Source: Thermodesulfobacteriaceae bacterium
GTDB lineage: Bacteria; Desulfobacterota; Thermodesulfobacteria; Thermodesulfobacteriales; Thermodesulfatatoraceae
Length of the DNA: 57,369 nt
Reading direction: 5' to 3'
Assembly: GCA_015494065.1 (NCBI GenBank)
Contig: WGCA01000019.1
Span: forward strand, 1-57,369
Shown: piece by piece, positions 1 to 57,369 of the stretch
Position numbering within the stretch: the stretch's first letter is position 1
Layout of the letters: the number at the start of each line of letters is the position of its first letter
Notes under the pieces: model-generated
What the model was told of the DNA's origin: nothing
Databases searched by the model: none
Seen by the model: only the letters and a program-made list of their open reading frames with translations
Translations under genes and position numbers: made by a program

Positions 1-1468
1 CCTTTGAATAGCAACGGTGAGTAGAGCGGTAGGCAGGCACGTAGTGAAAGGTATGCCAGAAAAGCCCTTGGTTATAGGCGGGCTTGTCTTCTTGGGTGTG
101 GTAAATGTCGATATCGTAGACGTGGCGGGCAAGCTCCGCGGCCAGCTTAAACCATAAACCTTCGCCTCTTCTCAAATACTGGAGTAAAAAGCTATAAAGC
201 AGGTCATACTGGTTGTTGTAGTGCGAGACGATGGGCTCTTTGCTTTGATTGAAGGCGTTTTCGTGGTCAGCGTAGACGTCACCAAAATGGCGCCAGCCAT
301 ATTCGTCAATGATTTCCCGTTTAACCAGAAAAGAGTTTGGGCCGTATACGGCCTCGTCGATAATTTTTTGGTGTAAGGGATGGCTTTCGCTCTCCGAAGT
401 GAAATAAAAAATGGTCTTGGTCTGGGTTAAGTATTGAGGGTCAAATTTTACGATCGCAGGGGAAAAGACCCAGCTTAAGTCCCGGCCGTCTAATGAGAAC
501 CAGACCGTATGGGTTTTTTGTTCCCCACCTTGTATTTCGTGAAGATCGGGAAATTCTTTGGGAAAAAGAGAAACTTCTAAATTTTTTCCTTTAAAGTGCA
601 AAGATTTGGGAAAATTTTGCCAAAAATAGGGGACGGTCAGGGAAAAGCAAAAGTTATCTCCCCTGAAATAAACCGCAGGCTGGGCCCTTTTACCGTAAAA
701 AGTCTCCCCTTCGGTTTGTAACTTAAACCCACAGAAACGCAGGGGCACTTCCCCCAGGCGATTCACGTGGTTTTGCGAAAGCCAGTTTTGGCCCCCACTT
801 GATTCCTGATAGAGGCAGAATTCTTTTACCTCCCGCAAAGGGTCTTCGGGGGAGATTTTTAAGAAAAGCTTTCCCTTGCATGGGAGAAGGAAATTTAGGG
901 CCAATTCCTTTAGATAAAGGGAGCCTTTGTCTCCCAGGTCCCAGTAGCCACCAGGGTGGCGCGCCCGGTGAGGATTGCGTAGGGAAAGATCGAGTCGAAA
1001 AAGGGAAAGTGTCGGGTAAAAGTGCAAATATTCAAAAATTTCAAGCCTTTTGCGCCGGGAAAAATGGATTTCCCCCACTCGCAAATAACAGGTCCTTACC
1101 GGGCCTGTTTCGGGGACCCTCGTGGTCACCAATTCAGGGGTGTGTCTTTTTCCTTTTTCGTCGAGGAGGTAGAGGTGAAAAATTTGCGGGCAAGGAGGAA
1201 TATCCCTTTGAAGGGCTGCCTTTTGAGGTCTTAAGAAGAGCTGGTAGTCTCCTTCGGCCTCCGGGACAAAGTCAAGCAGGACCCATTTGACGCTTCCGTC
1301 TGGCCAGTGGCAAAGGGCTCTGGCCTGGGTGGTAAAAATTTTTCCTTCTTTTGTAACGCTAAGGTTTTTTAGGTCTTTAGGAAGGAGTTTTCCTCTGGCT
1401 AAAGGGATACCAAAAGTTAGCGGCTGCGGAGCTTTTAAATTTTCGACCCGAAACTCAACCAAAGTCAT
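1..1468 (-). CDS. RIFT-barrel (PcRGLX/YetA-like) protein, 3' end beyond window
   Basis: An open frame runs on the minus strand from an ATG at 1468 to the window edge, about 489 codons with no stop, so the C-terminus lies outside. The first 70 residues follow the N-terminal RIFT-barrel domain of exo-rhamnogalacturonan-lyase-like (PcRGLX/YetA) proteins: a VTFGIPLARG-like strand and the signature WPDGSVKWVLLDF near residue 56. The middle is rich in aromatic and beta-strand residues. The part near the edge, with HxxDIDIYHT and GLFWHTFHY, looks like the start of an alpha/alpha toroid. No signal peptide is seen. The Shine-Dalgarno signal is weak (GAGGG about 20 nt upstream), so the start is probable only. 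A role in sugar-polymer metabolism is inferred from the family. No substrate can be named. Confidence 0.6.
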   Translation of the reverse strand, partial: MTLVEFRVENLKAPQPLTFGIPLARGKLLPKDLKNLSVTKEGKIFTTQARALCHWPDGSVKWVLLDFVPEAEGDYQLFLRPQKAALQRDIPPCPQIFHLYLLDEKGKRHTPELVTTRVPETGPVRTCYLRVGEIHFSRRKRLEIFEYLHFYPTLSLFRLDLSLRNPHRARHPGGYWDLGDKGSLYLKELALNFLLPCKGKLFLKISPEDPLREVKEFCLYQESSGGQNWLSQNHVNRLGEVPLRFCGFKLQTEGETFYGKRAQPAVYFRGDNFCFSLTVPYFWQNFPKSLHFKGKNLEVSLFPKEFPDLHEIQGGEQKTHTVWFSLDGRDLSWVFSPAIVKFDPQYLTQTKTIFYFTSESESHPLHQKIIDEAVYGPNSFLVKREIIDEYGWRHFGDVYADHENAFNQSKEPIVSHYNNQYDLLYSFLLQYLRRGEGLWFKLAAELARHVYDIDIYHTQEDKPAYNQGLFWHTFHYVPAYRSTHRCYSK

Positions 1469-1521
1469 CGGTGTTAAATTTTAGAAATCTTTCCCTCTTA
1501 AAACAACGAAATTCGCCCTTC

Positions 1522-2889
1522 TCATTTCTTTTTCAGGCGGGCGGCGAAGAAGCCGTCAAGGTCGTGGCGGTGCGGGTAGGTGCGGAGAAAGCCCTCTTTG
1601 TCCACAAGTTCTCTGGCCTCGGCCGGCAGAACTTTTTGGGCGTTTTCTAGCTGAAAGTCCGGGTTTTTTTCCAAAAATTTGGCCACTACTCCTTCGTTTT
1701 CTTCCGGCTCAAGGCTGCAGGTAGCGTAAACCAGCGAGCCTCCCCTTTTTACCAAGGGGGCCAGGGAAGTGAGTAGGTTTAACTGTTTTTCCGGTACCCG
1801 GACCAGGTCTTCCTGCGTCCTGGCCCACTTGATATCCGGGTGCCGGCGGATGACGCCGGTCCCGGTGCAGGGGGCGTCCACCAGGATGCGGTCAAAAAAC
1901 TGGCCTCCAAGTTTTTCTATGGCCTTGGTGGCGTCACCGGTAATTATTTCCACGTTGGTCACCCCGAGCCGCCTGGCGTTTTCTTCCAGCCGCTTGAGCC
2001 GCCAGGAAAGGACGTCCATGGCGTAAATGCGCCCGGTATTGCGCATCAACTGGGCCAGGTGGGTGGTCTTGCCCCCCACCCCGGCACAGGCGTCAAGGAT
2101 CCGCTCCCCTGGCTGCGGGGCTACCAGGTAGCTTACCAGCTGGCTGGCCTCGTCCTGGACCTGGAGCCACCCCACTTTAAAGGCCTTAAGGTTGGTGATA
2201 CGGCCTTGAAAACCACGAAGCACAATGCCGTCAGGGCTGTACCGGCAGGGGGCAGCTTCGGGTATTTCGGCTTTCAGGTAAAGGAGAAGCTGGGCCCTGG
2301 TGACCCGCAGGGTGTTTACCCTCACCACCAGGACCGGCCTTTCGTTCCCCGCTTTCAAAAGGGCCTCGGCTTCTTCTGGCCCAAAACGGCTAACCCACCG
2401 TTCCACCAGCCAGCGCGGGTAGGAATAACGCACCGCAAGATAGCCGATGAGGTCCATCTCTTTGGGGGGGAGGGGGATTTGGTCTTTTTGGCGGGCGAGC
2501 TCCCTCAACACGGCGTTCACGTAATTGACGATCCACTGCCCACGCCGCTTTTTCTTGAGAATTTTTACGGTTTCGGCCACCGCGGCTTGGACAGGTACCC
2601 TGGTGAAAAGGAGCTGGTAAGCCCCCAGGCGCAAAGCGTTGCGCACTTCAGGGTCTAATTTTTCCAAGGGTTTTTCACTGATCCGTCCCAGCAGGTAATC
2701 GATATAGGCCAGGTGACGCACGACCCCGTTGATTAATTCCGCTACCAGGCCCTGGTCCCGCGGATCTGGCAACACGCTCTTGTCAAGGACTTCGGTAAGT
2801 ACTTCGTCAAGCAAAGGTTTTTTGACTTCCCAGCGAATAAGGACCTTAAGGGCCATGGCCCTGGGGTTTCTCCGCGGAAGTTTGGGCAT
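1522..2889 (-). CDS. rsmB: 16S rRNA (cytosine-967-C5)-methyltransferase RsmB
   Basis: SAM-dependent RNA methyltransferase that makes m5C967 in 16S rRNA. The 455-residue protein has an N-terminal NusB-like RNA-binding domain (about 1-140) and a C-terminal Rossmann methyltransferase. Motif I is DACAGVGGKT (266-275), motif IV DAPCTGTG with Cys341, and motif VI YATCSLEPEENE with Cys391, the expected nucleophile. Both cysteines of the two-cysteine m5C mechanism are present. Length matches E. coli RsmB (429). The gene is monocistronic in appearance and diverges from the thioesterase gene. A TTGGCT-17-TATGTT promoter lies 41 bases upstream. Confidence 0.95.
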   Translation of the reverse strand: MPKLPRRNPRAMALKVLIRWEVKKPLLDEVLTEVLDKSVLPDPRDQGLVAELINGVVRHLAYIDYLLGRISEKPLEKLDPEVRNALRLGAYQLLFTRVPVQAAVAETVKILKKKRRGQWIVNYVNAVLRELARQKDQIPLPPKEMDLIGYLAVRYSYPRWLVERWVSRFGPEEAEALLKAGNERPVLVVRVNTLRVTRAQLLLYLKAEIPEAAPCRYSPDGIVLRGFQGRITNLKAFKVGWLQVQDEASQLVSYLVAPQPGERILDACAGVGGKTTHLAQLMRNTGRIYAMDVLSWRLKRLEENARRLGVTNVEIITGDATKAIEKLGGQFFDRILVDAPCTGTGVIRRHPDIKWARTQEDLVRVPEKQLNLLTSLAPLVKRGGSLVYATCSLEPEENEGVVAKFLEKNPDFQLENAQKVLPAEARELVDKEGFLRTYPHRHDLDGFFAARLKKK

Positions 2890-2929
2890 TCCCTCTCCTT
2901 TAAGTCCTCAAATTCTTGGCCAAGATTTA

Positions 2930-2958
2930 AACATAAAAAGGCCGAGTTTGTGAGCCAA
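2930..2958 (-). promoter_or_regulatory. candidate sigma-70 promoter for rsmB
   Basis: On the minus strand TTGGCT (2958-2953) is separated by 17 bases from TATGTT (2935-2930), 41 bases before the rsmB ATG. The match is partial, so this is a plausible promoter only. Confidence 0.35.
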
Positions 2959-3018
2959 AAATGCCGGGGAGCAAATTACTTGGCTTGGGCCGGCTTTCAA
3001 GTTAGGGTTTAGGGTGGA

Positions 3019-3447
3019 ATGGACAAGGTGGTAAAGGTCCCCTATCGCGTCATTTATGGTGACACCGATTGCGGCGGGGTGGTCTATTACGCACACTACC
3101 TGCGGCTTTTTGAGATCGGCCGGACAGAGCTTCTGCGCCAAAACGGCCTTACTTACCGCCAGATCGAAAGGGAAAAGGGCCTGATACTGCCGGTAGTAGA
3201 ATCTTACGTGCGTTACCGAAGCCCGGCCCGTTATGACGACGTCCTAGAAATTGAGACCAAAATAGTTGCCCTCCACCGCTTCAAGGTACGTTTTGACTAC
3301 GTCATTTACCGGGAAGAAAAGCCCATCGTTTACGGTTTTACCGTGCACGCCCCCATAAATAAAGAAGGGCGCCTGGTCAAATTTCCCGATGACGTTTACC
3401 ATCATCTGGAAGGGCTTTTGGTATCAAGTGATTTTGAGAATCAATAA
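3019..3447 (+). CDS. ybgC: YbgC-type acyl-CoA thioesterase
   Basis: Single hot-dog-fold thioesterase of the YbgC/4-hydroxybenzoyl-CoA thioesterase family, 142 residues, full length. The active-site strand and helix read GDTDCGGVVYYAHYLRLFE (residues 14-32). The Asp of the DxxGVVYYA motif is the catalytic residue in the family. YbgC proteins hydrolyse short acyl-CoA or acyl-ACP. In proteobacteria the gene often sits with tol-pal, but here no tol-pal genes are nearby, so the physiological substrate is open. The ATG follows AGGGTGGA. The gene ends just before the strong rpsU promoter. Confidence 0.85.
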   Translation: MDKVVKVPYRVIYGDTDCGGVVYYAHYLRLFEIGRTELLRQNGLTYRQIEREKGLILPVVESYVRYRSPARYDDVLEIETKIVALHRFKVRFDYVIYREEKPIVYGFTVHAPINKEGRLVKFPDDVYHHLEGLLVSSDFENQ

Positions 3448-3479
3448 TGAACAGGGCTTCATTTTTTGATCCCTTTTTG

Positions 3480-3507
3480 TTGACACCCTCACCAAGGGTG
3501 TTATTAT
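3480..3507 (+). promoter_or_regulatory. rpsU operon promoter with inverted repeat in the spacer
   Basis: TTGACA (3480-3485), 16-base spacer, TATTAT (3502-3507). The spacer and the end of the -35 contain a perfect inverted repeat, ACACCCT (3483-3489) and AGGGTGT (3495-3501), with a 5-base loop. This is one of the best sigma-70 consensus matches in the window and lies 43 bases before the rpsU start. The repeat could be an operator or a coincidental hairpin. Confidence 0.7.
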
Positions 3508-3549
3508 GCTTTGCGTCGTAACTACTAAAAAATGGAGGGAGGGAGTTTT

Positions 3550-3756
3550 TTGGCAGGGGTAATCGTACGCGAGGATGAGCCCTTTGAGCAGGCGTTGAAG
3601 CGGTTTAAGAAGGCCTGTGAAAAGGCGGGCATCCTCTCCGAAATCAAAAAGAGAGAATACTACGAGAAACCCAGTGTCCGGCGCAAGAAAAAGTTGATGG
3701 CCGCCCGTAAGCGCCTGCTTAAGCGCCTTAAGCGCATGAAACAAAGAGAGTATTAG
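3550..3756 (+). CDS. rpsU: 30S ribosomal protein S21
   Basis: Small basic ribosomal protein S21, needed for base pairing of 16S rRNA with the mRNA leader. I start it at TTG 3550 (68 aa), giving a protein beginning [19 protein letters not shown], as in the family. An in-frame ATG at 3532 would add six residues, but that ATG sits inside the GGAGGGAGGG ribosome binding site (3535-3543), which is correctly spaced for the TTG. The C-terminal half is Arg/Lys rich ([15 protein letters not shown]), typical of S21. It is the first gene of the rpsU-mutS2-dnaG-rpoD cluster and is followed by a strong hairpin that may terminate part of the transcripts. Confidence 0.93.
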
Positions 3757-3766
3757 GGAGTTTTTA

Positions 3767-3803
3767 GGCCCGGTTTCCCGCAAGGGGACCGGGCCTTATT
3801 TTT
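3767..3803 (+). terminator. intrinsic terminator or attenuator between rpsU and mutS2
   Basis: A GC-rich stem GGCCCGGT...ACCGGGCC (3767-3795) is followed by TTATTTTTG. It stands 12 bases before the mutS2 ATG, with no clear new promoter after it. Partial read-through would make S21 more abundant than the downstream products, as known for the E. coli rpsU-dnaG-rpoD operon. Confidence 0.8.
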
Positions 3804-3814
3804 GCCTTCAAGGC

Positions 3815-6154
3815 ATGAAAACCTACAGCCTCGAAAAACTAGAATTTCCTCAAATCAAAGCCCATCTTGTTGCCGAAGCCCGGACCGAACAAGGCAAATT
3901 TCGCTTAAAAGAGCTGGTTCCCGAGACGGATTTTTCCCTCCTTGAAGAAGAAGTCGCCAAAGTTTACGAAATGACCCGGGTTTTGGCCCAGGCGGGCCGC
4001 CCCCCTATCCCGGAGCTTGAGGCGCTGGCTCCGTTACTCAAGCGGGCGGAAAAGGGTGGCGTTTTGGGGGTGGCCGAGGTCCTTCTGGTCAGGCGCTATC
4101 TGATCACAGCCCGGAAATTAAAGGCTTTTTTGCGCCCCCTTAAAGACCTTGTACGGCTTAAGGCCCTGGTCTCTTCCTTGCCGGCGCTTACGGAGCTTTT
4201 TCGCACCTTTGAGCATTATCTTGATGATCGCGGCCTGCGCCCTGAGGCCTCAGATCTTTTAGTCTCTTTGCGCCAAAAGAGAAAGCGGCTTGAAGAGCGC
4301 CTGCGGCAAAGACTTGAAGACTTGTTAAAGCAATACGCCCGGGCCGGGCTTTTGCAGGAAGAAATTATTACCAAGAGGCGGGAGCGCTACGTTTTTCCCG
4401 TAAAAGCAGAGGCCAGAGGAAAAGTGCCGGGCATCCTCCATGACGTGTCGGCCAGCGGGGCCACGGTTTTTATTGAGCCTCTTGAGATCGTAACCATAGA
4501 AAATGAGCTTGAAGCCTTGAGGCAGGCCGAAAGACGCGAAATAGAAAGGTTGCTCAAAGAGCTTTCTGAAGAGATCGCCCGCTTCACCTCTGAGCTTTAT
4601 CTCCTGGAAGAGATACTGGCAGAACTTGACGTCTTACAGGCCAAAGCAAGTTTGGGGGCCAAATTAGGGGGGAGTCTTCCCAAGCTCAAACCAGCGGGTG
4701 AGATCAAACTCAAAGAGGCGGCGCACCCCCTGCTTTTGCTCTCTGGCCGGGCTGTGGTCCGGAACGATTTCCTTTTTCCTACTGAAAAACCCGTGGCCAT
4801 CTTAAGCGGGCCTAATATGGGGGGTAAGACCGTGGCCCTTAAGACCCTGGGGCTGCTCCTGGTGATGGCCCAGTGCGCCCTGCCCATCCCCGCGGCCCCG
4901 GAGAGCGAGCTTCCGGTGTTTAAAGAAATCTTCGTTGATCTCGGGGACGAGCAGGATCTTGTAGCACATGAAAGTACCTTTTCGGCCCACGTCAAGCGGC
5001 TCAAAGAGGCCATTGAGCTCGCCGGACCCGGCGTCCTTTTTCTCCTGGACGAAATCGGCCGGGGGACGGCGCCTGAAGAAGGGGCCGCCTTGGCCATGGC
5101 GGTTATCGAGGAGCTCTATGGAAAAGGGGCCCGGGTCTTGGCCACCACCCATTACGAGGCCTTGAAAGTCTTTTCCTTGACTAAAGACTGGGTCTTACCC
5201 CTGGCCGTTTCCTTTGACGAAGAGACGGGAAGGCCAAATTATAAGCTCCTATATGGCCTTTCAGGGCTCTCGCTTGGGCTTCGGCTGGCGGAGAACCTGG
5301 GTCTTCCTGCCCATCTCGTGGCCCGGGCCAAGCGCTATCTTGGGCGCGGAGAAGAGCATTTTGCCGAAGTGCTGGCCGCCCTCAAAAGAGAGCTTGAAGC
5401 CCTCAAGCAGGAAAGAGAAGCCCTGGCCCGGGAAAGGGAAGAGCTTTCTGCCCAGAAAGAATTTTATTTGAGAGAAAAGCAGGCCCTTAAAGAAGAGTTT
5501 TCCGCCCGCAAAAGGGCTTTAGAGCGGGAATTTGAAAAGCGGCTTGGTCTTCTTGAGAAGCGTTTTGAAGAGTTCTTGCGCACCCTGGAAGAAAAAAGGC
5601 TTAAGGAAAAGAAGGCCAGGTTGGCCTTTGGTTCCTTTTTAAAAGAAAGGGTAAAAGAATTTTCCCCTTCTCCTGCCCAGGAGGAAGGACCTTTGCGCCC
5701 TGGGGCGCGGGTCAAGCTGAAGGGGCTCGGGCAGGAGGGCCGTATTTTGCGCCTTAAGGGGCAGGTGGCGGAGGTCCAGCTTGGTCCTTTCCGGGTAGAA
5801 GTGGACACAAAAGATCTTATAGTATTACCAGAAGAAGGTCCCAGACCGCCCCGGTCTGAAAGCTTTAAGGTCGTGGCGGAAAAAGAGGCCCCGGAGGCGG
5901 TCAATTTAATCGGCTACACCGTGGAGGAGGCCCTGCGAGAATTGGACAAGGTCTTAGACCGGGCCTTCCTGGCAGGTAAGGCCAGGCTCACCATCATCCA
6001 CGGTCTGGGGACCGGGCGTTTGCTCAAAGCCATCCGGGAATATTTGAAAGGGCACGTACAGGTAGCTTCTTTGCGTCCGGGAAGCCCTCTGGAAGGAGGG
6101 GAGGCGGTAACCGTAGTTGAACTGGCCGCCAAAGGGGGGCGGGGTGGGGCTTAA
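3815..6154 (+). CDS. mutS2: endonuclease MutS2 with Smr domain
   Basis: MutS-family ATPase with a C-terminal Smr nuclease domain, 779 aa, close to the usual 780. MutS2 acts on recombination intermediates or on collided ribosomes, depending on the species studied. Seen here: a helical core/lever region (1-300), Walker A GPNMGGKT near 331, Walker B FLLDEIGRGTAP near 410, the ATTHY signature, a long Glu/Arg coiled coil (about 510-630), a small KOW-like beta segment (640-690) and a Smr domain with IHGLGTGRL near 728. It lacks the mismatch-recognition N-terminus of MutS. Its position between rpsU and dnaG suggests co-transcription with them. The dnaG start overlaps its end. Confidence 0.95.
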   Translation: MKTYSLEKLEFPQIKAHLVAEARTEQGKFRLKELVPETDFSLLEEEVAKVYEMTRVLAQAGRPPIPELEALAPLLKRAEKGGVLGVAEVLLVRRYLITARKLKAFLRPLKDLVRLKALVSSLPALTELFRTFEHYLDDRGLRPEASDLLVSLRQKRKRLEERLRQRLEDLLKQYARAGLLQEEIITKRRERYVFPVKAEARGKVPGILHDVSASGATVFIEPLEIVTIENELEALRQAERREIERLLKELSEEIARFTSELYLLEEILAELDVLQAKASLGAKLGGSLPKLKPAGEIKLKEAAHPLLLLSGRAVVRNDFLFPTEKPVAILSGPNMGGKTVALKTLGLLLVMAQCALPIPAAPESELPVFKEIFVDLGDEQDLVAHESTFSAHVKRLKEAIELAGPGVLFLLDEIGRGTAPEEGAALAMAVIEELYGKGARVLATTHYEALKVFSLTKDWVLPLAVSFDEETGRPNYKLLYGLSGLSLGLRLAENLGLPAHLVARAKRYLGRGEEHFAEVLAALKRELEALKQEREALAREREELSAQKEFYLREKQALKEEFSARKRALEREFEKRLGLLEKRFEEFLRTLEEKRLKEKKARLAFGSFLKERVKEFSPSPAQEEGPLRPGARVKLKGLGQEGRILRLKGQVAEVQLGPFRVEVDTKDLIVLPEEGPRPPRSESFKVVAEKEAPEAVNLIGYTVEEALRELDKVLDRAFLAGKARLTIIHGLGTGRLLKAIREYLKGHVQVASLRPGSPLEGGEAVTVVELAAKGGRGGA

Positions 6155-7856
6155 AGAAGCGGCCCGGCAGATAAAAGAAACCGCCAATATCGTAGACCTT
6201 ATTGCAGAACACGTTAATCTTAGACGGAGTGGGCGTAACTATATCGGTCTCTGTCCCTTTCACGAAGACCGCAAACCCTCTTTCGTGGTGAACGAAGAAA
6301 GGCAGATCTTTCACTGTTTTGGTTGTGGGGCCGGGGGAGATGTGATCGCCTTTTACATGAAGTTTCACAATCTCGCCTTTGGTGAGGCGATACAGGAACT
6401 TGCCCGGCGTTTTGGGATCCCCCTCTCTTTGGAAAAAAGTGAGCCCTCCTCCGAAAAGCGCACCGCACTCTTTGAGATTAACGAAAAGGCCAAACGCTTT
6501 TACGAGCACCTTTTGTGGGGGGCCAAAGCCGGAGAGGAGGCGCGAGCCTACCTGGCCAGCCGGGGGCTTTCAGAAAAGACGGCCAGGCTTTTCGGACTGG
6601 GCTTTGCCCCGACTTCTTTTGACAGCCTCACCTCCCATTTGCGCCTGGCCGGGGCAGACCTCGCCCTGGCGGCTGAAGCCGGCCTGCTGGTGCCAAGGGA
6701 AGACGGCTCTTTTTATGACCGTTTCCGGAACCGTTTGATGTTCCCCATCTTTGACAGCAACAACCGGGTGGCCGGGTTTGGGGGGCGTATTCTGGGTGAG
6801 GGGGAGCCCAAATACCTGAACACCCCCGAGACCCCTGTTTATCATAAAGGCTCCATCCTTTACGGCTTAGCGCAGACCAAAGGGGCGATTCGGGCGGCAG
6901 GTTTTGGCTTCGTGGTGGAGGGATATTTTGATCTGCTCTCCCTCTACGACAAAGGGGTCAAAGAGGTGGTCGCCACCCTGGGGACCGCACTCACCCCTCA
7001 ACAAGTACGTCTTTTGCGGGGCTTGGCAGCGGAGTGGTATTTGGTCTTTGACGCCGACGAGGCGGGGCTTAAGGCGGCTTTGCGGGCGGCCCCGATCTTT
7101 TTAAACGCCAATCTCTTTCCCAAGGTGGTGGTCCTGCCTGAAGGGGAGGATCCGGACAGCTTCGTTTGTCAGGCCGGGGCTGGTTCTTTTTACGCCTTAC
7201 GCGAAAAGGCCAAAGACATCTTTGATTTCATGCTTGACCTGCTCTCTCAGCGTTACCCGGCTACCCCGGAGGGGAAGTTGGCCCTTTTCAAAGAGCTCAA
7301 ACCCGCTTTTGAGGCCTTAAAAGACCAAATGCTCCTTGAGCTTCAATTGGTAAGGGTGGCGGAACGACTAAAGGTTTCAGAAAGTGCCCTGCGGGCGGCT
7401 TTAAAGGGGGTAGCTAAACCTGCGGTGGAGCGAAGCGCTCCCAAAGAGGCGCGGTCTTACTCCGAGCGCACCCTGGTGGAGTTTGTGATCCACTACCCGG
7501 AGTATCTTTCCGATTTTCTTAAGCTTGGGCTCTTGCGTCATCTTCGGGATGCCAGGCTTAAGGCCCTGGTGGAAATACTTTCCGGTTTCAAAGACGGGTG
7601 CACCCCGGCTGACTTGACCTTGGAAGATCTGGAACTTCAGGCCCTCCTTAGCGAAATTTTGCTCTCTCCGCCCCCCTTTGAAGAGTTTTCCCCGGTGCAG
7701 GTGGCGGAGGATATAAAACGCTGGTTGGCCCGGCAGGAACAGAAAGAAAAACTCGTCTCCTTACTTGAGGCAATAAGGGAGGCCGAGGCCTCGGGGCGCG
7801 AGGAAGAGGCCTTGCGTCTCCTTAGAAAATATCAGGAACTCAGGTGTCAGTGTTAA
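6144..7856 (+). CDS. dnaG: DNA primase DnaG
   Basis: Synthesises RNA primers at the replication fork. From GTG 6144 the protein is 570 aa: CHC2 zinc finger (CPFH...CFGC, about 36-62), RNA-polymerase core, TOPRIM domain (VEGYFD near 257, FDADEAG near 302) and a C-terminal helicase-binding region after about 430. I prefer GTG 6144, preceded by AAAGGGGGGC, because residues from here match normal primase N-termini ([20 protein letters not shown]). The in-frame ATG at 6117 would add nine residues and enlarge the overlap with mutS2 from 11 to 38 bases. The C-terminal region is short and ends in a Glu/Arg-rich helix. Confidence 0.93.
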
Positions 7857-7881
7857 ACAAAAATTTGAGAGGGAGGGGTTT

Positions 7882-9558
7882 ATGGGAGACCTCACCAAAG
7901 AATTGGCCGGCCTTAAGGGTTTTGAGGAGGGGCGCCGGGTAAAACATCTTTCCGTTATGAAACCCTTGGCGGCCCAATTAGAAGAAGTGGCGGACCTGGT
8001 GGAAAATTTGGAAGTGAAGGCGGTCGCCGAGGAGAAGCTTGAAGAATTGACCGAAGAGGTAATCGAAGAAATCTCCCGCTCTGACCCGGTGAAACTCTAT
8101 TTGAAAGAGATGGGCCAGGCCCGGCTTCTTTCCCGGGAAGAAGAAGTAGAAGTAGCCAAGGTCATCGAAGAGGGGGAACACCAGGCCTTAGCCGCCGCGG
8201 TCAAGGCCCGGGGTACCGTGGCCGAAATTTTAAACATTTGCGAAGAGTTTTTTGCCGGGCGCCTTAAGGCCAGAGAGATCGTGCGTGACCTGGATGACTG
8301 TTTCACCGACGAAGAGGAGGAAGTGGAGGAGCGCAACCAGGGGCTTAAGGGTCTTCTTTTAGAAGTGAGAAGCCTGGCCCGGGAGTTGCTAAATTTAGAG
8401 GCAGAGGTGGTTTCCTTAAAGGACAAAAAGGCCCGTTTAAGGCTCCGGCAAAGGATAAACAAGTTGAGGGAAGAAGTCTTGGTACGACTCCTTCAGGTTC
8501 GCCTGGACAAGCGTTGCCTGGAGCGCCTGACCGCACCCGTCCTCAAAGCCTTTGAGGAGATCCGCCGCGCTCGTAAGGAACTTGAAGCCTGTGAAAGGGA
8601 ATCCGGCCACTCCCTGCCCCGGCTGGTGGCCTATTTTTCCCGGACTAACGGACATTTTGGCGAGATCGAAAAGGCCGCCCACAAGTTGGGTTTGAATATT
8701 AACCAGTTTTTGGAATTCAGAGCCCGTTACCTCCTGGCCAAAAAGGCGATCAAAGAAGCAGAAGAACGTTGCGGGCTTTCGGCCAAAAAACTCGAAGCGG
8801 TGGCCAAAGAAGTGGAGCTTGGCCTTTTTAAGGCCCGTCAGGCCAAAGAAGAGCTGATAAAGGCCAATCTGCGTCTGGTAGTCTCCATCGCTAAAAAATA
8901 TACCGGAAGGGGCCTACAATTCCTGGACCTCATCCAAGAAGGTAACATCGGGCTTATGAAAGCGGTGGAAAAATTTGATTATCGCCGGGGTTACAAGTTC
9001 AGCACCTACGCCACCTGGTGGATTAGGCAAGCCATTACCCGGGCTATCGCTGACCAGGCCCGCACTATCAGGATCCCCGTCCACATGATCGAGACCATCA
9101 ACAAACTGGTCCGGGTGTCTCTTCAGATCTATCAGGAAACCGGCCAGGAACCCACGCCGGAAGAGATTGCGGCCCGGATGGAACTGCCGGTGGAGAAGGT
9201 GCGCAAGATACTCAAAATTGCCAAAGAGCCCATTTCGCTGGAAACCCCCATTGGGGAAGACGAAGATTCCCACCTGGGTGACTTTATCGAGGACCCCCGG
9301 GTGCCGGCCCCGGATCAGGTAGCGGTCTCTTTGAGCCTCATTGAACAGACCCGAAGGGTGCTTGCCACCCTTACTCCGCGGGAAGAAAAAGTGCTGCGTA
9401 TGCGTTTCGGTATAGGTGAGAGGGGGGAACACACCCTTGAGGAAGTGGGGCGGGAGTTCAAGGTGACCAGGGAGCGGATCCGCCAGATTGAGGCCAAGGC
9501 CTTGCGCAAGCTGCGTCACCCCAGCCGGAGTCGTAAGCTGCGCTGTTTCATCAAATAG
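7882..9558 (+). CDS. rpoD: RNA polymerase primary sigma factor RpoD
   Basis: Housekeeping sigma-70, 558 aa. Region 1.1 is reduced to about 65 acidic residues. Region 1.2 begins at [12 protein letters not shown] large non-conserved helical insert runs from about 110 to 310. Region 2 contains [12 protein letters not shown] (near 328) and the -10 recognition helix around [14 protein letters not shown] (near 376). Region 3 follows. Region 4 has the -35 helix-turn-helix [22 protein letters not shown] (about 519-540), written here only as a motif name. The start follows GGGAGGGG. It closes the macromolecular synthesis operon. The TTGACA/TATAAT-like promoters found in the window fit recognition by this factor. 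Confidence 0.96.
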
Positions 9559-9597
9559 CAAAGAAAGGCGGCTTTTTAGCCGATAAGATAGGGAGAG

Positions 9598-9625
9598 TTG
9601 ACAAAAAGCAGGGTGAGGCTACATT
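9598..9625 (+). promoter_or_regulatory. tRNA-Met promoter
   Basis: TTGACA (9598-9603), 16-base spacer, TACATT (9620-9625), 16 bases before the mature tRNA 5' end. The perfect -35 and the position make it the promoter of the tRNA, independent of rpoD. Confidence 0.75.
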
Positions 9626-9641
9626 TTTAGATGCGATATGT

Positions 9642-9718
9642 GGGCCCATAGCTCAGCTGGTTAGAGCCACCGGCTCATAACCGGTAGGTCCCTGGTTCGA
9701 GTCCAGGTGGGCCCACCA
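9642..9718 (+). tRNA. tRNA-Met (anticodon CAT), elongator type
   Basis: A 77-base cloverleaf can be drawn by hand: acceptor GGGCCCA/TGGGCCC (7 bp), D stem GCTC/GAGC, anticodon stem ACCGG/CCGGT with loop CTCATAA, T stem CCTGG/CCAGG with loop TTCGAGT. The 3' CCA is encoded. The first acceptor pair is a normal G-C pair, so it is not the initiator, which has an unpaired 1-72. A CAT anticodon could also be the Ile2 tRNA modified by TilS, but the body matches elongator tRNA-Met. Confidence 0.93.
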
Positions 9719-9722
9719 TTTA

Positions 9723-9750
9723 GGTGTAAGCTTAAGCTTGCACCTTTTTT
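9723..9750 (+). terminator. intrinsic terminator after tRNA-Met
   Basis: The stem GGTGTAAGC/GCTTGCACC (one G-T pair, loop TTAA, 9723-9744) is followed by six Ts. It lies 13 bases before the NIF3-family start. Confidence 0.85.
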
Positions 9751-9762
9751 ATATGCTCAAAA

Positions 9763-10878
9763 ATGGACATAACGGTTGGAGACATTATAGCGGCACTTGA
9801 GAACTGGGCGCCCCCACCTTTAGCAGAAGATTGGGACAACGTTGGTCTCCAACTAGGCTCTGCCAAAAAGAAGGTCAAGAAATTAGCGGTTTGTCTTGAT
9901 CTTAACCCCCAAACCTTACCCCAGGCTTTGGCCTTTGATTGTCTCGTAACCCACCACCCTTTGTTCTTTAAGCCTTTTAAGAAACTTTCTACGGATGCCT
10001 GGCCGGGTTACGCCGTAGCGGAGTTGCTTCGGCACGAGGTGGCCCTGGTCTGTGCACATACCAATCTTGACGCCGCCCGGGACGGGGTGACGGAAGTCCT
10101 GGCCCAAAAACTCAAACTCGAAATAGAGGGGGCCCTGATCCCCAGCCCGGGAAGTGAGCTCTTTCTGGTCTCGGTTTATGTGCCAAAAGGGTATGAAGAG
10201 CGGATAAGACATTTTTTGCTTACGACCGAGGCCGGGGTAAGGGGGCAGTACAAGGCCTGCACCTTCACTACCGAGGGCTTAGGGAGTTTTTATCCCTTGG
10301 CCCGGGCCAACCCTGCTTCGGGGGAACGCGAAAAACTAAACCTCGTTTCCGAAAGCAAAATCGAATTTTTGGCCCCCGCCTTTGTCCTACCGAAGCTTTT
10401 AAAGGGCCTTGAGGAGCTTCACCCTTACGAGGAAGTGCCCATAGATTTCTGGCTGGTCAAAGGGAAAGACCCCCGTTTCGGACTTGGGCGTGTTGGGGTG
10501 TTGCCTTTGGAATATACCCTGCTGGATTTGGCCCAGAAGATGGGGGAGATATTGAACACCAAAGCGGTCTATCTGGTAGGAGAGCCCCAACGTCTGGTGC
10601 GCCGGGTGGCCCTTTGTGCCGGGGCTGGAGGGGAGCTCTGGCGGCAGGCCTTGGAGAAGGGGGCTGACGTCTATTTGACCGCGGAGATCAAATATCACCA
10701 GGCCCGGGAGGCAGAAGCCGCCGGTCTGGCTTTGATCACCTTTGGCCATTTTGAATCAGAATACCCGATCGTCCCGGAACTGGCTCGTTATTTTAGCACG
10801 TGGGCTAAAGAAAGGGGTTGCTACTTGGAGGTTAGTGTATTAGAGGAAAAGGCGCCATTTCAAGGGGCGTTTGCATAG
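9763..10878 (+). CDS. NIF3/YqfO dinuclear-metal-centre protein with PII-like insert
   Basis: NIF3 family protein of the long YqfO type (371 aa; short forms are about 250). Metal ligands of the family are visible: THHP near 62, AHTNLDA near 99 and GHFESE near 328. Between about 130 and 235 lies the extra alpha/beta domain that in YqfO structures has a PII/CutA-like fold (SELFLVSVYVPKGYEERIR at its start). The family was called GTP cyclohydrolase I type 2, but the general biochemical role is unsettled. Its stop overlaps the ribosome binding site of the zinc-ribbon gene, so the two are probably translated together. Confidence 0.85.
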   Translation: MDITVGDIIAALENWAPPPLAEDWDNVGLQLGSAKKKVKKLAVCLDLNPQTLPQALAFDCLVTHHPLFFKPFKKLSTDAWPGYAVAELLRHEVALVCAHTNLDAARDGVTEVLAQKLKLEIEGALIPSPGSELFLVSVYVPKGYEERIRHFLLTTEAGVRGQYKACTFTTEGLGSFYPLARANPASGEREKLNLVSESKIEFLAPAFVLPKLLKGLEELHPYEEVPIDFWLVKGKDPRFGLGRVGVLPLEYTLLDLAQKMGEILNTKAVYLVGEPQRLVRRVALCAGAGGELWRQALEKGADVYLTAEIKYHQAREAEAAGLALITFGHFESEYPIVPELARYFSTWAKERGCYLEVSVLEEKAPFQGAFA

Positions 10879-10888
10879 GAGGGAAAGA

Positions 10889-11656
10889 GTGCGGGAGGAA
10901 ATGGTAAATCTCATTAAATTACAAGCCATTGACCAAAAAATACTGGCCATCGATAAAGCCAAGGAAGAATTTCCGGAAACCTTGAAAGAAGCGGAAAAGG
11001 CCTTGGAAGAGAAGAAAAAGGAGCTTCAGGCCATTGAAAACGAGATCGAAGAGCTCCAGTTCAAAAGACGCAAATTTGAAGAAGAACTGGAACAGGAATA
11101 CCAGCGTTTAAAAAAGAGCCAGACGAGACTGATGGAGGTAAAGGCCCAGCGGGAATACCAGGCCCTCCTAAAAGAGATTGAAGAAATCAAGAAGGCCAAC
11201 AAGCAGCGCGAAGAAGAACTCCTGCAGATGATGGAAAAGGTCGAGGCCCTCAATCAGGAAAAGGAAAAACTGGCCCAGGAAATAGCTGAACTAGAGAAAA
11301 AAGTAGCAGAAGAGCGGGCCAAATATGAGGCGCAAAAGGCAGAGTTAGACAAAGAAAGGGCGGTTATTTGGGCCGAGAGGGAGGCCATCGCCGCCAAGAT
11401 ACCAGGCAACCTCCTCAAACGTTATGAGTTTGTGAAAAGCAGACGTAACGGCTTGGCGGTGGTTCCGGTGAATAACGCGGTCTGTGACGGCTGTCACATG
11501 AACATTCCCCCCCAGCTTTATAACGAACTACAGCGGGACGACCGCATTTACGAATGCCCCATCTGTCAGCGTATTATCTTCTTCAAAAAGGCCTACGCTG
11601 ACATCCTTCCTGACGAAAGTTCCACTGAAGAGAAGACTGGCCCAAAAAACGAATAG
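10889..11656 (+). CDS. coiled-coil protein with C4-type zinc ribbon (CT398/CdsZ family)
   Basis: 255 aa from GTG 10889, chosen because a perfect AGGAGG (10877-10882) lies six bases upstream. A TTG at 10871 would give ten more residues (non-family) before Met-Val-Asn. Residues 20-165 are an almost uninterrupted Glu/Lys/Gln coiled-coil hairpin. The C-terminus carries a zinc ribbon, CDGCH (199-203) and CPICQR (223-228). This is the CT398/CdsZ-like zf-RING_7 architecture, common next to NIF3 genes in bacteria. The chlamydial member binds secretion or sigma-54 proteins, but function here is unknown. The gene is immediately followed by RNase P RNA. Confidence 0.85.
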   Translation: MREEMVNLIKLQAIDQKILAIDKAKEEFPETLKEAEKALEEKKKELQAIENEIEELQFKRRKFEEELEQEYQRLKKSQTRLMEVKAQREYQALLKEIEEIKKANKQREEELLQMMEKVEALNQEKEKLAQEIAELEKKVAEERAKYEAQKAELDKERAVIWAEREAIAAKIPGNLLKRYEFVKSRRNGLAVVPVNNAVCDGCHMNIPPQLYNELQRDDRIYECPICQRIIFFKKAYADILPDESSTEEKTGPKNE

Positions 11657-11659
11657 GTT

Positions 11660-11665
11660 TATATT
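11660..11665 (+). promoter_or_regulatory. -10 element of rnpB
   Basis: TATATT lies just after the stop of the zinc-ribbon gene and seven bases before the predicted 5' end of RNase P RNA. No good -35 hexamer is seen at the right distance, so the RNA may also come from read-through. Confidence 0.45.
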
Positions 11666-11671
11666 TTTAGA

Positions 11672-12048
11672 GGGGCTGGTCGGCGGTCGCCGGGGTTTTA
11701 GGCCCCGGAGGAAAGTCCGAGCTCCGCAGGGCAGGGCGCCGGGTAACACCCGGAGGGGGTAACCCCTGGAAAGTGCCACAGAAAACAGACCGCCCCTGTA
11801 CCCTTTTCTAAAATTTATGGGTACAGGGGTAAGGGTGAAAAGGTGGGGTAAGAGCCCACCGCTCCCCCTGGCAACAGGGGGAGGCACGGTAAACCCCGCC
11901 CGGAGAAAGGCCATGTAGGGGAGCGCTTGAGGGTGGCCCGCCCGATGCTCCCGGGTAGGCCGCTAGAGCGGTTGGGTAACCAACCGCCTAGAGGAATGAC
12001 CGCCACCTGGCCTTGGCCAGGGACAGAACTCGGCTTATGACCAGCCCC
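11672..12048 (+). ncRNA. rnpB: RNase P RNA, bacterial type A
   Basis: Catalytic RNA of RNase P, about 377 nt. The ends pair as P1: GGGGCTGGTC (11672-11681) with GACCAGCCCC (12039-12048). Universal core elements are readable in order: GAGGAAAGTCC (CRI), ACAGAAAACAGACCGCC, GGTAAGGGTGAAAAGGTG, GTAAGAGCCCACC and ACAGAACTCGGCTTAT near the 3' end. The P12 arm is a perfect 11-bp stem (CCCCTGTACCC / GGGTACAGGGG) closed by a 15-nt A+T-rich loop. The exact 3' end is uncertain by a few bases. Confidence 0.95.
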
Positions 12049-12069
12049 CCTTTATTTGCCGAATATTGA

Positions 12070-12109
12070 GATCCGTTCCTAATTTTTGTTTTAAAAATGG
12101 GAACGGATC
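12070..12109. terminator. long hairpin between rnpB and a convergent gene
   Basis: GATCCGTTCC (12070-12079) pairs perfectly with GGAACGGATC (12100-12109). Inside, ATTTTT and AAAAAT extend the stem around a short loop. No classical T tract follows on either strand, so it may be a bidirectional transcription stop, an RNA 3'-end stabiliser or a processing signal for rnpB. Confidence 0.5.
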
Positions 12110-12140
12110 CTTTCCCATTTTTAAGATATATCGCCCTTGT

Positions 12141-13088
12141 TCATAAGAAGAGACTTTTCTGCTGGGGCTTTGGTCTTTCCTTGATTTCCCAAGGAAGACA
12201 TTCTTCAAAGGGAAGGTCCGGGTTTTTACAGCCGCACACCCTGACCTTGAGGCCCAAGGCCTGGCCTACTTCCCGAAATAGACGGTAGCCCTTTTTCCGG
12301 TGTTCCGCGTTGACCAACTTGGTGGTGGCGGAGGTGATCACCTGCACCCAGGGCATACCACGATATGGGGCCAAAATAAGGGCCCAGAGGGTGCGGGGAA
12401 GCTCCCTTTTCATTTGCTGAACCACCTTGGGTCGTAAGACCAGGTAGCTTACCGCCACTTCTTCCACTCCAGCGTTTTTAAGGTGTCTTAAAAGGCTATA
12501 GATCTGTTCTTCTTTATCGGTAACATTGGGAATGATAGGGTCTACCCTGGCCGCAGGTTTTAGCCCCAATGAGGCTGCTTTTTCTATTTGTTTAAGGCGC
12601 AAAAAAGGGGAAGCGGTGTAAGGCTCAAAGTGGTCATGATAGGTTAACGACAGGCTCACCAGACCGAAACGAGGCCTTACCAGGTCGGGAAAATCCTGGA
12701 ACAAATCCCAGAATTCTTTGGTTATACGTCCCTTGGTCAGGAAGGAAATGGTTATCCCGTGGTTTAAGAGCAATTTCAGGATTTCAAAGGCCAAGGCCAG
12801 GATTGCGGGGTGGGGCTGGAATAGATCACTGGCTGTAGAAAAGGTGACCACCGCAGGGAGGGTGCCTCGCCTTTTTGAACGCGAGAGCTCAAGGGCCAAA
12901 CGGGCTACCAGGTTGTCGTAGAGGTGAACTTCCCTGGTGGGGGTTTCGGGAAAGACGCGGGCGTAGCAATAGACACAGCGGTGGAGACATCCCCGGGTTA
13001 AGTTAACGCTCGGGACACCTTTCAAACAGCCAAAAGCCGGTTTTTTGAGCACCTTTGTCCGGCGCTCAACCCTTTTGACAGGGATCAT
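12141..13088 (-). CDS. SPL-family radical SAM protein
   Basis: Radical SAM protein of the spore-photoproduct-lyase-like group (315 aa), with the cluster motif CLHRCVYC giving Cys34, Cys38 and Cys41, the CX3CX2C pattern. N-terminal GCLKGVPSVNLTRGC and the later FLTKG and RVDPIIPN segments fit the Rv2578c-like SPL subfamily, typically annotated DNA repair photolyase. A C-terminal VCGCKNPDLPF segment adds two more cysteines (near 283 and 285). Real SPL needs a catalytic Cys that I cannot place, and this organism need not sporulate, so the substrate is unknown. It diverges from the TauE gene with only 22 bases between, and converges on rnpB. Confidence 0.8.
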   Translation of the reverse strand: MIPVKRVERRTKVLKKPAFGCLKGVPSVNLTRGCLHRCVYCYARVFPETPTREVHLYDNLVARLALELSRSKRRGTLPAVVTFSTASDLFQPHPAILALAFEILKLLLNHGITISFLTKGRITKEFWDLFQDFPDLVRPRFGLVSLSLTYHDHFEPYTASPFLRLKQIEKAASLGLKPAARVDPIIPNVTDKEEQIYSLLRHLKNAGVEEVAVSYLVLRPKVVQQMKRELPRTLWALILAPYRGMPWVQVITSATTKLVNAEHRKKGYRLFREVGQALGLKVRVCGCKNPDLPFEECLPWEIKERPKPQQKSLFL

Positions 13089-13110
13089 GTCTCTTAGCTA
13101 AGGTTAGGTT

Positions 13111-13992
13111 ATGTCTTTAAAGATAACTTTTCCTTCCGGGGTTACTACCTGGGTCTTTTTGCCCCCTTTGGTGGCCTTGTTTCTGGCCTTTTTTGGGGCC
13201 ATGGCCGGGGTGACGGGCGCCTTTCTCCTCCTACCCTTTCAGATGAGTGTCTTGGGCTACACGGCCCCCGGGGTTTCCGGGACCAATTTTCTTTACAATA
13301 TCTTTGCCATCCCGGGGACCATCTGGCGTTACGCCCGGGAAGGACGCCTTAACTGGCCTCTGGCCCTTACCATTTCGCTGGGGAGCCTGCCCGGGATCGG
13401 TTTGGGTTACTTTATCCGGGTAAGATATTTGGCTGACCCTACCCATTTTAAGCCCTTTGCCGGGCTAGTCCTACTTTATCTGGCGATAAGGCTTGGTTTT
13501 GATCTCAAACGCAAGGGACCGGCAAGGCCCCCTTTAAAGGCCAAGATCCAAACCCTTTCCTTTAGTATAAAAGAAGCGCGTTTTGAGTTTGCCGGACAGG
13601 TCTACGCCTTCCCTCCTTGGCAGGTCTTCTTACTCTCCCTCCTGGTAGGCGTGGCCGGCGGGGCTTACGGGATCGGAGGAGGGGCTATTCTCGCCCCCTA
13701 TTGCGTAGGGGTGCTTAAGCTTCCGGTCCATACCGTGGCAGGCGCCTCCCTTTTCGGTACCTTAGTCTGTTCGGTGGCGGGCGTCATTTTTTATACCTTG
13801 GGGCTGGGAGCAGGAGGCCTTGCCACCCGTCCGGATTTTCTCCTGGGTTTCCTCTTCGGGCTCGGTGGCCTGGCCGGGGGTTACTTAGGGGCCCGCACGC
13901 AGAAATTCGTCCCCGAACGTCCTATTAAAGGGGGCCTTTTCCTGGTAGTCTCCGCCGTGGCCCTGAGGTATTTGAGCTTGATGTTTCGTTAA
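13111..13992 (+). CDS. TauE/SafE family sulfite/organosulfonate exporter
   Basis: Polytopic inner-membrane protein, 293 aa, about eight transmembrane helices. It shows the internal duplication of the TauE/SafE family: GAMAGVTGAFLLLPFQ near 30 and GVAGGAYGIGGGAILAP near 185, each starting a half. A hydrophilic loop of about 35 residues separates the halves (near 130-165). Family members export sulfite, sulfonates or sulfoacetate. In a sulfur-metabolising anaerobe sulfite or sulfate movement is plausible, but the substrate is inferred only. No sulfur genes are adjacent. Confidence 0.85.
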   Translation: MSLKITFPSGVTTWVFLPPLVALFLAFFGAMAGVTGAFLLLPFQMSVLGYTAPGVSGTNFLYNIFAIPGTIWRYAREGRLNWPLALTISLGSLPGIGLGYFIRVRYLADPTHFKPFAGLVLLYLAIRLGFDLKRKGPARPPLKAKIQTLSFSIKEARFEFAGQVYAFPPWQVFLLSLLVGVAGGAYGIGGGAILAPYCVGVLKLPVHTVAGASLFGTLVCSVAGVIFYTLGLGAGGLATRPDFLLGFLFGLGGLAGGYLGARTQKFVPERPIKGGLFLVVSAVALRYLSLMFR

Positions 13993-14100
13993 AATACTAT
14001 TTTAAAAATAATTTAAATTAGCTCTTCAACATCTGGCATTTTCGTGGTAAGTAATGCCGGAAGTTTGCGCTTTTGGCGATCAGCCTGAGAGGAGGTCATT

Positions 14101-15936
14101 ATGCCGAAATGGAACCCTGAAAGGAGATTACTTGACCACGAACATACCAAGTTTTGGCGTCATCGGTTGCAGGACGTGGAAGAACCCAACCTGATGAAAG
14201 AGATTTTCCCTTACGATGACGTCCCCCTTACGGATTTTGACCACAAATACGTAATGCCCATGCCGGCTAAAGAATACTGGATTACGGACACCACCTTCCG
14301 TGACGGCCAGCAGGCCCGTCCTCCCTATACGGTGGAACAGATTGTCACCCTCTTTGATTTTTTACACAAACTTTCCGGGCCCAAAGGGGTAATCCGGCAG
14401 GCAGAATTTTTCCTTTACACCAAAAAAGACAAAGAGGCGGTCGAGAAGTGCCTTGAGCGGGGCTATCAATTCCCGGAGGTTACCGGCTGGATCCGGGCCA
14501 AGGCTGAAGACTTGAAGCTGGTCAAGGAAATGGGCTTGAGGGAGACGGGTATCCTCACTTCTTGTTCTGATTACCACATCTTCTTGAAGCTCAAAAAGGA
14601 CCGGCGCCAAGCCTTAAATGATTATTTGGCCATCGTGAAGGCCGCTTTAGAACTTGGCATTGTGCCCCGTTGCCATTTTGAAGACGTTACCCGGGCCGAT
14701 ATCTTTGGCTTTGTGGTCCCCTTTGCGATAGAGCTCATGAAGCTGCGGGAAGAATCGGGGATCGATATCAAGATCCGCCTCTGTGACACCCTGGGGCTGG
14801 GGGTACCTTATCCTGGGGCGGCCCTTCCTAGGAGTGTGCCCAAACTGGTCCGGGTCCTCATCGAGGAGGCCGGGGTGCCCGGGGAGCTACTGGAATGGCA
14901 CGGGCACAACGATTTTTACAAGGCGGTGATCAACGCCTCTACCGCCTGGCTTTACGGTTGCGCGGCGGTGAACTGTACCCTCCTGGGTTACGGCGAAAGG
15001 ACGGGGAACACCCCCCTTGAGGCCATGATTTTTGAATATATTTCGCTTAGAGGGACGCACAACGGGGTTGATACCACGGTAATCACCGATATCGCCGATT
15101 ATTACCGCAAGGAACTGGGGGACAAGATCCCACCGAACCAGCCCTTTGTGGGCTCAGAATTTAACGCCACCAAGGCTGGTATTCATATCGACGGGCTCCT
15201 CAAAAACGAAGAGATTTACAACCCCTTCAACACCCAGAAACTACTCAAAAGGCCTATCGGGATCATCATTACGGACAAAAGCGGTACCGCCGGCATCGCT
15301 TACTGGATCAATACCCACTTTGGCCTGGAAGGGGAACAGCGCATCGATAAGCGTCACCCAGGGGTGGCCAAGATATATAAACAGATAATTAAACAATACG
15401 AGGCTGGTCGGATTACACCCATCTCCAACGAAGAGATGATGCATCTGGTCAGGCGTTACATCCCCGAACTCTTTGTCTCCGAACTTGACCGCATGAAGGA
15501 AAAGGCAGCCAAGCTCTTGGTGGAACTGGTGGAAAGGCTGGTGGAGCGGCCGGAAATCCGTTCCATGGATCCCCAAAAGATCGTACCGGTGCTGCGGGAA
15601 GTCCTGGAAGAATACCCCTACATTCAGTTTATCTACGTGGTGAACCAGGAGGGCAGACGCATTACACCTTTGGTGACCCACCTGGAAGACAAGGCCCGTT
15701 ACGAACACCTCCTCAAGGAAGAAGATTATTCGGATCGTACCTGGTTCATTATGCCTTTTAAAACGGGCAAGGTATACGTTACCGATTTTTATACTTCAAA
15801 GATCACCGGTGCCCTTTGCCTTACCGTAGCCGGGCCGGTCCGAAACGAGTACGAAGAAATCGTAGGGGTCCTCGGGATGGACATCCGTTTCCAGGACCTT
15901 TTAAAGATGGAAGACGAAGAGGAGGAACAGGAATAG
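14101..15936 (+). CDS. Re-citrate-synthase-like HMGL enzyme with C-terminal Cache-like domain
   Basis: 611-residue aldolase-type (DRE-TIM) enzyme. The metal and substrate signature DTTFRDGQQ (63-71) and HGHND (near 267) place it in the isopropylmalate/homocitrate/Re-citrate synthase superfamily. Long stretches (RPPYTVEQIV, FFLYTKKDKEAV, RCHFEDVTRAD, GERTGNTPLEAM) resemble Clostridium kluyveri Re-citrate synthase as I recall it, so citrate formation from acetyl-CoA and oxaloacetate is the best guess. Homocitrate synthase is the alternative. After about residue 460 comes an extra domain whose end (YSDRTWF, GKVYVTDFY, TVAGPVRNEY, VGVLGMDI) reads like a Cache/PDC ligand sensor. No membrane segment exists, so the sensor would be cytosolic. 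The start follows GAGAGGAGG. Confidence 0.7.
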   Translation: MPKWNPERRLLDHEHTKFWRHRLQDVEEPNLMKEIFPYDDVPLTDFDHKYVMPMPAKEYWITDTTFRDGQQARPPYTVEQIVTLFDFLHKLSGPKGVIRQAEFFLYTKKDKEAVEKCLERGYQFPEVTGWIRAKAEDLKLVKEMGLRETGILTSCSDYHIFLKLKKDRRQALNDYLAIVKAALELGIVPRCHFEDVTRADIFGFVVPFAIELMKLREESGIDIKIRLCDTLGLGVPYPGAALPRSVPKLVRVLIEEAGVPGELLEWHGHNDFYKAVINASTAWLYGCAAVNCTLLGYGERTGNTPLEAMIFEYISLRGTHNGVDTTVITDIADYYRKELGDKIPPNQPFVGSEFNATKAGIHIDGLLKNEEIYNPFNTQKLLKRPIGIIITDKSGTAGIAYWINTHFGLEGEQRIDKRHPGVAKIYKQIIKQYEAGRITPISNEEMMHLVRRYIPELFVSELDRMKEKAAKLLVELVERLVERPEIRSMDPQKIVPVLREVLEEYPYIQFIYVVNQEGRRITPLVTHLEDKARYEHLLKEEDYSDRTWFIMPFKTGKVYVTDFYTSKITGALCLTVAGPVRNEYEEIVGVLGMDIRFQDLLKMEDEEEEQE

Positions 15937-15960
15937 GGGAGGGGGTGCCCCCCTCTCCCC
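15936..15960. terminator. G-rich/C-rich hairpin between convergent genes
   Basis: GGGGAGGGGG, a 2-base loop, then CCCCC(TC)TCCCC form a very strong stem with a two-base bulge. It spans the stop of the citrate-synthase-like gene and touches the stop of rng. It probably stops transcription from both sides, although no T tract is present. Confidence 0.6.
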
Positions 15961-17441
15961 TATTGGGGGAAGAACTTATATTCCCAAGGCAACAGGTCCT
16001 GGTCTTCGTTCACCGAGGCTTCAAAGGCAAAGCGTTTTTCGATCTCCTCCAGGAATTCTATTTCCTCCCCGGTCAGGACTTCGGCAATTTCCGGGTGGAC
16101 TCTGATGACCACGGTTTTGCCCTTGACATGGGGGCCCATGCGCTCAAGGCGCCTCAGGATTTCATAACATATAGTCCTTTTACTTTTGGTATATCCGTCC
16201 CCCTGGCAGAAGGGGCATGACTCCAAAAGGAGGTCGTAAAGACTTTCCCGTCGTCTCTCCCTTGTCATTTCGATGATGCCGAATTCAGACATGGGTCGGA
16301 CGTTGGTCTTGGCCCGGTCCCTTTTGAGATAGTTTTGGAGGGCTTCAAAGACCTTCTGACGGCTTTCGGTCTTCTGCATGTCAATGAAATCGATGATGAT
16401 GAGGCCACCGATGTTTCGCAGGCGGAGCTGGTAGGCGATCTCTTTGGCGGCTTCCAGGTTGGTGCGCAGAATGGTCTCTTCCAGGTTGGTTTCCCCTACG
16501 TAGCGTCCGGTATTTACGTCGATGGCGGTGAAGGCCTCACAGGGTTCGATCACGATGAACCCCCCTGATTTGAGCCACACTTTGCGGGAGAGCAAGCGGT
16601 TAAAGTCTATTTCGATACCGTAGGCCTCAAACAGAGAGGGCGGGCCTTCGTGTAGCTTGATACAACCCTTAAGATGAGGGGCCATGTGGTCCAGGTAAGA
16701 GAGGATCTTTTCGTAAACCTGGCGGTCATCTACCACCAGGAAAGAGACCTCTTTTACCAGGAGATCGCGCACCGCCCGCAAGCTTATGTCCAGTTCTTCG
16801 TAAATTAAGGCCGGGGCGGTGGTTTTTTCAGCCTTTTTCTTGATGTCCTCCCAAAGGGAGAGCAAAAAGTCCATTTCCGTCTTCAATTCTTCCGGGTGGG
16901 CTTCCTGGGCCACAGTCCTTGCGATCCAGCCGGTCCCCGGGGGCCGTAAGGTCTCGATCAATTCTTTCAAACGCTTTCTCTCTTCCTCGTCGGTTATCTT
17001 GCGGGAGATGCCGATGTGGCTCATGGTGGGCAAAAAGACGAGGTAGCGCCCGGGAAGGGTGATATTGGTGGTCACCCTGGCCCCCTTGTTCCCAACGGGT
17101 TCTTTCACCACCTGGACGATAATCTCCTGGCCCGCTTTAAGCAGATCCTCAATGGGAGAACCCCTAAGGTCTTTGCTATTGATCTCTTCTCCGAAAAGGT
17201 CTTCGGCCTCTATAAGTCTGGGGCAAAGGTCACCCCCGTAAAGGAAGGCTGTGCGAGAAAGGCCGATCTCCACAAAGGCCGCCCGCATCCCGGGCAGCAC
17301 CCTCACCACCCGGCCTTTATAAATATTGCCCACAAAGCCCCTTTCCCGGGGTCTTTCTAGATAAAACTCCACCAGGGTGCCGCTTTCAACCAGGGCCACC
17401 CTGGTCTCGTAAGGGGCGTAATTGATCAGTAATTCCGCCAT
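15960..17441 (-). CDS. rng: ribonuclease G (Rne/Rng family)
   Basis: Single-strand endoribonuclease that processes 16S rRNA 5' ends and decays mRNA; 493 aa against 489 for E. coli RNase G. Seen: an S1 RNA-binding domain split around 35-110 (GNIYKGRVVRVLPGMRAAFVEIG region), a catalytic DNase I-like domain with AIDVNTG (Asp near 304) and IIDFIDM (Asp near 347), and the Zn-link CPFCQGDG near 409 that holds dimers together. It lacks the long scaffold tail of RNase E, so no degradosome platform is present. The gene follows the purine nucleoside phosphorylase after four bases, so both are probably one operon read from the 18.3 kb side. Confidence 0.94.
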   Translation of the reverse strand: MAELLINYAPYETRVALVESGTLVEFYLERPRERGFVGNIYKGRVVRVLPGMRAAFVEIGLSRTAFLYGGDLCPRLIEAEDLFGEEINSKDLRGSPIEDLLKAGQEIIVQVVKEPVGNKGARVTTNITLPGRYLVFLPTMSHIGISRKITDEEERKRLKELIETLRPPGTGWIARTVAQEAHPEELKTEMDFLLSLWEDIKKKAEKTTAPALIYEELDISLRAVRDLLVKEVSFLVVDDRQVYEKILSYLDHMAPHLKGCIKLHEGPPSLFEAYGIEIDFNRLLSRKVWLKSGGFIVIEPCEAFTAIDVNTGRYVGETNLEETILRTNLEAAKEIAYQLRLRNIGGLIIIDFIDMQKTESRQKVFEALQNYLKRDRAKTNVRPMSEFGIIEMTRERRRESLYDLLLESCPFCQGDGYTKSKRTICYEILRRLERMGPHVKGKTVVIRVHPEIAEVLTGEEIEFLEEIEKRFAFEASVNEDQDLLPWEYKFFPQ

Positions 17442-17445
17442 GGGG

Positions 17446-18306
17446 CTACCAATCCTCTGGCAGTTGTTCCAGGAATTTTTTTATTAACGTCAAAAGTCTA
17501 CCTCCGGCCTTCTGGGCGTGGGCGATGATTTCTTCAAGGAGGATAGGCTTAAAATGGTCTGGGTCGTTTACGTTGGCAATGACCGACAGACCCAGGACTT
17601 CAAGCCCCGCGTGCTTGGCCACGATAACTTCCGGAACGGTGGACATGCCCACGGCGTCGGCCCCAATCAGCCTCAAAAACCGCGTCTCCGCCGGGGTCTC
17701 CAGACTCGGCCCAGGCACGGCCACGTAAACCCCCTCCTGCAGATAGGGAGTATCTCCAGAAACTTCTTTTAAAAGCTTGCGCCACCGCCGGCTGTAAGCC
17801 TCTGAAAGGTCCGGGAACCTGGGGCCCCAATCCTCGATGTTTGGCCCGCGCAAAGGGTTTTCCGGAATGAGGTTGATGTGGTCGGCGATGAGCATAATGT
17901 CCCCTGGCTGGTAAGAAAGGTTGAGGCCGCCGGCGGCGTTGGAAATGATGAGCAATTTGGTCCCTAAAAGGGCCATGACCCTTACCGGAAAGGTGACTTC
18001 CCTGGTGGAATAACCTTCGTAATAATGGAAGCGCCCCTGAAAGGCCGCGATCCTCTTTCCGGCTAGCTTACCCACCAAGAGTCTTCCCTGATGGCTTTCC
18101 ACTGTGGCCTGCGGGAAATGGGGAATCTCTTCGTAAGGGATCACGACCTCTTTTTCCATCTCTTCCGCCACCCCGGAAAGCCCGGTGCCCAGGATCATCA
18201 TAATCCTAGGGACTTTTTTGACCCTTTCTTTCAGAAAGTCTTTGGCCTCTTCTATCTTTTGCCGGTATTCCTCTGCTGAAAATTTCTGGTTTGCCATCTT
18301 CCTCAC
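17446..18306 (-). CDS. purine nucleoside phosphorylase (trimeric, inosine/guanosine type)
   Basis: Phosphorolysis of purine nucleosides to base and ribose-1-phosphate (salvage). 286 aa with the phosphate-binding GTGLSG near 42, SHQGRLLVG near 73, FQGRFHYYEGY near 95, the phosphate and ribose loop ISNAAGGLN near 127, and GMSTVPE near 210. These match trimeric PNP (PNP I) rather than hexameric DeoD. MTA phosphorylase is a related alternative, but the Asn in SVIAN supports 6-oxopurine use. Start: GTG 18306 or ATG 18297; GGTGAGG overlaps both and does not decide. It is followed by rng. Confidence 0.88.
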   Translation of the reverse strand: MRKMANQKFSAEEYRQKIEEAKDFLKERVKKVPRIMMILGTGLSGVAEEMEKEVVIPYEEIPHFPQATVESHQGRLLVGKLAGKRIAAFQGRFHYYEGYSTREVTFPVRVMALLGTKLLIISNAAGGLNLSYQPGDIMLIADHINLIPENPLRGPNIEDWGPRFPDLSEAYSRRWRKLLKEVSGDTPYLQEGVYVAVPGPSLETPAETRFLRLIGADAVGMSTVPEVIVAKHAGLEVLGLSVIANVNDPDHFKPILLEEIIAHAQKAGGRLLTLIKKFLEQLPEDW

Positions 18307-18307
18307 C

Positions 18308-18337
18308 TTGCCGAATAGATGGATATCTCTGTATAAT
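18308..18337 (+). promoter_or_regulatory. promoter of the sigma-54 activator gene
   Basis: TTGCCG (18308-18313), 18-base spacer, perfect TATAAT (18332-18337), 32 bases before the GTG start. The regulator is therefore probably made from a sigma-70 promoter. Confidence 0.55.
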
Positions 18338-18369
18338 GATAGCCAAATTTCCTAACGGGTATCTGGGGC

Positions 18370-19413
18370 GTGGCTTTTATCTCCCAAGAAAACCAGGAAG
18401 GTCCACTAAAGAACATTGTAGGCCAGAGTGCGGCTATCCGTCGTATCAAAGATCTCATCCTCCAAGTCGCTGATACCGACTTAAGCGTTGTTATATATGG
18501 AGAAAGCGGGGTAGGCAAGGAGGTGGTGGCCCGGACCCTTTATGCCTGTTCCCACCGGGCCAGGGGGCCCTTTGTCAAGGTAAATTGCGCGGCTATCCCG
18601 GCAGATCTGCTTGAAAGCGAGCTCTTTGGTTACGAACGAGGGGCGTTTACCGGGGCGGAACGGGCCAAACCGGGAAAGTTTGAACTGGCTAACGGGGGCG
18701 TGATCTTCCTTGACGAAATAGGGGACCTGCCCCATTCCCTTCAGTCCAAGCTCCTTCAAGTCCTGCAGGACCAGGAATTTTGCCGGCTGGGGGGCCAGCG
18801 GGAGATCAAAGTAGACGTCTGGGTAATTTCTGCCACCAACCACGACCTTGAAAAAGAAGTGGAAGAAGGAAAGTTCCGGCAGGACCTTTACTACCGCCTA
18901 AACGTGATCAAGGTCCACGTCCCGCCGCTTAGGGAAAGGAAGGAAGATATCCCGTTACTTTGCGATTACTTTGTTAAGCTTTACCGGAATAAATATAACG
19001 TGCCGGATTTTGAGCTCCCTCGCTATCTGCTGGACCTCTTTATGCAATATCACTGGCCAGGCAACGTCCGGGAGCTAGAAAATTACATCAAACGCCTGGT
19101 GGTCCTCGGTGATTTTGAAGAGGTCGAGCGGGAGATTCGTAGTTTTCAACGCGCGTTAAAACCCCAGCCCCCTCCTGTCGCCGTGGAAGACGAAACCGCC
19201 CAGAAAATCGCCCTTGAACTGGCCCGGGCGGAACAGGGGCAAGTGGCCCTAAAAGAGGTCAAGAAAAGGGTGGTGGCGCTGGTGGAGAAGAGGATTATCG
19301 ACATCGTCTTAAGACAGACGGAAGGGAATAAAAGACAGGCCGCTAACCTGCTTGGCATTTCTTATAAAGCTCTCCTTTATAAAATCCGAGAATTTGAAGA
19401 GATGGGTCTTTAG
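18370..19413 (+). CDS. sigma-54-dependent transcriptional activator without sensory domain
   Basis: Bacterial enhancer-binding protein, 347 aa. It begins almost directly with the AAA+ domain: Walker A GESGVGKE near 44, the sigma-54 contact loop GAFTGAE near 91, Walker [10 protein letters not shown] near 111, and the arginine-finger region [10 protein letters not shown] near 175. A Fis-type helix-turn-helix ends the protein ([20 protein letters not shown] near 318). No receiver, GAF or PAS domain precedes it, so control must come from a partner protein as in PspF or from expression level. Start GTG 18370 with weak GGGG upstream. No clear -24/-12 promoter was found nearby, so targets are unknown. 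Confidence 0.9.
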
Positions 19414-19432
19414 GTCTTTTTAGGAGTCTTTT

Positions 19433-20401
19433 ATGGCGGTTTATCTCATTACCGGTGGAGCGGGTTTTATCGGTTCCAATCTGGCGGAGTTTTTGGTGCG
19501 CCAGGGAGAGAAGGTCCGGGTGCTGGACAATTTGGTAAACGGTCGCTACGAGAACCTAGCCTTTCTAGAGACCCTTCCCGGGGCTAAGAAACGTCTCGCC
19601 TTTATTGAGGGAGACATTTGTGATCCTGAAACGGCCTATCAGGCCTGTAAGGGAGTAGATTACGTCTTACATCAGGCTGCCCTTGGTTCTGTCCCGGCCT
19701 CGGTGGAAGACCCTGAGGAATATCACCGGGTGAACGCCACCGGCACGTTGACCTTGTTGCGTGCTGCGGCCAAGGCCGGGGTGAGGCGGCTGGTATACGC
19801 GGGCTCTTCTTCGGCTTACGGTAATACCGGTGAGGAGAAACCAATCCCCAAGAAAGAAACTGACCGGCCGCAGCCCCTGTCCCCTTACGCCGTAGCCAAA
19901 CTGGCCGGTGAATATTATTGTCAAATCTTCCCCTCCCTTTACGGGCTTGAGACGGTGGTCCTGCGCTATTTCAACGTCTATGGCCCCAGACAGGACCCGC
20001 AATCCCAATACGCCGCGGTGATCCCCAAATTCATTACCGCCCTTCTTAAAGGAGAGCCGGTTACCATCTTTGGAGACGGAGAACAGACCAGGGATTTTAT
20101 TTACGTGGAAGACGTAGTAAGGGCCAACCTTTTGGCCTGCCAGGCGGACCGGAGGGCCGTAGGGCAGGTGATAAACGTCGCTAGCGGGCAGGCGGTCTCC
20201 ATAAACCAGCTCTACCAAGTGATCGCCCGCATTATTGGGTCAAACTCCGGCCCCCTTTACGCTCCACCGCGGGCCGGAGACGTACGCCATTCCCTGGCAG
20301 ATACCACCAGGGCCAGAGAAATCCTGGGCTTGAAGGAACTTATTCCTCTAGCAGAAGGGCTAAAGCGCACCATTGGCTGGTACCAGGGCCTGCTTTCCTA
20401 G
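19433..20401 (+). CDS. NAD-dependent nucleotide-sugar epimerase (UDP-GlcNAc/Glc 4-epimerase group)
   Basis: Extended short-chain dehydrogenase, 322 aa. NAD motif GGAGFIGS (8-15), catalytic Ser region AGSSSAYG near 124, and YAVAK near 152 are all present. ALGSVPASVEDP and the late GDVRHSLADT segment resemble the WbpP/GalE-like subgroup acting on UDP-GlcNAc or UDP-GalNAc rather than dehydratases. It probably supplies activated sugars for LPS or other surface glycans. It follows the sigma-54 activator by 19 bases, and its stop overlaps by four bases the stop of the opposite-strand response regulator. Confidence 0.82.
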   Translation: MAVYLITGGAGFIGSNLAEFLVRQGEKVRVLDNLVNGRYENLAFLETLPGAKKRLAFIEGDICDPETAYQACKGVDYVLHQAALGSVPASVEDPEEYHRVNATGTLTLLRAAAKAGVRRLVYAGSSSAYGNTGEEKPIPKKETDRPQPLSPYAVAKLAGEYYCQIFPSLYGLETVVLRYFNVYGPRQDPQSQYAAVIPKFITALLKGEPVTIFGDGEQTRDFIYVEDVVRANLLACQADRRAVGQVINVASGQAVSINQLYQVIARIIGSNSGPLYAPPRAGDVRHSLADTTRAREILGLKELIPLAEGLKRTIGWYQGLLS

Positions 20402-20772
20402 GTCTTCTTTTTGGCCAGGTTTCTTTTGATAGATTCCTTCAGTTCCGTAAGGTCGAAGGATTTTACGATATAATCGTCCGAAGCCCAGGAACTCAGGTCC
20501 TGTTTGAATTCCGGGTAAGCCGAACACAGGATGACGGGGAGGTGCGGATGTTTTTCTTTGATCGCGCGCAGGACTTCCAGACCGTTCATCCCCGGCATAT
20601 TTATATCGAGCACCACCAGATCCGGGGTTTCTTTTTCCACTAATTCCAGGGCTTCAGGCCCACTCATAGCTGAGATTACATCGTAGCCTTCTTCAGCCAG
20701 TTCTTCCCGGTAAAGCAGATGGATGCTCTCTTCGTCGTCTACGATGAGGATCTTGGGTTTATTCTCCGCCAT
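20398..20772 (-). CDS. single-domain response regulator
   Basis: Receiver domain only, 124 aa. Acidic pocket VDDEE (11-15), phosphoacceptor Asp56 in LVVLDINMPGMNG, switch Ser in ILCSAYPE and Lys in YIVKSFD. I start at ATG 20772 because AGGAGG (20783-20778) lies five bases upstream. A GTG at 20787 would lengthen it by five residues. It is the last gene of a long minus-strand run and overlaps galT by 14 bases. With no output domain it must act by protein contact. No histidine kinase is encoded in the window. Confidence 0.88.
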   Translation of the reverse strand: MAENKPKILIVDDEESIHLLYREELAEEGYDVISAMSGPEALELVEKETPDLVVLDINMPGMNGLEVLRAIKEKHPHLPVILCSAYPEFKQDLSSWASDDYIVKSFDLTELKESIKRNLAKKKT

Positions 20773-21787
20773 TATGGCCTCCTTCACCTAATTTTATTTC
20801 GCGCAAGAAGTGAGCTGCGTCTTCGGGGGTGGTAGGGGTGATATAGAAACCCGTGCCCCATTCAAACCCGGCGATCTGGGTGAGTTTGGGCAAGATCTCG
20901 AAATGCCAGTGATAATGTTCAAGGTAAGGTTCCCTGAGCGGAGCCGTATGTAGGACAAAATTATAGGGACAACGCGGGATAGCGGTCTGAAGGCGTTTCA
21001 GGATTTCGGAAAAGATCTCCGCCAGGGCCTGAAACTGGGCGTCGTCAATGGAGCGGTAATCGGAATGGTGTCTTTTGGGGATGACCCACATCTCAAAGGG
21101 CTGTCTAGGAGCAAAGGCACAAATGGCTACAAATTCGTGGTTTTCACAGACCACCCTGGTTCCAGTTTGCAATTCCTGGCGGATAATGTCGCAGAAAATA
21201 CACCGTTCCTTGTAGTCATAGTACAGCTTTGAGCCTTTAAGTTCCTGTGAGACCAGCAGAGGCACGATAGGCAGGGCGATGAGCTGGGAGTGGGAATGTT
21301 CAAGCGAAGCCCCCGCCGCCCGCCCCTGATTTTTAAAAATGATCACGTATCGGAAACGAGAATCCCGGGAAAGGTCTACCATCCGGTCCCGGTAGGCCCA
21401 AAAAACCTGAACTAGCCGGTCTAAAGGCATGTCAGCTAGGGTTTCGTGGTGGTTAGGGGTCTCAATAATGACTTCGTGGGCCCCTATGCCGTTCATTTTA
21501 TCGTAAATTCCCTCACCCTCCTTCCAGAGTTCTCCCTCGATGCGTAGGGCGGGGAATTTGTTGGGCACTACCCGCAGGGTCCAACCCGGACTATTGGGCG
21601 GAGCCCCCGGGGGCCGCCCGTAAGCCAGGACCTCCGGCGGGGTGGTGTACTCGTGCCCGGGACATAGGGGGCAGAACCCCCCTTTTACCTTTTCCTCTGG
21701 AACCACAAAATCGTGGGGACGTTTCCCCCTTTCTTTGGCGATAATAACCCACCGGCCCACGATGGGGTCCCTTCTTAACTCCGGCAT
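20759..21787 (-). CDS. galT: galactose-1-phosphate uridylyltransferase (or nucleotidyl-sugar phosphorylase of the GalT family)
   Basis: HIT-superfamily transferase, 342 aa (E. coli GalT 348). The active-site triad region reads SLEHSHSQL near 160, giving the two His residues with the downstream one as UMP-accepting nucleophile, in HSH rather than the usual HPH form. Zinc-site cysteines occur as CPLC near 38 and CIFC near 195. It transfers UMP between UDP-glucose and galactose-1-phosphate. In thermophiles the close relative may act as ADP- or UDP-glucose phosphorylase in glycogen metabolism, which would fit its neighbour, a GH57 alpha-glucan enzyme. Confidence 0.85.
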   Translation of the reverse strand: MPELRRDPIVGRWVIIAKERGKRPHDFVVPEEKVKGGFCPLCPGHEYTTPPEVLAYGRPPGAPPNSPGWTLRVVPNKFPALRIEGELWKEGEGIYDKMNGIGAHEVIIETPNHHETLADMPLDRLVQVFWAYRDRMVDLSRDSRFRYVIIFKNQGRAAGASLEHSHSQLIALPIVPLLVSQELKGSKLYYDYKERCIFCDIIRQELQTGTRVVCENHEFVAICAFAPRQPFEMWVIPKRHHSDYRSIDDAQFQALAEIFSEILKRLQTAIPRCPYNFVLHTAPLREPYLEHYHWHFEILPKLTQIAGFEWGTGFYITPTTPEDAAHFLREIKLGEGGHNGGE

Positions 21788-21797
21788 AAGGCCTCCT

Positions 21798-23930
21798 TCA
21801 TACCTGCCACATCACTTCCTCAAAGTTTTCGTCTGGTACGGTGAATACCAGGTTTCCACTCCGGGGAATGCGCTCCCTTATGATACCATTTTCGAAAATT
21901 TCCAAATAAAAATTTACCTTTTCTCCTACTACAAAACCGAGATTTTCAAAGGGCACGGCAAGCTCTAATATTTTTTCAAAGGCAATTCGGCCGGCCTGGG
22001 TCCCGTACAAGCGGTAAGGTCCTTTGCGTAATTTCAAGGTCCGCTGAATATCTTTGGCCTTCAACTTGAACTCCACCACTGCCTGGTGTTTGGCCCCGGC
22101 CAGGGTGACCTTGATGGTCGTTTTCTCAGAAAGATGTTCCAGGATCTTCTTTTTAAAATCAAGGCGCAGGTAGAAATTTTTGAGGTCGAAACCGAAATAA
22201 AGGGCCGTGATAAGGCTTTCGCCCAGGTACATGGCCTCCCCCAGGGAAAGGGGGCTGTATTTGCCGGCCCCGATCCATTCAAAGAAGAAGGTCTCGTTGC
22301 CGTCTATTACCGGAGAAATGAAAGCAGTGGGAATTTCTTCCGGCTCAATGGGTCTGGGCCGTCTTATGGGTTCCAAAAGATCGATCAAAGGTTCTCGCCC
22401 CAAGGCCCGGAAAAAGGCCTGGAGATGCCCGCGGAAGAGGCGGTCAAATTCCAGGTCAAAGATGCTTGAGAAGTGCTCTCCGTACCACCAGAACCAGTCA
22501 CTGCCCTCGGCCGCCATGAGGGCGTGACGCGCTTCCTCGGGAAGGTCTTCCAGTCTGTCCACCATGGACCGGCATCGGTTCAGCACCTCCCAGGCCCGGT
22601 TCTCTTCTTCATGGCCAATCCAAATATCAAAATTGGCGTTAATCCAGGAGCCGGTGTAAAGCTCCGTGATGGTCTCTGAGGGCGGGTGGGCTTTTAAGAA
22701 TTCACCGATGGTCACGGGGTCGATTTCCGGGTCTTCTGTGATTTTTTCAAAAAGGATCCTCAAGAAGTTTTTGCCCCCGTCAAGGTAATATTCCCAAGGG
22801 TTTTCACCGTCCAGAATCAAAACGAGGAAGGGGTTTTTAAGCCCTGAGGCACGGCCTAGATTCTTGGCGGTCTCTAAGAGATTGGCCACCGCTTCCTGGG
22901 CGGGAAGTTGCCGGTAGACAAAACCTATCCGGTCAGACAGTTCGTGGTGTCTGAAGACCGCCGCTATTTGGGCCCCATCATAGGAAGCCCAGTAGGGCTT
23001 TAGAAGGACTTCCGGCCCGGCTCGGCCTAAAGAACGATAAAGGATCTCTTCGTCGGTGGCCAGCCAACCAAAACCGGCCTCTGTGGCCAGTGGAATAAGT
23101 TCCGGGCAGACGGACCCTTCCGAAGGCCAGAGCCCCTGTGGGTTAAGCCCCAGGGTCTTTTGGTGAAAGGCCCGCCCTTCTTTTAACTGATAGAGGGCGT
23201 CTTCGGGATGGTGAAAGCGCGGGGGAAGAGGGGCCTGAGGCAGATTGCGCCGGGCCAAATCCGTATCAATAAGAAGGGGCAAAATGGGGTGGTAAAAAGG
23301 GGAGGCGGAAATTTCAATCTGGCCCGCCTCTGCCAGCCTACGGTAAAGGGGGATGATCTCTTTGATAATTTTGCGGTGAAGCTCAAGGAGGGCCCCCTTT
23401 TCCTCCTCGGTAAAATCCCTCCCTTTGCTTTTGAGTTCTTTTATTAAAGGTTCATCTTCGTGGGCAAAGCCCACCCAGGTAAGGTTAAACCAGACCTGGA
23501 GGTCCAGGAAATCTTGGGTGCTAAAACGCTCGCGCACCTTCTCAAGGTCGATCTTGCCTTCAGTCCCCCGTTTGCGCAGCAGCTCACTGAAACGGGGATA
23601 AGGGTGGACCATGGTGTCCCAGTGGCAGCTAAAAAAATATCCCAGGATAAATTCCTTTTCCTCTGGTGATAATTCACCGGCTGGTTTACTGGATAACTCC
23701 AGAAAAAAATCCGTTCCCCCTTCTTCGTAAAAGCGGAGCTGTTTGAGGAGGCTGGGAACCAGGTTGAAATTACTCTTGGCCCCGGGGAAACGAGAAAGGA
23801 GCGCCGGTAAATCGTAATAGGCTTTTACAGCGTGTAGTCTTACCCAGGGTAAGGCCAGCCAGCCCTTCGGCCAGTCGTAATAGAAGGGCTGGTGCATGTG
23901 CCAGAGAAAGGCAAGATGCAGTTTTTCCAT
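21798..23930 (-). CDS. glycoside hydrolase family 57 protein (alpha-glucan acting)
   Basis: 710 aa from ATG 23930; a TTG three bases before would add one residue. The start overlaps the dksA stop as TGATG, so translation is coupled. The GH57 (beta/alpha)7 barrel shows motif HMHQPFY (11-17), the nucleophile region GLWPSEGS (Glu near 268) and the acid/base region LILDGENPW (Asp near 373). About 170 C-terminal residues form a beta-rich domain. GH57 enzymes include amylases, 4-alpha-glucanotransferases, amylopullulanases and branching enzymes. No signal peptide is seen, so action on intracellular glycogen or maltodextrin is likely. Confidence 0.88.
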   Translation of the reverse strand: MEKLHLAFLWHMHQPFYYDWPKGWLALPWVRLHAVKAYYDLPALLSRFPGAKSNFNLVPSLLKQLRFYEEGGTDFFLELSSKPAGELSPEEKEFILGYFFSCHWDTMVHPYPRFSELLRKRGTEGKIDLEKVRERFSTQDFLDLQVWFNLTWVGFAHEDEPLIKELKSKGRDFTEEEKGALLELHRKIIKEIIPLYRRLAEAGQIEISASPFYHPILPLLIDTDLARRNLPQAPLPPRFHHPEDALYQLKEGRAFHQKTLGLNPQGLWPSEGSVCPELIPLATEAGFGWLATDEEILYRSLGRAGPEVLLKPYWASYDGAQIAAVFRHHELSDRIGFVYRQLPAQEAVANLLETAKNLGRASGLKNPFLVLILDGENPWEYYLDGGKNFLRILFEKITEDPEIDPVTIGEFLKAHPPSETITELYTGSWINANFDIWIGHEEENRAWEVLNRCRSMVDRLEDLPEEARHALMAAEGSDWFWWYGEHFSSIFDLEFDRLFRGHLQAFFRALGREPLIDLLEPIRRPRPIEPEEIPTAFISPVIDGNETFFFEWIGAGKYSPLSLGEAMYLGESLITALYFGFDLKNFYLRLDFKKKILEHLSEKTTIKVTLAGAKHQAVVEFKLKAKDIQRTLKLRKGPYRLYGTQAGRIAFEKILELAVPFENLGFVVGEKVNFYLEIFENGIIRERIPRSGNLVFTVPDENFEEVMWQV

Positions 23931-24292
23931 CAATCACCACGCAGTTTTTCAAGCCGTTCCTGCTCACGCTTACAATGGATACAGAGGCTGGCCTCAGGCC
24001 GGGCCTCCAGCCTCTTCTCGTCGATATCCTCGCCGCAGGCTTCACAGATCCCGTAAGAGCCTTCTTCTATGCGCCTTAGGGCGCGGTCGATCTTTTTGAT
24101 CAATTTACGTTCCCGGTCACGAATGCGCAGTTCAAAGCCACGGTCACTTTCAAAGGAGGCCTGGTCCGTAGGGTCTGGCAGCCTTTCCGGGTTATCTACC
24201 AGGTCTCCCACGGTTTTCAGGGCTTCCCGGATGAGACGCTCCCTTTTTTCCAAGAGAAGTTTGCGGAAGTGTTCAAGCTTTTCCGGTTCCAT
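23930..24292 (-). CDS. dksA: DksA/TraR-family RNA polymerase regulator
   Basis: 120-aa coiled-coil and C4 zinc-finger protein. The zinc site is Cys83/Cys86 and Cys104/Cys107 (CEAC...CIHC). The coiled-coil tip carries DPTDQAS with two acidic residues (Asp40, Asp43), as needed to enter the RNA polymerase secondary channel with ppGpp. It is shorter than E. coli DksA (151) and close to deltaproteobacterial forms. It sits between moaC (12 bases) and GH57 (1-base overlap), so a stress/nutrient regulator is co-expressed with glycogen-type enzymes and, upstream, rpoZ. Confidence 0.9.
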   Translation of the reverse strand: MEPEKLEHFRKLLLEKRERLIREALKTVGDLVDNPERLPDPTDQASFESDRGFELRIRDRERKLIKKIDRALRRIEEGSYGICEACGEDIDEKRLEARPEASLCIHCKREQERLEKLRGD

Positions 24293-24304
24293 AAGACCTC
24301 CTAA

Positions 24305-24778
24305 CTATTCCAGAATTATGGTACCGCTCTTGCCCCCGGATTTTTTCACCAGCCGGATGTCAGTGATACGAATCCCCTTATCTAAACCTTTACACATGTC
24401 GTAAATGGTAAGGGCCGCCACCGAGACCGCGGTCAAGGCCTCCATCTCCACCCCTGTCTGAGCCACGGTCTTGGCCCGGGCCTCTATTTGGAGGGAAAAG
24501 TCCTGAGGTTCTAACTCAAAATTGATTTCTACCTTGCTTAAGGGCAGGGGATGACACAGGGGGATGAGTTCCGCCGTCTTTTTGGCAGCCATAATACCGG
24601 CCACCCGGGCCACGGCGAAGAGGTCCCCCTTGGGCAGATTCTGGTCACAAACCGCCTGGAAGACCTTTTCTCCCAGAAGGACCCGTCCTTTGGCGATGGC
24701 TTCCCGGGCGGTGGAGGCCTTGGCCGAAATGTCCACCATATTGACCTTGCCGTCGGCGGTGAGGTGCGAAAACTTCAC
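24305..24778 (-). CDS. moaC: cyclic pyranopterin monophosphate synthase MoaC
   Basis: Second step of molybdenum-cofactor synthesis: converts 3',8-cyclo-7,8-dihydro-GTP to cyclic pyranopterin monophosphate. 157 aa, full length. The N-terminal [19 protein letters not shown] near 76 and the closing [20 protein letters not shown] region with the catalytic Asp and Lys are all intact. No other moa gene is in the window. The ATG overlaps the dnaJ stop by four bases (ATGA), so it is translationally coupled. Confidence 0.95.
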
Positions 24779-25884
24779 TTGGACTGCACGCTCCTCAGGA
24801 TTTTCTTGAAAAAGCCCTCTTTTTTCTCTTTTTCTATCTCGGCAAACTCGCGCAAAAGCTCTTCCTGTCTTTTGGTCAGGTCTTTCGGGATCTCTACCCG
24901 GAAGCGCAGGATAAGGTCTCCGGGCTTGCCCCCGTGCATGTCAGGCAACCCTTTGCCCTCAAGGGCCAGGGTATCTCCCGGCTGAATGCCCCGGGGCACC
25001 TTCACCTTGACCTTTTCTTCAAAGGTGGGGACCTCTATTTCTCCTCCCAGCATGGCTTCCACTACCGAGATGGGGACTTCGAGGTAAAGGTCCTTGCCCT
25101 TACGCTCAAAGAGGTCATGAGGTAGGACGTGGACCCTGAGGTAAAGGTCTCCAGGAGGCCCACCGTAAAGGCCTGCTTCTCCTTCCCCAGTAAGTTTGAT
25201 AACGGCCCCGTCTTCGATCCCTCTGGGAAGCCGGACCTTGAGTTGGCGTCTGCGGCGCAGGCGCCCTTCTCCGCGGCAGGCAGGGCAGGGGTCAGAAATA
25301 AAAGTCCCTGCGCCGTGGCAGGTGGGGCAGGTGGCACTTAGACGGAAAAATCCTTCCGTGTGTACCACGTGGCCCCGGCCCTTACAGGTGGGGCAATATT
25401 GAGGCTGCGCCCCAGGGGCCAGGCCGCTTCCTCCGCAGGTCTTACAGTTTTCGTAACGTTCTACTTCTAGAGTGATTTCCCGGCCAAAATAGACGTCTTC
25501 CAGGGAGACGGTGATTTCATAGGAGAGGTCCGCCCCCCGGCGGGGACGGCGTTCAGCCCGACGCCGGCGGGTAAATCCCCCAAACCCCCCTAAAAACTCC
25601 TCAAAAATATCTGAAAAAGCGGAAAAGATATCTTCGACGTCGGTAAAGCCGTGGTAGCCCTGGTCCTTTAGGCCAGCATACCCTCTGGCGTCATAGACCG
25701 CCCGTTTTTCCGGGTCAGAAAGGACTTCATAGGCTTCAGAAATTTCTTTGAAACGTTCTTCGGCTTCTTTGTCCCCAGGGTGAAGATCCGGGTGGTATTG
25801 CCGGGCCAAGCGCCGGTAGGCTCGCTTTATTTCTTCCTGGCTGGCGTTTCGGGGGACACCCAGGATCTCGTAATAATCTTTCAT
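24775..25884 (-). CDS. dnaJ: chaperone DnaJ
   Basis: Type I Hsp40 that delivers substrates to DnaK, 369 aa. J domain 1-70 with HPD at 31-33, a Gly/Phe region around 75-110, and four CXXCXGXG zinc repeats ([32 protein letters not shown], about 147-217). The C-terminal peptide-binding and dimerisation domains follow. No dnaK or grpE is present in the window, and no CIRCE element is seen before the operon. It follows rpoZ by five bases. Confidence 0.95.
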
Positions 25885-25889
25885 GACTC

Positions 25890-26159
25890 TCAGGTGGTCT
25901 TTTCGCCCGAAAGCTTGGTTAATTCTAAAAAGTCAGAAATGGAGAGTTCTTCAAGCTCACGCCCGAGCTGTTCGATATTCTCCCAGGTAACTTTGCCTGC
26001 GGCGATCTCCCGCAGGGCGCAGACGATCTCTTTGTTGTCACACTCCACCAGGGGTTTGGCACCCTTGCGCAGCTGTTTCACCCTTTGAATGGTTAAGTGA
26101 ATAAGCTTAAAGCGGCTGGGTTCCTGGCGCAGACAATCTTCCACTGTCACCCTGGCCAT
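25890..26159 (-). CDS. rpoZ: DNA-directed RNA polymerase omega subunit
   Basis: 89-aa omega subunit. It starts [10 protein letters not shown], has the conserved [19 protein letters not shown] helix, [16 protein letters not shown] near 43-58, and an acidic C-terminus. It aids assembly of beta' and contributes to the ppGpp binding site, which fits the presence of dksA in the same run. Usually found next to gmk, but here gmk is 29 kb away beside a remA-like gene. The start follows AGGAGGC. Confidence 0.93.
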
Positions 26160-26170
26160 AATAACGCCTC

Positions 26171-26398
26171 CTAATCGGTAAGGGCTTCTACTGCCTGGAC
26201 TTCCGGGACTTCTTTTTTAAGATAACGTTCAATGCCCATTTTTAAAGTATAGGTGGACATGGGGCAGCCCTTACAGGCCCCCTGGAGTCTTACTTTGACG
26301 ATGCCGTCTTCAGTCACTTCCACCAGTTCCACGTCTCCCCCGTCTGCCTGGAGCATGGGGCGTACCTTGGCTAAGGCCCTTTCTACCGCTTCGCGCAT
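26171..26398 (-). CDS. NifU-like C-terminal domain Fe-S scaffold
   Basis: 75-aa stand-alone NifU C-terminal (Nfu) domain, which holds or transfers a [4Fe-4S] cluster. The signature is [10 protein letters not shown] with Cys42 and Cys45, after [11 protein letters not shown] start at ATG 26398, preceded by GGGAGGA. The frame is open further upstream to 26593, but those extra 65 residues show no family similarity and lie across the promoter region. It is the first gene of the long minus-strand run to 20.4 kb. Confidence 0.9.
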
Positions 26399-26424
26399 AA
26401 AATCCTCCCTCAGGGTTTGCCAGC

Positions 26425-26453
26425 ATTTTAATCTTCTAAAAGAAGCATGCCAA
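26425..26453 (-). promoter_or_regulatory. promoter of the nifU-rpoZ-dnaJ-moaC-dksA run, with palindromic spacer
   Basis: On the minus strand TTGGCA (26453-26448), 17-base spacer, TAAAAT (26430-26425), 26 bases before the NifU-like ATG. The spacer contains a CTTCT/AGAAG inverted repeat (26433-26445), a possible operator. Confidence 0.55.
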
Positions 26454-26490
26454 GACGAAGAGATCTTTGAATTTTGCCAGGTTTTGGCGC

Positions 26491-26519
26491 TTGTGCAAAG
26501 CCTCAAAGCGTAGTTATTA
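26491..26519 (+). promoter_or_regulatory. candidate ilvD promoter
   Basis: TTGTGC (26491-26496), 17-base spacer, TTATTA (26514-26519), 29 bases before the ilvD ATG. No T-box or peptide attenuator is apparent in the short leader. Confidence 0.35.
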
Positions 26520-26548
26520 AAGGAAAGATCCTGTTTAAGGGGGAAAAT

Positions 26549-28207
26549 ATGAAAAGTGACGCGGTGAAAAAGGGTTTGGAAAGGGCTCCCCACCGCAGCC
26601 TTTTAAAAGCAGCCGGTTTTACGGACGAAGAATTGGCACGCCCCCTGGTAGGAATCGCTAATTCTTTTAACGAGATCATCCCCGGCCACGTCCATCTCCG
26701 CCAGATCGTGGAAGCGGTCAAGGCCGGGGTACGGGCTGCTGGAGGAACGCCGGTGGAATTCGGGGTGATCGGGGTGTGTGACGGCATCGCCATGAACCAC
26801 GAGGGGATGCGCTATTCCCTCGTCTCCCGTGAAATAATAGCAGACTCTGTGGAGATAATGGCTAGAGCGCATGCGTTTGACGCCTTGGTGCTGGTGCCCA
26901 ACTGCGACAAGATTGTCCCCGGGATGCTTATGGCCGCCCTGCGGCTGGATATTCCGGCGCTGGTGGTTTCAGGGGGGCCCATGCTGCCCGGCAAATTCAA
27001 AGGGCAAAAAGTAAACCTGATCACGGTTTTTGAGGCCATTGGCAAGGTAAAGGCCGGGGAGATGAGCGAGGAGGAACTCTGCGCTCTCGAAGAGGAAGCC
27101 TGCCCCACCTGTGGTTCCTGTGCCGGGATGTTTACGGCCAATTCCATGAATTGTTTGACCGAGGCCTTAGGGCTGGCTTTACCAGGCAACGGGACCATCC
27201 CGGCGGTTTCTTCAGCACGAATCAGGCTTGCCAAAAGGGCCGGAGAACAGGTGATGGCCCTGCTCAAAAAGAAGCTCACCCCTCGCAAGATCGCCAGCGA
27301 GGCCGCTTTTCGAAATGCCATCGCCGTGGATATGGCCCTTGGTTGCTCCACCAACACCGTACTCCACCTCCCGGCCATCGCCCACGAGGCTGGTCTTACC
27401 CTTGCCCTTGAACTCTTTGACGAAATCTCCCGCCGAACCCCTTGCCTCTGTTCCCTGATTCCGGCGGGCCCGCACAGCGTGGTCGACCTGCACGAGGCCG
27501 GGGGTATTCCCGCGGTCATGGCGGAACTGGCCAAGGCAGGCCTGATCAATAAACGGGCCAAGACCGTTACGGGAAAGACGGTGGGGGAAAATCTGAAGGG
27601 GGTTAAGGTGCTTGACTACGAAGTCATCCGTCCGGTGGAGCGTCCCTATCGCCCAGAAGGCGGGATCGCCATCCTCTGGGGTAACCTGGCTCCCGAAGGG
27701 GCGGTGGTTAAGGCCAGCGCCGTGGCCCCGGAAATGCTACACCACGAAGGCCCGGCCCGGGTCTTTGAATCCGAAGAAGAGGCCTACGAGGCCATCCTTT
27801 CCCGCAAGATCAAAGAGGGGGACGTGGTGGTCATCCGCTACGAAGGCCCCAAAGGCGGCCCGGGGATGCGGGAGATGCTCTCCCCCACCTCGGCCCTCAT
27901 CGGAGTGGGGCTGGGGCGTTCGGTGGCCCTCCTTACCGACGGGCGTTTCAGTGGCGGCACCCAGGGGGCCTGCGTGGGGCACATTTCCCCGGAGGCCGCC
28001 GAAGGCGGCCCTATCGCCCTGGTGGAAGAAGGCGATCTCATTGAGATCGACATTCCTAACCGGCGCTTAGTCCTTAAGGTGCCGGAGGGTGAGCTTGAAA
28101 AAAGGCGCAAGGCTTTCCGTCCCAAGCGTAAGAAAGTAAAAGGGGTCCTTGCCCGCTACGCCAAACTGGTAACCTCAGGGGCCAAAGGGGCAATCCTTGA
28201 GGAATAA
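26549..28207 (+). CDS. ilvD: dihydroxy-acid dehydratase
   Basis: Fe-S dehydratase of valine, leucine and isoleucine synthesis, 552 aa from ATG 26549 after AAGGGGG. A longer frame from 26474 adds 25 unrelated residues. Cluster cysteines are visible in [10 protein letters not shown] near 122 and [11 protein letters not shown] near 193. The substrate-binding [20 protein letters not shown] lies near 463-482. It belongs to the IlvD/Edd family, and the IlvD-type motifs and leuB nearby favour branched-chain synthesis over sugar-acid dehydration. Its end overlaps the next gene by 11 bases. Confidence 0.95.
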
Positions 28208-28778
28208 GCTTTTGGCGCTTTTGTTTTTGACCGGCCTCCTGGCCTGCTCCGTAAAGGCCCAGCCCCTTGAGACCTTAACCGCGCTGGGCGACTACAGCCT
28301 TTCTCTCTTTGAGAAATGGCAACGGGAAGAGATAAAGGGGGCCCTTAAGAAAGAAGACCTGGCTACGGCCCTTGCCGTCTGTAAAAAACTGCCTGACCGG
28401 CTCACCTTTGCCTTACGGGAAAGGCTGGGCACTTCCAGGGTTTGGGTGCGGCTTCTGGCCCGAAACTACATAGACGTGGGCAACACTCCTCCCCCGGCGG
28501 TGGCGGAAAGCCTGGCCGCCATGGAGGCGGAAAAGGAGATGGAGGGGGTGGCTAGTTCCCGGATCGTTATCGTGGAAGGGGGGAAGCGGACCTTATACGC
28601 TTACGTGGTCCCGCTGATAGACCGGGAAAGCTGTCTTTCCTGCCACAGTAAAGGTGGCCTTTACGTGCCCAGGATAAAGCAGTTTTACCCGGAATTCCGT
28701 CCCACCAGGGAAAAGATAGGAGACCTCCGGGGAGTACTGGTCATCTATTTTTCCCCGGAGGTCTTGGGAAAGAACTGA
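28197..28778 (+). CDS. DUF3365 (Tll0287-like) monoheme c-type lipoprotein
   Basis: 193 aa from TTG 28197, preceded by AAAGGGG. An N-terminal signal with lipobox LLAC (Cys17) predicts a lipid-anchored periplasmic protein. A single CXXCH heme motif, SCLSCHS, lies near residue 146, so one covalent heme c is expected. The fold is the DUF3365/Tll0287-like PAS-type heme domain, often the sensor part of kinases or chemoreceptors but here with no output domain. It overlaps ilvD by 11 bases, an odd partner. It could be a redox or gas sensor or a small electron carrier. Confidence 0.78.
28722..28763. repeat. perfect 12-bp inverted repeat near the 3' ends of convergent genes
   Basis: GACCTCCGGGGA (28722-28733) and TCCCCGGAGGTC (28752-28763) are exact reverse complements around an 18-base spacer. 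They lie inside the last codons of the DUF3365 gene, 15 bases before its stop, facing the thiC-like gene that ends at 28781. A transcription-stop function for one or both strands is plausible. Confidence 0.6.
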
Positions 28779-28780
28779 GC

Positions 28781-30088
28781 CTATTCGTTCTTTTTGAGAC
28801 CGCTGACAAAGTCTTTGAAGACCACCTCAGCCTGTTCCAGGGCACAGAGCTCCCCGCACATGGAACAGCGGCGTTCTTTGACAGATTTGCGCTCCTGGAC
28901 CAGGCGCCTGGCGTCTTCAGGAAAGAGGAGGTTTTCAAAAACCCGCGCCCATTTGAGGTCTCGGCGATCCTTGCTGACCTGCATGTCCTTGAGGTCGGCC
29001 TTGCCCCGCAATTTAACGACGTCGCCTATGTGAGCGGCGAGCCGGGCCGCCTTGACTCCTATCACCACGTCTTCTTCGTTGGGCAGAGATAGGTGTTCAG
29101 CCGGGGTGACGTAGCAGATAAGGTCAGCCCCCGCCTTGGCGGAAAGGGCGGCGCCCACCGCCGCGGTGATATGGTCAAAGGGGGCACCGACGTCCGTGGG
29201 GAGGGGGCCTAACATGTAGTAAGGGGCCCCGCCTGACATCTTTTTGGCCAGAAGCACACTGGCTTCGATTTCGTCAAGGGGTACGTGCCCTGGCCCCTCG
29301 ACCATGACCTGACAACCGGCGGCCCGGGCCCTTTCGGCCAGCTCACAGTTTATCAATAGTTCGGCCACCTGGGCCCGGTCAAAGGAGTCGTGAATAGCCC
29401 CGGCCCGCAGGCCGTTACCCAGGGACAGGACGGTATCATATTTTTTGAGGATGGCGACCAAGCGGTCAAATTGCTCGTAAAGGGGGTTTTCCCGCTGGTT
29501 TTTCACCATCCACTGGGCCATAAGGCTGCCCCCCTTGGAGACCAGCCCACCGTAACGGTATCCCTGGTTTTTGAGGCGCTCGATGGTGAAAAGGTTTATA
29601 CCACAGTGGATGGCCATGAAGGCGATCCCATCGGCGCACTGCCTTTCTATTAATTCAAAAAGGGCTTCGGGCTCCAGTCTCGCTGGGTCGTGGTACTTGC
29701 GTAACACTTCACAGAAGGCCTGGTAGAGGGGTACGTTGCCCACCGGTAGCTGGACCGCCTCTATGATTTGCCGCCTGATGGCGTCGATGTCACCGGCGGC
29801 GGAAAGTTCCATCAAGGTGTCGGCCCCGGTCTTTTCCGCCAGCTTGGCCTTTCTCGTTTCCAGTTCCGGGTCACAGAGCTCACTTGAAGTCCCCACCGAG
29901 GCGTTGACTTTGGTGGTAAGGCCGGCCCCAACGCCTACCACCCGCCCGCTTTGGGGGGCCTTGATGAGGACGATCTTTCCCTGGGCCACCCCTTCTCTTA
30001 TAAATTCCGGGCTTAGCCCCTCCTCTTCGGCCACCTTTTGCATGGCTGGGGTAATCTGGCCAGCTCTCGCTGCTTCCAGTTCCGTCAT
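28781..30088 (-). CDS. thiC: ThiC-family radical SAM enzyme (HMP-P synthase or 5-hydroxybenzimidazole synthase BzaF)
   Basis: 435-aa member of the ThiC family, which rearranges aminoimidazole ribotide using a [4Fe-4S] cluster and SAM. The C-terminal cluster motif is CSMCGELC, a CX2CX3C spacing, while E. coli ThiC has CX2CX4C. EGPGHVPLDEI, the PYYMLGPLPTD segment and VTPAEHLSLP are conserved. However, the near-invariant DLSTG reads ELSAAG and LGDGLRPG reads LGNGLRAG. These changes suggest the paralogue that makes 5-hydroxybenzimidazole for anaerobic B12 (BzaF), not thiamine HMP-P. It starts one base after leuB ends, and no TPP riboswitch precedes it. Confidence 0.75.
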   Translation of the reverse strand: MTELEAARAGQITPAMQKVAEEEGLSPEFIREGVAQGKIVLIKAPQSGRVVGVGAGLTTKVNASVGTSSELCDPELETRKAKLAEKTGADTLMELSAAGDIDAIRRQIIEAVQLPVGNVPLYQAFCEVLRKYHDPARLEPEALFELIERQCADGIAFMAIHCGINLFTIERLKNQGYRYGGLVSKGGSLMAQWMVKNQRENPLYEQFDRLVAILKKYDTVLSLGNGLRAGAIHDSFDRAQVAELLINCELAERARAAGCQVMVEGPGHVPLDEIEASVLLAKKMSGGAPYYMLGPLPTDVGAPFDHITAAVGAALSAKAGADLICYVTPAEHLSLPNEEDVVIGVKAARLAAHIGDVVKLRGKADLKDMQVSKDRRDLKWARVFENLLFPEDARRLVQERKSVKERRCSMCGELCALEQAEVVFKDFVSGLKKNE

Positions 30089-30089
30089 T

Positions 30090-31172
30090 TTAGAGTTCCA
30101 CTCCTTCCTTGGTGTATTTGGCTACTAAATCTCCCACCTCGCTGGTGGTATAACCCATCTTTCCCGCGGAAAGGCTCTTCAGGTGGTCGCGGCAGACCTT
30201 GATTACCGCCTTCTCAATGGCAGCCGCCGCCTCTTCCTCACCCAGGTGTTCCAGCATCATCATCCCCGCACAGATGGCGGCCAGCGGGTTGATCACGTTT
30301 TTGCCCGTATATTTGGGGGCGGAACCCCCGATGGGTTCAAACATGGATACCCCTTCCGGGTTGATGTTGCCCCCGGCGGCGATACCCATGCCACCCTGAA
30401 TGATGGCGCCAAGATCGGTAATGATGTCCCCAAACATGTTGTCCGTAACGATCACGTCGAACCATTCCGGGTTCTTTACAAACCACATACAGGTAGCGTC
30501 TACGTGGGCGTAGCTGGTTTTGACATCGGGATATTCTTTGGCCACTTCGTAAAAGGTGCGTTCCCAGAGATTCCAGGCGTAGGTGAGCACGTTGGTCTTT
30601 CCCACCAGGGTCAATTCCTTTTTTTTGTTTCTCTTGCGGCAGAATTCAAAGGCGTAGCGAATGCACCTTTCCACCCCGAAACGGGTGTTGATGGATTCCT
30701 GGACCGCCACTTCCTGCGGGGTACCCTTTCTCAAGAAGCCGCCGCCCCCGGCGTAAAGCCCTTCGGTATTTTCTCTAATCACCACGAAGTCTATGTCTTC
30801 TGGTCCTTTGTCTTTGATAGGGGTCCAGACACCGGGATAAAGTTTCACCGGGCGCAGATTGATGTACTGGTCCAGTTCAAAACGGATACGTAAAAGGATC
30901 TCTTTCTCAAGGATCCCCGGGGGGACGTCCGGGTGCCCGATGGCCCCGAGATAAATGGCGTCGTGTTTTTTAAGCTCTTCAATCCCACCTTCGGGAATGG
31001 TTTCCCCGGTCTTAAGGTAGCGTTCCCCGCCCCAATCAAAATACTGGTAACGGAGTTTGAAACCGAAACGCTCGGCCGCGGCGTCAAGCACTTTTACCCC
31101 TTCTCGTATTACCTCTGGGCCGGTGCCGTCTCCGGGAATCACTGCAATTTGGTAGTTCCTTGTCTCCGCCAT
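30090..31172 (-). CDS. leuB: 3-isopropylmalate dehydrogenase-type decarboxylating dehydrogenase
   Basis: Beta-decarboxylating dehydrogenase, 360 aa. GDGTGPEV (14-21), substrate arginines in [16 protein letters not shown] (about 92-107), VIRENTEG near 128, the metal-binding aspartates in [15 protein letters not shown] (near 235-249) and the NAD loop [14 protein letters not shown] near 276. The fold is shared by isopropylmalate, isocitrate and tartrate dehydrogenases. The NAD-type loop and the nearby ilvD favour leucine synthesis, but no other leu genes are here, so isocitrate or homoisocitrate cannot be excluded. It heads a two-gene unit with the ThiC paralogue. Confidence 0.82.
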
Positions 31173-31259
31173 AAAGCCCTCCTCTTTTTCCCTTACTCTT
31201 GAATAAGCCCTATTTAGTAGCAGAATAGTAAATCTTCAACCACCAAAAGGAGGCGTATG

Positions 31260-31832
31260 ATGAAGTGGCACCGGCTGGCCAAACTCCTGTTTGAAGGCGC
31301 CATGTTGAAAAGGCTCCAGCGGACGGGTTACGCTTATCTGGGGACTGGTGAGGAAAATATCGCCGCCCACTCCTTCGGGACGGCGCTGGCGGCCTGGGTG
31401 CTCGCCAAACTCACCCCCGCGGCTGATGAGGAAAAGGTCCTAAAAATGGCCCTCTTGCACGACCTTTTGGAGGCCCGTACCGGGGATCTCAATTCTGTCA
31501 ACAAACTTTACGACCAGGTGGACGAGGAGGCTGCAGCCCGGGACGCCTTTGCCGCGTTGCCCTGGCAGGAGGAGTGGCTTGAACTCTACCGGGAATACCG
31601 GGAGGGACAAAGCCTTGAGGCCCAGCTAGTACATGATGCAGATCAGCTGGACCTGATGGTCATGCTCAAGGAACAACACGATCTGGGCAACCCTTACGCC
31701 CGCCGGTGGATGGCTTACGCCAAGAGGCGTTTTAAAACCGAGGTGGGCCGACGCCTGGCCGAGGCGGTTTTAGAAACGGACTGGGCCTCCTGGTGGCTTG
31801 ACCAGTTTGTCGCCAAAGATGAAAACCCTTGA
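31260..31832 (+). CDS. HD-domain hydrolase (YfbR/HDDC2-like)
   Basis: 190-aa metal-dependent phosphohydrolase. Metal ligands: the early His in AAHSFGTAL (near 36), the HD pair in LLHDLLEA near 72, and Asp in LVHDADQLD near 128. This layout matches YfbR/HDDC2 5'-deoxynucleotidases. I use ATG 31260 because AGGAGG (31248-31253) is six bases upstream; ATG 31257 would be only three. The Fe-S gene starts inside its last codons, so the two are co-translated. Confidence 0.82.
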   Translation: MKWHRLAKLLFEGAMLKRLQRTGYAYLGTGEENIAAHSFGTALAAWVLAKLTPAADEEKVLKMALLHDLLEARTGDLNSVNKLYDQVDEEAAARDAFAALPWQEEWLELYREYREGQSLEAQLVHDADQLDLMVMLKEQHDLGNPYARRWMAYAKRRFKTEVGRRLAEAVLETDWASWWLDQFVAKDENP

Positions 31833-32778
31833 ACGCTGCGCCCGCTGTGGCAAATGCCTGACCGTTTGTCCCAGTTTCTGGGCTACTAGGCTTGAGTCCT
31901 GCTCACCCCGGGGCCGGGTAGCTCAGCTCAAAGAAGGGTTTTTGGAGGGGGCCGCCCTTTTAAACTGCCTCCTCTGCGGGGCCTGTGAAGCGGTTTGCCC
32001 GAACGAGGTCCCGGTATTTACCCATTTGCTCGCTACCCGGCGCCGATACAAGGCCTTTTATACCCCCCTGTTGCGGAAACTACTGGGTTTTATCCGCCGG
32101 CAGAGGCCTTTACGCCCGTCGGATACCGCCGGAAAAACGCTTCTGTTTCTGGGATGCGCGGAGACTATCCTTTACCCCAGGGCGGCGGAGGCTTTCCTGG
32201 AAAAGATCAAAGCCCTGTTCCCCTTCATGGCAGTTAAAAGACTATGTTGCGGCCTTCCGCTTGTGGCCAGCGGTGAAGAGGAGGCCTTTTTAGAGATCGC
32301 CAAAGAAAACCTGGCCCTTTTGGGCCAGGCCGAAAAGGTCTTGGTCTTCTGTGCCTCGTGTCTTTTTACCTTCAAAAAGATATACCCCCTTTATTTGCCC
32401 CAAGAGCAGCTCCCAATTAGGGACGGGTTTTCGTACCTGCTGGAGCAGGGGCTTTTTCGTTTAAAGGTCCCTGCCTCTGAGCTTTTCTTCCAGGTGCCCT
32501 GCCACTTAAGACACCTTGGTGTTGAGCCCTGGTGGGAAGAGCTGAAATACTACCCTGGTTGTTGCGGCCAGGGAGGCCTTTTCGGGTTCAGATATCGACA
32601 GGAGGCCCGCCGGATCGCTATCCCTTTAAAAAAGGCCTTTTTGACCTCCGGGGCCCGCTTCTTGGCCACTAGCTGTAGCGCCTGCTTCTTCCGTTTGCAC
32701 ACCCTCTTCCCCAAGGGCTTCGTGACCCCTCTTTTGGCCTATTTGGAACCCTCCGAAGAATGGAAAGATATTGGCTAA
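31819..32778 (+). CDS. Fe-S protein with dicluster ferredoxin and CCG domains (GlcF/HdrD-like)
   Basis: 319 aa from ATG 31819; a TTG 21 bases earlier is the alternative. Two [4Fe-4S] sites occur at the N-terminus: CARCGKCLTVCP (near 7-18) and CLLCGACEAVCP (near 51-62). Two cysteine-rich CCG-type domains follow: LCCGLP near 143 and YYPGCCGQGG near 247, with CASC and TSCSAC partners. This is the architecture of glycolate oxidase subunit GlcF, the LutA/HdrD group and similar quinone- or heterodisulfide-linked oxidoreductases. A catalytic flavoprotein partner is not in the window, so its donor and acceptor are unknown. Confidence 0.85.
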   Translation: MKTLERCARCGKCLTVCPSFWATRLESCSPRGRVAQLKEGFLEGAALLNCLLCGACEAVCPNEVPVFTHLLATRRRYKAFYTPLLRKLLGFIRRQRPLRPSDTAGKTLLFLGCAETILYPRAAEAFLEKIKALFPFMAVKRLCCGLPLVASGEEEAFLEIAKENLALLGQAEKVLVFCASCLFTFKKIYPLYLPQEQLPIRDGFSYLLEQGLFRLKVPASELFFQVPCHLRHLGVEPWWEELKYYPGCCGQGGLFGFRYRQEARRIAIPLKKAFLTSGARFLATSCSACFFRLHTLFPKGFVTPLLAYLEPSEEWKDIG

Positions 32779-32804
32779 TAAAAGGACTTAACAAGACTTG
32801 TTTT

Positions 32805-32832
32805 TTGGGTTAAAAGAAAGTAGTTTTAGATT
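32805..32832 (+). promoter_or_regulatory. candidate promoter of the perR-like operon
   Basis: TTGGGT (32805-32810), 16-base spacer, TAGATT (32827-32832). Just upstream is a 13-base palindrome AACAAGACTTGTT (32790-32802), which could be an operator. It does not match the known Fur or PerR box consensus. Confidence 0.35.
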
Positions 32833-32872
32833 AAAGTCGATGTAAGCAAAAAATTTTTATGAGGTGAAAACG

Positions 32873-33289
32873 ATGACCAAAGAAAAGATCGAATATTACC
32901 GTAAACTGGGGCTCAAGATGACACCGCAACGCCTGGCCATTCTGGAGTATCTGGAAGGGAATACCTCTCACCCGTCGGCAGAAGACATCTTTCGTCACGT
33001 AGAAGAAAAGTTCCCGAGCATGTCCTTTGCCACGGTCTACAATACCCTTGAGGCCCTAAAGGAGAGGGGGTTAATTCTTGAGCTCAGCATTGAGCCGGGT
33101 AAAAAGCGTTTTGACCCCAACCCGGAGCCCCACCACCACATGATTTGCGAACGGTGCCACAAAATCCTGGACGTCTTCGAGGATTTTCCCGTTAATCTGC
33201 CGGAGAAATATACCAAGGAATTCAAGGTAAAACGTTGTGAAGTGGTCTTTTACGGTATCTGCAAAGAATGTCAGGAAAAGGAGGTGTAA
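32873..33289 (+). CDS. Fur-family transcriptional regulator, PerR-like
   Basis: 138 aa from ATG 32873, with GAGGTG suitably placed; GTG 32864 lies inside that site. N-terminal winged helix with MTPQRLAILEYL near 17 and the recognition helix SFATVYNTLEAL near 58. The dimerisation domain has the regulatory metal motif HHHMICERCH near 92 and the structural zinc pairs CERC and CKEC. It represses oxidative-stress or metal genes when loaded with Fe or Mn. Together with the following mini-rubredoxin, an anaerobe peroxide or oxygen response is the likely job. Confidence 0.87.
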   Translation: MTKEKIEYYRKLGLKMTPQRLAILEYLEGNTSHPSAEDIFRHVEEKFPSMSFATVYNTLEALKERGLILELSIEPGKKRFDPNPEPHHHMICERCHKILDVFEDFPVNLPEKYTKEFKVKRCEVVFYGICKECQEKEV

Positions 33290-33291
33290 CC

Positions 33292-33399
33292 ATGGCGGTT
33301 TTCCGGTGTGAAAAGTGCGGGGCCACCAAAGAAGGGCGGTGTAAGCCGCGCAAGTGCCCTCAGTGTGGGGAAAAGGGCACTATGAAAAAGGAAGGTTAG
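33292..33399 (+). CDS. RCKP-type rubredoxin-like mini-protein
   Basis: 35-residue protein starting MAVFRCEKCGATKEG, with two CXXC pairs (CEKC at 6-9 and CPQC at 23-26) and the RCKPRKCP signature. It is the isolated iron-binding knuckle pair found at the ends of rubrerythrins and desulforedoxin-like proteins. It starts three bases after the PerR-like gene and has a near-perfect AAGGAGGTG site (33278-33286), which supports real translation despite its length. A single FeCys4 centre and a role in electron transfer or peroxide defence are inferred. Confidence 0.8.
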   Translation: MAVFRCEKCGATKEGRCKPRKCPQCGEKGTMKKEG

Positions 33400-33408
33400 G
33401 AGCAGACC

Positions 33409-33852
33409 ATGTGTATGGAAGTAAGGCTTCGCTGCAAGTGTGGGGCCAAAGAGGCGGCCTTTAATTTGCGCGATAACGTAATGCCTCCTGAGGTGATTGC
33501 CGCCCTTTATTGCCCCACCTGTTCTGCGGAGGTGGCCTTTGACGCGGAGACCATGATCAATGATAACGGCTGGGTCATCGAATACGACGTAGAATTAGCC
33601 CGTTTTATGGCGGTTTCGAGGCTGGGTATCCCGGCAGACAAGATAACCCCGGACTTTCTTTTCGATGAGGGGTACGCCACCTGGAAAGAGCTTTACCCGG
33701 GGGAACTTGACGATATAAAGGCGGAAAAAGAGGCCATCGTGGCCATTTTGAAAGAAGATCCCCGCCGCTACTTTGAGGAATTGCGCAACTGGACTCTGGC
33801 CAGGGTCAAGAGACTGAAGGCGGAAGGGTGGCGTCGCGCCCAACGTCTTTAA
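33409..33852 (+). CDS. zinc-ribbon protein of unknown function
   Basis: 147 aa; I do not recognise a named family. The N-terminal 45 residues carry CKCG (near 9-12) and CPTC (near 35-38), a likely metal-binding ribbon in which the first pair is CXC. The rest is acidic and mainly helical, with FLFDEGYATWKELYP and a basic C-terminal helix. The start follows AGGAGC. As third gene of the PerR-mini-rubredoxin operon, with a terminator right after it, it is a candidate PerR target in redox or metal handling. Confidence 0.7.
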   Translation: MCMEVRLRCKCGAKEAAFNLRDNVMPPEVIAALYCPTCSAEVAFDAETMINDNGWVIEYDVELARFMAVSRLGIPADKITPDFLFDEGYATWKELYPGELDDIKAEKEAIVAILKEDPRRYFEELRNWTLARVKRLKAEGWRRAQRL

Positions 33853-33869
33853 TTTGGCTTGCCTTTTTA

Positions 33870-33916
33870 CCTCCCGCCGGTTAAAAAGCCTTTGATCAGT
33901 CCGGCGGGAGGTTTTT
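33870..33916 (+). terminator. terminator whose 3' arm carries the iorA ribosome binding site
   Basis: CCTCCCGCCGG (33870-33880) pairs exactly with CCGGCGGGAGG (33901-33911), 20-base loop, followed by TTTTT (33912-33916). The GGGAGG inside the second arm is the only ribosome binding site for iorA, whose ATG is at 33917. The element can end the PerR operon transcript and also hide the iorA start. Confidence 0.8.
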
Positions 33917-35608
33917 ATGCATCCATTAATCGCGGCCAAAGCCAAGGAAAAATTACTCTTACTCGGCAACGAAGCTATCGTGCGCGGGGCCCTGGAAGGG
34001 GGCTTACGCGTTGGGGCGGCCTACCCTGGAACTCCTTCTTCGGAAATTGGCAACCTCCTCTTTCAACTCCAGCGGGAGCTACCGGGTCTTTATTTCGAAT
34101 TTTCTACTAACGAAAAGGTGGCGATGGAGGTCGCCGCCGCCGCTGCGGCTTCGGGTTTGAGGAGCCTTACTTGCATGAAACACGTGGGCCTTAACGTGGC
34201 GGCGGACGCTTTGATGACCCTGGCCTATATCGGGGTAAAGGCCGGGATGGTAATCGTTACCGCCGATGACCCTTCCTGTCATTCCAGCCAAAACGAGCAG
34301 GACAACCGCTACTACGCCAAGTTTTCGGGGCTGCCCATGCTGGAGCCGGCCACCCCGGAAGAAGCACGCCAGATGACGGCTTACGCCTTTGAACTTTCTG
34401 AAAAGTTTGAACTGCCGGTGCTTTTGCGGACCACCACCAGGGTCTCCCACGCACGGGCGGTGGTAGAGGTGGGAGACCTGGACCCTTACCAGGAAGAGAC
34501 CAAAGGAAGGTTTGAAAAGGACCTGCGTCGCTGGGTACCTGTGCCGGCGGTGGCCCGGGTAAGACACCAGGTCCTGCTGGAGAAGATGCGGGAAGCTATG
34601 GTCCTGGCCGATGGTTCCAACTGGAACCGTCGGTACGGGAAAGGCCGCTACGGGATCATCGTAAGCGGGGTAGCGGTAAATTACGTCCTGGACGCCGTGG
34701 ATGAGCTGGATCTTGCGGAAAAGGTACAGGTACTCCGCCTGGGTTTTACCCATCCTTGTCCTGCTGGGCTGATTGCGGAGTTCTTGAAAGAGTGTGAGAC
34801 GGTTTTGGTGGTAGAAGAGCTTGAACCCTATTTAGAAGAGGCGGCAAGGGCGGTGGCGCAGGAAAGGGGGCTTAAGACCACCATTCTCGGTAAGGCTTCA
34901 GGTCACCTGCCCCGCTTTTTTGAATTTGATCCGGGGCAGGTAAAGGAGGCTGTGGCCCGGGCCTTCGGGCTCTCTTACCAGCCTCCCGAGCCTCCTTCCC
35001 TCACGTGGGTGCCGGAGCTTCCCCCTCGCCCCCCCACGTTGTGTCCTGGCTGTCCGCACCGGGAGACCTACCAGGTAATCAAAGAGGTCCTTGAAGAGCT
35101 TGGTGAATTGCCGGAGACGATTTTCCCCACCGACATCGGCTGCTATACCCTGGGGCTTCTGCCCCCGATCCAAATGGCGGATTATCTGATTTGTATGGGC
35201 TCAAGTGTGGGGACGGCGGCGGGTTTTTCGGTAGCCACCAACCAGCGGGTGGTCTCTTTTATCGGAGATTCGACCTTTTTCCACGCCGGTCTTTCCCCGC
35301 TGGCTAGCGCCGTGTATAACCGCCACCGTTTCACTTTGGTAATCATGGACAACGAGACCACCGCGATGACGGGCCACCAGCCGGTGCCTTCGCAGGAACT
35401 GAGGCCGCCGGAGCTGGAGGACCGGCCCCGGATCGATATTGAGGCGGTAGTCCGAGCGCTGGGGGTTTCCCACGTGGTCACCATTAATCCTTACCGCAAA
35501 AAGGAAGCCAAAGAGGCGGTAAGGCCCCTTTTGGCCCAGAAGGAGCTGGCGGTAATCATTGCCAAGGCCCCGTGTATCCTTTACCGGGCACGAGTTTCCA
35601 AAAAGTAA
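33917..35608 (+). CDS. iorA: indolepyruvate:ferredoxin oxidoreductase alpha subunit lacking the ferredoxin domain
   Basis: Thiamin-diphosphate enzyme oxidising aryl-pyruvates (from Phe, Tyr, Trp) to aryl-acetyl-CoA, with ferredoxin as acceptor. 563 aa. The pyrimidine-binding part (AYPGTPSSEIG near 34), linker CPGCPHRE near 376 and pyrophosphate-binding part (FIGDSTFFHAG and MDNETTAMTGHQP) are intact. Usual IorA (about 600-650 aa) ends with a 2[4Fe-4S] ferredoxin domain. Here the protein stops at ILYRARVSKK, just before that domain, with no remnant before iorB 15 bases on. Electron exit must use a separate protein. Confidence 0.9.
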   Translation: MHPLIAAKAKEKLLLLGNEAIVRGALEGGLRVGAAYPGTPSSEIGNLLFQLQRELPGLYFEFSTNEKVAMEVAAAAAASGLRSLTCMKHVGLNVAADALMTLAYIGVKAGMVIVTADDPSCHSSQNEQDNRYYAKFSGLPMLEPATPEEARQMTAYAFELSEKFELPVLLRTTTRVSHARAVVEVGDLDPYQEETKGRFEKDLRRWVPVPAVARVRHQVLLEKMREAMVLADGSNWNRRYGKGRYGIIVSGVAVNYVLDAVDELDLAEKVQVLRLGFTHPCPAGLIAEFLKECETVLVVEELEPYLEEAARAVAQERGLKTTILGKASGHLPRFFEFDPGQVKEAVARAFGLSYQPPEPPSLTWVPELPPRPPTLCPGCPHRETYQVIKEVLEELGELPETIFPTDIGCYTLGLLPPIQMADYLICMGSSVGTAAGFSVATNQRVVSFIGDSTFFHAGLSPLASAVYNRHRFTLVIMDNETTAMTGHQPVPSQELRPPELEDRPRIDIEAVVRALGVSHVVTINPYRKKEAKEAVRPLLAQKELAVIIAKAPCILYRARVSKK

Positions 35609-35623
35609 GAGCGGGAGGGCACT

Positions 35624-36217
35624 ATGGAGAAAAAAAGAATTTTGGCGGTAGGGGTGGGCGGCCAGGGGATCCTTCTCTTTTCCAGGATCCTGGGCGAGGT
35701 AGCCTTGCGGGCCGGGGTCCCGGTGGCCATGAGTGAGGTACACGGGATGGCCCAGCGGGGCGGGGTGGTGGAAACTAACATCGTCCTCGGCCCGGTCAGG
35801 AGCCCGTTGATCTCTAAAGGGGAGGCCGACGTCCTGGTCGGGTTTGAGCCGGTAGAGACCTTAAGGGCCCTTGGTCGGGCCAACCAGAAAACGGTCATCA
35901 TTTCCAGTACCGACCCGGTGATACCCCAGATCGTCAAAGATGGTCTCGCCACCTACCCGGATTTAGCCGAGCCTTTGGCCAGACTGAAAGAAACCTTTGA
36001 TAAGGTCTACCTTTTTGCCGGCGAAAAACTGGCCAAGGAAGCAGGTACCGCCCGGGCCTTAAACGTGGTAGCCCTGGGGGCCCTGGCTGGTACCGGTCTT
36101 CTGCCCTTTGCCAAGGAAGACTTCCTCAACGCCATCAAGACCTTGGTGAAACCCAGGTTCATGGAGGCAAACCTTAAGGCCTTTGAGGCGGGTTTTGCGG
36201 TGACGGCCGGCGTTTAA
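35624..36217 (+). CDS. iorB: indolepyruvate:ferredoxin oxidoreductase beta subunit
   Basis: 197-aa gamma-type domain of 2-oxoacid:ferredoxin oxidoreductases, partner of IorA. Motif GVGGQGILLFSRILGEVA (12-29), then SEVHGMAQRGGVVETNI near 39, typical of IorB. It starts 15 bases after iorA with GGGAGGG upstream. Its last 44 bases overlap the opposite-strand murJ gene, with no terminator between. Confidence 0.92.
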   Translation: MEKKRILAVGVGGQGILLFSRILGEVALRAGVPVAMSEVHGMAQRGGVVETNIVLGPVRSPLISKGEADVLVGFEPVETLRALGRANQKTVIISSTDPVIPQIVKDGLATYPDLAEPLARLKETFDKVYLFAGEKLAKEAGTARALNVVALGALAGTGLLPFAKEDFLNAIKTLVKPRFMEANLKAFEAGFAVTAGV

Positions 36218-37784
36218 AGAAACGCAAAAGATAAAGGGCTTCCCCTGGCCCAAGGAGACCGGCCACCAGAAAATAGAGTAGACCGCAGCCTGCGATCAAT
36301 CCAAGAGTCCCTCCGAGAAACGGAAGCCCCTTAAGGGAGGCGAGGTAATTTTTCCCGGCCAGGGCCAGCCCGCCCATAATCGTGGCGGCCAAAAGGAGCC
36401 TCAAAGCCCCGCTCACCAATCGGGGCCAGTTAAGCCCCTTAAGTAGGTGGTTTAAGACCCCTACCTGGAAGATGGCCTGGGTTATGATCCCCGTGGTGGT
36501 CCCCAGCGCTATGGCGCGGAAATTAAACCTATTAAGCGTCAAAAGGACTACCAGAAAGTTTATGCCCACCGAGAGAAAGCTTGAGACCATGGGAATTTTC
36601 GGGCGCCTTAGGGCGTAAAACACCGGGGTGGTGACCTTGGTGGCGGCGTAAGCTGGGAGGGCAAGGGAAAAGAGGGCCAGGGCCTGGGCGGTGTGTAAGG
36701 TGTCCCGGGGGCCGAAGCGGCCGTGCTCAAAGATGAGTCTGACGATGGGCTGGGCCAGGATGACCAGCCCCGCGGCCGAAGGGAGGGCCAGTGCCAGAGC
36801 CATTAAAAGGCTTGAGGCGTAGGTATTTTTTAATTGTTCAAGCTGACTTTGGGCCACCTGGGCTGAAACCACAGGCAGGACGGCCACGGAAAGGGCCACC
36901 CCGAACAGCCCCAGCGGGACGTACATGAGACGAAAGGCGTAAGAGAGCCAGGAAAGGGCCCCTTCGCCGCAAAAAGAGGCGAAATAGGTATTGATAAACA
37001 CGCTTAACTGGATGGCCGAAAGGCCAAGGACCATGGGTACCATAAGGCGGAAGATTTCTCGCAGGACCGGGTCGTGCGGGGCAAATGAGACCCTGAGACG
37101 AAAACCCCGTTTTTTAAGGGCCGGCAGTTGGATCAGGGCCTGGCAAAGACCCCCGAGGACCACCCCTGCGGCCATCCCCACGATGGGTGGGTAACCCGTG
37201 CTGCGCAGCCAGAAATAAAGGCTTACCCCGGCGGTAACGGAGACCAGGTTAAAGAGGGCTGAGGAGACCGCTGGTAAAAAGAAGACCCCCAGGGCGTTTA
37301 AGGTGCCAGCAAAGACCGCAGAGATGCTGACACAGGCCAGAAAAGGAAACATGATCCTGGTAAGAAGGACTGCCAGCTCCTTCTTGCTTTCCGGGGCAAA
37401 ACCAGGGGCCAAAAGGGAGACCAGGTAAGGGGCTAAGAGTTCACCTATTAGGACGATGGCCAGGACTATCCAAAAGATGGTTCCCAAGGCGCGCTGGACC
37501 ACCTGCCAGGTGGCTTCAAGGCCGTATTTCTCTTTGTGCTGGGTAAAGACCGTGACGAAAGCCGAGGCCAGCGCCCCTTCGGCCAGGAGATCACGCAGGA
37601 GGTTAGGGATCCGGTAGGCCACCACGTAGGCGTCCATCTGAAAGCCGGCCCCGAAAAGGATGGCCAGGACCTGTTCCCGGACCAGCCCCAGGATACGGCT
37701 TAAGAATACGGCGACGGTTACGGCCCGGGCACCCCTGGCGATGCGTTTCTCTGGAGATTCTTGCGGTTTTTTCGGGGAAGCCAA
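36174..37784 (-). CDS. murJ: lipid II flippase MurJ
   Basis: Inner-membrane MOP-family flippase that exposes lipid II to the periplasm; 536 aa, about 14 transmembrane helices. The N-terminal AVTVAVFLSRILGLVREQVLA and FQMDAYVVAYRIPNLLRDLLAEGALASAFV regions are the MviN/MurJ signature, with the essential arginines (R-I-L-G-x-x-R and RIPN). It starts 19 bases after the periplasmic unknown gene ends and probably shares its promoter. The 3' end overlaps iorB. Confidence 0.93.
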   Translation of the reverse strand: MASPKKPQESPEKRIARGARAVTVAVFLSRILGLVREQVLAILFGAGFQMDAYVVAYRIPNLLRDLLAEGALASAFVTVFTQHKEKYGLEATWQVVQRALGTIFWIVLAIVLIGELLAPYLVSLLAPGFAPESKKELAVLLTRIMFPFLACVSISAVFAGTLNALGVFFLPAVSSALFNLVSVTAGVSLYFWLRSTGYPPIVGMAAGVVLGGLCQALIQLPALKKRGFRLRVSFAPHDPVLREIFRLMVPMVLGLSAIQLSVFINTYFASFCGEGALSWLSYAFRLMYVPLGLFGVALSVAVLPVVSAQVAQSQLEQLKNTYASSLLMALALALPSAAGLVILAQPIVRLIFEHGRFGPRDTLHTAQALALFSLALPAYAATKVTTPVFYALRRPKIPMVSSFLSVGINFLVVLLTLNRFNFRAIALGTTTGIITQAIFQVGVLNHLLKGLNWPRLVSGALRLLLAATIMGGLALAGKNYLASLKGLPFLGGTLGLIAGCGLLYFLVAGLLGPGEALYLLRFFKRRPSPQNPPQRP

Positions 37785-37803
37785 CGCCTTAAAAATTTAG
37801 GCT

Positions 37804-38433
37804 CTATTTAAGACCGGGAATGCCCATCTGTTTAAATCTTTTGAGCAGGTCCTCCATGAGCACGGGTTGGGCTGGGAGTTCAAAATCTTTCGGGGAAACC
37901 TTTAAAGAATAATCTACGGCCTTCATCTCGAAAGTAGCGTTAGGGGAGGTCTGTCGGAGATAGAGGGGGAGCCCCTCGTCGTTGAGACAGAATTCTACCT
38001 CTTCGGCCCCGCTTTTGGGGCGGTAACACGCGGTCTTATGTCCTGCCACTTGGCGGGTTCCTACGCGGGTGAGGGCGCTCGAACCGCCAATTGCCCTAAA
38101 AGTGTCCAAGTAGACGGTATTGCCCTGGGCCCCGAAACAGCGCCAGCCCTCTTCAGAGAGGGTACAGGAGTAATTCTTGTCTCCTAAATAATAGATACGG
38201 TGGGTGTTTCCGTTTTCCAGGATATCGGTGCGCATTTTCTCTCCCAGGCGGTAATAAACCAGGTAAAGGGTTTCCTGGTTTCGGCCCTCGGAAACGGTTA
38301 TCAGATATTTGATCCGGTAACCTTCCTGATTCCTCTTTTGGAAGAGGCCAAAAGAAGAAGCCTTAAGGGCGAGTGTGTTTGCCAGAAGGAAAGCTACGAC
38401 CACCAGCAAAATTTTTGAGGACTTTGACCACAT
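37804..38433 (-). CDS. periplasmic protein of unknown function (LolA-like size and shape)
   Basis: 209 aa with a clear signal peptide (MWSKSSKILLVVVAFLLA, cleavage near 24-26). The mature part alternates short beta strands, as in LolA/LolB-type half barrels, with RIKYLITVSEG, YYLGDKNYSC and FEMKAVDYSLKVSPKDFELP, the last common in DUF4412 or LolA-like proteins. Four cysteines could form two disulphides. I cannot assign a family firmly. The start follows AGGAGG, with its own TTGACC-17-TATAGA promoter, and murJ follows it. Confidence 0.65.
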   Translation of the reverse strand: MWSKSSKILLVVVAFLLANTLALKASSFGLFQKRNQEGYRIKYLITVSEGRNQETLYLVYYRLGEKMRTDILENGNTHRIYYLGDKNYSCTLSEEGWRCFGAQGNTVYLDTFRAIGGSSALTRVGTRQVAGHKTACYRPKSGAEEVEFCLNDEGLPLYLRQTSPNATFEMKAVDYSLKVSPKDFELPAQPVLMEDLLKRFKQMGIPGLK

Positions 38434-38496
38434 CTAGGCCTCCTTAAAAGTTGGACTTCGACGGGATGAGACTTTCTCTTAAGATTTCCATAAGGC

Positions 38497-38525
38497 TCTA
38501 TAATAAAGTAAAATTTGAGGGTCAA
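38497..38525 (-). promoter_or_regulatory. promoter of the periplasmic protein-murJ unit
   Basis: Minus-strand TTGACC (38525-38520), 17-base spacer, TATAGA (38502-38497), 64 bases before the start codon. Confidence 0.5.
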
Positions 38526-38554
38526 GTTTGTTTGCGAAAAACAACGGTTTAAAT

Positions 38555-41304
<2,750 letters not shown>

Positions 41305-41308
<4 letters not shown>

Positions 41309-43545
41309 GAGAACTCCAGCGTTACCTACACGACCTGATAGACCGGGTAATTTATCTCCAGGACATCAAGGGGGAAAACTGGCAGGGTTGCGCCCTCCTG
41401 CTCGATGAGCTCCAAAAGCTGAAAGAAGATTTTTACCAAATCTCTGAGGCCAAATGTCAGGAAAAGCTTGAAAGCTTAGAAAACCGTTTAAAAATCCTTG
41501 AAGACCGGGCCGCAGCAGCCCTTACCCCTTATGAGATCGTAAAGATTACGCGCCATCCTCAGCGGTTCACCTTGCTGGATATCCTGGAAAACGTCTACGA
41601 CTCTTACACCGAGCTCGGGGGAGAAGGGGACATCAACGTCGACCCGGCCGTAATCTGCGCCCGGGCCGTGATCTCGCGGCGGGTGGGGGACAAGGTCTTT
41701 CTCCACCAGGTGATCGTGATCGGGCACGAAAAGGGCCACGGCGAAGAATTCCGTAACGGAGGCAGTGCCAAACCCTGGGGTAACGAAAAGGCCCTGCGCT
41801 ACATGAGAGTGGCTGAAACCGAAGGGATCCCTATTCATTTCTATATTTTCACCCCTGGGGCCTACCCCATCGAAGATTATCCCGGGGCCGCCCAGCAGAT
41901 CGCAAGAAACCTCTATTTCATGAGTAAACTGAAGGTCCCCACCGTGGCCTTCATTTCCGAAGGAGGTTCTGGAGGGGCTGAAGCCATCGGCCTGGCCGAT
42001 ATCCGGCTGATGGCCTCCCGGGGCTATTATTCTGTCATCAGCCCGGAAGGGGCGGCGGCCATAGAGGGTAAACTAAAGGAAGGGGAGCGCCCCAGCCGGG
42101 AACTTTTGGAATTCTGTGCCCGGCAACTGAAGATCACCGCCGAAGATAACCTGCGTTTAGGCACCATTGATCGGATCGTTCCGGAACCTCCCTTAGGGGC
42201 CCGGCGTTACGACTATCAGTTTTTCAAGCGTCTGAGATACGAGATGATCCGGGCCACTGACGAGGTGATCCTGCGTACCAAAAGTTTAAAGGCCTTTCGC
42301 AGCTACGCCCTAAAGCGCAAGTCCGAGGAAGAGAACCCTCCTGACGAGTTCGACATTTACGTGCGCTGGGAACTTTCTGAGGTTGAGATCGAAAAGCTCC
42401 TTGACCTGCGCTCCAAGAAATACCGGGCCATGAGCCGGCACGTGCTGGGGCTTAGTAAAAGGTGTCTTAAGGATTATTTCGAAAAGACCCAGGACGTCGG
42501 CCTGCGCCTCTACCACGACCTGCGTTACGGGCTTTTGAAACAGGGCCAGCGAGTGATCCAGCGCATGATCGAGGACCTGTCTGGGGAGGGAGCGGCCTTC
42601 TTAAAACAGCTTACCGAACCCATCAAAAGTGCCTATGACCTCCTGGCCAGCAAACCCCGCCGTACCAGGGCCAAGGTGGTGGCGGAAGAGACTGCCCTCA
42701 TTGATCTCCCCGAGCTTTACGTAAGCCCCCTGGCCCTTGAAGACCGCACCGTCACCTGTCCCAACGCCGAGACCCACGGCTGCCCGGACATCTGGGTGCC
42801 AGATCTTTACGGAGAGTTTTGCGGGGTATGTCCCAACTGTGGCTATCATTTCCCCCTGGAATACCAGTGGTATTTGAGCAACATCTTTGACGCCAAAAGC
42901 GTTAAAGAATTCAACGAAGACATCGAGGCGGGAAATCCGCTGGGTTTTGAGGGTTACGATAAAAAACTGGCCCTGGCCAAGAAAAGGACGGGCCGTAATT
43001 CTGGGATTATCACCTTTCAGGCGCGCATCGGGGGTATTTCTCTTATCTGCGCCATGCTCATTGCGGATTTCAGACAGGGTACGGTGGGGGTAGCGGAAGG
43101 AGAAAAATTTATCCAGGCCTGTGACCGGGCAAGGATTACCAAACGGCCTTTTCTCGCCTTTGTACATACCACCGGCGGGATCAGGATCCACGAGGGCACG
43201 TTGGGAGTGGTGCAGATGCCCCGCTGTACTATGGCGGTGCGGGAATACATTGACGCCGGTGGTCTTTACCTGGTGGTGTATGATAACAATTCTTACGCTG
43301 GGCCGGTAGCCAGCTTTTTGGGGTGTTCGCCCTATCAGTTTGCCATCAGGTCCACCAGGATCGGTTTTGCCGGTCCGCGGGTTATCAGGGAGACCACGGG
43401 AGAAGACGTCCCGCCTGATTACCACAGTGCGGAAAACGCCTTACGGCGCGGGCATATTCAGGGGATCTGGGACAGACGGGAGCTCCGCAAGAAGCTTTAC
43501 GAGGCCTTTCTTTCCATGGGAGGCAAAAACCTTTACTATCGCTAA
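41305..43545 (+). CDS. AccA-AccD fused carboxyltransferase
   Basis: 746-aa carboxyltransferase with both crotonase-fold halves in one chain. Residues about 1-330 match AccA (EGGSGGAEAIGLAD, YYSVISPEGAAA). After a charged linker (330-480), residues about 490-746 match AccD, with a zinc ribbon (Cys near 487 and 495, then CGVCPNC) and the oxyanion stretch TTGGIRIHEG, then IGFAGPRVIRETTGE. In the zinc ribbon the first pair is CX7C instead of CX2C. The order A-D is the reverse of the eukaryote-like order. Acyl substrate is probably acetyl-CoA, but propionyl-CoA or another acyl-CoA cannot be excluded. Confidence 0.88.
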
Positions 43546-43551
43546 ACTGAG

Positions 43552-44208
43552 ATGGCGCTGGATAACCAGAAAATAAACCAGTTACTCCAGAGTTTTCGGG
43601 CCAACCCTTACCGCATCTTTGTGGTGGTGACTCCGCATACGGGCTACCTCCGGGAATTTCTGGTCAAAGAAGGGGACGAAGTCAAGGGTCCTGCGGGCAA
43701 ATGGCTGGAAAAGCCGGGCTCACCGCTTTTTGTCCTGGAGCGGGAAAGAAACCCCAAGACCATTCGGGCCAAGGCCAGCGGCCAGGTGGCCAAAATCAAC
43801 TGGGAACTCCAGGGCCGTTTCGTGGAGGCCTTCACCCCGGTGCTTGAGATCAAGCATACCCTGACCCAGAAGGAAATTATCGCTGAGCTCTTGCGCAAAA
43901 TCCTTCACATCGTAACGGCGCCGGAAAAAGCCAGATACTTTCTCTCCCCCGAGCTGGCCCAAAAGATCGAAAAAGCCGGGGAAGGGCGCGTGGTGGTCAA
44001 GCCGGGGGACGAACTGGCCATTATGTCCTTTATGAAACGGGAGACCCCTATCGTGCACGAAGGCCCGCCTATGGTGGTTTTCCGGGTCTTTTTCGCCCGC
44101 GGCCAGATGGTAGACCAGGGAGAGCCCCTCTTTGGTCTTTGTCTGGAAGAAGAACGACCTTACGTGGAAAAGCTCATCGCGCGGGTCAAAGAGGAATGGC
44201 CCACTTAA
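43552..44208 (+). CDS. tandem biotinyl/lipoyl-domain carrier protein
   Basis: 218 aa with two barrel-sandwich domains. Domain 1 (about 27-102) has TPHTGYLREFLVKEGDEV and SGQVAKI strands, but at the biotinyl site reads LERERN, so the acceptor Lys is Arg65. Domain 2 (about 145-198) has IMSFMKRETPI, with Lys162 in the MK position of the usual AMKM, the likely biotin site. A helical linker (105-140) joins them. Standard BCCP is about 150-180 aa with one domain. It follows the carboxyltransferase by six bases and precedes birA. Confidence 0.75.
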   Translation: MALDNQKINQLLQSFRANPYRIFVVVTPHTGYLREFLVKEGDEVKGPAGKWLEKPGSPLFVLERERNPKTIRAKASGQVAKINWELQGRFVEAFTPVLEIKHTLTQKEIIAELLRKILHIVTAPEKARYFLSPELAQKIEKAGEGRVVVKPGDELAIMSFMKRETPIVHEGPPMVVFRVFFARGQMVDQGEPLFGLCLEEERPYVEKLIARVKEEWPT

Positions 44209-45077
44209 AGGGGCTGGTGGCTAATTTTACCAAGGCTTACCACCGGGCCCTGGCGGATCTCAAAGAAAAGGAACCCCCCCTTATTTTTGGGCTTCCTAAA
44301 GATGAGGTCTTCCGCCGGGGAGAAATTATCGCCAGTGACCTTCAGGTCTATCCAGAGTTAGAGCGGACCACGGCCCTTTTACGTCGTCAGATAGCTGAGG
44401 ATCTCTCTTTCAAGGAAGGGACCACGGTGGTGGCTTTGCGTTTGACCGGGGCCAAAGGCCGGCTGGGCCGGGCCTGGTTTGCTCCGCCAGGCGGGCTTTG
44501 GTTTTCTCTGGCCCTCTACGACGATTTTGGGCCGGAGACCAGAGCCTGGCTTCCCCTGCTCATCGGTTGTGCCCTGGCCGAAGGGGTCCGTTTTTTCGGG
44601 GTACCGGCCAAGGTCAAATGGGTTAACGACCTGCTGGTGGCTGGGAAGAAACTGGCTGGCGTACTTACGGAACAAGAGGTGTGCCGGGGTGAGCGCTGGT
44701 CTCTGGTGGGGATAGGGCTAAACGTAAATAACCCTCTTCCTCCTGACCTCCCGGCCATTTCTCTCCGGGAAATTTTGGGCCACCCCCTGTCTCTCCCGGA
44801 GGTGTTTGGCCGGGTGGCCGCCTGTTTGGTCAAATATTACGGAATTTTCCGGGCGGCTGAAGTTAGGTACTTGGTAGGGGAGCGTCTTCCCTTTAAGCGT
44901 ATCTTCTCCCTCTTTTCTGATACCCCGGGGCGCACCGTAGTTTTTGGGCAAGATTTACAACGGGAGGCCGGGGAAGTAGCGCAGGTGTTAGAGATTGACG
45001 AAAAGGGCCGGCTGGTCTTGGAGAAAAAAGGGGTGCGGTTTTTCTTTTCGGGAGGGGAAATTCTCTATCTTGACTAG
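44196..45077 (+). CDS. birA: biotin--[carboxyl-carrier-protein] ligase, BirA group I
   Basis: 293 aa from ATG 44196. It activates biotin as biotinyl-AMP and transfers it to the carrier Lys. Visible: the nucleotide and biotin loop GAKGRLGRAWFAPPGG (usual GRGRRGRxW), KVKWVNDLLVAGKKLAGVLTE near 140, and GIGLNVN near 173, plus a C-terminal SH3-like domain. There is no helix-turn-helix, so it is not a repressor. About 55 N-terminal residues are extra. The ribosome binding site is crowded, and GTG 44217 is an alternative start. It overlaps the carrier gene, whose product it probably serves. Confidence 0.85.
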   Translation: MAHLKGLVANFTKAYHRALADLKEKEPPLIFGLPKDEVFRRGEIIASDLQVYPELERTTALLRRQIAEDLSFKEGTTVVALRLTGAKGRLGRAWFAPPGGLWFSLALYDDFGPETRAWLPLLIGCALAEGVRFFGVPAKVKWVNDLLVAGKKLAGVLTEQEVCRGERWSLVGIGLNVNNPLPPDLPAISLREILGHPLSLPEVFGRVAACLVKYYGIFRAAEVRYLVGERLPFKRIFSLFSDTPGRTVVFGQDLQREAGEVAQVLEIDEKGRLVLEKKGVRFFFSGGEILYLD

Positions 45078-45109
45078 CTGTTTTGAAACTCCTGTGGTAA
45101 GAAGGAACC

Positions 45110-46945
45110 ATGTTGGCGCGCTTGGTATTTTGGGCCACGCTGATATGGTTGGGTACGGTGGTCGCACCCTGGGCCAAGACCCTGGAAGACCTCTATCAGG
45201 ATTTTTCACCTCTGCCGGCCCTGGTGATAAGTGTGGAAGGCCAAGAGGTCATCCTGGATAAAGGCCGGGCCGACGGGGTAAACCCCGGAGACCTCTTTAC
45301 TGTTTATAAGCAAGGCAAAAAGATTATTCACCCTACCACCAAAAAGGTCCTGGGTTATCTCAAAATTCCCGTAGGCAAGGTCGAAGTCAGGCGCCTTGAC
45401 CAGAACTTTTGCACCGCCACCATCCTTACGGCCCAAGAGGAGATCAAGGTCGGGTTTCCAGCGGTGAGGTTTGCTGATCAGAAAGTCCTGGTCCTTGAGA
45501 CGGTACCGGGAGCGGCCTTAAAACTTCTTCCCCTCCTGAAGACCAAACTTCCGGATCTTACTTTTGAAGTAGCCAAAGGGATCAGCTGGAACGAGCTTTC
45601 CTCCACCTATCTGGCCCGCGAGGGAGTTGACTTGGTCTTCGTTACCGACGGGCGTGACCTGCGGGTCTATAACGCCCGCCTTGAGATCATCCAGATTTAC
45701 GGCCTTGGGGCCTATGGAGTTGCGGCCCCCCAGACACCCGGGCCGCAGCCAGCCCCCAGGGTTTCACCCCCACCCGCTCCTCAAGAGCCAGCGCTTCAGC
45801 CACCTACTCGCCGGCCACCGGCGCCTCAGAGGGTAGTTCCGCCTCCGCCACCTCCTCCGGCAGCTGGTGTCCCGGCTCCGCAGGCTAAAGGGCCTTATCC
45901 GTATTCCACCCTGCAGTATCGTCAGCCCATCGCGCCCAGTTTTCGCAAAGTGGGGCGTTTGCCTGAGGTAGTGATTGACCTTGAAGTGGGGGACGCCGAC
46001 CGGGACGGGCAGCCTGAAATCGTTTATTTAACTCCCAATAGCCTTCATATCACCAAATACCGAGCCCCTGGTTCCTGGCGTTACGATTACCGGGGCTTTG
46101 GCAAGATCCTTAATTTTTCTTTGGGGCCCAAAGGCTGGATCGCGCTAAACGTTTACGCGGAAAAGGAAGGGATGCGCAGCCTCCTTTTGCGGTTTTACCA
46201 GGGGCGTTTCGAGGAAGTCGTAAAAGACGCTAATTTCATCTTCGGTTTCTTTGATTTTGACGCCGACGGGGTGAGGGAAACCCTCCTGGCCCAGAGTTAT
46301 GACAAAAACAAGTTTTTTGGTCTACCGGTCTATGACGTCCGGCCTGACCGGCAGGGCAAACTGGTTTACCGGCGTAAGCTGGAAGTCCCCTTAAACTTCC
46401 AGATCCTCGGGGCGGCTTTTGCCGACGTGGACGGAGATGGAAGGCGGGAGATAATTTGTGAGAACAAGGCCAGAAAGATCCAGATTTTTAAAGGGCGCCA
46501 GAAGATCTGGCAATCAAACCGGAAAGTAGGGGGGTCCATATACTCGCTGCTGGTTTCTTCAGGGGAGGGGACCTTGAGTTACAAAATGGCCATTAGCGCC
46601 GAAATCGACCCTATCGTCTATGACCTGAACGGGGACGGGGTCCAGGAAGTGATACTGGTGGCCAACAAGAGCGCCCACCGGGACCTCATCCCGGGGATCC
46701 CCGCTTACGAGGCCGGGGAGGTGCTGGTGCTTACCCGGACGGCCATGGGTTATTCCCTCCTTCCCCTTACCGGGAGTTTTGAAGGGCCTCTTCAGGGCCT
46801 GGCGGTGGTGGGCCGGGAACTCTTTGTAGTTTACGTAAACGGCAACCCCTTCACCCAGAAAGGGGAATCCTATTTGCTGGCCTTTCCCCTGCGGATGCCG
46901 CGCCTTTCCGGGGCCCCTGAAATTCCTTACCGGCCTACTCCTTGA
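45110..46945 (+). CDS. secreted FlgT-like/FG-GAP repeat protein with proline-rich linker
   Basis: 611 aa. Signal peptide: MLARLVFWATLIWLGTVVAPWAK. Residues 35-110 resemble the FlgT C-terminal type beta domain (VILDKGRADGVNPGDLFTVY). Residues about 205-265 are a Pro/Ala-rich linker with a run of seven prolines. The C-terminal half has four FG-GAP/VCBS-like calcium-binding loops: GDADRDGQPE near 289, FDFDADGVRE near 382, ADVDGDGRRE near 442 and YDLNGDGVQE near 503, suggesting a beta-propeller. An envelope or surface role is likely. The function is unknown. It starts after the birA stop and converges on the ATP-grasp gene with an 11-base overlap. Confidence 0.75.
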   Translation: MLARLVFWATLIWLGTVVAPWAKTLEDLYQDFSPLPALVISVEGQEVILDKGRADGVNPGDLFTVYKQGKKIIHPTTKKVLGYLKIPVGKVEVRRLDQNFCTATILTAQEEIKVGFPAVRFADQKVLVLETVPGAALKLLPLLKTKLPDLTFEVAKGISWNELSSTYLAREGVDLVFVTDGRDLRVYNARLEIIQIYGLGAYGVAAPQTPGPQPAPRVSPPPAPQEPALQPPTRRPPAPQRVVPPPPPPPAAGVPAPQAKGPYPYSTLQYRQPIAPSFRKVGRLPEVVIDLEVGDADRDGQPEIVYLTPNSLHITKYRAPGSWRYDYRGFGKILNFSLGPKGWIALNVYAEKEGMRSLLLRFYQGRFEEVVKDANFIFGFFDFDADGVRETLLAQSYDKNKFFGLPVYDVRPDRQGKLVYRRKLEVPLNFQILGAAFADVDGDGRREIICENKARKIQIFKGRQKIWQSNRKVGGSIYSLLVSSGEGTLSYKMAISAEIDPIVYDLNGDGVQEVILVANKSAHRDLIPGIPAYEAGEVLVLTRTAMGYSLLPLTGSFEGPLQGLAVVGRELFVVYVNGNPFTQKGESYLLAFPLRMPRLSGAPEIPYRPTP

Positions 46946-47726
46946 CCACGGCCTCGGGGTGTTCTTTCAGGAATTTTTCGAGAAAGGCCCGGTGTAACAC
47001 GTCAATTTTGGCCTGGTATTTTTCCTGGTCTAACCGCGCCCCTTTGAGCCCACCGCGGAGGTTTATCTCGGAGAGGAAAAAACGGCCGTCTTCTGTCACC
47101 AGGAGGTCCAGGTGGGCATAAGGGAATTGGCCGCGTGCCATCACCCGGTGGCAAAAAGAAAGTTCTTCATCGTTTAAGGGGTAGGCCTCAGCCTTGGCCC
47201 CGAAAAAGAGGTTGTTGCGGAAATTGTGGGGGTTTTTGCGGGTATAAGCCTCTACGTAATCCCCCAAAATGACCACCCTTACGTCGAAGGCCCCGGGCAA
47301 AAAGGGCTGCACCACAAAGGGATAGCTTAAATTACCAAAACAGGCCACGTTGTAGAGGGTTTCAAGGTTGTCCCAGCGATGGATACCCAGCCCACAGTTA
47401 AACCTGTTCTGCTTGGTGACCACTTCCTTGATACCTTTGGCCTGGAAGTGGTTTAACAGGCGGATGAGGTCGTGGCGGTCCCGGACCACGGTGGTCTCCG
47501 GGATCATAAACTCCTTGAAGATTTCAGCCTGAAAACACTTGGCCCGGGAAAGATACTGGGCCAACAAAGAAGGATAGGCCCTAACCCCCCGGGCGTAAAG
47601 GTCAGTATAAAGATATTCTTCCCCCTGTTTAAGGGCCAGTATGCCAATAATGAGATCTTTCGGGCCTAATTGCGGAAAATATCTTCTGAAGGCCCGGTTC
47701 GTAACGATGATCCACGGGGGCCGCAT
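46935..47726 (-). CDS. RimK-like ATP-grasp ligase of unknown substrate
   Basis: 263 aa. ATP-grasp features: KQNRFNCGLGIHRW as the flexible loop near 108, VVQPFLPGAFDVRVVILGDYVEAY near 137 (RimK-like, with FRNNLFFGAK following), and HLDLLVTEDGRFFLSEINLRGG near 207 giving metal-binding Asp, Glu and Asn. The family joins an amino group to a carboxylate (peptide-like bond) using ATP. It starts immediately after the stop of a small zinc-ribbon gene, with no gap, so the pair may work together. The acceptor and donor cannot be deduced. The 3' end overlaps the secreted FG-GAP gene. Confidence 0.75.
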   Translation of the reverse strand: MRPPWIIVTNRAFRRYFPQLGPKDLIIGILALKQGEEYLYTDLYARGVRAYPSLLAQYLSRAKCFQAEIFKEFMIPETTVVRDRHDLIRLLNHFQAKGIKEVVTKQNRFNCGLGIHRWDNLETLYNVACFGNLSYPFVVQPFLPGAFDVRVVILGDYVEAYTRKNPHNFRNNLFFGAKAEAYPLNDEELSFCHRVMARGQFPYAHLDLLVTEDGRFFLSEINLRGGLKGARLDQEKYQAKIDVLHRAFLEKFLKEHPEAVVKE

Positions 47727-48020
47727 TTAAAAAAGCATCTCGAGGAAGTGTTTGTGGTATTTGGTAAGGTCAGCCCCGCATTTGCCGCAGCTGAAACGTA
47801 TCTCCCCGAAGACCTGGGTGTCGTCCGCGACCGGGGTAAAACTGCCATCTTCGTTTTGGACGTAGCGGGTAGTGATGGTTACGTTTTCGGCAAGTTCGAG
47901 GAAGTCTTCGTCATTGCCACAGTAAGGGCACATAATGCGGGTGGTTCCAGGATAGGCCAGCGGTTTTTTGCTTACCACGAAACGCCTCAGGTTGTTTTTG
48001 GTAATTTTTCCTTTTCTCAT
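47727..48020 (-). CDS. small zinc-ribbon protein
   Basis: 97 aa from ATG 48020; a TTG at 48032 would add four residues. Cysteines pair as Cys31/Cys34 (CPYC) and Cys78/Cys81 (CGKCGADL), separated by an acidic, beta-rich 43-residue insert. The pattern CPxC...GEIxxxCxxCGAxL recalls the amino-carrier protein LysW, but the C-terminus here is KHFLEMLF, not EDWGE, and the insert is larger. It sits between the PEBP gene (one base) and the ATP-grasp gene (adjacent). The function is unknown. Confidence 0.7.
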   Translation of the reverse strand: MRKGKITKNNLRRFVVSKKPLAYPGTTRIMCPYCGNDEDFLELAENVTITTRYVQNEDGSFTPVADDTQVFGEIRFSCGKCGADLTKYHKHFLEMLF

Positions 48021-48021
48021 A

Positions 48022-48570
48022 TTAGCGCCCAAAATACCCCGTTATTTGTCCTTTGGCCAAGACGTAAGGTTCAATGGCCTTCTTAAAAGTGGCCAGGTCA
48101 GTGTCTTCCGGCAGATCGAGCTTTTCCACGCTTAGGGCGTAAATGGTAAAAACGTAAGGGTGTTTGCCAGTACCTGGTGGAGGTTGAGGCCCCCCGTAAC
48201 CCACGAAACCAAAGGAATTTTTGAGTTCTTTGGCCCCCTTGGGCATCGCCCTTGGTGAGGCCCCCTCTTCTAACTGGTGGACGTCTTTAGGGATATTTAT
48301 CACCATCCAGTGGACCCAATTGCGGGCAATGGGGTGGGGGTCAACGCAGAGCAGGGCAAAAGATCTGGTCCCCTCCGGTTCTCCTGACCATTTGAGGGGA
48401 GGGGAGATATTTTGTCCTCCGGCACCAGGCATGACGTATTTTAAGGGGATCTCTCCCCCGTCTTCAAAAGCTGGGGATAGGAGCTTCATACGGGCCTCCT
48501 TTGCCACGATGGCCATGGCTCCTAGCAGAATAAAAAATACCGGGACAAGGAATATGTGAATCTTTTTCAT
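48022..48570 (-). CDS. YbhB/YbcL-family PEBP (Raf kinase inhibitor-like) protein, exported
   Basis: 182 aa. N-terminal signal (MKKIHIFLVPVFFILLGAM, cleavage after about 23) and a full PEBP fold: GGEIPLKYVMPGAGGQNISPPLKW, then CVDPHPIARNWVHWMVINIP near 76 carrying the DP and HW ligand-site residues, and GYGGPQPPPGTGKHPYVFTIYAL near 122. Bacterial members bind small anions or phospholipid head groups; the role is not settled. It is the first gene of the zinc-ribbon/ATP-grasp unit and has its own TTGAAT-16-TATACT promoter. Confidence 0.88.
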   Translation of the reverse strand: MKKIHIFLVPVFFILLGAMAIVAKEARMKLLSPAFEDGGEIPLKYVMPGAGGQNISPPLKWSGEPEGTRSFALLCVDPHPIARNWVHWMVINIPKDVHQLEEGASPRAMPKGAKELKNSFGFVGYGGPQPPPGTGKHPYVFTIYALSVEKLDLPEDTDLATFKKAIEPYVLAKGQITGYFGR

Positions 48571-48583
48571 AGGGTTCTACTCC

Positions 48584-48611
48584 AGTATAAGCTTTTTGGA
48601 CGATGATTCAA
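48584..48611 (-). promoter_or_regulatory. promoter of the PEBP-zinc ribbon-ATP-grasp operon
   Basis: Minus-strand TTGAAT (48611-48606), 16-base spacer, TATACT (48589-48584), 14 bases before the ATG. Confidence 0.5.
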
Positions 48612-48720
48612 GTTTAAATATATTTTAGAAATTTTTGATATTTAAAATAAACACCCTGAAGATAAAATTTGCTGGGAAAATTTTGCTAACATGCCAGAAA
48701 TGGTGCCGGCGAAATTTGTT

Positions 48721-48748
48721 TTGCAAGAGGTAATTAATTTGCTTTAAT
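48721..48748 (+). promoter_or_regulatory. candidate pgi promoter
   Basis: TTGCAA (48721-48726), 16-base spacer, TTTAAT (48743-48748), 27 bases before the pgi ATG, which has AAAGGAGG as ribosome binding site. The remaining 48.57-48.72 kb gap is A+T rich and shows nothing further. Confidence 0.4.
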
Positions 48749-48775
48749 AGCCACATTCCCTCAAAGGAGGCAGAG

Positions 48776-50494
48776 ATGAAGTCTACCGATACCAAGCCGG
48801 AAAAGTTCAAGCGTCCTTCTAACCTTAGCGAAGAACAGAAGAGGGAGATCTTGGCCAAAATCTGGGCCAAGGACCCTTCCGCTTTTACCGATGATCCCAC
48901 GCTGCAGGAAAAGATTGGCGCCAGATTAGGATGGGTGGACGCTCCGGAACGGATGCGTCCTTATATTCCGGAATTAAAGAGTTTTGCCCAGGAAATAAAA
49001 GAAAATTTCGTCCACATCGTCCACTGCGGTATGGGCGGTTCAAGCCTCTTCCCCCTGGCTCTGGCCAAAATCTTTGGCCCTGAACCAGGTTGGCCCGAAT
49101 ACATCGTACTTGACACCACGGATCCCGAAGAGATCGCCAGGGTGGAAGAGGAATGTGACCTCAAAAAGACCCTTTTTATCATCGCCAGCAAGTCTGGCAC
49201 CACCGTGGAGACCGTCTCTCAGTTCCGTTATTTTTGGGCCAAACTGGAAGGGCTCTCACAAAGTCCAGGCGCACATTTTGTGGCCTTAACGGATGAAGGT
49301 TCCCCGCTGCACCGGGAGGCGGAAGAAAAGGGCTTTCGCAAAGTATTTCTCAATCCCGCCGACGTGGGAGGTCGATACGCGGCCCTTACCTTCGTGGGGC
49401 TTTTGCCAGCCGCTTTGATGGGGCTTGAGGTTGAAAAACTTTTGACCACCGCCGAAGAAATGAAGGCCGCCTGTGCCCCGGATATTCCCTGGGAACTGAA
49501 CCCGGCGGCCTGGTTGTCAGAATATATCGCCGAACGCTTTTTCCTTGGACAGGACAAGCTCACCCTCCTGACGGATCCCCTTTTGCGCCCCTTTGCCCTC
49601 TGGGTAGAACAACTGGTGGCGGAAAGTCTGGGTAAGGAATACACCGGTGTTATCCCTATCGTGGGGGAAAGTCCTGGTTCACCCACGGTCTATGGTCCGG
49701 ACCGCATCTTTGTTTATCTGGGGCTCCGCGGCCGGCAGAATTTATATCAGCGCCTCTTTTCCGATTTGAAAGAGGCGGGTTTTCCCCTAAAGGCCTATTG
49801 GCTGGAAGACCGCTACGAGCTTGGGGCGGAATGCTTCCGTTGGGCCCTGGCGGTGGCCCTTTGTGGCGTCTGGCTAGGGCTTAACCCCTTTGATGAGCCT
49901 GACGTGATCAGGGCCAAAAAGAAGACCAAAGAAGTGCTTGAAAGCTTTCGCAAAACCGGGGAATTTCCGGTGGAGTTCTATCTGGATGATGATCTTGAGG
50001 TGGGTTTTCTTTACGCAGGGGGACTTAAAGTCCAATACCCCCGCCTGCGGGCATCGTTTAAGAAATTTATGTATGATACCCCTCCATGGGGTTACTTTGC
50101 CTTTTTGCCTTACCTGCCCTATGATCCCGAAATAGAAGAACTCTTTAACGACTTGAGGACCCTCTTCCGTGGCCGGCGTCAGTGTTCCACTATCCTTGGT
50201 TTTGGTCCCCGGTACCTCCACTCCACCGGCCAGCTCTTTAAAGGTGGGCCCCGTTCCGGGCGCTTCATCATCTTTACCCGCAAGGGACGGAGGCCGGAAC
50301 AAGAAATCCCTGGGGAAGGCTATACCTTCTGGGACCTCCAATTTGCCCAGGCCTTTGGGGACTTTCAGGCCCTTTCTGAAGATGAAAGGCCGGTGATCCA
50401 CATCCACCTTAGCGAAAACTATAAAGAGGACCTCAAAAAGTTTTATAATTTTATGGAAGTGATCACGCGTCTTACGGATACCGAAGAAGAATGA
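48776..50494 (+). CDS. pgi: glucose-6-phosphate isomerase
   Basis: 572 aa. Interconverts glucose-6-P and fructose-6-P. SIS-domain features: HCGMGGSSLFPLAL near 84, IASKSGTTVETVSQF near 142 (phosphate-binding SKSGTT), and a glutamate/lysine active-site C-terminal half. The sequence resembles the PGI part of bifunctional transaldolase/PGI proteins more than the short Bacillus type, but there is no transaldolase domain. Together with the GH57 and galT genes it supports sugar-phosphate and glycogen cycling. The stop overlaps the channel gene by four bases (ATGA). Confidence 0.87.
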   Translation: MKSTDTKPEKFKRPSNLSEEQKREILAKIWAKDPSAFTDDPTLQEKIGARLGWVDAPERMRPYIPELKSFAQEIKENFVHIVHCGMGGSSLFPLALAKIFGPEPGWPEYIVLDTTDPEEIARVEEECDLKKTLFIIASKSGTTVETVSQFRYFWAKLEGLSQSPGAHFVALTDEGSPLHREAEEKGFRKVFLNPADVGGRYAALTFVGLLPAALMGLEVEKLLTTAEEMKAACAPDIPWELNPAAWLSEYIAERFFLGQDKLTLLTDPLLRPFALWVEQLVAESLGKEYTGVIPIVGESPGSPTVYGPDRIFVYLGLRGRQNLYQRLFSDLKEAGFPLKAYWLEDRYELGAECFRWALAVALCGVWLGLNPFDEPDVIRAKKKTKEVLESFRKTGEFPVEFYLDDDLEVGFLYAGGLKVQYPRLRASFKKFMYDTPPWGYFAFLPYLPYDPEIEELFNDLRTLFRGRRQCSTILGFGPRYLHSTGQLFKGGPRSGRFIIFTRKGRRPEQEIPGEGYTFWDLQFAQAFGDFQALSEDERPVIHIHLSENYKEDLKKFYNFMEVITRLTDTEEE

Positions 50495-51510
50495 ACCTGG
50501 TAGAACGTCTCTTTCTGGCCTTCGCCCTATTGGTTTTCGTCCTGTTGGTAGGTACCCTGGGTTATTTTTTGATTGAGGGTTGGGATCTATTTGACGCCTT
50601 CTACATGACCATTATTACCCTGTCCACGGTGGGCTTCGGGGAGGTGCACCCTCTTTCGGAAGCCGGCCGGTTATTTACCATTTTTCTCATTTTTGCCGGG
50701 GTTGGTATCGCCTTTTACGTCTTTACCATGGTGACGGAAACCATCATCTCCGGCCAGCTTCAGGACTTTTTGGGCCGGCGGCGCTTAGAGGCCAAACTGG
50801 AGGCCTTACACGAACATTATATCATTTGCGGCTACGGCCGTATCGGCCGCCATATCTGTCATATCATCGCCAAGGAGGTACCCTTCGTCATCGTGGAAAA
50901 GGATCCGGAAGTCATTAAAGAGATAGAAAAAGAGGGTTTTCTTTACCTTGAGGGAGACGCCACCCAAGAAGAAGTCCTAAAAAGGGTGGGGATTGACCGG
51001 GCCAAAGGGCTGGTCTCGGTGCTGCGTTCCGACGCCGACAACGTTTACATCACCCTTACCGCCCGCAGCCTAAACCCAAAGCTTTTTATTCTGGCCCGGG
51101 CCGATGAGGAACACGTGGAGAAGAAGTTAAAACGGGCCGGAGCTGATAAAGTGGTTTCCCCCTACCTCATCGGGGCCCGCCGGATGGCGCTCATCATCCT
51201 CCGTCCGGCGGTGACAGATTTTTTGGAACTGGTTACCCCGGAACAGAACCTTGAGCTTCAGCTGGAGGAAATCCGTATCTCTGATCGTTCTGATCTGGTG
51301 GGAAAGACCCTGCTTGAAAGCGGGATCAGGAAGTTTTCTGGCGTCATTATTTTGGCGGTCAAGAAGGTGACCGGAGAGATGGTCTTTAACCCCCCGCCTA
51401 ACTACTTGTTTGAGGCCGGAGACGTTCTGGTGGCCCTGGGGGACCGGAAGGGCCTTTCGCTTCTTGAAGAAGTGGCCTCAGGGGACAGAAAATTAACGGA
51501 ATTCTATTAG
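50491..51510 (+). CDS. two-TM potassium channel with RCK (TrkA-N/TrkA-C) domains
   Basis: 339 aa, MthK-like architecture. Two transmembrane helices (about 8-28 and 66-88) surround a pore helix and the filter STVGFG near 43-48 (TVGFG rather than TVGYG). RCK N-domain from about 108 with the Rossmann motif ICGYGRIGRHICHII and acidic EKDPE near 143. TrkA-C domain from about 255 (LVGKTLLESGIRKF). An internal alternative start giving free RCK subunits is usual for MthK but was not tested here. The gene overlaps pgi by four bases and overlaps the opposite-strand fau gene by 18. Confidence 0.9.
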   Translation: MNLVERLFLAFALLVFVLLVGTLGYFLIEGWDLFDAFYMTIITLSTVGFGEVHPLSEAGRLFTIFLIFAGVGIAFYVFTMVTETIISGQLQDFLGRRRLEAKLEALHEHYIICGYGRIGRHICHIIAKEVPFVIVEKDPEVIKEIEKEGFLYLEGDATQEEVLKRVGIDRAKGLVSVLRSDADNVYITLTARSLNPKLFILARADEEHVEKKLKRAGADKVVSPYLIGARRMALIILRPAVTDFLELVTPEQNLELQLEEIRISDRSDLVGKTLLESGIRKFSGVIILAVKKVTGEMVFNPPPNYLFEAGDVLVALGDRKGLSLLEEVASGDRKLTEFY

Positions 51511-52086
51511 TTCTTTTTCCGTTACCAGGGCGTGCATCAGGACGTCGTGGGGCTCAAGGGGGAGCGTTTCGGTTAACTGGCAGGAGAAGGCAAGCGCCAC
51601 CCTTCTGGCCCCTTTGGCCTTGACGAAAAGACGGTCGTAAAAACCCCCGCCGTAACCCAGCCGCCCACCTCGTTTATCAAAGGCCACTCCGGGAACAACA
51701 ATAAGTTCGAGCTCTTCGGGGCTCAGCTCCGGATTGGTCTCAGGTGGTTCAGGGATGCCGAAAGCCCCGGGACGTAGTTCTTTAAGGGAATAAAGCCGGA
51801 AGAGACCAAGCCTTTTAGGCCTAAAATAGGTCTTGGGAAGATATACCTCTTTTTTGAGGGCCAAGGCCTTTTTAATGAGGGGGTGGGTGTCCACTTCGCT
51901 TTTAAAAGAGGCGTAAAGGAGTAGGCGTTTAGCCTCCTTAAAAGGGGGCCAGTTAAGGAGCCTTTCCGTGATCCGGGCCGATAATTTTTCCCTGGTGGAA
52001 GCAGGAAGGGCGTCCCGGCGGGCCAGGAAAATTTTTCTTAACTCGTTTTTGGAAGGTGAAATTTTTTCCACGTTTGCTATTTCCAA
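51493..52086 (-). CDS. fau: 5-formyltetrahydrofolate cyclo-ligase
   Basis: 197 aa. ATP-dependent conversion of 5-formyl-THF to 5,10-methenyl-THF. The N-terminal KNELRKIFLARRDAL, mid YLPKTYF and the C-terminal signature VPGVAFDKRGGRLGYGGGFYDR (near 133-154, including the metal and ATP loop GYGGGFYD) are complete. A folate one-carbon scavenging role is expected in an acetyl-CoA-pathway anaerobe, but no other folate genes are adjacent. Confidence 0.93.
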   Translation of the reverse strand: MEIANVEKISPSKNELRKIFLARRDALPASTREKLSARITERLLNWPPFKEAKRLLLYASFKSEVDTHPLIKKALALKKEVYLPKTYFRPKRLGLFRLYSLKELRPGAFGIPEPPETNPELSPEELELIVVPGVAFDKRGGRLGYGGGFYDRLFVKAKGARRVALAFSCQLTETLPLEPHDVLMHALVTEKELIEFR

Positions 52087-52135
52087 GGGGATTTGTTAAA
52101 CCAAAATAAAAATGCCACCAAACTAAGGACTTGTC

Positions 52136-52516
52136 ATGGGAAAGAGGATTTTGATAATCGAAGACGACCAGAAGCTGCGGGATGTTTTGGCCGATTACCT
52201 GAAACTTAAGGGACAATACGAAGTGGAGACCGCAGAAGACGGGCTCAAAGGGCTTAAACTCTTGAAAGCTTCCCATTTTGACCTGGTAATCACGGACATC
52301 ACCATGCCATACGTGAGCGGGATCGGGATCCTTACTATCATCAAAAGGGATTATCCCGAAATTCCTGTGATCGCCATTACGGGCTACGGAGAGGAAGTCA
52401 AATCCCTGGCCCAGGAAAAAGAAGCCGACGCGGTGCTAGCCAAACCGATCAACACCGAAGAGTTACTCCAACTTTTACACAAAATGTTAACCAAGGGAGG
52501 TTCTCATGCCGCTTAA
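52136..52516 (+). CDS. single-domain response regulator
   Basis: 126-aa receiver. Acidic pair EDD (9-11), phosphoacceptor Asp54 in LVITDITMPYVSG, switch Thr in IAITGYG and Lys in VLAKPIN are present. It has no output domain. The start is ATG 52136 with AAGGACTT upstream, a weak site. It overlaps the following RAM-domain gene by 11 bases, so both are made together, suggesting a functional pair. Confidence 0.88.
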   Translation: MGKRILIIEDDQKLRDVLADYLKLKGQYEVETAEDGLKGLKLLKASHFDLVITDITMPYVSGIGILTIIKRDYPEIPVIAITGYGEEVKSLAQEKEADAVLAKPINTEELLQLLHKMLTKGGSHAA

Positions 52517-52748
52517 GGCCTACGTTCTTATCAATACTCAGATTGGAAAAACTTCAGAGGTAGCCGAAACCCTTAAGAAAATGCCAGAAGTAAAGAGGCT
52601 TGATATTATCATGGGACCTTACGACATTATCGCTGAAGTAGAGACCAGAGACCACGATGAACTTTCGGAGATGGTTTTAAAAAAGCTGCAAACCATAGAT
52701 TATATCCAGCACACCATGACCTGTCCGGTGATCAAGGTGGAGGAATAA
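52506..52748 (+). CDS. stand-alone Lrp/AsnC ligand-binding (RAM) domain protein
   Basis: 80 aa. It matches the C-terminal effector domain of Lrp/AsnC regulators without the DNA-binding half: AYVLINTQIGKTSEVAETLKK then GPYDIIAEVETRD, and the final HTMTCPVIKVEE. Such small SMBP/RAM proteins bind amino acids or similar ligands and form rings. The start follows AGGGAGG (52494-52500), perfectly spaced. Its end overlaps waaA on the other strand by 17 bases. Confidence 0.86.
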   Translation: MPLKAYVLINTQIGKTSEVAETLKKMPEVKRLDIIMGPYDIIAEVETRDHDELSEMVLKKLQTIDYIQHTMTCPVIKVEE

Positions 52749-53943
52749 GGACTTCGTTGAGCAAAGAAGCATAGCGTTTACTTGCGCCGACAAAGCTTTC
52801 AAACACCGTGTAGGCCCTCTCTCCCAAAGTTTGGGTTTTTTCCCCATCCCTTAAGAAGGAAGAAAATTGCGCAAAGATTTCTTGGGCGTTTCTAACTACT
52901 ATTTCTTCCCCCAGTTTCTCTTTTAAGGCCTTGGCCTCATACGGAAAATTGGTCAGGTAGGGGCCGAAGATGACCGGCCTTTTAAAGGCCGCCGGCTCAA
53001 GGGGATTTTGTCCGCCCTTGGGGATGAGGCTTCCCCCCACAAAGGCGGCGTAAGAGGCGGCGTAAAAGGAAAGCAGGGGCCCAATCTCGTCTACTATAAT
53101 GACCCGGGCCCTCTTTTTTTGGCTCCAGAGGGCGTAGGGCAGGCCGTATGAGGCAAGCCATTTTTTCAGCCTTTTTACCAGACTTAGATGTCGGGGCACC
53201 AGGGCCACCGTTAAGGTCGGAAAAGTTTTGAGGAGCAGCCTGGTGGCCTCCACCACCTGTTTTTCTTCCCCGCTTCTCACGCTCCCAAAGGTGATAAGGC
53301 GGCCGGTGTCTAACAGGGCCTTTATTTCTCTAGGCTTTATTTTTTGGCACCTTTCCCGTAAGAGGTCGTATTTGGCGTTCCCCAGGATGCGGATCTTTTC
53401 TTGGGGGGCTCCGAGTTTGAGGAATCGTTCGGCCTCCTTCGGGCCGATGACCCCAACGGCCTCAAAATGATTTAACAACCCGGCCCAGAAATTTTTCAAG
53501 AGCAGGTAACGTTTAAGCGATTTTTGTGAGAGTCTACCGTTTAAAAGCAGAATTTTTACCCCGTACTTTCGGGCTGAGGAGATGAGGTTGGGCCAGAGTT
53601 CCGTTTCGATGAGGGCGAGGACCTGGGGGCGCACGTTTTCAAAGGCCCGGGCTACAAAGCCTGGGCAATCAAGGGGGGCCAGGGCGATATTTTCTCCTCC
53701 CAGGAGTTCCCGCGCTTTCTTAAGGCCGGTTTCGGTCTGGAGGGTTAAAAGAATAGTCAAAGAGGGGTTCTTCTCCCGCAGGGCCTTGATAATGGCGGCG
53801 GCCACCCCCGCTTCTCCGACTGAGGCCGCGTGTAACCAGAGCTTGGCGCGGGGCAATTCCCCCCGCCGGGAAGGGCAGAGTTTGCTGGCTATGAAGGGTT
53901 CAAGGCCTTGACCTAGTAAACGGTAAAGGCGTAAGGCTAACAT
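52732..53943 (-). CDS. waaA: 3-deoxy-D-manno-octulosonic acid transferase
   Basis: 403-aa GT-B (GT30) glycosyltransferase that adds Kdo to lipid A precursor, proof of an LPS-type outer membrane. SVGEAGVAAAI near 42, ALIETELWPNL near 110, and the nucleotide-sugar half with GSVRSGEE near 222 and GGQNPLEPAAF near 323 are present. The usual N-terminal membrane anchor (about 25 residues) is short or missing: only MLALRLYRLLGQGLEP precedes the catalytic part. The start overlaps the rlmB stop by one base (TGATG). Confidence 0.9.
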   Translation of the reverse strand: MLALRLYRLLGQGLEPFIASKLCPSRRGELPRAKLWLHAASVGEAGVAAAIIKALREKNPSLTILLTLQTETGLKKARELLGGENIALAPLDCPGFVARAFENVRPQVLALIETELWPNLISSARKYGVKILLLNGRLSQKSLKRYLLLKNFWAGLLNHFEAVGVIGPKEAERFLKLGAPQEKIRILGNAKYDLLRERCQKIKPREIKALLDTGRLITFGSVRSGEEKQVVEATRLLLKTFPTLTVALVPRHLSLVKRLKKWLASYGLPYALWSQKKRARVIIVDEIGPLLSFYAASYAAFVGGSLIPKGGQNPLEPAAFKRPVIFGPYLTNFPYEAKALKEKLGEEIVVRNAQEIFAQFSSFLRDGEKTQTLGERAYTVFESFVGASKRYASLLNEVLIPPP

Positions 53944-54683
53944 CAGCGGTAATGACGCTGTCTTACGGTTTCAAAGAGGGCGATGGCCCCGGCCACCGCG
54001 GCGTTTAGGGAGTCGATGGGGCCGTGTAAGGGGATGGAGGCCAGGAAGTCACATTTATCCCTGATCGAGGGCCGCAAGCCCTTCCCTTCGCTACCCACCA
54101 CCCAGACCAGGGGGAGGTCAAGGTCTAGCTGGTAGATGGTGCTTTCCGCCCGGGCTTCAAGCCCCGCCACCCACAGGTCCCGTTCCTTTAGTTCTTCCAG
54201 GAGGCGCCCCAGGTTTTTGGTCTGGTGGATGGGGATGAGGGCGGTGGCCCCGGCTGCGCTTTTCACCACCGTGCCAGTAACCCCACAGGCCCTGTGTTTG
54301 GGTATAATGACCCCGTGGGCCCCGGCGGCTACCGCACTCCTGATCAATGAGCCGACGTTCTGGGGGTCGGTAATTTCATCCAGGGCCAGTAGCAGGGCCT
54401 TTTTTTGGGATTTTTTGACCTGTTTGAAAATTTCTTCAAGGGGGGCGTAATCAAATTCTTTGAGGTAGGCCACTACCCCCTGGGTTTTGGCCTCTTTAGG
54501 CACCGAAGGGGGGGCAAAGTCTTTCTTGATTTTGACCGGGATGTGGTGTTTTTGGGCCCGTTCGAGGATCTGAAAGACCTTTCCCCGCAGTTCTTTTTTG
54601 GCGATGATGATCTCTTCGATCTTTTGCGGGCTGTGGCGCAAATATTCCAATACCGGATTAATGCCCCAGATAACTTCGGCCAT
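53943..54683 (-). CDS. rlmB: 23S rRNA (guanosine-2251-2'-O)-methyltransferase
   Basis: 246-aa SpoU-family (SPOUT knot) methyltransferase acting on Gm2251. An N-terminal L30e-like substrate-binding domain starts WGINPVLEYL. Motif 1 is NVGSLIRSAVAAGAHGVI near 117, motif 2 VVGSEGKGL near 194, motif 3 SIPLHGPIDSLNAAVA near 215. It could be the general TrmH/RlmB class, but the domain order and length (E. coli RlmB 243) fit RlmB. It follows gmk directly. Confidence 0.92.
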   Translation of the reverse strand: MAEVIWGINPVLEYLRHSPQKIEEIIIAKKELRGKVFQILERAQKHHIPVKIKKDFAPPSVPKEAKTQGVVAYLKEFDYAPLEEIFKQVKKSQKKALLLALDEITDPQNVGSLIRSAVAAGAHGVIIPKHRACGVTGTVVKSAAGATALIPIHQTKNLGRLLEELKERDLWVAGLEARAESTIYQLDLDLPLVWVVGSEGKGLRPSIRDKCDFLASIPLHGPIDSLNAAVAGAIALFETVRQRHYR

Positions 54684-55286
54684 TTAAGAAAACCTCTTTA
54701 AGAGGTCTTGCCGGCGGAAACTGCGTTGTCTTTCGGCCTTGAGGATGGACCAGAGCTCATCAAAGGCCCTGGCCAGCTCCTGGTTGCAGACCAAATAGTC
54801 AAACTCCTTGGCCCGGGCGATCTCTTGCCGGGCAAAAGAAAGGCGCCGTTTAATGGTTTTTTCGTCTTCTGTTCCCCGGCTTCTAAGGCGCCTTTCAAGT
54901 TCGGCCAGGCTGGGAGGCAGGATAAAGACCAAGACCGCGTCTTGGCCCAATTTTTCCCGGACCTGAAAGGCCCCCTGGACGTCAATATCAAGCAGGATGT
55001 CCCGCCCTTGAGAGATGGCCTCCTCCACCTGGGCCTTGGCGGTGCCATAGTAGTGGTCATACACCTTGGCCCATTCCAGAAAGGCCTCTTTTTCTATCAT
55101 CTTCTCAAAAGTGTCCCGGTCAACGAAGAAATAATCAACCCCGTTTTTTTCATGGGGCCGGGGTTTGCGGGTGGTATAGGAGACGGAGAAGGAAATTTCC
55201 GGGTCTGCGGCGAGGAGTTTTTGGCACAAAGTAGTCTTTCCGGCCCCCGAAGGGGCCGAAACCACTAACACCAGACCACGTCTCAT
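54684..55286 (-). CDS. gmk: guanylate kinase
   Basis: 200 aa; GMP plus ATP to GDP plus ADP. P-loop SAPSGAGKTTLC (10-21), GMP-binding SVSYTTRKPRPHEKNG near 34-49, YYGTAKAQVEEAI near 80, DIDVQGA near 99, and lid RRLSFAR near 145. Part of the tight yicC-remA-gmk-rlmB-waaA run with adjacent genes touching. Guanine nucleotide supply and ppGpp balance are the general role. Confidence 0.96.
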   Translation of the reverse strand: MRRGLVLVVSAPSGAGKTTLCQKLLAADPEISFSVSYTTRKPRPHEKNGVDYFFVDRDTFEKMIEKEAFLEWAKVYDHYYGTAKAQVEEAISQGRDILLDIDVQGAFQVREKLGQDAVLVFILPPSLAELERRLRSRGTEDEKTIKRRLSFARQEIARAKEFDYLVCNQELARAFDELWSILKAERQRSFRRQDLLKRFS

Positions 55287-55631
55287 TTACGCGGCTTTTT
55301 CTTTCCGTTTACGGCTACTTTTCTCGTCTGCCTCGGCCTCAGGACAGCCGCCCTTTTCCTCGGCCTCGGAATAGGCCTTGATAAGGTCCGTGGCCAGGCG
55401 TTGAGAGATCGTCTCCGCCTGGATGGCGGAGAGAATAACGTGGTTACTGTCGGTAATAATGATGGAGCGGGTCCGCCGCCCTTGGGTAGCGTCGATCAGG
55501 CGTTTGGATTCCCGGGCTTCTTCACGAAGCCTCTTCATAGGGGCGGAATTAGGGTTAACAATGGCTATAATTCGCTCTGCGACCACAGAGTTTCCAAAGC
55601 CAATGTTTAAAAGACGACATTTGCAGCTCAT
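55287..55631 (-). CDS. RemA-like DUF370 DNA-binding protein with charged tail
   Basis: 114 aa from ATG 55631, preceded by GGGAGG eight bases upstream; the longer frame to 55700 is not family-like. [54 protein letters not shown] match DUF370. B. subtilis RemA forms DNA-wrapping oligomeric rings controlling biofilm genes. Usual members are about 85-90 aa; here a hydrophilic tail of about 25 residues ([22 protein letters not shown]) is added. Location between yicC and gmk is typical of many bacteria. The regulon here is unknown. Confidence 0.85.
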
Positions 55632-55720
55632 TACTAAAGCCTCCCAAAACTTATTATGGATTTCGTGGGAGAGCATAACAAAATGTGAAACAGACGTCAA
55701 CGTGTGAAATATTTAACAAT

Positions 55721-56602
55721 TTATTCTAGGTTCTGCACCTGCTCCCGCATTTTCTCAAGCGTGCATTTTACCTCGACCGCCAGGTGGGAGATCTGGGCGT
55801 TGGCCGCCTTGTTGGAAAGGGTATTTATTTCGCGAAACATCTCTTGGATGAGGAAATCGAGTTTGCGCCCGTGAGGCCCTTCGCCTTGGAGGGTCTTTTC
55901 AAACTGGGCCAGGTGGCTGCGTAGCCGGTCAAGCTCTTCGGTAAAATCCGTCCGGTCCGCCAGGATGACCACCTCTTGGTGCAAGCGCAACGGGTCAAGG
56001 CCCTTTTCGTGTAAAAGGAGCTTTAGCCGTTCTTCGAGTCTTTGTTTAGCGGCCTGGAAGGCGGGCTCTTTTAGTGCTTCTATTTGGGCAAGGAGTCTTT
56101 TAAGGTAGTTTATCTGTTCCTGGAGGACTTCTCCCAGGAAGGCCCCTTCTTTTTTTCTCATTTCCGCAAGTTCGCAAAGGGCTTTCTCAAGGACCGGAGA
56201 GAGTTCCTGCCACAGTTTTTCGAGATCTTCTTCTGTTTCCACCGGGGCAAAGACGTCCCTCATGCGCAAGAGATCAGCGGTTGCCACCTCTCCCGTAAGA
56301 CCAAAGAGGTTTTTGAGGTACTTGAGCCCGGCCACGTACTGGGCCGCCAGAGTCTCGTTTACGTTTAGCGCCTGTCCCTGAGGAGGGCTTCCGGTCAGCT
56401 GGACGTAAATTTCAAAACGCCCCCTTTTGAAAAGTTCTCTTAGGCGCCTTCTTATTTTTTCTTCAAGGCCCTGGTATCTTTTGGGCAATCTCGGGATTAT
56501 CTCTAAAAAACGGTGGTTTACGCTTTTTACCTCCACCCGCAAAGACCACGTATCCCAGACCTCTTCAGCTCGGCCGAACCCGGTCATGCTGTGTAGCTGC
56601 AT
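55721..56602 (-). CDS. YicC-family endoribonuclease
   Basis: 293 aa. The N-terminal SMTGFGRAE (5-13) and RVEVKSVNHRFLEI near 22 are the YicC_N signature, and KKLDFLIQEMFREINTLSNKA-like C-terminal segment near 248-268 is DUF1732. E. coli YicC cleaves some sRNAs. The start at ATG 56602 is supported by AGGAGG (56615-56610) seven bases upstream. It heads the run to waaA. A TTGCCT-17-TATATG promoter lies just before it. Confidence 0.92.
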   Translation of the reverse strand: MQLHSMTGFGRAEEVWDTWSLRVEVKSVNHRFLEIIPRLPKRYQGLEEKIRRRLRELFKRGRFEIYVQLTGSPPQGQALNVNETLAAQYVAGLKYLKNLFGLTGEVATADLLRMRDVFAPVETEEDLEKLWQELSPVLEKALCELAEMRKKEGAFLGEVLQEQINYLKRLLAQIEALKEPAFQAAKQRLEERLKLLLHEKGLDPLRLHQEVVILADRTDFTEELDRLRSHLAQFEKTLQGEGPHGRKLDFLIQEMFREINTLSNKAANAQISHLAVEVKCTLEKMREQVQNLE

Positions 56603-56633
56603 TGGTGGGCCTCCTAATTAAAAGCTTAGGTGA

Positions 56634-56662
56634 CATATAAAATTTTTCTCTCTTTTAGGCAA
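56634..56662 (-). promoter_or_regulatory. promoter of the yicC-remA-gmk-rlmB-waaA operon
   Basis: Minus-strand TTGCCT (56662-56657), 17-base spacer, TATATG (56639-56634), 32 bases before the yicC start. Confidence 0.5.
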
Positions 56663-56702
56663 AGATCTTTTGGGCCCTTCATTTTAATGGTAAATAAAGC
56701 CC

Positions 56703-57269
56703 ATGCGTATTTTACGCCTTCAGCGGCCGGATCCCACCCGTCTCATAGAAGAAAAGATTAGCGTGGCCCGGGAGCTTTACGAACTGTGGGGCCAGGATCT
56801 GAAAGAAGACGAAGAGCTAAAACCCATGCTGGCCCGCTATCTTCAGGCGGTAAACCGCTCAAACCAGGCCATGGAAGAGGCCGGCACCTTTGATGAATGC
56901 TACCGCTGTTCGGTCATCGACCAGAAGGGGTGTTGTAAGATAGGTCTTGAAAACGAATGCACCGTGCTTATTCTGCTGCTCAACCGCATGCTGGGGGTAG
57001 AATTTCCGGAAGAAAGGGAAGTGCCGGGGCGCTGTTTCTTTGTAGGGCCAAGAGGGTGCAAGATACTGGCCCGTCCCATGCTTTGCCGGGATTATTTCTG
57101 TATCCGCCACCACCAGCGGCTGACGGAGGCCCAGATGGCCCATATTACCCAGGTCTTGAACGACGAGCTGGTCCTGCTTCACCAGATAACCAGCTTGATG
57201 CGGCGGCGCCTTGAGGCCTGGACCGGAGATTTTTTATTAGAGCTTGATCTTACAGGTTACGGGGTTTAG
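56703..57269 (+). CDS. cysteine-cluster protein (YkgJ-like), function unknown
   Basis: 188 aa. A central cluster of nine cysteines (about 67-143): CYRC, GCCKIG, ENECT, GRCFFVG, GCKILARP, LCRDYFC. The GCCxx...C...GCxIxxRPxxCRxF order is that of YkgJ/DUF zinc-or-iron-chelating cluster proteins. The N- and C-terminal parts are helical. No ribosome binding site is visible before ATG 56703, only GGTAAATAAAGCCC. It precedes a lipoprotein gene by nine bases. Confidence 0.72.
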   Translation: MRILRLQRPDPTRLIEEKISVARELYELWGQDLKEDEELKPMLARYLQAVNRSNQAMEEAGTFDECYRCSVIDQKGCCKIGLENECTVLILLLNRMLGVEFPEEREVPGRCFFVGPRGCKILARPMLCRDYFCIRHHQRLTEAQMAHITQVLNDELVLLHQITSLMRRRLEAWTGDFLLELDLTGYGV

Positions 57270-57278
57270 GAGGTCGGG

Positions 57279-57369
57279 ATGAAAAAGATATGGTATCTGG
57301 TGCTTTCCCTTTTGCTGTTGGCTTCTTGTGCCAAAAAGGAGATCCCGACCGGGGCCCCACCCCCGGAGG
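57279..57369 (+). CDS. lipoprotein, 5' end only
   Basis: 30 codons before the window ends. It begins MKKIWYLVLSLLLLASCAKK, a signal peptide with lipobox LLASC (LASC, Cys17), so the mature protein is lipid-anchored. The following Pro-rich segment suggests an extended linker. AGGAGG (57268-57273) is five bases upstream, overlapping the end of the cysteine-cluster gene. The rest lies outside the window. Confidence 0.75.
   Translation, partial: MKKIWYLVLSLLLLASCAKKEIPTGAPPPE

Follow-up and report, generated by a model that had tools for sequence, protein, structure and literature searches.

A probable Re-citrate synthase with a cytosolic C-terminal Cache domain, a candidate ligand sensor for citrate synthesis in anaerobic bacteria

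The window analysed here, a stretch of 57,369 nucleotides from a Thermodesulfobacteriaceae bacterium (contig WGCA01000019.1), contains a gene whose product joins the DRE-TIM barrel of a condensing enzyme to a Cache/PDC domain (Table 1). The gene seems to be monocistronic, with a TauE/SafE transporter gene as its 5' neighbour and a convergent RNase E/G gene on its 3' side. No membrane helix or signal peptide is present in the protein, whose N-terminus is hydrophilic and whose maximum 19-residue Kyte-Doolittle mean is 1.16, as the preliminary description had anticipated. A secreted or membrane protein was ruled out by the same scan, and with no hydrophobic segment the domain lacks the extracytoplasmic, membrane-flanked placement that is usual, though not strictly defining, for Cache domains. 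An assembly or annotation artefact fusing two genes was also ruled out, because the identical junction recurs in more than 100 independent genomes. The fusion of a DRE-TIM condensing enzyme with a Cache/PDC domain is real and conserved.

Table 1. Features of the Cache-bearing gene in window coordinates; residue numbers are those of the 611-residue product.
Feature	Position	Strand	Basis
Shine-Dalgarno sequence AGGAGGT, 4 bases 5' of the ATG	14090..14096	+	sequence
Probable Re-citrate synthase with C-terminal Cache domain, 611 aa	14101..15936	+	intact ORF, ATG; 62% identical to the S. aciditrophicus enzyme across 602 aa
DRE-TIM (HMGL-like) catalytic barrel, residues 61-333	14281..15099	+	Pfam HMGL-like (PF00682), 1e-32
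HGHND metal/active-site motif, residues 267-271	14899..14913	+	invariant in alignment of relatives
Post-barrel helical subdomain, residues 334-458	15100..15474	+	model helices; ends of the Cache-less forms
Long helix 461-481, Cache alpha-1, unbroken continuation of the catalytic part	15481..15543	+	AlphaFold2 models
Cache/PDC core, residues 491-602	15571..15906	+	PF22673, 4.9e-15; Foldseek KinD, 1.6e-9
Predicted pocket: R546 (15736-15738), W548, F549, Y564, S566, D594 (15880-15882)	15736..15882	+	KinD alignment; conservation test
Acidic C-terminal end, residues 603-611	15907..15933	+	606-611 predicted disordered, pLDDT <50

The barrel displays the motifs FRDGQQ (residues 66-71), HFEDVTR (192-198), HGHND (267-271) and GERTGN (298-303). 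Most of these positions are invariant or nearly so among 52 aligned relatives, with FRDGQQ, HGHND and most of GERTGN strictly kept. A weak HCS_D2 match (353-399) falls within the post-barrel subdomain, and the best fold match of the full-length model is SaHCS, likewise a DRE-TIM enzyme with a C-terminal regulator, whose RAM domain is replaced here by the Cache domain. The SaHCS structure was solved without the RAM domain.

The best-characterised relative, a protein of 629 residues with a computed mass of 71,766 Da, aligns without gaps and with the tail included at 62% identity (374/602). It can be identified with near certainty as the purified Re-citrate synthase of Syntrophus aciditrophicus (SB), which we take to be SYN_02536; the tagged recombinant enzyme, reportedly of 72.9 kDa, would fit the computed mass, and its enzymology was reportedly described by Kim et al. 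in 2013. The S. aciditrophicus enzyme is listed among the known Re-citrate synthases (PMC12016533). The two proteins share the barrel and the Cache tail (PF22673 at 1e-11 in the S. aciditrophicus protein), but the latter has some 25 additional residues after the Cache domain. A conserved extension of this length (..EATQIALRAEYE..) is found in Syntrophales Re-citrate synthases (L126:6584-8470 on the minus strand, L024, L026, L030, L033 and L096-L125).

Four DRE-TIM synthases of the source genome match the sequence: the protein itself, LeuA, CimA and NifV. LeuA and CimA are both above their NCBIfam cut-offs and both have the LeuA_dimer domain; NifV, adjoining nifH, is under its cut-off, with its own family still best. 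The genome also encodes an NADP-isocitrate dehydrogenase. Si-citrate synthase (PF00285) was not found in this genome, which is 99.9% complete, and the same family was detected in 13 of 14 control genomes. Among 394 genomes of the phylum, the gene occurs alone in 155 and PF00285 alone in 180, while the two occur together in 45 and are both missing from 14 (odds ratio 0.023; p=5e-50, a value that shared ancestry inflates without affecting the pattern itself); in the window's own order the counts are 20/20 for the gene and 0/20 for PF00285. Hence the gene and Si-citrate synthase are largely mutually exclusive across the phylum. PF00285 includes methylcitrate synthase, which bears on the 45 genomes with both families. 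A homocitrate, citramalate or isopropylmalate synthase under a Cache regulator, in place of a citrate synthase, would agree with the top NCBIfam models, nifV and LEU1_arch, though these score far under cut-off (147 vs 463 bits). However, the LeuA, CimA and NifV roles are each already filled in the source genome, and the identity to the S. aciditrophicus enzyme and the reciprocal absence of PF00285 oppose such an assignment, which we regard as highly improbable. There is little doubt that the product is a Re-citrate synthase, an activity that we strongly infer for the 611-residue protein, and the gene very probably encodes a Re-type enzyme, the one citrate synthase detected in this organism. 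As a class, Re-citrate synthases make citrate with Re stereospecificity, require Mn2+/Co2+ and are sensitive to oxygen. The preliminary description had read the N-terminal two thirds as such an enzyme, and this assignment held: the protein sides with the known Re-citrate synthase and not with LeuA, CimA or NifV.

The same description had taken the last 150 residues for a Cache/PDC domain attached to a condensing enzyme, on the motifs YSDRTWF, GKVYVTDFY, TVAGPV and VGVLGMDI, all of which are found in the reading frame, and had proposed a structure prediction with Foldseek and a survey of the fusion across the family. Both parts of the architecture were recovered. Pfam MCP-like_PDC_1 (PF22673) matches at 496-600 (E=4.9e-15; 56.4 bits against a cut-off of 27) and dCache_1 at 5e-9. 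The PF22673 match is not due to chance, because it was obtained in 51 of 51 fusion proteins scanned and was absent from one Cache-less control. The AlphaFold2 model of the tail, built with 51 homologous tails, has a mean pLDDT of 87 and a pTM of 0.83, and its elements follow in the order long helix, further helices, Cache sheet. When the model was compared with the PDB by Foldseek, the first seven matches were chains of the KinD sensor domain (best E=1.6e-9, probability 1.00), among them 4jgp with bound pyruvate and R131A mutants. These were followed by Tlp3, CtaA, PctB and YkuI, of which Tlp3, PctB and CtaA also had a probability of 1.00. The tail sequence alone also selects KinD (5e-6). That the tail has a Cache fold is therefore well supported by sequence and structure prediction. 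LeuA_dimer (PF08502), found in LeuA and CimA of the same genome, is absent from the protein in the Pfam scan, and a LeuA_dimer or homocitrate synthase regulatory domain was thus ruled out for the tail, as was an unrelated fold.

The survey of the Re-citrate synthase family outside Clostridia detected the fusion in at least nine phyla: Thermodesulfobacteriota, Nitrospirota, Spirochaetota, Omnitrophota, Elusimicrobiota, Lentisphaerota, Armatimonadota, Margulisiibacteriota and Auribacterota. Tail-less forms are common. The Brocadia homologue belongs to the same catalytic family and is 64% identical to the window protein, but it has 463 residues, lacks the Cache domain and ends after the post-barrel helices; all 18 matches in its phylum are tail-less. 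The anammox candidate from Kuenenia is 55% identical to the Re-citrate synthase of Clostridium kluyveri (PMC8027424), likewise a member of this catalytic family. Tailed and tail-less forms number 13 and 21 in Spirochaetota, 3 and 11 in the phylum of the Lentisphaerota genome (G007), and 17 and 13 in that of the Armatimonadota genome (G008). With few exceptions the tail-less forms end at a position equivalent to residue 458-476, where Cache alpha-1 begins in the model. In the preliminary description the Cache domain stood in place of the usual LeuA-type regulatory domain; this is correct for the architecture, although many Re-citrate synthases have no C-terminal regulatory domain at all.

On the catalytic-domain tree the presence of the tail requires at least five changes, two of them forced by well-supported branches, compared with 28 for shuffled labels. 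The gains or losses of the tail, or both, were hence several but rare, and a single recent fusion event was ruled out. Barrel and tail distances are correlated (r=0.67; permutation maximum 0.20), as expected if both parts mostly travelled together. Two Spirochaetota genomes contain one Cache-bearing and one Cache-less copy each (G751, L145 and L169; G787, L144 and L170). The tail is probably dispensable for catalysis, since close tail-less relatives exist, in these two genomes beside a tailed copy. The Cache domain evolves faster than the barrel, with a mean identity of 43% versus 61%. This difference, and the commonness of Cache-less relatives that are presumably active, would suit a tail acting as a structural or oligomerisation module without ligand control, comparable to the dimerising half of LeuA_dimer; PAS and Cache domains are known dimerisers (PMC8694187).

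The conservation within the domain bears on this alternative. The wild-type and mutant KinD sequences in the tail alignment place R546 opposite R131 of KinD, which is mutated in 4jgq/4jgr. The KinD cleft binds pyruvate (PMC8534201), and KinD with a mutated arginine, named R95A in that study, binds acetate instead (PMC3831638). At five pocket positions picked from known structures (546, 548, 564, 566 and 594) the top residue has a mean frequency of 0.93, compared with 0.57 over the domain, and random position sets are rarely as conserved (p<=5e-5). In a set of 72 diverse fusions, thinned at 85% identity, W548, F549, S566 and D594 are invariant (72/72) and R546 is kept in 61. The 11 exceptions fall mainly in a Spirochaetota/Lentisphaerota branch (L061, L070, L077, L080, L081, L148, L150, L152, L153, L174 and L175), where K, H, S, C or T replaces R546 while W548, F549, S566 and D594 are retained; this subset may have a different ligand. 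The loss of R546 would also be compatible with a purely structural module. However, the most conserved residues are those that line the ligand pocket in the relatives, while a pure scaffold would be expected to preserve its core and interface instead, and the structural explanation is in our judgement unlikely. Conservation is thus much higher at the predicted pocket positions than elsewhere in the Cache domain, and this speaks for a functional ligand pocket.

As regards the class of ligand, R126, W128, Y144 and D173 of PctA have equivalents in R546, W548, Y564 and D594, the position of D146 is occupied by the invariant S566, and that of Y121 is variable. The complete dCache_1AA amino-acid sensor motif (Y121, R126, W128, Y144, D146, D173) was rejected, as four of its six residues are kept and the module is single, not double. 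This partial agreement, and the diversity of Cache ligands, would leave room for a tail that responds to something other than a small metabolite, for example a partner protein or the redox state, and links the enzyme to a complex. The nearest solved relatives found by Foldseek nevertheless hold pyruvate or amino acids in the same pocket (PMC8534201, PMC3831638), and we give a partner or redox sensor very little credence.

The reading that we favour, with a probability of roughly 70%, is that of a ligand-gated Re-citrate synthase in which the Cache domain takes the place of LeuA_dimer and has a small carboxylate or an amino acid as its ligand. We infer ligand binding, the identity of the ligand and allostery as follows. 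The enzyme would convert acetyl-CoA and oxaloacetate into citrate, which isocitrate dehydrogenase would channel to the synthesis of 2-oxoglutarate and glutamate. A single cytosolic Cache (PDC) module occupies, after the post-barrel helical subdomain, the position that LeuA_dimer has in LeuA and CimA. R546 would grip the carboxylate of the ligand, with W548, Y564, S566 and D594 lining the pocket. In receptors the alpha-1 helix of the Cache domain joins the membrane; here helix 461-481 could pass a ligand-driven shift to the lid of the barrel and to the dimer interface, so that ligand binding would alter the activity or the oligomeric state. In this way, feedback or feed-forward control would act where the oxidative TCA branch starts. 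Candidate ligands would be small carboxylates or amino acids according to the chemistry of the pocket, and glutamate, 2-oxoglutarate, pyruvate or acetate according to the logic of the pathway.

LeuA, CimA and many homocitrate synthases are controlled by end products (Leu, Ile, Lys). LeuA and CimA likewise consist of a DRE-TIM barrel followed by a C-terminal regulator, but theirs is LeuA_dimer and here it is a Cache domain. The sensor domain of Bacillus subtilis KinD (4jgo/4jgp), the best match of the tail in both sequence and fold, with the arginine of the pyruvate pocket conserved, consists of two tandem PDC modules that are extracellular and drive a kinase, whereas the window protein has a single cytosolic module on an enzyme. 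Diacid_rec, YkuI_C and the actinobacterial stand-alone dCache_1AM domains are also cytosolic, but serve transcription control or cyclic-di-nucleotide signalling and not a metabolic enzyme (PMC4822843, PMC10104139). According to Upadhyay et al., Cache domains are principally extracellular, with only two small families principally intracellular, and signal-transduction outputs are known for all Cache families but one (PMC4822843); a later survey considered the stand-alone intracellular dCache_1AM a rare repurposing (PMC10104139). In the literature searched, mostly open-access and with the original S. aciditrophicus study outside it, neither a relevant link of Cache to citrate or isopropylmalate synthase nor a description of the Cache-Re-citrate synthase architecture was found. 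The architecture is discoverable, since the Pfam match is automatic and must show in domain databases.

In many anaerobes the oxidative TCA branch begins with Re-citrate synthase, whose regulation appears to be little studied and is most likely carried by the Cache domain. We consider it rather probable that Cache, known as the chief extracellular sensor of prokaryotes, has been taken over by a central-carbon enzyme as a direct allosteric domain, unnoticed in an enzyme already purified, and that in anaerobic bacteria from many phyla it sets citrate synthesis in response to a metabolite, for instance glutamate, 2-oxoglutarate or pyruvate. If so, one class of Cache ligand could be measured by an activity assay in a soluble enzyme instead of a membrane receptor, with the natural tail-less variants as ready-made controls, and the swapping of C-terminal regulators among DRE-TIM enzymes (LeuA_dimer, RAM or none) would gain Cache as a further case.

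Other features of the source genome were observed. Positions 41305-43545 (+) of the window encode a 746-residue fusion of AccA-like (35-321) and AccD-like (507-733) carboxyltransferase halves, with a biotin-carboxylase-like gene upstream (39794-41308), all under NCBIfam cut-offs. Of the bifunctional transaldolase/isomerase family, the 572-residue product of 48776-50494 (+) resembles the glucose-6-phosphate isomerase half alone. Elsewhere in the genome (G000:C2, locus L003), a nifH-like gene, NifV and a regulator of the GAF-AAA sigma-54 type adjoin, a cluster that suggests nitrogen fixation in the source organism.
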